In this document: positions 1 through 22,996 of the stretch, one piece after another
Layout of the letters: every line of letters begins with the position of its first letter
How positions within the stretch are numbered: position 1 is the stretch's first letter
Notes under the pieces: model-generated
Database searches by the model: none
Seen by the model: the letters and a program-made list of their open reading frames with translations, nothing else
Told to the model about the DNA's origin: nothing
Program-made: the position numbers and the translations under genes
From: a virus
IMG/VR virus record: IMGVR_UViG_3300027714_000129
Coordinates: 1-22,996 of that record
Direction: 5' to 3' (one strand)
Length of the DNA: 22,996 nucleotides

Positions 1-69
1 TATAAACTCTCTACTTCTTAGTTCTACCATTCTCTTATTAACTCTACTATAAGATTGATCGTGTATCAT
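1..69 (-). CDS. 5' end of an unidentified gene, cut by the window edge
   Basis: An ATG at 69 opens 23 codons (MIHDQSYSRVNKRMVELRSR...) that stay open to base 1. The start lies two bases past the TAA of the protease gene, the same tight spacing seen between other genes here, which supports a real coupled gene. The visible residues are basic and polar. Too little is present to name a family or function. Confidence 0.5.
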   Translation of the reverse strand, partial: MIHDQSYSRVNKRMVELRSREFI

Positions 70-71
70 TG

Positions 72-1367
72 TTATTTCTTTCTACGTTCGTTGTTAGAAT
101 ACTTTTGAGCATAATCCATACTCTTACCACACATATAAGTACCATCTGGCATTAGGTGTTCGAATCCATCAGGACAAGTATCATTAACTCTAACTTCCTC
201 TAACTCTATATCTATCTCCTCCATGTGTTTCTCACAAGGCATATAGTATGTCTCACCTGATTCTAGCTTATGTTCATGAGAACCTTCACAACCTAATAGT
301 TTAGAAACTCTCTCAGCCATCTCCTTAGTAGGGAATAAGATTAACTCATGGTCTAATTTGATATCTTCTTTTGCAACTTCACCAGGATAAGTACCTGATA
401 CACTTGGGTTTGCTTCCATTTCTGATAGTTCACCTAACTGTTTTAGTTTGTTTTTACTCCATCCTAATGCTGCTAAACCTCCCCATAGTAAATAACTAAT
501 GTTACCACAAGCTGTTGAATCGTTTTGTTTATCTCTGTATACTTCTTCAGCACGAGATAAGTAAGAATACATACGTTTGATAGTTTCTAATGAGATTGGT
601 TTACCTTGTGCTAATTGTTGTGCTCTTGCCTTTCCGACAGGTGTTGCACATTTGTTACCACTCTTCTTATTTAAATCTATTCCTTTTTTTGCATTATTCT
701 TAACTCCAATAGGATAATCTGTATAAGATTCCATATCTACTCTTTTACCTTTAGAATATCTTTTATCTTTTTTGATGATTGCTCTAATCTGATTTAAGTA
801 TTGTTCTGATTGTTCTTCTGATAAATCTTCTATGTTTACTTGTTTCTTAGAAGCTTCTACTAACGAATGTTCGAATAAACCTTCGATCGAAAAGCCTTTT
901 ACTTCACCGTTCTTTACATAGTCTTCCCACACGATATCTGAATCTACCTTAAAAGCGCCCATCCAAGTCCCTACTGGTAAATTTAAACCGTAAGAGTTTG
1001 ATTTATCTAACTTGGTAGTCTTTATCCAACTCTCTACTAAAGATACACCAGCTACTCTCTCTTCATGTTCTATGGTAGTTTCACCTTGATATCCTTTCTT
1101 AAGATAGTTTTGTGCTAACTTCTCAATCGTTTCAGGCGAAAAGAACACCTCGTAAGGTTGACCTTCTCCATCAATACGGAGAATTTTTTTGTTTGGAATT
1201 AATACTGGTCCAACTACTAGTCTTTTTTCGTTATCTATTTTTTGGAACTGCATTTTCTCGTTTGCAAACCATACGAAGTTTTCTTCTATGGCAGGTTCTG
1301 ATACTAATGATATGGCAAATACCTCATCTGTTAGTACATCTCCTATAAGTAATTCAAATAATCTCAT
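72..1367 (-). CDS. XkdF-like prohead serine protease with extra C-terminal Cys/His modules
   Basis: This 431-aa protein probably matures the capsid. Residues 48-165 match the XkdF/peptidase S78-like phage protease pattern: VVGPVLIPN near 51-59, a candidate catalytic His in TIEHE (His101), ESWI at 112-115, GTWMGAFKV near 133-141 and a candidate nucleophile Ser in GFSIEG (Ser160). Three modules follow. Residues 213-310 (SYTDYPIGVKNNAKKG onward to SYLLWGGLAALGW) form a segment I associate with Bacteroidota phage head proteins. Residues 352-381 have a GCxGxHxH...MPCxxH arrangement that could bind metal. Residues 399-414 contain CPDGFEHLMPDGTYMCG. The gene lies downstream of the tape measure, more than 12 kb of transcription after the capsid gene, which is unusual. 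Protease assignment is fairly sure; the roles of the added modules are unknown. Confidence 0.8.
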   Translation of the reverse strand: MRLFELLIGDVLTDEVFAISLVSEPAIEENFVWFANEKMQFQKIDNEKRLVVGPVLIPNKKILRIDGEGQPYEVFFSPETIEKLAQNYLKKGYQGETTIEHEERVAGVSLVESWIKTTKLDKSNSYGLNLPVGTWMGAFKVDSDIVWEDYVKNGEVKGFSIEGLFEHSLVEASKKQVNIEDLSEEQSEQYLNQIRAIIKKDKRYSKGKRVDMESYTDYPIGVKNNAKKGIDLNKKSGNKCATPVGKARAQQLAQGKPISLETIKRMYSYLSRAEEVYRDKQNDSTACGNISYLLWGGLAALGWSKNKLKQLGELSEMEANPSVSGTYPGEVAKEDIKLDHELILFPTKEMAERVSKLLGCEGSHEHKLESGETYYMPCEKHMEEIDIELEEVRVNDTCPDGFEHLMPDGTYMCGKSMDYAQKYSNNERRKK

Positions 1368-1396
1368 GTCTATTTAACAATTAAGTTTGTTTATAT

Positions 1397-1406
1397 ACTG
1401 GCCAGT
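1397..1406. repeat. 10-bp perfect palindrome in the gap between tape measure and protease
   Basis: ACTGGCCAGT is a perfect palindrome in the 43-bp gap. It is GC-richer than its surroundings. A protein-binding site or chance are both possible; no function can be shown. Confidence 0.3.
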
Positions 1407-1410
1407 TCTG

Positions 1411-3105
1411 TTAGAAACTAGCTGCAGCGTTTGTTCTTCTATCTAATGCCTGAGTACTACTAACTTCGGTACTCACAACAAATGCTTGAACGGGTCTATC
1501 TGATGTTGAGGCAATGGTTTCTGCAATCTGTGAACCTGTATTAGCTAAACCTGCTCCTCCTGTTTCTATTTGTGGAGCTTGTATAGTAGGTATAGCGGCT
1601 CCACCACCACCTCCTCCGCCTGTTGATGCGGCAGGTAATGAAGCTCCTGGTGGTTTAGGTATTTTGGTACTGATAATCTTCTTAACTTGCATTAAACCTC
1701 CAGCAATCGTTACACCGGCTGCAATAGCTCCGAAGGGAGGTGGGTACGTTGCAAGAGCTTTAGTTGCTCCTATGTATGTATTGATTGTTGCAGATGCGAT
1801 AGCCGCAGCTTTACCAGCAACTGAATTTGCTCCAACTGCTTCTGAAATCATATCAAGAGCACCTGATATAACTCCTAACTTGGCCGCTTGTTGAGATTTC
1901 TCAATATCAATTCTAGCCTTAGAAGTTTGTTTATCGTATGTGATTAACTGTTTGTTAGTAGCATCTTGTGCAACTAACTCTGCTCTTTGTATTTCTCTTG
2001 ATTGGTCAAAGGCTAATAACTCATCTTCGAATGTAGTAACTCCAAGAGCTTTCTTCAATTCAAAATCAGCCATTATAAAGTCTAAGTTATTCTGTCTCTT
2101 TTCTGCTTCTAATGTCTTACGTGCTTCCTCATCTGCAACAGTAGTATCTTTTACTTCTACCTTATAACTCTCATCTATCTCTTTTAAATCTAAACGATAC
2201 TCAGCCTCTAAGGCTTTAAAGTTAGTATATCCTGCTGATTTAAGAACAGCCATCTCTTCATTGAAACGAACTTCTCTTTCTTTAATCTCTCTTTGTTGGT
2301 CTTCTAATAAAGATAGTTCAGCTTCATTTTGTATTGTAGCTGCATTTTTAAGAATCTCTGCTTTCTCATCTGCTTCTTTCTTAGCATTCTCTATTCTCTT
2401 CTTACTATTCTCTTCTTGAGTTTTAGTTGCTTCTTCTTGTCTTGTCTCTTCTTCTTCAAAAGCAGTTTGTAGAACCTCTGATGAGTTCCTACTTGCTTCT
2501 TCTATCTTACTACTTGATATACCTAAGAACTTAGCAAACTTACTAAATCCTGTTGCAACCAATGCTAATAAATCAGCTAGTTTTTCAAAGATAGGTAATG
2601 CAACTGCTTCTATAATTGCCATTACAGGTCCTAATACTTTACCAAACGATTCTGATATTCTATTTAAGGTTTCTTGTCCTTCTGCTGTTTTAGTTAATGA
2701 TTCTTTAAATAAAAGAAACAAACCAGCAAGTAAAGTAACAACTGCAATGATAGGGTTAGCAGCAAGTACTTTCATACCTCCATCTAAACCTTTAAGAGAA
2801 CCACCAACCAAACCCACAATACCTGGCTGTTCAGCAAGAGCATCTGTAAATCTTTTAGATTGTATAGTTGTATCTTCGAACTGGTCTTCTAATCCGTTAA
2901 GTTCTTTTCTTAATCTTTTAAATTCTGTTTTGTTACCACTAAGTTTAGCCTTCTGTAAAGCTTTACGAGTATTAGAGATGGCTGTTTCCATATCTATAAA
3001 CCCTTCAATAGTTCCTTCTAACTCTTTATTAAGTTTGTCAAAGGAATCCATTCCAGAAGTTTCCACGTCAATGGTAGCTGTATATGTAGTTTCGTTTTGT
3101 GCCAT
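1411..3105 (-). CDS. Tail tape measure protein
   Basis: This 564-aa protein probably sets tail length and fills the tail tube. An N-terminal helical region (20-90) is followed by hydrophobic segments at about 117-133 (NPIIAVVTLLAGLFLLF) and 160-185. A long charged coiled-coil stretch spans about 205-350 and is rich in Glu, Lys and Gln. A small-residue hydrophobic region at about 428-476 and a Gly-rich linker near 496-502 close the protein. This arrangement is typical of tape measures. At roughly 0.15 nm per residue, 564 residues would give a tail of about 85 nm, short for a siphovirus. The start overlaps the stop of the 44-aa ORF as TAATG. It sits after the tail proteins and before the protease. 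It is the only tape-measure candidate in the window. Confidence 0.85.
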   Translation of the reverse strand: MAQNETTYTATIDVETSGMDSFDKLNKELEGTIEGFIDMETAISNTRKALQKAKLSGNKTEFKRLRKELNGLEDQFEDTTIQSKRFTDALAEQPGIVGLVGGSLKGLDGGMKVLAANPIIAVVTLLAGLFLLFKESLTKTAEGQETLNRISESFGKVLGPVMAIIEAVALPIFEKLADLLALVATGFSKFAKFLGISSSKIEEASRNSSEVLQTAFEEEETRQEEATKTQEENSKKRIENAKKEADEKAEILKNAATIQNEAELSLLEDQQREIKEREVRFNEEMAVLKSAGYTNFKALEAEYRLDLKEIDESYKVEVKDTTVADEEARKTLEAEKRQNNLDFIMADFELKKALGVTTFEDELLAFDQSREIQRAELVAQDATNKQLITYDKQTSKARIDIEKSQQAAKLGVISGALDMISEAVGANSVAGKAAAIASATINTYIGATKALATYPPPFGAIAAGVTIAGGLMQVKKIISTKIPKPPGASLPAASTGGGGGGGAAIPTIQAPQIETGGAGLANTGSQIAETIASTSDRPVQAFVVSTEVSSTQALDRRTNAAASF

Positions 3106-3239
3106 TACATTCTTTTAATTAAGTTCTTGACTTGTTTCCATGTACGAGGTATTTGGTATTTTCCCTTACATATATCAATGCTTTTACTCACATTGTGAAA
3201 CTCATCATGTTTTAATAATTCTATTATACTCTGTATCAT
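3105..3239 (-). CDS. 44-aa ORF coupled to the tape measure gene
   Basis: This small ORF encodes MIQSIIELLK... ending in ...VKNLIKRM and fills the gap between the 179-aa tail protein and the tape measure. Its TAA overlaps the tape measure ATG by one base (TAATG), a join also seen at portal/connector and at the 48-aa/coiled-coil pair. It is basic and probably helical, with no recognisable domain. A TTGTTATA element lies five bases upstream of its ATG. It could be a real small protein or a translated leader that delivers ribosomes to the tape measure start. No family is recognised. Confidence 0.5.
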   Translation of the reverse strand: MIQSIIELLKHDEFHNVSKSIDICKGKYQIPRTWKQVKNLIKRM

Positions 3240-3258
3240 ACCATTATAACAATTAAAA

Positions 3259-3798
3259 TTAAGTAAATTGGTTATCTAATGCTCCTTCAAGAATAGGTCC
3301 TAATAATTCTAACCTACATTCACCATTCTTTAAATTGTATTTGTTTACTGCACGAAGGTGATAATGATTACCTCTCCATTCAATAATATCATTTAGTTCA
3401 AGTTTTACATACTCTGCAAATGGTAACACTGCTGAACACTCAATCAATCTTGTCTTAGGTTCATATAACAAACCTATGTACTTAGACCAATACTCTGTAA
3501 ACAAAGAACCTGTTGGAGTTGAACCATATACAGGCGGTTCGTTAAAGAATAGAGCCGAATCAGAACCTGCATCAGGAAACTCACTCTGAGTACTTCCTGT
3601 TGAATAATGGTCTACATAAGGATATGTAGTTTCTGATGTAGTAGATGAACTATCACCAACTTGAAAATTTATACCACTTACATTGTAAGGTGTTGTTTCA
3701 ACCAATCCATTATAAAAGAAGATACGAGGTCTTACTCTTGCAGGTTGAAACTCTGCATTAGATATAAAGGTTGGTAAGAACATTTTTTGTTTAGCCAT
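3259..3798 (-). CDS. Putative distal tail protein, 179 aa
   Basis: The protein opens with MAKQKMFLPTFISNAEFQPA and RVRPRIFFYNG, then a Ser/Thr-rich variable stretch (about 48-100). It ends with a conserved-looking block: YWSKYIGLLYEPKTRLIECSA, then aliphatic positions, then NHYHLRAVNKYNLKNGECRLELL. I associate this pattern with tail proteins of Bacteroidota phages, where it accompanies large baseplate-type proteins. The gene follows the 691-aa tail protein after 13 bases and precedes the tape measure, so a role at the tail tip or baseplate is likely. The exact function is inferred from neighbours, not from a known catalytic or fold motif. Confidence 0.6.
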   Translation of the reverse strand: MAKQKMFLPTFISNAEFQPARVRPRIFFYNGLVETTPYNVSGINFQVGDSSSTTSETTYPYVDHYSTGSTQSEFPDAGSDSALFFNEPPVYGSTPTGSLFTEYWSKYIGLLYEPKTRLIECSAVLPFAEYVKLELNDIIEWRGNHYHLRAVNKYNLKNGECRLELLGPILEGALDNQFT

Positions 3799-3811
3799 AA
3801 TTATTTATATT

Positions 3812-5887
3812 TTAACTTGTTGGTCCTCCACCACCTGTATCACAGAAGTCTACAAGAATTACAATTCCACTACCAACATTTAATTTTAATACATCATTAA
3901 AAGAAGATGCATTATCTACTGCTAAAAATGCTATACCTGTTACAGGATTACTCATAATTGCATTATAGAATATTCTATCACCACTTACTGGATATGTTCC
4001 TGTTCCATCATGATAATATTGGAAGTTTGGATTACCTTGACAAGCCTGTGATAGTGTAGTACCAGGATATCCATTGAATGGAGTACCTTGTACACCTGCT
4101 CCTGTACCAACTGCTCCACTACCACCAATGTATCTTAATGGTGATGATGCGAATGTTGTTTCTACTTTAAACGAACCTTGTGAAAAGAAATTCGTTGTAT
4201 CTGTAAAATAAGATTTAGAGAATTCTCTGTTATTTGTTCTATTAAAATTTTGTGATAGAAAATCTAAATCTAATGTATCACCAAATTCTAAATTCTTAAC
4301 ACCTAAATTATTCGCTGGTGTTACTGTTATCTTTTTATTTAAATCTATAAATCTATCAAACGATACTGTTCTACCTTCTTTATACCAATCATTAAATTGT
4401 TTAATAATAAAATGCCTTGGTTTGGTTTTACTTGGATAGATTTGTAAGTTGTATTTCTTTTGTATACCTTGTATTAAAGATAAGGAAGTAATACCCTTAG
4501 TTGCAAACGGCATATTAAGAGGTACATTCATTATTCTAAAATCAGCAAGGTAGTTTAACTTCTGAACTTTTAAAGTTGATTCAGCGTTACCACCTGGTCC
4601 TATAATCACAAAGGCTCCTGTTACTCCTGTTTGATATTGAAAGAATATTTCAAAATCATAGGTTGAATTTCTGTCCAAGTTAACAGAGAACTTCTGTTCT
4701 AATTCAAATCCTTCTTCACCTGTTCCTGCCTTACCTTGTAATCTTCTACGTATCTGTTCATTCATAAAAGTTAAAGGTACTGGATTAGGATCAGTTCCAC
4801 TTAGTTTTCTTGCCTTTATAAATAGTTCGGGTATACTAACTACTGTATCTGAACCTGTAACTAAGAAGTTTAATGCAAGTTCTATTTCAACAGGTGTAGA
4901 GAAATTACCAGTGATACCTAAATTGTCTGTCATCTTGTAATTAGAACCATTCATTTTTAATGATGGGTCAGATACTACATTTTCAAAATCTAATGATTGA
5001 GATACACCAGCACTTGCTAAAGTATTAGGAACTGATGAACCACTAATAGGTTGTATTACAACTAACCCTTCAGTATTCATATCTAAACCACCATATTGTG
5101 CAAACTTGTTACCGTTATCACATAACATATATTGTGTATCCCATAAATCTCGTTCAAAGAATTCAGATTCAAATGTATACTGAGATTGTGAAAAGATTGC
5201 TTCAACAACTCTCTTTGTTTTTAGCATTGGTTTAAAATCAATTACATTTACAGAACCACCAGTCTCATCTTGATTATTTAAAGAAAAGTTGTTTGCAGAA
5301 GTTGCTGATTGGTATACCCATCCTTGACCGTAATCTCCAATTGGATATACTATATCTCCTACTTCAAATGAACCACTATTGGTTACTTGATCAGGATTAG
5401 TAGGGTTATTACCTAACCATGTTTCTTTAATAATATCAATTGATGCAGTATGATTGTATTTGCTTAATACATCTAAATCAGTTAGAAAGGTTGATTGTAA
5501 ATCTTTAGCGAATGATGATAGTAAACCAAATACTGATACTGTATAAGAATCAATAAACTTGTTTTCTTTTACTACTACATTCTCTAATTGCATATATCCT
5601 TGTGCAACATAGAAACCATCAAAATCAAATTGAGCTATTACCTTTTCATTTGTTTTAAATAAGTAAGGTTCATCAACAGATATATCGTATACGTGTTTAA
5701 AGAAATCATTGTTTCTTTTTGTACCTGGTAGAGTTATCTGACGAGTAAAATCCGAAGGTAACTTACCTATATCAAATAAACCTGTAACGTTATTAGATAA
5801 GAAGATTTCTTCATCATCATATTGGTCTAAGGCTATTCCTTGTGCTATTAATTTAAATACCGAATTTCTTCCGCTTACTACTGACAT
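3812..5887 (-). CDS. Large putative tail tip/baseplate protein, 691 aa
   Basis: This is a large, mostly beta-type protein. The N-terminus has SNNVTGLFDIGKLPSDFTR followed by QITLPGTKRNNDFFKH, a block I associate with a tail protein widespread in Bacteroidota phages, possibly a distal-tail or hub component. The middle (about 150-330) carries Ser/Gly/Thr-rich loops; about 430-560 includes NVPLNMPFATKGITSLSLIQ and DFLSQNFNRTNN-type segments. The last 100 residues are Gly/Pro-rich and end in DFCDTGGGGPTS. It lies between the 406-aa tail protein and the 179-aa tail protein, all in the same direction with gaps of about 15 bases. Structural tail assignment is good; the precise position in the tail is inferred. 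Confidence 0.65.
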   Translation of the reverse strand: MSVVSGRNSVFKLIAQGIALDQYDDEEIFLSNNVTGLFDIGKLPSDFTRQITLPGTKRNNDFFKHVYDISVDEPYLFKTNEKVIAQFDFDGFYVAQGYMQLENVVVKENKFIDSYTVSVFGLLSSFAKDLQSTFLTDLDVLSKYNHTASIDIIKETWLGNNPTNPDQVTNSGSFEVGDIVYPIGDYGQGWVYQSATSANNFSLNNQDETGGSVNVIDFKPMLKTKRVVEAIFSQSQYTFESEFFERDLWDTQYMLCDNGNKFAQYGGLDMNTEGLVVIQPISGSSVPNTLASAGVSQSLDFENVVSDPSLKMNGSNYKMTDNLGITGNFSTPVEIELALNFLVTGSDTVVSIPELFIKARKLSGTDPNPVPLTFMNEQIRRRLQGKAGTGEEGFELEQKFSVNLDRNSTYDFEIFFQYQTGVTGAFVIIGPGGNAESTLKVQKLNYLADFRIMNVPLNMPFATKGITSLSLIQGIQKKYNLQIYPSKTKPRHFIIKQFNDWYKEGRTVSFDRFIDLNKKITVTPANNLGVKNLEFGDTLDLDFLSQNFNRTNNREFSKSYFTDTTNFFSQGSFKVETTFASSPLRYIGGSGAVGTGAGVQGTPFNGYPGTTLSQACQGNPNFQYYHDGTGTYPVSGDRIFYNAIMSNPVTGIAFLAVDNASSFNDVLKLNVGSGIVILVDFCDTGGGGPTS

Positions 5888-5902
5888 ATTGTCATGGTTT
5901 TA

Positions 5903-7123
5903 TTAAATGATTAATTTGAATCCTTGTCCTCTGATGAAATCAAATTGGTATTGAATTAGTTTATCTACCTTAGTTGTTTTAATATTAAAGTTAGATGATT
6001 GAACTGCTAGTGGCATTAGTGATTCACCTGGGTCTTTAGCTGCAGGTGGAGTTTTATAGGATTGTACCCAATACACTTCATCACTAACCATCAGTTCTTT
6101 AAATATATCATTATAAGATTCTGGTAAATAATTAGAGTTAACAGATAAGTTCTGTTTAGAATCTACTATATAGTTCTGTACAGAGTTTTCAAACTTCTCA
6201 TATGATAAGCCTCTTTCATTCCAAGAACCAATTTGTGGTTGGTATCTTTGTCTTTGAGTGCTCATAGATTCTTTTGAAACTAAGTTAAAGTTATAATAAT
6301 CAAATTGTCCAAATCTATTCTTCCATTTAATTCTTATGTTATCATACTTGGTATCACATACATAATCAAAATGTAATCTCTCATTGATTCTATTACTACC
6401 ATTGTAGTTGTTTGAACCACTTATTGCAAATATTTCAAAGTTAAGTAAATCAGTACCTAAAGGCCAATCTGGCTCTGATGGTGATATAGGAAACGTGTGT
6501 ACTTGTTCTCTTGAGTTATTAGAACCTGTTGGAAATTCATAGTTGTTATCTTCACCTGCTAATGATGTTGAATAAATAAGAGCAGATACTTGTGGTGCTC
6601 CACCATCTCTAGCTCCACTCCATATACTCATTCTACCACCTGTTCCTTCTTGATAAGATTGTGAAGTTGGACCTTGTGTCATTATAGGCCAGAAAGGTGT
6701 TTTTTGTTCTATCTCTTGTGTAATAGGTTCTTGAAATAAAGAATACCCATCTATTGCAGAATATACATCAGATACAACATGTGAACCTGTAACAAATGTA
6801 GAACCACTTAAGAATTGTGTGTATGCATCAATAGCAACGTATCTAACGGATGAACTCACTGCTTGTACAATATCACTCAACTCTGAGTTTATGATTCGTG
6901 AGACATCAAATATACCTGTTCTTGAAGCATTAGGATACTTTGATAATGTATAATCAGCAACCGATGCAGAGTCTGTTAAAGAACCAGTCCAATATCTTAA
7001 TTCAGCTAAGTACTGAAAAGAACTTGAAGTAAATGCATTAGAATTAGATTCTGATACCGCAAATATAATCGGTGATTGTGCTAGGTTGACTTCGTTCGGC
7101 GTTTGTATAATCGTAATAGCCAT
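5903..7123 (-). CDS. Putative minor tail protein, 406 aa
   Basis: The protein starts MAITIIQTPNEVNLAQSPII and is rich in Ser, Thr and Tyr with many GSN/SGS turns, typical of a beta-rich virion protein. Segments such as RIKWKNRFGQFDYYNFNLVSK and MSTQRQRYQPQIG recall a family of minor tail proteins in Bacteroidota phages, found just before the LPSDFTR-type tail protein as here. A TTGTTATA element sits 16 bases upstream of the ATG in the 52-bp gap. No enzymatic motif is visible. Structural role is likely; the exact function is unknown. Confidence 0.6.
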   Translation of the reverse strand: MAITIIQTPNEVNLAQSPIIFAVSESNSNAFTSSSFQYLAELRYWTGSLTDSASVADYTLSKYPNASRTGIFDVSRIINSELSDIVQAVSSSVRYVAIDAYTQFLSGSTFVTGSHVVSDVYSAIDGYSLFQEPITQEIEQKTPFWPIMTQGPTSQSYQEGTGGRMSIWSGARDGGAPQVSALIYSTSLAGEDNNYEFPTGSNNSREQVHTFPISPSEPDWPLGTDLLNFEIFAISGSNNYNGSNRINERLHFDYVCDTKYDNIRIKWKNRFGQFDYYNFNLVSKESMSTQRQRYQPQIGSWNERGLSYEKFENSVQNYIVDSKQNLSVNSNYLPESYNDIFKELMVSDEVYWVQSYKTPPAAKDPGESLMPLAVQSSNFNIKTTKVDKLIQYQFDFIRGQGFKLII

Positions 7124-7139
7124 AATAAACTTTTTATAT

Positions 7140-7147
7140 TATAACAA
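7140..7147 (-). promoter_or_regulatory. TTGTTATA element upstream of the 406-aa tail gene
   Basis: The exact 8-bp element lies 16 bases before the ATG at 7123 in a 52-bp gap with no coding signal. Its upstream context on the minus strand is TACTGTTTG, close to TAnnTTTG but with a three-base spacer. Confidence 0.35.
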
Positions 7148-7175
7148 ACAGTATTTGATATATATGGAATGGTAC

Positions 7176-7577
7176 TTAAGAAACTGTAAATCCACCTTTA
7201 ACCATCTTCTTTGTAAACTCATCTGTTAAGGCTTCCATTGATGTTTCAACTTCTCCTTTCATGAATAAATCTACTGCTCTTTTAAGTTCTTTAGAATTAG
7301 CTGCAGCTTCACCGAACGGTCTTGCTTTCATTTTGTATGTACCCTTTTCTACAAACTTACCATACTTTGCACCAGGAGGGCCAACCTGTAATACTAAGTC
7401 ATAAGTTTTATCACCTTTCTTCTGCCCTTTTTTGGTACGTATCATCCTATCCAAAGTGTTGTACTGAGATACGTTACGGTAGAGGTTACCCGTCTTGAAT
7501 GCCTTTAAAGGGCCTGATTGTAAGTTCTGTGTTGCTAGACTTCTATATAATCCAGCTATATCTTTTAGTGTTTTCAT
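7176..7577 (-). CDS. HK97 gp10-like head-tail joining/tail completion protein
   Basis: This 133-aa basic protein has the C-terminal signature of the HK97-gp10-like family: a beta hairpin with GPPGAKYGKFVEKGTYKMKA followed by RPFGEAA and a terminal helix with alternating acidic and basic residues. The N-terminal helix and length match that family. Such proteins sit near the head-tail interface or complete the tail. Here the gene lies among tail genes between the Gly-rich adhesin and the 406-aa tail protein, separate from the connector group around 11 kb. Family assignment is from the YGKFVEKGT...ARPF pattern. Confidence 0.7.
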   Translation of the reverse strand: MKTLKDIAGLYRSLATQNLQSGPLKAFKTGNLYRNVSQYNTLDRMIRTKKGQKKGDKTYDLVLQVGPPGAKYGKFVEKGTYKMKARPFGEAAANSKELKRAVDLFMKGEVETSMEALTDEFTKKMVKGGFTVS

Positions 7578-7578
7578 A

Positions 7579-9039
7579 TTAGTTACAGAGTGCTACTGAT
7601 GATGTACAAGTTCCTATTATTCCATTGATTACACTACCTATTCCTGTTATCGTAAATAAACTTCCACTAACAATACATGTTGTAAACACTTCGTTTGCAG
7701 AAAGAGATTGAGAAGCAAAGAATTGGTCTGTATCATATGATGATTGTGAGATTCCACATGGATAGTATTTTGCAACTACTCCACTCGTGTTACCTGCAGT
7801 AAGTTTTAAAACTCTACAATCACAAGGTACTTCTGTACTACCTGTTGGTAAAGGAATGAAATCATTACAAGAACTTCCTGGTGCTATACCAACAGTTCCA
7901 CTTCCTGATGGGTAAGGATACGTACCTGTTATTGGAAAACTACAAAGAGATACTGTACTTCCTGCTATAACAACCGATGATGTTATATCATTTCCTCCAC
8001 ATGGTACATATGTAATGTTCCCACCTGTTGCACCACCTGTTAGTGTGTATGTTGTACACTCAGTAGTTTCTGTTTGACAAATAGGTACAACTATTACTAT
8101 CTCTCCTTTTTTTCCTAATTCTTTTCCTGTTGGAGCAGTATATAAATCACTTGAACCCCAACCACCAGCTCCTGGTACTCTATTAGCTGCAGAACCTGAA
8201 TCATAAGGAGCGGCTTCCCATACACCACTTCTCATACTTGCTCCACCATATCCATATAATGTAGCTAATCCATTAACATTATAAAATTCTCCTTCACCAC
8301 CTGGTGTTTGGTATCCTGCTGCAGATGTACAATCTGTATTAGCTGATGGTGCTTTTATTCCACCACCACCTGTTGCAGTAGTTTCACTTGTTGCAGTACA
8401 GTTCGTACCATCTGATATACCACCGTTATGACCTTGAGGATTTCTACCACTACCACGTGTACCAGTAACTTGTCCACTTCCTGCAGGTTGAGTCCATCTT
8501 AAAGCTCGTACACCTCCACCACCTGAACCTCCACTTGTAGCATCTACCTTTCCTGTCCCACTTCCGAATCCATTAGCTAAATCAGTAAACCATGCTCCAC
8601 TACCACCACCTTCTGCAGTTAATCTTGAACCTGATGTAAAGTAAGAAAGATAAGAAGAAGGAATTAATGTTGGGTCTATATCAATCCATGACTCTTCGCC
8701 AGAACCAGTAACAGGTGCTCCATCTCCAACATAAATTGGATAAGTACCTGTACCTAATGTTGCTTGTGTAAATACTGCACCACCTGCTCCACCACCACCG
8801 GCAGATAAACCACCAATTGAATTATCAAGAGAAAATCCTCCACCACCTCCACCAGCTACCATAAAGATTCTAGCGTTTACTGTTGAACCTGCAAGTACCT
8901 CAAAAGAAGCAGAACCTACGTTTGAATATTTATAATAATTCCAAATTTCAGAACCTGATGCAAATGAACCTGAATCGGTTGTTCCTCTTGCGGTTACACA
9001 AGAGTTTGCTGCTCCATATAAGAGTGATGGTATATACAT
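7579..9039 (-). CDS. Glycine-rich tail fibre/adhesin-like protein, 486 aa
   Basis: The protein is dominated by Gly, Ser and Thr. Residues about 62-120 include VAGGGGGGFS and LSAGGGGAGGAVF, followed by further poly-Gly runs (SGGSGGGGVRAL) and GTYPIYVGDGAP, a pattern of Gly-rich phage surface domains that trimerise or form polyglycine-II bundles. The C-terminal third changes to Cys-containing beta repeats: TYTLTGGATGGNITYVPCGG near 330 and KLTAGNTSGVVAKYYPCG near 410 look like two copies of one module, each with Cys and a YxPCG motif. This is consistent with a host-recognition protein. The gene is two bases from the gp10-like gene and one base from the upstream fibre. Confidence 0.65.
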   Translation of the reverse strand: MYIPSLLYGAANSCVTARGTTDSGSFASGSEIWNYYKYSNVGSASFEVLAGSTVNARIFMVAGGGGGGFSLDNSIGGLSAGGGGAGGAVFTQATLGTGTYPIYVGDGAPVTGSGEESWIDIDPTLIPSSYLSYFTSGSRLTAEGGGSGAWFTDLANGFGSGTGKVDATSGGSGGGGVRALRWTQPAGSGQVTGTRGSGRNPQGHNGGISDGTNCTATSETTATGGGGIKAPSANTDCTSAAGYQTPGGEGEFYNVNGLATLYGYGGASMRSGVWEAAPYDSGSAANRVPGAGGWGSSDLYTAPTGKELGKKGEIVIVVPICQTETTECTTYTLTGGATGGNITYVPCGGNDITSSVVIAGSTVSLCSFPITGTYPYPSGSGTVGIAPGSSCNDFIPLPTGSTEVPCDCRVLKLTAGNTSGVVAKYYPCGISQSSYDTDQFFASQSLSANEVFTTCIVSGSLFTITGIGSVINGIIGTCTSSVALCN

Positions 9040-9040
9040 G

Positions 9041-10345
9041 TTATATTAAATCGTTTGTTAACGCTCCGTTTAGTTTAGTAGAATCAAAGGATACAAAAGT
9101 TGCTATATCTTTAGCTTCTGCTACTGCTGTTATAATTGGTTGTGAGAATCTTGGAAAACTGAATGATGAATTATTAAAGGTAACTGTACCTACTCCACCT
9201 ACGGGTTGTTTTATCTCTAACGTAGTTGTTAAACCAGGAACTATGTTCGTAGCTTGTATATCTGTATTAGCACTTGCTGCTAAAGTAAGTTTAAAGAAAT
9301 TACCTAAAGAACAATTCACAGTTGCAACTAAAGATACTATTGGAACTGTAATAACTTCTCCTGCTACTGAACCACTAAATATTTGATTTTCTGTAAAGGT
9401 ATTGTTCTCAGCTAATTTTGCATAAGAACCAGTATCATTACTTAAACCATCTATCTCTGTTTGCATAGATGCAGTTTCAGCTTCTAAGTTACTTAAGGCA
9501 TTGTTTTGTACATTCTGTTCTACTTCTATTGAAGCAGTAATTATCTCTATTGTTGTTAACCTAGCATCTTGTGCATTTTGTTCAACTGTAATAGATGATG
9601 TATATGTATTGAACTCTGGTCTCTCTATGAAATCTGTTGAGAATGAACCAGTGAATGCCTCTAAGTTATTTAATCTTCCATCTTGTACAAGTTGTCCTAC
9701 TTCTACCGATGATGATAAGTTAGTAATTGTTGTATCAAACGATGCAGATATATCTGTAATACTTTGTGTTACGGATGCTGTAAATGCATTATAAGCTATA
9801 TTGATAACCTCTTGTGAAGAAGTAAATGAGTTTAAGTTATTAATACGTGTATTTGTATCAACAGCGTTACCTGCTAAGAACTCTACGTTAGGTATGTTAA
9901 CTGTACCATTAAGGGTTTGTACATCTCCTGCCTCATCACCTAATATGTTAGAACCACTTGAGAATATTACTGAAGCAGATTCTTCTGTTACATGTAGTAC
10001 TCTTGTGTTAACTGTATCAAAGTTTCCTATTGTAGCTTTAATGTTACCACTTGCAGTTATATCACCTAATACATCAAGTGAACCTGTATGTGTTATTGAA
10101 CCACTAAAATCTACATTACCATCAAACTCAGCGTTACCACTAACTATTAAGTTACCTGTTACCTCAACGTTTCTATCTAAGGTAATAGTATTACTACCTG
10201 AGTTGATTATAATACCGAGGTTCTCTCCAAGACCATCTTGAAGTTGTGTATCACCACTTGCAGAAGATAATCCCTCTAAAGAGTTCTCAAGGTTAACTAC
10301 ACCGAAGAACGATTGGCTTATATATAAATTGCTTAAATTACTCAT
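9041..10345 (-). CDS. Tail fibre-like structural protein, 434 aa
   Basis: The N-terminal third carries short beta repeats of the type VTGNLIVSGNAEFDGNVDFS and GDITASGNIKA (about 60-110), common in fibres of marine phages. The middle (about 160-310) is helical with QNAQDARLTTIE- and VQNNALSNLEAETA-type heptads, suggesting a trimeric coiled-coil shaft. The C-terminus (about 340-434) is a beta domain with FFKLTLAASANTDI and GTVTFNNSSFSF that resembles the end of the 768-aa fibre at 16931-19237. A shaft with a tip domain is the likely architecture. The gene is flanked by the tail-completion-like gene and the Gly-rich adhesin. Confidence 0.65.
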   Translation of the reverse strand: MSNLSNLYISQSFFGVVNLENSLEGLSSASGDTQLQDGLGENLGIIINSGSNTITLDRNVEVTGNLIVSGNAEFDGNVDFSGSITHTGSLDVLGDITASGNIKATIGNFDTVNTRVLHVTEESASVIFSSGSNILGDEAGDVQTLNGTVNIPNVEFLAGNAVDTNTRINNLNSFTSSQEVINIAYNAFTASVTQSITDISASFDTTITNLSSSVEVGQLVQDGRLNNLEAFTGSFSTDFIERPEFNTYTSSITVEQNAQDARLTTIEIITASIEVEQNVQNNALSNLEAETASMQTEIDGLSNDTGSYAKLAENNTFTENQIFSGSVAGEVITVPIVSLVATVNCSLGNFFKLTLAASANTDIQATNIVPGLTTTLEIKQPVGGVGTVTFNNSSFSFPRFSQPIITAVAEAKDIATFVSFDSTKLNGALTNDLI

Positions 10346-10363
10346 ATTGTTTTATTATTTCTT

Positions 10364-11248
10364 TTAACTGAACTGCCATTTCCTTACGGCATCATCCCAA
10401 CCTTCTGGTGTTGTAGACCATATTTTTGGGTTTATATATTTTTCACATAACTCACAAGTGATGAAATCATCAAAAGGAATTGCTAAGACTGGTAAGTTAT
10501 AGAAATCCCAATTGTCTCTATCATCTATTTTATCTAATATTTTAAAACACCTTAAATTATCATAAGATTCCATATAAGAATCAAATTTCCAATTAGGTAC
10601 GTATTGAGTTGCAAATACCTGTCCTACTGATCCACTCGTGTTAAGTACTGCATTGTACTTCTCATTTGTTTCACAATCCTCTACTTCGAAGTAGCTCCCG
10701 CTAGGAGTAGTTAAAAAAAAAAGGCAACGGTTCTTATCGTTGTGACAAGTTAGGTCGAACTCAGCCGACCAGCCTGCCAGCCCGTTGTTGAACCGGTCAA
10801 CAAATGGAGTACAACTTATATCTCCGTTTATTTCAAAACCGTAGGTACTCCTCTGTGTATATGATGTTAAATCATTTACTATTGAAAGAGTATTGGCGTG
10901 TATATCTACTACATCATCTGTTCCGTTGAATGGTACAACTTGTTCATTGGTTCTACCTTCACTTCTATTTTCTAATACTTTAACTTTATCTGCTACAATT
11001 AACTGAACTTTATAATCAGTTGTCTTTTTACCAAAGGTTGTAGCTTGTATCAACACATTACCTATGGGGTATTGTGGAAACTCAGTAGCATCAAAATTGT
11101 ATATATCACCTTGAGTTACTTTAGTAATAGACGGATGATTCTTCATTATCGTCTTAAAGTAATTCAGCGTATTATAGTACAAAGAATAGTTAGTAGAACT
11201 ATCCTTTACAATTTGACTCTGAGCTGGAGATTGACTTGATGTACTCAT
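10364..11248 (-). CDS. Putative tail-completion (terminator-like) protein with an internal T10 run
   Basis: The first 175 residues look like a complete small neck or tail-terminator-type protein of Bacteroidota phages: YYNTLNYFKTIMKNHPSI, GDIYNFDATEFPQYPIGNV, then NTLSIVNDLTSYTQRS and NNGLAGWSAEFDLTCHNDKN. At residues 176-179 the codons CTT TTT TTT TTA form a run of ten T on the minus strand. A further 115 residues (FEVEDCETNEKYNAV to DDAVRKWQFS) follow with a different, Cys- and Trp-containing composition. A slip of one base in either direction would stop translation within a few codons. The gene lies just after the portal and connector genes. Function is inferred from position and remembered family pattern. 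Confidence 0.55.
   Translation of the reverse strand: MSTSSQSPAQSQIVKDSSTNYSLYYNTLNYFKTIMKNHPSITKVTQGDIYNFDATEFPQYPIGNVLIQATTFGKKTTDYKVQLIVADKVKVLENRSEGRTNEQVVPFNGTDDVVDIHANTLSIVNDLTSYTQRSTYGFEINGDISCTPFVDRFNNGLAGWSAEFDLTCHNDKNRCLFFLTTPSGSYFEVEDCETNEKYNAVLNTSGSVGQVFATQYVPNWKFDSYMESYDNLRCFKILDKIDDRDNWDFYNLPVLAIPFDDFITCELCEKYINPKIWSTTPEGWDDAVRKWQFS
10713..10722 (-). other. T10 homopolymer, candidate slippage site
   Basis: Ten consecutive A on the plus strand read as T10 in codons 176-179 of the 10364-11248 gene. In the -1 frame a TAG follows after FNYS; in the +1 frame TAA is immediate. Frame 0 continues for 115 more residues. The site lies where the first domain appears to end. Confidence 0.45.
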
Positions 11249-11252
11249 ATGT

Positions 11253-11768
11253 TTATAAATTTATACCTCCGAAGTATTGATTACTTTGGTCTGGATAGAT
11301 TTGTGTTGAATTACCAACAGATTCTAAGAACTGTGGAATTTGTGATGAATATGCAATTAAGTAATCTTGTAATCTTGTTGAGTAATACTCAGCATTACTT
11401 AATGCTTTATTTAATAAATAATCTACTTCTGTTTTAGAAGGTGATATTCCTGTCTCACTTTGTTGTTTAACTGCTCCATTTGATTTGAATTGTACTGCCG
11501 AAAATGGAATGTACTCAACACATCCGTACCAAATTAATGTAGGTTTTACATAATCAGTAACTAACGTTTCGTATATACCTGTAAAGGCAGTTTCAGCTTC
11601 TATATCATCTTGTAGTTTGTTGTACAACACAGTACCTAATATGTTAAGTATGTATTTTTCTTGTGCCGTTCTAATGAAAGGCAACAGAGCATCTGCATCA
11701 ATTGCTCCACCTAATGGTGTGTTCTTGATGATATCATTTCTTGTTATTAGTAATCCGAATTTGCTCAT
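11253..11768 (-). CDS. Putative head-tail connector/head completion protein, 171 aa
   Basis: This mostly helical protein begins MSKFGLLITRNDIIKNTPLG and continues with DADALLPFIRTAQEKYILNI and LGTVLYNKLQDD, a pattern I recall from a Bacteroidota phage family (DUF6712-like) at the connector position after the portal gene. The middle has a hydrophobic helix (VKPTLIWYGCVEYIPF) and the C-terminus is polar and ends in NQYFGGINL. Its ATG overlaps the portal stop as TAATG, indicating translational coupling with the portal. Position directly after the portal supports a connector role. The family name is from memory and not checked. Confidence 0.6.
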   Translation of the reverse strand: MSKFGLLITRNDIIKNTPLGGAIDADALLPFIRTAQEKYILNILGTVLYNKLQDDIEAETAFTGIYETLVTDYVKPTLIWYGCVEYIPFSAVQFKSNGAVKQQSETGISPSKTEVDYLLNKALSNAEYYSTRLQDYLIAYSSQIPQFLESVGNSTQIYPDQSNQYFGGINL

Positions 11769-13072
11769 TATATATAATTTTTATCAAAGAATGGTTCTGA
11801 GAATCGTATTGGTTCACGATCCGCTTTCTTCATACTTATTGTTTCTTGTACTTTAGCTATAGCTTCATCTACACCTTCGAAATCTTCTTCAGTTGTTTCT
11901 TCTGATTGCATTGTATCATCTACATCTTTCTGTGCCTCATCAATGGTTTGGTCTGTATCATCAGCCGTGTCAGTAAGGATTACAAGAGGTGTAAGTTGTT
12001 CAAAGTATAAATCTCTAACTCCTATACCACCTATCTTAAATGCCTCTGATATAGAGTTTAATAAAAGGTTTTGGAATGGGAAGATAGTCATTGTTTGCAT
12101 AATTGAATATGCTGTTTTCATTTCTTCTGCTGCTGAAGAGAATCCATTACTTGTAGTTCTAATACCAAACAGTAAAGGTGATACTATTCTATGAGCTACA
12201 AGGATTCTATCTTGTGCGTATTCAGCAACATAAGTATATTTGTCATGAAGGTTATCAATAGGTATTGTATCTATTGTTGGTTTGTTAATAGCATCATCAT
12301 TAAACGATACCATGAAACGACCAGCATTTTTTGTACCTGTAAATTTAGATTCTATTAAAGCTTCTATCGTATCTCTCTCTTCAGGTGCAGGAACTCCATT
12401 ATTGAAATTCACCATAGCCACAGGAAGGAAGCCATTTTCGATATTATTTAAATGTAGATTAGATAGTTCCGCTTCTGAGAATGAGTATTGTAATGCAGAT
12501 ATCCAATCAGGTAAAGAATAGTAAAATCTATTTGGTTCATACTCTTTTACATAAAGTATCTCCATCTCTTCATCACTACAATTAAAAGAAGGTATGTATT
12601 TCTTTTGTTTTTGTTTTCTTTGATCGTTCCAATCTTGACAATAGAAGTATCCTTCTACCTTATGCATATCATGTAGTTTCTTAGCTCTTAAAGTTTGAAC
12701 AGGTATATGATACATCTTCTTTATCTCTGTATGTTCTTCATTCCACATAACTTGGAATGCTCCTTGACCATATAGTTTTAAATCAAAAGAAACTCTTCTT
12801 AAATCCTCTGAAGGTATTAATGAAGATAACTGTTGTTTGAATTCTTCGTCCTTTGTACATAACCCTTTACCAAAGATTAAATCTGCTATACCTTCGATAC
12901 AAGCAGCGTTGGTTGTTGAAGTGTTGTAAGCTTCTGTTAACAAGTCAAAGTAATCGTCTTGTCCATGTATTCCCACAGGTATCCATGAGTACCTTGTTCT
13001 TAAGTCTTCTGTAACGATTGGAACTTCTTCCCTCGTTAAATTAACAACACTAAAATTTTCGTTCTTTTTCAT
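11768..13072 (-). CDS. Phage portal protein
   Basis: This 434-aa protein probably forms the portal ring through which DNA enters the capsid. It has the order of a PBSX/HK97-type portal: an N-terminal clip or wing region, LTEAYNTSTTNAACIEGIAD and LIFGKGL near 45-70, LKLYGQGAFQVMWNE near 97-112, YIPSFNCSDEEMEILYVKEY near 159-178, and the crown-side region with ILVAHRIVSPLLFGI then TAYSIMQTMTIFPFQNLL. The C-terminal 60 residues are very acidic (DTADDTDQTIDEAQKDVDDT), as in many portals with a disordered tail. The length is typical. The gene is unusually placed downstream of the major capsid gene. Its stop overlaps the connector start. Confidence 0.85.
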   Translation of the reverse strand: MKKNENFSVVNLTREEVPIVTEDLRTRYSWIPVGIHGQDDYFDLLTEAYNTSTTNAACIEGIADLIFGKGLCTKDEEFKQQLSSLIPSEDLRRVSFDLKLYGQGAFQVMWNEEHTEIKKMYHIPVQTLRAKKLHDMHKVEGYFYCQDWNDQRKQKQKKYIPSFNCSDEEMEILYVKEYEPNRFYYSLPDWISALQYSFSEAELSNLHLNNIENGFLPVAMVNFNNGVPAPEERDTIEALIESKFTGTKNAGRFMVSFNDDAINKPTIDTIPIDNLHDKYTYVAEYAQDRILVAHRIVSPLLFGIRTTSNGFSSAAEEMKTAYSIMQTMTIFPFQNLLLNSISEAFKIGGIGVRDLYFEQLTPLVILTDTADDTDQTIDEAQKDVDDTMQSEETTEEDFEGVDEAIAKVQETISMKKADREPIRFSEPFFDKNYI

Positions 13073-13076
13073 ATAA

Positions 13077-13469
13077 TTAATTATTCAATACTATATATTC
13101 ATTGTCTGTTACGTTTGATACAAACTTATCGTTCTGAGTTGTATAAACTACCTTGTCTATACTTTGAGATGCATATACTTGCATACTACCTCTAAAGATA
13201 GAACCACTCACAGAACCACTTACATCAATTAAGAATTCTTGGCCTGTTCTTACAACATTTTCTAATGATTGTGAAAACGTAAAGATATTTTCATAAGGAT
13301 TCCATGTATAAGAACCTGTTGGAAGAGGATACTCAGTAACTGTATGAGTCAACATATCATCAAGTACAAGAGTTAAATCCTCACTTGATGTAAAAGCAGG
13401 TCCTATACTCTGAGTATTCTCAGTACGTATAACGAACTCATTACTTTGGCTTATGTAATATGATAACAT
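13077..13469 (-). CDS. Putative minor virion protein, 130 aa
   Basis: A short beta-rich protein with many Ser/Thr/Tyr residues and SGS turns. Segments LTLVLDDMLTHTVTEYPL, GSYTWNPYENIFTFSQSLEN and IFRGSMQVYA-SQSIDKV recall small Bacteroidota phage proteins encoded close to portal or tail genes, where an FRGK-type strand precedes a conserved tyrosine-rich end. It is the first gene after the 13.5-kb terminator and lies four bases before the portal start, so it probably shares a transcript with portal and connector. A TTGTTATA element lies 27 bases upstream of its ATG. Function is not known. Confidence 0.5.
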   Translation of the reverse strand: MLSYYISQSNEFVIRTENTQSIGPAFTSSEDLTLVLDDMLTHTVTEYPLPTGSYTWNPYENIFTFSQSLENVVRTGQEFLIDVSGSVSGSIFRGSMQVYASQSIDKVVYTTQNDKFVSNVTDNEYIVLNN

Positions 13470-13603
13470 ATATAGATGTTTTGTTTTGTATAGATATATA
13501 ACAACTCTACTTTATCTTGTCATTATCTCGGAATAGAGCATAAAAAAGGCCACACTTATAGTGTAGCCTTTAGTATTTTAATAAAAGTATTCTTTGTATA
13601 TAC
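13470..13603 (-). promoter_or_regulatory. 134-bp gap: terminator followed by a probable promoter region
   Basis: This is the longest non-coding gap in the window. Its upstream half holds the intrinsic terminator at 13542-13571. Its downstream half is very AT-rich and holds a TTGTTATA element at 13497-13504, preceded by TAGAGTTG, which differs by one base from the Bacteroidota -7 pattern TAnnTTTG. A terminator followed by a promoter would separate the capsid/tube transcript from the portal/tail transcript. Promoter activity is inferred. Confidence 0.45.
13542..13571 (-). terminator. Intrinsic terminator after the tube gene
   Basis: On the minus strand AAAGGCTACAC and GTGTGGCCTTT form an 11-bp stem (one U-G pair) around a five-base UAUAA loop, and six T residues end the structure. 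The sequence begins 33 bases past the stop at 13604. This is the clearest Rho-independent terminator in the window. Confidence 0.8.
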
Positions 13604-14143
13604 TTACGAAGCAACAATCGTAGGTTGGTCTACAACAGGTAATCCAGCGAATGGACTAGTTGTTGTTGAACCACTAATAAATGCAGCTGGAAGTCTTTCT
13701 TCCCCCATCATTGTAATAGCATACCCATATAAATCACCTAATGCAGCTCCAGTCGATATAGAACCTGCCGTTAAATCACATCCGTGATCTTCACCTGCAA
13801 GTAATGCATCTCCTTGATTCGTCCATATAACCATCTGAGGTCTACCGTATGCTAACACTTTTAACTGTGTTGTCATTTCGTTAGTAAGTTTCTTTAGGTT
13901 TAATGTAGATTCTTGTCCAAAGAACGTTGTGCCGTTCTCTCTAGAAGAATTAACTGTTTCGTTATACGCAGAAGTACCTTTAAGTTCGTAATAATATACG
14001 GTTGAACCTGATAAAGATGTAATCTCACCAGCTCCATTTTTAGCGAAAGAGCCTGATTCGTAATTGATAAAGTAAACTCCTTGAAGTCCCCCTACCGATT
14101 CCTTACATACTTCTTCTCTACCGTTCGTTAATAAACAACTCAT
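13604..14143 (-). CDS. Putative major tail tube/abundant virion protein, 179 aa
   Basis: The protein has a compact beta-rich sequence: GGLQGVYFINYESGSF, STVYYYELKGTSAYNE, SRENGTTFFGQESTLNLKKL and VLAYGRPQMVIWTNQGDALL, then GAALGDLYGYAITMMG and EERLPAAF. I recall this pattern as a major structural, probably tail-tube, protein of Bacteroidota phages. It sits between the major capsid gene and a strong terminator, as expected for a highly expressed virion protein. The two N-terminal cysteines (C3, C13) are a small feature of note. Tail tube is the favoured role; a head decoration protein is the alternative. Confidence 0.55.
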   Translation of the reverse strand: MSCLLTNGREEVCKESVGGLQGVYFINYESGSFAKNGAGEITSLSGSTVYYYELKGTSAYNETVNSSRENGTTFFGQESTLNLKKLTNEMTTQLKVLAYGRPQMVIWTNQGDALLAGEDHGCDLTAGSISTGAALGDLYGYAITMMGEERLPAAFISGSTTTSPFAGLPVVDQPTIVAS

Positions 14144-14172
14144 AGTATTTTTCTGTTTTAATGTTAATAAAA

Positions 14173-14202
14173 GATATAGGGGAAGGGTTACTCCCCCTTA
14201 TC
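14173..14202 (-). terminator. Hairpin in the capsid-tube gap, possible attenuator
   Basis: On the minus strand GATAAGGGG pairs with CCCCTATATC (nine pairs, one bulged A) around an 11-base loop, followed by TTTTATTAAC. It lies between the capsid stop and the tube start. The broken U tract suggests partial termination or mRNA 3'-end protection rather than a full stop. Confidence 0.5.
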
Positions 14203-14213
14203 TATTTGATTTA

Positions 14214-14234
14214 TTTTAAGGGGTTTCCTTAAAA
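14214..14234 (-). repeat. Perfect 8-bp inverted repeat over the capsid stop codon
   Basis: TTTTAAGG and CCTTAAAA flank a five-base loop, and the TAA stop of the capsid gene lies within the first arm. With the hairpin at 14173-14202 this gives two structures in a row in the 85-bp gap. A role in transcript stability or attenuation between capsid and tube genes is plausible. Confidence 0.45.
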
Positions 14235-14388
14235 TGCTCCGTAATAAACGATATCCGCGCCCACTCCAAATTGCGTTGCTGCCGTATAGCGCATTATAAT
14301 TCGGTAATTTTGTGAGCCATCCAGATTTGCCATGTCCAGGACGCGCACTTCATTATAGTCGCTTAACAAACCGGTCCCGAAGAACAAG
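14229..14388. other. GC-rich patch with atypical codons in the capsid C-terminus
   Basis: From about codon 272 (AAC TTG TTC TTC GGG ACC GGT) to the stop, third positions are often G or C and Arg is CGC/CGA rather than AGA. The switch is abrupt relative to the first 270 codons, which use the AT-rich codons typical of this window. Recombination with a GC-richer relative is one explanation. Confidence 0.55.
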
Positions 14389-15206
14389 TTAGATTTCTGT
14401 GCTGCTACAATAGTGTTAGCACTCATTCCTGGTGCAAGTACTAATTCAATACCTTGGAAGTTAGATGGTTTCTCACCTACGTTCAATTGGTTGTTGAATG
14501 AACCTACATTAACTTGACCTGATAAAGCTGATTGATAAGCCTTGATTACGTTAGTTCCACCATAGATTACTAAATCTTCCTTACCGAATACGGCTGGGTC
14601 GATAGTATCATATACTGCTGTTAGTTTAGCAACGATGTTACCTGAAGTAATTGAACCTGATACAATAGCACCAGAACCATCTGTTCTTGCTGCTTGTACT
14701 GCAGTTGTTAATCCAGTTGCTGCAGATGCAGAAAATGCTGTTTCAAATCCTCCGAACTGTCCGTTCAATGAATTATCTCCAGTCCATATAGAAGTTTCAG
14801 TTGCTTCAGCAACTTTACCACCTACATAAGATACTAAGTAATCGTTAAAGTTTCTTGGAATTTCATCAAAGGCACTGTATCCTAAAGATAAAGCTTCCCA
14901 GGAATCTAAGAATTCTTGTTTGCACAAGCTAATATTTACTTGTAGTTCTTTTGGGGTTAACACTCTCTCAGAGATTGCAACTGAACCAGAAGTTACGAAA
15001 TCGCAACTTGCATCTTGTACGATACCATCTACATCAAGTTTCTGAATTACTTCTTTATACTTTACGTTTGGTTTGATCGTGATTAACTGATTATCAAGTG
15101 TTCTTGCACTTAATAAAGCAGCAGCGATGTAATCCGAAGCCGCTTCACCTGCATACGTAGATGTTACAGAAGGGTTACCCGCACTAAATTTTTGTGTTTT
15201 TCTCAT
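14229..15206 (-). CDS. Major capsid protein (HK97 fold)
   Basis: This 325-aa protein probably forms the icosahedral shell. It starts MRKTQKFSAGNPSVTSTYAG, has LDNQLITIKPNVKYKEVIQK near 37-56, an EFLDSWEALSLGY helix region near 118-130, and ends with YRIIMRYTAATQFGVGADIV followed by YYGAF, the beta-rich end seen in Bacteroidota phage capsid proteins. It follows an acidic scaffold-like gene after 30 bases. No N-terminal protease delta domain is obvious, although a separate protease is encoded far downstream. The last 53 codons use CGC, GTC, CTG, ACG and GCG, unlike the AGA/TTA-rich remainder of the window. The assignment rests on position plus the recognised sequence pattern. Confidence 0.8.
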   Translation of the reverse strand: MRKTQKFSAGNPSVTSTYAGEAASDYIAAALLSARTLDNQLITIKPNVKYKEVIQKLDVDGIVQDASCDFVTSGSVAISERVLTPKELQVNISLCKQEFLDSWEALSLGYSAFDEIPRNFNDYLVSYVGGKVAEATETSIWTGDNSLNGQFGGFETAFSASAATGLTTAVQAARTDGSGAIVSGSITSGNIVAKLTAVYDTIDPAVFGKEDLVIYGGTNVIKAYQSALSGQVNVGSFNNQLNVGEKPSNFQGIELVLAPGMSANTIVAAQKSNLFFGTGLLSDYNEVRVLDMANLDGSQNYRIIMRYTAATQFGVGADIVYYGAF

Positions 15207-15236
15207 TTTTGTTTTAATTAATTTGTTTGTTTGAAA

Positions 15237-15905
15237 TTAGTTACTATACATTTTATCTAACACACTTGAGTGGTAGTTAGGAATAGTTCCCTTTTTGTTT
15301 TTGTTTTTGTTAAACAATGATTGTTTAGAATGTTCAACAGGTGCTCCACTAAGTTTCTTAGATGACATAATGTCATCTTCTTCCTTAATTTCTTCTTCTG
15401 CTTTAACTTCTTCTTCCATACCATCTTTAGCTGCTTCTAGTTTCTTTTCAAGTTCTTCGATTCTGTAAGAAAGTTCTTCAACTTTTTTACTTACCTCTGC
15501 TAAGTCTACATCAACGATAATCTCGTCTTCCATATCCTCTTCAACTTTCACGTCAACTTCTTCAGCTAATCCGATAACTTTATCTCCGGATTGTGGAAGT
15601 GGTTCTACCGTTTCGGTAGTTTCTTCTAGTTCAACATTTTCTCTTTCTACAATCAGTCCATCTTTTGTAATGATTTTGAACGTTTCTTTATCACCTGACT
15701 CATCACGCAATTCTAATTCATGTTCACCATCTGGAGCTGGGGATTTAGTACCATCTTCTGATACTACATCGACCTTTTCTCCTACATCAAATGATTCTGA
15801 TTCCAAAATAGTTCCATCTGCTAAACGAGCGAATGAAAGACTTACTTCACCTCTATCGTAAGATAGTAATGTCATAATCTTTCCAAGTACTGTGTTTGAA
15901 TTCAT
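15237..15905 (-). CDS. Acidic scaffold-like protein before the major capsid gene
   Basis: The likely start is ATG at 15905 (MNSNTVLGKIMTLLS), giving 222 aa; an upstream TTG at 15941 is open but falls in an inverted repeat. Residues 24-90 hold a small beta module (ARLADGTILESESFDVGEKV then EHELEL and DGLIVE) that I associate with proteins encoded just before Bacteroidota phage capsid genes. Residues 135-170 form a coiled coil (VSKKVEELSYRIEELEKKL) in a strongly acidic context. The C-terminus (182-222) turns basic (KNKNKKG), as in scaffolds that bind capsid through a basic tail. A capsid scaffold role is inferred from charge pattern, coil and position. Confidence 0.65.
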   Translation of the reverse strand: MNSNTVLGKIMTLLSYDRGEVSLSFARLADGTILESESFDVGEKVDVVSEDGTKSPAPDGEHELELRDESGDKETFKIITKDGLIVERENVELEETTETVEPLPQSGDKVIGLAEEVDVKVEEDMEDEIIVDVDLAEVSKKVEELSYRIEELEKKLEAAKDGMEEEVKAEEEIKEEDDIMSSKKLSGAPVEHSKQSLFNKNKNKKGTIPNYHSSVLDKMYSN

Positions 15906-15932
15906 AATAATTAATATTTGGTTTTTATTAAA

Positions 15933-15950
15933 GTATAACAAACGTTATAC
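15933..15950. repeat. Inverted repeat GTATAAC-n4-GTTATAC
   Basis: Two perfect 7-bp arms are separated by AAAC on the plus strand. The repeat overlaps the TTGTTATA element and lies 28 bases before the scaffold ATG. It could be a regulator-binding site or an mRNA hairpin. Confidence 0.5.
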
Positions 15951-15978
15951 CGATTATAGTTATTTTTACATAACCATG

Positions 15979-15995
15979 CATGACAGAATGTCATG
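15979..15995. repeat. Inverted repeat CATGACA-n3-TGTCATG
   Basis: Two perfect 7-bp arms are separated by GAA. The repeat lies 20 bases past the stop of the 39-aa Cys-rich ORF. No T run follows on the minus strand, so an operator or RNA hairpin is more likely than an intrinsic terminator. Confidence 0.5.
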
Positions 15996-16014
15996 ACTTT
16001 GTTTTCTTATTTAG

Positions 16015-16134
16015 TTATGCTACGTGGCACGGACAATGTACTGATGGATGTACTGTCTCTTGTGCACAAGTACCATCATTATTTTTAGGATATCCACATG
16101 GACAGTGGTATTCAGAATATTCTATTTGACTCAT
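16015..16134 (-). CDS. 39-aa Cys-rich protein with two CPC motifs
   Basis: The ORF runs from ATG at 16134 to TAA at 16015. It encodes five cysteines arranged HCPC-x9-C-x10-CPCH (C11, C13, C23, C34, C36), with His beside both CPC pairs (H10, H33, H37). Such spacing in so short a protein suggests binding of a zinc ion or disulfide stabilisation. It starts 21 bases after the LamG-like gene stop and is followed by the structured leader of the scaffold gene. No family is recognised. The non-random Cys/His pattern is the main argument that it is coding. Confidence 0.55.
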   Translation of the reverse strand: MSQIEYSEYHCPCGYPKNNDGTCAQETVHPSVHCPCHVA

Positions 16135-16155
16135 ATTGATTTTTGTTTAAAGGGT

Positions 16156-16929
16156 TTATCCGTATATACCTTGGAAATAGCCTTCTATCTTAGTAATGTC
16201 AGCTTGTGCACTTGCAAAATCTGTTGGGTTTGTCCATAGAACAATACCTGCTACATCTACCTTACCATGTAATTGGCCATTTAAATTTATATTGTAATTA
16301 CCAATAGTATATCCTTGTCTTGTTGTTGAATAAGTTGAGTATGCTGGTCCTGTTGCACTAACGGTTGTTCCTTTATTTAAATAGATTCTACCATTAGGAT
16401 TTGAAGTACCAGTAGCTACTGTGTATATTCCTTTACCAAAAGTTATATCACTAGAATTGGTTGTACCACCTGGAGGGTAACCCCATAATTGTGCAGCATC
16501 TGTATTACTTGGTGCTCTATATAATCCTTCATTAAAATCAAATGGTGATTGTAATCCTGATAAACCATGTATAGCTCCCCATCCTGGTCCATCTCCATGA
16601 GGTGCTCCATATAAAGCCATCCATAAGTTACCTGTATTAACACCACCTAAGTGTGAGAATATCTTTCCTAAACCGGAACTACTACCATCAAACGTAAATG
16701 TATCTACTCCATTAAAGTTTGCATTAGAACCTGATACTATTGGTCCTGCTGATACATCTTCAAGTACATTAGAATTAACTTGTCCACTCCAATCAGTTAC
16801 TTTACCAGCTGTTACGGTTACACCTGCGTTGGATTGCCAATAATCTACAAGTGTTCCTGATAATGCAGGAAATCCTGCTCCACTTGCATCAGGTGCTTCT
16901 AAAAAACTAAAAGGTTGAATGAATCCCAT
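16156..16929 (-). CDS. LamG/concanavalin-like virion surface protein, 257 aa
   Basis: The protein has the pattern of a laminin-G-like jelly roll found in phage surface proteins: LVDYWQSNAGVTVTAGKVTD near 27-46 with WSGQ, NANFNGVDTFTFDGSSSG near 69-86, FSHLGGVNTGNLWMALYG, then GRIYLNKGTTVSATGP and GKVDVAGIVLWTNPTDFASA, ending in a short helix (ITKIEGYFQGIYG). These folds commonly bind carbohydrates, so host-surface contact or capsid/tail decoration is likely. It follows the 768-aa fibre with a one-base gap, which suggests the two act in the same appendage. The fold assignment is from pattern only. Confidence 0.6.
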   Translation of the reverse strand: MGFIQPFSFLEAPDASGAGFPALSGTLVDYWQSNAGVTVTAGKVTDWSGQVNSNVLEDVSAGPIVSGSNANFNGVDTFTFDGSSSGLGKIFSHLGGVNTGNLWMALYGAPHGDGPGWGAIHGLSGLQSPFDFNEGLYRAPSNTDAAQLWGYPPGGTTNSSDITFGKGIYTVATGTSNPNGRIYLNKGTTVSATGPAYSTYSTTRQGYTIGNYNINLNGQLHGKVDVAGIVLWTNPTDFASAQADITKIEGYFQGIYG

Positions 16930-16930
16930 A

Positions 16931-19237
16931 TTATACGAATTTTCTTGTTGAAACTACTAATATCTCACTATTGGTAAACGTCATTAAAGTTACTACATCT
17001 ATTGCTCCTAATGTTGTTGAAGCTACATATGCTGAACCATCTGGTTGTTTGAAATCATTACTGAAGGTTACTGTACCTAATGTTGAAGCATTCTGTATAA
17101 CTTTAACTACTATCGTCATTCCAGCTTCAACGTTAGATGCTATGAAGTTGTTTGTTTGACCAGCGGCTAAAGTTACTGTTTGTACTCCACTCTTTGAAAA
17201 ATCAACTAACATCTGGTATGATGCATCAGGTGATAATGAAGTTACTGCAGTTACAACTGATTTATCTATGATTACTTTTTCATAGAAGTGTGAAGGTTTT
17301 AAGAAAGCTATTCTGTTATCAGTATAAGCTCCCATCTTTTGGAATCCTATAACTGAATCATATGGATAACCACTTGTTGCGTTATTTACAATAGAAGGTC
17401 CATCCCAACCAGTACCTAAACCAGTCGAACCATTTAAACCAAATCCAAACTCTTGTTCACTAACTGAATCATATACAGTATGGTATCCATCAAAGTTACC
17501 ACTCATGAAAGCTATTTTAGTTCCATTTCGTGTACTACTGATGTTCGTTGTAGCCATTACGGTTTTTCTACCTCCACCACTAGCAGTTCCTTGTACTGTT
17601 ATTGTACTTCCATTACCTCCATCTGCAAGAACTATATCTCCATTGATTGTTGGTATGTTGTTAGTACCTAATAAGTTTTGTGTGATACCTTCTGCGAAAG
17701 AGTTACTACCACTAAAGATATTGTTACCAGTTAGAAGGTTGTTACCACTTATAGTATTAGCACCACTCTTTGTTACTACTTGGTTGTAGTTTGTTGTTGC
17801 TGTAACATCTACTTGTGATGAACCACTTACTGTTCCTGCAGGAAGTACTACTTGAGCCGAACCACTTATAATACCTGCTGGTATATTTGATATAGCTGGA
17901 TAGTTAACTTGAGAAGAACCAGATACTGTACCACTTGGTAACTCAGTAACAACAGAACCACTAACAAGACCCGCAGGTATGTTAGATAGTCCCGGAAATG
18001 ATACTTGTGAAGAACCACTAATCATACCACTAAACTGAGTAGCTGTTAGTATTCCACTTACTGCTGTATTTGAACCAAGAGTTATCTGTGTTCCTGTATC
18101 TGTAATATTAGAATCATTCAAGTGATGTCCACCTGTACCCTTTAGTACTTTATTACTTGCGTTATATGTAGGTGAACCAATTGAAGTATATTCAGGTCCG
18201 AATAAGGATACTCCAAATTCAGCCGTTCCTCCTACTTCTTTTTCAAAGAACCAATCATTAGTACTACCATCAAATTGAAATGATGCAGTTGTTGGTGATG
18301 CTGAACCACTATCTTGTACTTTAATACCGGCAAACCTTTGTAAAGGTGTATCGTTATTTAAGATGATGAATGCATCTCCTACTATCTTAGCAGAACCTGT
18401 AACTGATTGTATATATGCAAATGAACCTGTTCCGTTAACTTGTATATCGTTAAACGTTTGGTCACCACTAAAGTTGTTGTTTACATTTGTTCTAGCAACA
18501 GAACCTGTTACCATTGTATTGTTTATGGTTGTTACTCCACTTACTGTATTTGCTCCTATATCTGTACCACCTACTATTTCTTTAATAACTGAACCACTAA
18601 CTAAACCACTTGGTATATTAGTAATCTGAGGATAATCTACTTGAGATGAACCTGATACTACACCACTTGGTAAGTTAGATGCTATAGAACCACTTAAGAT
18701 TCCAGCTGGTATGTTATCTATTTCTGGATAAGATATTTGTGAAGAACCTGAAACTAAGAATGGTGGTTTATTAGTTACACCACTAAAAGGTACTGAATCA
18801 GCTACTGCTGATACAGATGATGATACTGAATTATTTACATTATTAATAGTTGTTGTAAATGTAGCTCCATTACCTCTTTCGTAAGTTGTTGTTGCATTAT
18901 CATTATTAGAAGCATCTTTTAATAAAGAACCAGTATCAATGGCTGCACTATCTGCTATGTTAACATTAAATGTAGTACCATCACCTTTAGTAAAGGTCAT
19001 GTTCCTTGTTCCTTCAGAGAATGATGCAGTTGTTAATAGAGAACCTGAGGCTCCTGCTTCTGCAATCTTGGAGTTCCAACTACCACTATCTATATTGTAT
19101 CCTATTTCATCTACAAGTGAATCTATAATGTCTCCATTAAAATCTCTTAAGATGGTTGGGGTTATGGCCTGTGTGTTGTTATTTGGGAAGGATGAATTAT
19201 TACCACTTCTTAATTGACCCTTTGTTAATTCACTCAT
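16931..19237 (-). CDS. Large tail fibre protein with SGSSQ repeats, 768 aa
   Basis: The N-terminus (MSELTKGQLRSGNNSSFPNN) may anchor to the virion. Residues 60-140 contain two copies of a motif with GDGTTFNVNI and GNGATFTTTI. Residues 162-219 and 406-476 carry tandem units of about 24-28 residues with SGSSQvxYPxixNIPxGlxSGS, typical of fibre shafts in marine phages. In between, about 285-400 looks like a globular insert with DSGSASPTTASFQFDGSTND. The C-terminal 90 residues (VTLAAGQTNNFIASNVEAG, then GTVTFSNDF) form a beta domain also seen at the end of the 434-aa fibre. It lies between a small Cys-containing gene and the LamG-like gene. A receptor-binding fibre is the likely role. Confidence 0.7.
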   Translation of the reverse strand: MSELTKGQLRSGNNSSFPNNNTQAITPTILRDFNGDIIDSLVDEIGYNIDSGSWNSKIAEAGASGSLLTTASFSEGTRNMTFTKGDGTTFNVNIADSAAIDTGSLLKDASNNDNATTTYERGNGATFTTTINNVNNSVSSSVSAVADSVPFSGVTNKPPFLVSGSSQISYPEIDNIPAGILSGSIASNLPSGVVSGSSQVDYPQITNIPSGLVSGSVIKEIVGGTDIGANTVSGVTTINNTMVTGSVARTNVNNNFSGDQTFNDIQVNGTGSFAYIQSVTGSAKIVGDAFIILNNDTPLQRFAGIKVQDSGSASPTTASFQFDGSTNDWFFEKEVGGTAEFGVSLFGPEYTSIGSPTYNASNKVLKGTGGHHLNDSNITDTGTQITLGSNTAVSGILTATQFSGMISGSSQVSFPGLSNIPAGLVSGSVVTELPSGTVSGSSQVNYPAISNIPAGIISGSAQVVLPAGTVSGSSQVDVTATTNYNQVVTKSGANTISGNNLLTGNNIFSGSNSFAEGITQNLLGTNNIPTINGDIVLADGGNGSTITVQGTASGGGRKTVMATTNISSTRNGTKIAFMSGNFDGYHTVYDSVSEQEFGFGLNGSTGLGTGWDGPSIVNNATSGYPYDSVIGFQKMGAYTDNRIAFLKPSHFYEKVIIDKSVVTAVTSLSPDASYQMLVDFSKSGVQTVTLAAGQTNNFIASNVEAGMTIVVKVIQNASTLGTVTFSNDFKQPDGSAYVASTTLGAIDVVTLMTFTNSEILVVSTRKFV

Positions 19238-19252
19238 ATCGTTATTATTATT

Positions 19253-19501
19253 TTATACTCGTTTGCCTACATCAAAACCTTCGGAGAATCCAAAAGAGAA
19301 TCCACCTCTAACTACTGATGGTGATTGTGTTCTACCTATACCTTGTTGTTGTAAAAATCCATCACAACAACTAACGTCGTATGTATTCTCATCTAGACAA
19401 AGACAACCACGACGTGAGTTTACAGGAGATGAATGAGACTTTGTAGGTCCTATATAAATCCCACTACTCCGAGCCGTTCTTAGTTTTCTTGAGTATGACA
19501 T
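19253..19501 (-). CDS. Small Cys-containing phage protein, 82 aa
   Basis: The central block RRGCLCLDENTYDVSCCDGF followed by QQQGIG is one I recall in small proteins of Bacteroidota phages, adjacent to structural genes. Four cysteines lie at 33, 35, 45 and 46. The N-terminus is basic and Ser-rich and the C-terminus is Gly/Phe-rich. The gene begins 24 bases after the -1-frame chaperone stop; a TTGTTATA element and an exact TAGGTTTG lie directly upstream, suggesting a promoter for the fibre genes. Function unknown; a virion or assembly role is suggested by context. Confidence 0.6.
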   Translation of the reverse strand: MSYSRKLRTARSSGIYIGPTKSHSSPVNSRRGCLCLDENTYDVSCCDGFLQQQGIGRTQSPSVVRGGFSFGFSEGFDVGKRV

Positions 19502-19514
19502 ATTGTTTTAGATA

Positions 19515-19527
19515 TATAACAAACCTA
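19515..19527 (-). promoter_or_regulatory. Candidate promoter element TAGGTTTGTTATA
   Basis: On the minus strand TAGGTTTG matches the Bacteroidota -7 pattern TAnnTTTG exactly and runs into TTGTTATA, shared by other gaps here. It lies 13 bases before the ATG at 19501, and its TAG is also the stop codon of the -1-frame chaperone ORF. No clear -33 TTG is seen at the expected distance, so the call is tentative. Confidence 0.4.
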
Positions 19528-19842
19528 TTTGTTTTTATATTTAGAGAGCATCTGTTTATGTAGCAGTTGTTCTAATTGTGCTTTATCTTGTGTATATGCA
19601 AGGTAAAGTAAACATTCTTCTAAACCTCGTTCAAGTACTTCATCAAACTTCGTTATATCTTTGTTTGCAAGTTGGACAATGCTTGTATAGCCTCTCCACT
19701 TTCTGCTAAAATTTTGTTCATGCTGTCCGGAATCTCCCCCGTTGCTTTCAAAGAGCTCTGGATACCTTGGAGTAAGTCCTTGTAGATACGAGTGAAGAAA
19801 AAAAAACAACCAAAATGAAAGTCCATTGTAACATCTAACCAT
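19525..19842 (-). CDS. -1-frame extension of the tail-assembly chaperone (GT-type fusion partner)
   Basis: This frame is open from 19842 to TAG at 19525, overlapping the 217-aa ORF by 190 bases. Its last 50 residues (TKFDEVLERGLEECLLYLAY, then TQDKAQLEQLLHKQM) look like a true helical protein end and recall chaperone C-termini of related phages. No start codon lies between the T9 run and that end, and the ATG at 19842 is inside the other gene. The part after the slip is therefore probably made as a 260-aa fusion (170 residues of frame 0 plus 90 of this frame). The overlap region is less protein-like in this frame, so the exact slip point is open. Confidence 0.55.
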   Translation of the reverse strand: MVRCYNGLSFWLFFFLHSYLQGLTPRYPELFESNGGDSGQHEQNFSRKWRGYTSIVQLANKDITKFDEVLERGLEECLLYLAYTQDKAQLEQLLHKQMLSKYKNK

Positions 19843-20306
19843 TTATCTTCTTCCCATGGTTCAGCTCCTTTGTATTTCTCTATCTCATATAGTACTCCTG
19901 CTACTGTATTTGTAATAGGTCTAAATAAGATATTACATACTTGAGGCCAATTCTTATCTAAAGTAATTTCATCAAACTTAGTTATATCTAAATAAGCACC
20001 GTATGGCATCTCTGCTAAGTTAGGTTCGAATCCATACTTAATACCATCGATTGTTTTAAACCTTTGTAACTCATAATCAGTCTTACTCATTAACTTGTTT
20101 AAATCTTCTCTAATAGCTGATAGTGTAGTTGAATCTAAAGTAGATATAAGTTGAGGTGTTAACCCACATAGGTTATATATTAAGAACGCATCTTGTGCAT
20201 CCTCTTCACCTTCATAGTTACTTAAATCCTTTTGTACTTTTAAATACTGTCTTAATGTTATTGCTGAATAATCATTAGGTACTTTTATTTCTACTGCCTT
20301 TTTCAT
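19653..20306 (-). CDS. Putative tail-assembly chaperone, 217 aa
   Basis: The protein begins MKKAVEIKVPNDYSAITLRQ and is mostly helical. The segments GIKYGFEPNLAEMPYGAYLD, NILFRPITNT and GVLYEIEKYKGAEPW match my recollection of a Bacteroidota phage family thought to be tail-assembly chaperones. In such genes a short and a long form are made by frameshifting, as with lambda G and GT. Here codons 167-170 (TGT TTT TTT TTC) contain nine T, giving an in-frame T TTT TTT heptamer. Frame 0 continues 47 codons to ATATAA. The start overlaps the coiled-coil stop by four bases (ATGA). Its place next to the terminase, far from the tape measure, is unusual. Confidence 0.6.
   Translation of the reverse strand: MKKAVEIKVPNDYSAITLRQYLKVQKDLSNYEGEEDAQDAFLIYNLCGLTPQLISTLDSTTLSAIREDLNKLMSKTDYELQRFKTIDGIKYGFEPNLAEMPYGAYLDITKFDEITLDKNWPQVCNILFRPITNTVAGVLYEIEKYKGAEPWEEDKWLDVTMDFHFGCFFFFTRIYKDLLQGIQSSLKATGEIPDSMNKILAESGEAIQALSNLQTKI
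19798..19806 (-). other. T9 slippery run for -1 frameshifting
   Basis: Nine T on the minus strand give the heptamer T TTT TTT in phase with the 217-aa ORF (third base of codon 167 to codon 169). A -1 slip leads into the open frame that ends at 19525. Transcriptional slippage on the homopolymer is an alternative mechanism. Confidence 0.6.
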
Positions 20307-20554
20307 ATCTCTATTATATTGTTTAATTCTTTATCTAATTCTTTAATTGATAAGTTCTGATGACCTACTAATGATTTAAGTTTAAGTATATCTGCTCTTT
20401 GTTTTTGTAACTGAGCATCTCTTAACTTTACTTCAGCTTGTACATCTGTTATCTTTCCTTTTAAACTCTCTATAAACTGAGCTAAGGATACTATATCGTT
20501 ATATAACCTACCTCTATCATAAGAAGCAAATGGTTCTGGTATTATCTGTGCCAT
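20303..20554 (-). CDS. Small coiled-coil protein, 83 aa
   Basis: The protein is almost entirely a predicted coiled coil: LYNDIVSLAQFIESLKGKIT, then VQAEVKLRDAQLQKQRADIL and SLKSL/IKELDKELNNII-type heptads from about residue 17 to the end. There is no domain beyond the coil. Its start overlaps the 48-aa ORF stop (TAATG) and its stop overlaps the chaperone start (ATGA), so it is tightly coupled to both. A structural or assembly role is possible; no function is recognised. Confidence 0.6.
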   Translation of the reverse strand: MAQIIPEPFASYDRGRLYNDIVSLAQFIESLKGKITDVQAEVKLRDAQLQKQRADILKLKSLVGHQNLSIKELDKELNNIIEI

Positions 20555-20700
20555 TATTTTTGTTTAATTCTTAAATGTCTTGCTTGTTCACTCATTACTC
20601 TATATCTTCTTAAGGCCGCTTCATCTTTACCAAACTTATATAAGGTAAGGTTAGCTTCCATCTCTTCTTCTAATGCTATTATTTCTGCTTTGTACTTCAT
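20554..20700 (-). CDS. 48-aa helical ORF after the large terminase
   Basis: The ORF starts at ATG 20700, one base past the terminase stop, and ends with a TAA that overlaps the next ATG. It encodes MKYKAEIIALEEEMEANLTL, then YKFGKDEAALRRYRVMSEQA and ends RHLRIKQK: an amphipathic, charged helix pair. The gap is filled exactly, which supports translation. No family is recognised. Confidence 0.6.
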   Translation of the reverse strand: MKYKAEIIALEEEMEANLTLYKFGKDEAALRRYRVMSEQARHLRIKQK

Positions 20701-20701
20701 G

Positions 20702-21865
20702 TTAATTAAATTTTAAATGATATTTTCCTTTGTTCTGCATTCTAACAGATAACCTACTCATTGCTAAGTATCTAAGTGCATCGATACAATGGTCGTTGAA
20801 CCCTTGTGGTTTATCTAATACAGTTCCGTTCTTATCTGTTGCATACTCATAACCATAGAGTTCATCTATTAGGTGAGTACTCTTCTTATCTACTACTAAT
20901 CCAAAGTTATTAAGAACTGAGATACCAAACTTAATTGAATCAGGTCCTTTCTTAACTCCTTTAGCATTAAATCCACTTCTGTGAATCTCTTCTATTAGTC
21001 TTGGTTCTGCACTATCACACCATATCTCATCTGTTTTACCAACGTTAAGTGATTCTAACTTACGTACTATATCTTGTGTAGTTAAACCTCTCTCATACAT
21101 TAGTTCTCTTATATACAACATATCATGATGTTTGTGAACAGCTATTAAAGTCGTTGGATCTTGTGAGAACCCAAAGTCCATTCCAAATCCAATTAGCTCA
21201 TGTGTTGGCATATCTTCTAATATTTGGAAGTTACCAAACACTGCCTTTTCATTAGGAGCATATTCACCTAATCCATATATCTTATAGTACTTAGGATTCT
21301 TAAGTTCTAAATCTTGTATTCCTTTAACCATCTCTTCTGGCAAGTATGGGTTGTCCTTATACGTTGTATTGTACGTTTGAACATCATCCATATTTCTTAA
21401 CCAATGGTAAGGACTTATAGTTGGGTTGTAAGCTAATATAATCTCACCACTTGTACGAATAGATAATTGAAAGTAAGCTTCTTCGTGTTGTTCGGAGGCT
21501 TCATCTATAAATAGAATATCTGATTTAACACCTCTTAATTTCTCTGCATCATCTGTATTAACAAAACTAAGTAAAGAGCCGTTAGAGAACTCGTATACCC
21601 TATCAGAGATGTTATATGACTCGTTACTCCATATAGTTAAGTTAGTTAGTATCTCTTTAAAGTCTTTTATCAAAGTTCTTTTAAGTGAGGGTACTGTTCT
21701 TCTTACTACTGTTATGTTTTGTGGTTCTTGTAATGCCTTAACTATTAGATACTGTAAGATAGCATACGTCTTACCTGAACGAGTACCACCTACATGGTGT
21801 GTAATCCTTTTAGATGAAGATAGTAAATTATCAAACGTTACTGTTGTATCTATTGTAAGTTCCAT
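20702..21865 (-). CDS. terL: Terminase large subunit
   Basis: This 387-aa motor packages DNA into the prohead and cuts the concatemer. The ATPase domain has Walker A GGTRSGKT at 26-33, an adenine-side RRTVPSLKRT region at 55-64 and Walker B ILFIDEASE at 117-125. A coupling-motif candidate lies at 144-148 (LAYNP). The RNase H-like nuclease domain has MDFGFSQDPT near 229-238 (Asp230), WCDSAEPRLIEEI (Asp284) and NDHCIDALRY near 358-366 (Asp359, Asp362). The order and length fit PBSX/Terminase_3-type proteins. The start overlaps the cytidylyltransferase stop by 16 bases. All key motifs appear intact. Confidence 0.93.
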   Translation of the reverse strand: MELTIDTTVTFDNLLSSSKRITHHVGGTRSGKTYAILQYLIVKALQEPQNITVVRRTVPSLKRTLIKDFKEILTNLTIWSNESYNISDRVYEFSNGSLLSFVNTDDAEKLRGVKSDILFIDEASEQHEEAYFQLSIRTSGEIILAYNPTISPYHWLRNMDDVQTYNTTYKDNPYLPEEMVKGIQDLELKNPKYYKIYGLGEYAPNEKAVFGNFQILEDMPTHELIGFGMDFGFSQDPTTLIAVHKHHDMLYIRELMYERGLTTQDIVRKLESLNVGKTDEIWCDSAEPRLIEEIHRSGFNAKGVKKGPDSIKFGISVLNNFGLVVDKKSTHLIDELYGYEYATDKNGTVLDKPQGFNDHCIDALRYLAMSRLSVRMQNKGKYHLKFN

Positions 21866-22308
21866 GATAGACGTTTAGCTGTTTTGTTATGTAAGTTAGT
21901 TTGTTCTGTAATGGAGTCTTTTAATGATGTAGTACTCCAACCATGTGCTCTACTTGCATAGATTACTTTAGGAGGAAACGAAACATCATCACCTGTAAAT
22001 CTTTTACCGATATAATCATCACCTAAGATTCTGATATCAGGCTTAAACATTATAATGAGTTCTCTGAGTTCTTCTTCTGTTTGATATACAAATACCTCAT
22101 CAACGTACTGAATAGCCATTAGAGTTCTATAACGTTCGTATACGGGTATTACAGGCTTCATTTTAGATTTCCTATCTAACGATGGGTCATCTTGAAGAAA
22201 TACTATGAAGTGATTACAATGTTTCTTTGCATCTTCAAATGTATATATGTAACCAGGATGTATTATATCAAAGTTACCTGCTGTAAAACCTACTATCTTT
22301 TTATCCAT
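21850..22308 (-). CDS. Cytidylyltransferase-like nucleotidyltransferase inside the terminase operon
   Basis: This 152-aa protein matches the glycerol-3-phosphate/RfaE-type cytidylyltransferase superfamily, which joins CTP to a phosphorylated substrate. The N-terminal nucleotide-binding segment is GFTAGNFDIIHPGYIYTFED (7-26), in which the usual HxGH reads HPGY (His17, Tyr20). DRKSKMKPVIPVYERYR (45-61) and ILGDDYIGKRFTGDD (94-108) follow, then the C-terminal HGWSTTSLK (122-130) that parallels the ISTTxLK/R motif. Length is typical for a one-domain enzyme. It lies between small and large terminase genes, overlapping both (8 and 16 bases). The substrate is unknown; a loss of the second His could alter activity. 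Phage relatives with this layout of motifs are known to me from marine phages. Confidence 0.75.
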   Translation of the reverse strand: MDKKIVGFTAGNFDIIHPGYIYTFEDAKKHCNHFIVFLQDDPSLDRKSKMKPVIPVYERYRTLMAIQYVDEVFVYQTEEELRELIIMFKPDIRILGDDYIGKRFTGDDVSFPPKVIYASRAHGWSTTSLKDSITEQTNLHNKTAKRLSWNLQ

Positions 22309-22609
22309 TTACTTCTTCTTCTTTAGAACCTGATTTGTTTATGTTAACTGTTATCTGATGTATTCTTTGTTCTATCTCTCCTTTTAGCTCTACCCTTGAT
22401 TGTTTAGGTAAGTGAAATTCTAATAGTTTTAAGGCAATATCAATAGCTCCTTTAGGGTCTTTCTCTTTCATTTCCTTTAACAGAGTAGGTAAATCATCCA
22501 ACACCGAATTAGTTGCTCTGGCGATTGACAACTTCATCATTTCAGTTGAACGATTTACTGTTCCCTTAGGTCTTCCTAATCCTAATGTGTTTCCTGGTTT
22601 AAATGGCAT
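22301..22609 (-). CDS. Putative terminase small subunit, 102 aa
   Basis: The N-terminus MPFKPGNTLGLGRPKGTVNR matches the short basic FKPGNxxGRPKG motif seen in DUF5681-like and small-terminase-like phage proteins; GRPKG also resembles an AT-hook core that can touch DNA minor grooves. A helical middle (EMMKLSIARATNSVLDDLPT) and an amphipathic end (AIDIALKLLEFHL) follow, suiting an oligomeric DNA-binding protein. Position two genes before the large terminase supports the role of recognising packaging sites. The 68-bp gap upstream is AT-rich and has a TTGTTATA element 28 bases before the ATG, so this gene may start a packaging transcript. The assignment depends mainly on context. Confidence 0.6.
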   Translation of the reverse strand: MPFKPGNTLGLGRPKGTVNRSTEMMKLSIARATNSVLDDLPTLLKEMKEKDPKGAIDIALKLLEFHLPKQSRVELKGEIEQRIHQITVNINKSGSKEEEVNG

Positions 22610-22637
22610 CTATGTTTATCTATGTTAATTATACATA

Positions 22638-22645
22638 TATAACAA
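22638..22645 (-). promoter_or_regulatory. TTGTTATA element upstream of the packaging genes
   Basis: TTGTTATA on the minus strand lies 28 bases before the small-terminase ATG in a 68-bp AT-rich gap. Further exact copies occur in gaps at 3245-3252, 7140-7147, 13497-13504, 15934-15941 and 19515-19522. A shared promoter or leader element is likely; AT-rich chance matches remain possible. Confidence 0.4.
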
Positions 22646-22677
22646 TCCAAATCTATATAGTTTTATATATTTATATA

Positions 22678-22992
22678 TTATAGAGTTTCCTTGTAGACAG
22701 AACTCTTTTTAGTATGTGTAACATAATCTCTTTTCATTCTCTCATATTCAGGAAGAGTTTCCCATACGAACTTCTGATAAGGTGAATTAGGTTTACATAT
22801 AATATCCATTAGTTTAGATACATACTGTCTATACTGTATGTTATGTTTCTCTGTAGCTTTTACATTCCTGATTGTATCACCATTACCAATGAACATATCC
22901 TTATCGTACTTTTCTTTTAGTTTTTCTTTTTGTAGCAGATACTCTTGGTAGTGCTCATTATCGAAATCACTTTCTATTGTTTTCTTACTCAT
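22678..22992 (-). CDS. Unidentified 104-aa charged protein
   Basis: The protein is highly charged and probably helical: YQEYLLQKEKLKEKYDKDMF, later NIQYRQYVSKLMDIICKPNS and VWETLPEYERMKRDYVTHTK. It starts at ATG 22992, four bases from the window edge, and ends 68 bases before the small-terminase start. No domain is recognised. It is separated from the packaging genes by an AT-rich gap, so it may belong to an upstream operon that lies outside the window. Cys77 in the IICKPNSPY segment is its only cysteine. Confidence 0.55.
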   Translation of the reverse strand: MSKKTIESDFDNEHYQEYLLQKEKLKEKYDKDMFIGNGDTIRNVKATEKHNIQYRQYVSKLMDIICKPNSPYQKFVWETLPEYERMKRDYVTHTKKSSVYKETL

Positions 22993-22996
22993 AACC

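Follow-up and report, generated by a model that had tools for sequence, protein, structure and literature searches.

A putative HPGY-type nucleotidyltransferase gene at the terS/terL junction of a virus contig

The genes for the small and large terminase subunits of virus record IMGVR_UViG_3300027714_000129 are separated by a gene for a putative nucleotidyltransferase (NT), in which HPGY stands in place of HxGH, the signature motif of the nucleotidyltransferase superfamily. Two questions arise at this locus: does the position of the gene reflect a role in DNA packaging, and what activity could be expected of an enzyme that carries a tyrosine for its second histidine? Both are addressed here for the window, that is, the whole stretch of DNA analysed (positions 1 to 22,996 of the record), and for its relatives.

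The gene, its neighbours and its predicted fold

The NT open reading frame (ORF) is real, starts with ATG and overlaps both neighbouring genes:

22301-22609, minus strand: terS-like gene (102 aa), upstream of NT, whose last 8 nt overlap the NT start
21850-22308, minus strand: HPGY-type CTP_transf_like nucleotidyltransferase (NT) gene (152 aa), named from its PF01467 match, AlphaFold2 model and best PDB match, 1coz TagD
20702-21865, minus strand: terL, large terminase gene (387 aa), whose first 16 nt overlap the end of NT

Both overlaps had been noticed in a preliminary description of the sequence and are borne out, the 8 nt shared by terS and NT reading ATGGATAA. The same description took the gene to be translated with the packaging proteins; the overlaps make co-translation plausible, which is as far as that claim can be carried. 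The assignment of TerL is secure, with a profile match to PF04466 at 4.6e-25 and 119.8 bits against TIGR01547 (cut-off 105). The gene upstream of NT is called terS for its position, its small size and the fact that it is linked to terL in 92 loci. The PHROG matches of the terS-like protein are solely to families of unknown function, phrog_8771 and phrog_15261, which, given this linkage, are probably small terminases.

NT matches PF01467 (CTP_transf_like) with an E-value of 2.5e-14 and 54.1 bits (gathering score 21), far above chance, which upholds the identity first proposed for it. The (H/T)xGH motif of that family is broken by Tyr20 in place of the second histidine; the profile match and the predicted fold still put the protein in the PF01467 superfamily. 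The structure prediction proposed in the preliminary description gave an AlphaFold2 model (from 43 sequences) with a pLDDT of 91.7 and an alpha/beta nucleotidyltransferase fold. Its best PDB matches in Foldseek are TagD 1coz (E 1.2e-8), 2b7l, 3glv and HldC 5xf2, all nucleotidyltransferases of the PF01467 superfamily among the matches listed.

Two known enzymes are thus the natural points of comparison. TagD, the CTP:glycerol-3-phosphate cytidylyltransferase of structure 1coz, shares with NT the fold (TM 0.86 by target), the size, the lysine loop and the STT loop, but it carries HxGH where NT has HPGY, the two are 30% identical, and NT scores 61 bits against TIGR01518, whose equivalog cut-off is 165.4. 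HldE-C/HldC, the heptose-1-phosphate adenylyltransferase of structure 5xf2, is favoured by the best PHROG match (phrog_7878, heptose nucleotidyltransferase-like, 2.8e-30) and by the best NCBIfam score (TIGR02199, 72.9 bits, below the equivalog-domain cut-off of 181.5), and some HPGY relatives lie in GmhA/HddA-like cassettes; NT differs from it by Tyr for the second His and by Trp124 at the STTR5 position described below.

The terS/terL junction as an insertion slot

A conserved gene of the packaging module would be expected to stay in the terS/terL junction of related phages, and NT is not found there. Scans for TerL and TerS gave 92 loci with both genes on about 88 contigs (a few contigs occurring twice), and NT lies between the two in none of them (0/92), so that its position is unique to this contig among all the loci found. 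The terminase genes abut or overlap in 84 of the 92 loci, while the other eight hold other cargo, including GIY-YIG-like ORFs in L084, L098, L112, L113 and L137, with weak Pfam scores throughout, and an HNH_3 gene in L138. NT and the other cargo alike start at the terS stop and finish at the terL start. The cargo of the eight also includes a second metabolic type, a GNAT acetyltransferase gene, in the slot of L097 (4281-4682, tested) and of L107 (3980-4381, by likeness).

Elsewhere on contigs with terS and terL, NT was found in none of the 23 searched whole, all of which are fragments. Its kin at 70-81% identity stand in loci without this phage's TerS and TerL, and the PF04466 terminase is absent from 22 of the NT-bearing contigs or genomes searched whole; in loci of the L026 and L027 type, NT lies two genes upstream of a T4-type TerL, in a different phage. 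Because NT is absent from the 92 related loci and the slot holds other cargo in eight of them, the link to packaging is one of insertion slot and not of conserved function. A packaging-linked role was rejected on this survey; the functional tie to packaging, or binding-only role there, that the preliminary description had entertained is thus not upheld, and the comparison with other phages that it had proposed points to a passing cargo gene. A place inside a packaging operon can reflect an insertion slot rather than function.

Homing-endonuclease genes have been reported to cluster close to terminase genes (PMC10448857), and the relatives of this phage resemble that pattern in that the same slot holds GIY-YIG-like and HNH genes; the present case differs in that the cargo is a metabolic enzyme with no accompanying nuclease. 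One phage in which 15 ORFs separate terS from terL has been described as unusual (PMC10269572). It appears likely that the NT gene was acquired horizontally and would have landed seamlessly in a junction that most relatives leave empty and that some fill with genes of homing-endonuclease type or with an acetyltransferase gene.

HPGY as a clade trait

The motifs of NT are distributed as follows, with conservation taken from an alignment of 43 homologues in which 28 residues of NT are invariant:

22249-22260, minus strand: HPGY, residues 17-20, replacing HxGH; the Tyr20 codon is TAC
22153-22176, minus strand: DRKSKMKP, residues 45-52, lysine loop; K49 and P52 invariant; aligns with the TagD lysine stretch
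22012-22023, minus strand: GDDY, residues 96-99; G96, D98 and Y99 invariant
21919-21951, minus strand: RAHGWSTTSLK, residues 120-130, STT loop; R120, H122, S125-T127 and K130 invariant

The substitution in H17-P-G-Y20 and the retention of DRKSKMKP (D45-P52) and WSTTSLK (W124-K130, intact) are as first described. NT lacks the STTR5 motif of promiscuous heptose nucleotidyltransferases (HENases), defined as (F/L)xxGRSTT with Arg in the fifth place (PMC11461863, PMC11573728), since its RAHGWSTT has Trp124 there, and the motifs decide nothing about NTP preference.

HPGY was found in all 41 loci of a first viral scan and in all 80 loci kept by a second, these being the best-scoring 80 of 557 confirmed relatives. 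The second scan used an alignment query and patterns that stopped at the first His or covered other positions, thereby excluding Tyr20; the two scans have many contigs in common. Across 81 distinct sequences the tyrosine is encoded by TAT in 45 and by TAC in 36, which indicates that it is maintained while the DNA varies. In a tree of 50 rows, a branch with support 99/96 separates the 31 Tyr rows from all others, corresponding to a single H/Y change; the tree included the Tyr column, a small circularity, and several HxGH rows sit on long branches. NT kin occur in unrelated phages and in some cells; the scan of cellular genome contigs used an HPGY-containing pattern, so its matches are uninformative on the H/Y frequency in cells. 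Known-phage relatives mostly carry HxGH, and HPGY is found in SynMITS9220M01 and in a 595-kb uncultured phage. Decay of this one copy is ruled out as the origin of HPGY by its clade-wide fixation. On the sequences compared, HPGY is an ordinary, fixed trait of a large and distinct nucleotidyltransferase clade. The preliminary description had treated many active HPGY homologues as what would make the change ordinary: the motif is indeed common to all close viral relatives inspected, whereas our literature search, which covered few subscription journals, found neither an assay of any HPGY enzyme nor a paper that links HPGY or HxGY to these enzymes.

The phage HxGH cousins (Vibrio pv27, Acinetobacter Ab1-TPeters, Roseobacter CRP-6 and Caulobacter Cr30), at 38-47% identity, have in common with NT an R-x-H that precedes the STT loop and a D/E-R...K-x-x-P pattern, but they keep HxGH and have Arg where the HPGY clade has Lys130. 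The columns that separate the HPGY and HxGH groups are P18, I21, F24, H30 and K130 (Lys for Arg). Neither of two candidates for compensation of Tyr20 was retained: TagD combines HxGH with Lys at the place of K130, which therefore offers no clear compensation, and H122 is also present in the HxGH cousins. Replacement of the second His by Ala leaves NadD with 0.62% activity (PMC1249556), and loss of the second His of CaFADS, thought to help place phosphates and stabilise the transition state, abolishes FMNAT activity (PMC3509593), so that Tyr may alter or weaken catalysis. A clade with a fixed Tyr, the other motifs kept and fusions to three kinds of sugar-pathway enzyme offers a clean test of the role of the second His, and it would represent an activity common in environmental phages.

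Two arrangements of HPGY genes were also observed. One phage (L226) carries two HPGY nucleotidyltransferase genes, at 3977-4450 and 4731-5165, one gene apart and 47% and 69% identical to the window's NT. In Gammaproteobacterial MAGs (L238 and L239, around 4000), a standalone HPGY gene directly follows a LapB-like TPR gene.

Sugar-gene context, proposed activity and host

No sugar-nucleotide or glycosyltransferase gene was detected in this 23-kb contig, and the evidence on substrate is provided by relatives. Within the subclade to which the window's NT belongs, genes for NAD epimerases, RmlC- and RmlD-like proteins and glycosyltransferases are often found next to NT, and in the nearest relative, L001, the genes after NT encode a GT2-like protein and a mannose-6-P isomerase cupin. 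Sugar-nucleotide or glycosyltransferase genes lie within 3 kb of 28 of the 47 HPGY representatives (19 have none nearby) and of none of 96 terminase loci, although the neighbour queries were taken from HPGY loci, so that this control concerns phage type and is not an independent null.

More distant HPGY relatives are fused proteins, mostly beside NAD-epimerases. A small HAD-like domain is joined to NT in SynMITS9220M01 (P0001), L140, L240, L242 and L243, this reading being by sequence likeness in L240, L242 and L243 and from a weak Pfam match in P0001 (E 8e-4, below cut-off); a GmhA-like SIS domain is joined to it in L241 and an HddA-like GHMP kinase in L142. The neighbours of the fusion type (GHMP kinase, GmhA-like isomerase, NAD epimerase) all score below equivalog cut-offs, which makes "heptose" a lead and not proof. 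Such isomerase, kinase and phosphatase company belongs to some HPGY relatives (L140, L240-L243 and L142), and none was seen in the window. In L240 and L039, a separate HxGH-type paralogue (HPGH or HRGH) stands beside the HPGY gene; HPGY enzymes are thus apparently not mere HldE duplicates, hinting at a substrate different from that of HldE.

Altogether, the best explanation, which we regard as probable, is that NT is horizontally acquired cargo encoding an active sugar-1-phosphate (heptose-like) nucleotidyltransferase that acts on surface glycans; a sugar or glycan role had been a leading option from the start, and the genomic context of relatives supports it. The course of action that we infer is as follows. 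The product would be a compact nucleotidyltransferase with an alpha/beta fold, akin to TagD and HldE-C, from a distinct HPGY clade. The NTP would be held by H17 together with the lysine and STT loops, and the Tyr20 hydroxyl would make the phosphate contact that the second His otherwise provides. The phosphate of a heptose-like sugar-1-phosphate would attack the alpha-phosphate of the NTP, yielding NDP-sugar and PPi, and the NDP-sugar may then feed host (or phage-redirected) glycosyltransferases, so that the surface glycan would be altered during infection. A bolder proposal, tentative and rather unlikely, is that Tyr20 sets the HPGY clade apart as a distinct enzyme family, either by changing its chemistry or by giving it a new substrate. 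Examples would be a sugar phosphate outside the HldE/TagD range or nucleotidylation of the Tyr itself, and phages and some marine cells would have spread the family for use on surface glycans.

The enzyme could instead be an active cytidylyltransferase for glycerol-3-phosphate, or for another polyol or amino-alcohol phosphate, making CDP-glycerol-type precursors as TagD does. This reading draws on the first place of TagD among the PDB matches and on the GCT/TagD annotation that several phage relatives carry; those of Roseobacter phage CRP-6 and of Arctic vOTUs have been described likewise (PMC6918029, PMC11515562), yet these annotations are by similarity only, the TIGR01518 score lies far below its cut-off, and the fusions and neighbours of HPGY genes (GmhA-, HddA- and HAD-like proteins with NAD-epimerases) act on sugars. 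No teichoic-acid genes were noticed near NT kin, and this reading appears improbable. An active enzyme of nucleotide or DNA-modification metabolism, and not of surface glycans, seems still less probable: thymidylate synthase and NUDIX hydrolase-like genes lie near NT in HPGY loci of the L003-L024 type (by eye), and HxGH cousins lie near thymidylate synthase (CRP-6) or deoxyuridylate hydroxymethyltransferase (Agathobaculum phage), but in HPGY loci those genes are several genes off, and the tight links and fusions involve sugar genes.

The near-fatal loss of the second His in NadD and CaFADS would also fit a pseudoenzyme, in which HPGY ends catalysis and leaves nucleotide or partner binding, possibly near packaging. 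We consider this very unlikely, since the other motifs are invariant, the fusions join three kinds of pathway enzyme and no packaging link is conserved. That an assembly chimera has placed NT falsely between terS and terL is less likely still. The junctions occur in this contig only and their exact patterns were unmatched (near-identical records may escape the scans), but each end of NT shows a clean overlap of reading frames, as is also the case in relatives that hold other cargo, and the composition of NT (GC 32.9%, GC3 22.9%) matches that of terS (34.3% and 24.3%) and terL (33.3% and 24.5%).

In the Agathobaculum phage (L143, 1314-4500), a HAD-like gene, an HxGH nucleotidyltransferase gene and the deoxyuridylate hydroxymethyltransferase gene stand close together, possibly as a DNA hypermodification cluster.

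As to the host, the closest matches are Flavobacterium phages for TerL (38.5%) and Nonlabens phages P12024S/L for the portal protein (36.9%), which makes a Flavobacteriia host likely; the relatives suggest that the window is of marine origin. Among its other genes, two ORFs on the minus strand (19525-19842 and 19653-20306) overlap in different frames, an arrangement that would fit programmed frameshifting as in tail chaperones, and the upstream ORF of the pair has weak tail and tail-assembly-chaperone matches (phrog_166, PF10109). The 768-aa protein encoded at 16931-19237 (minus strand) consists in part of repeated SGSSQV.YP.I.NIP.G-like units, has no PHROG match and is perhaps a tail fibre or adhesin. 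At 72-1367 (minus strand), an XkdF-like protease is joined to a C-terminal region matching DUF3721.
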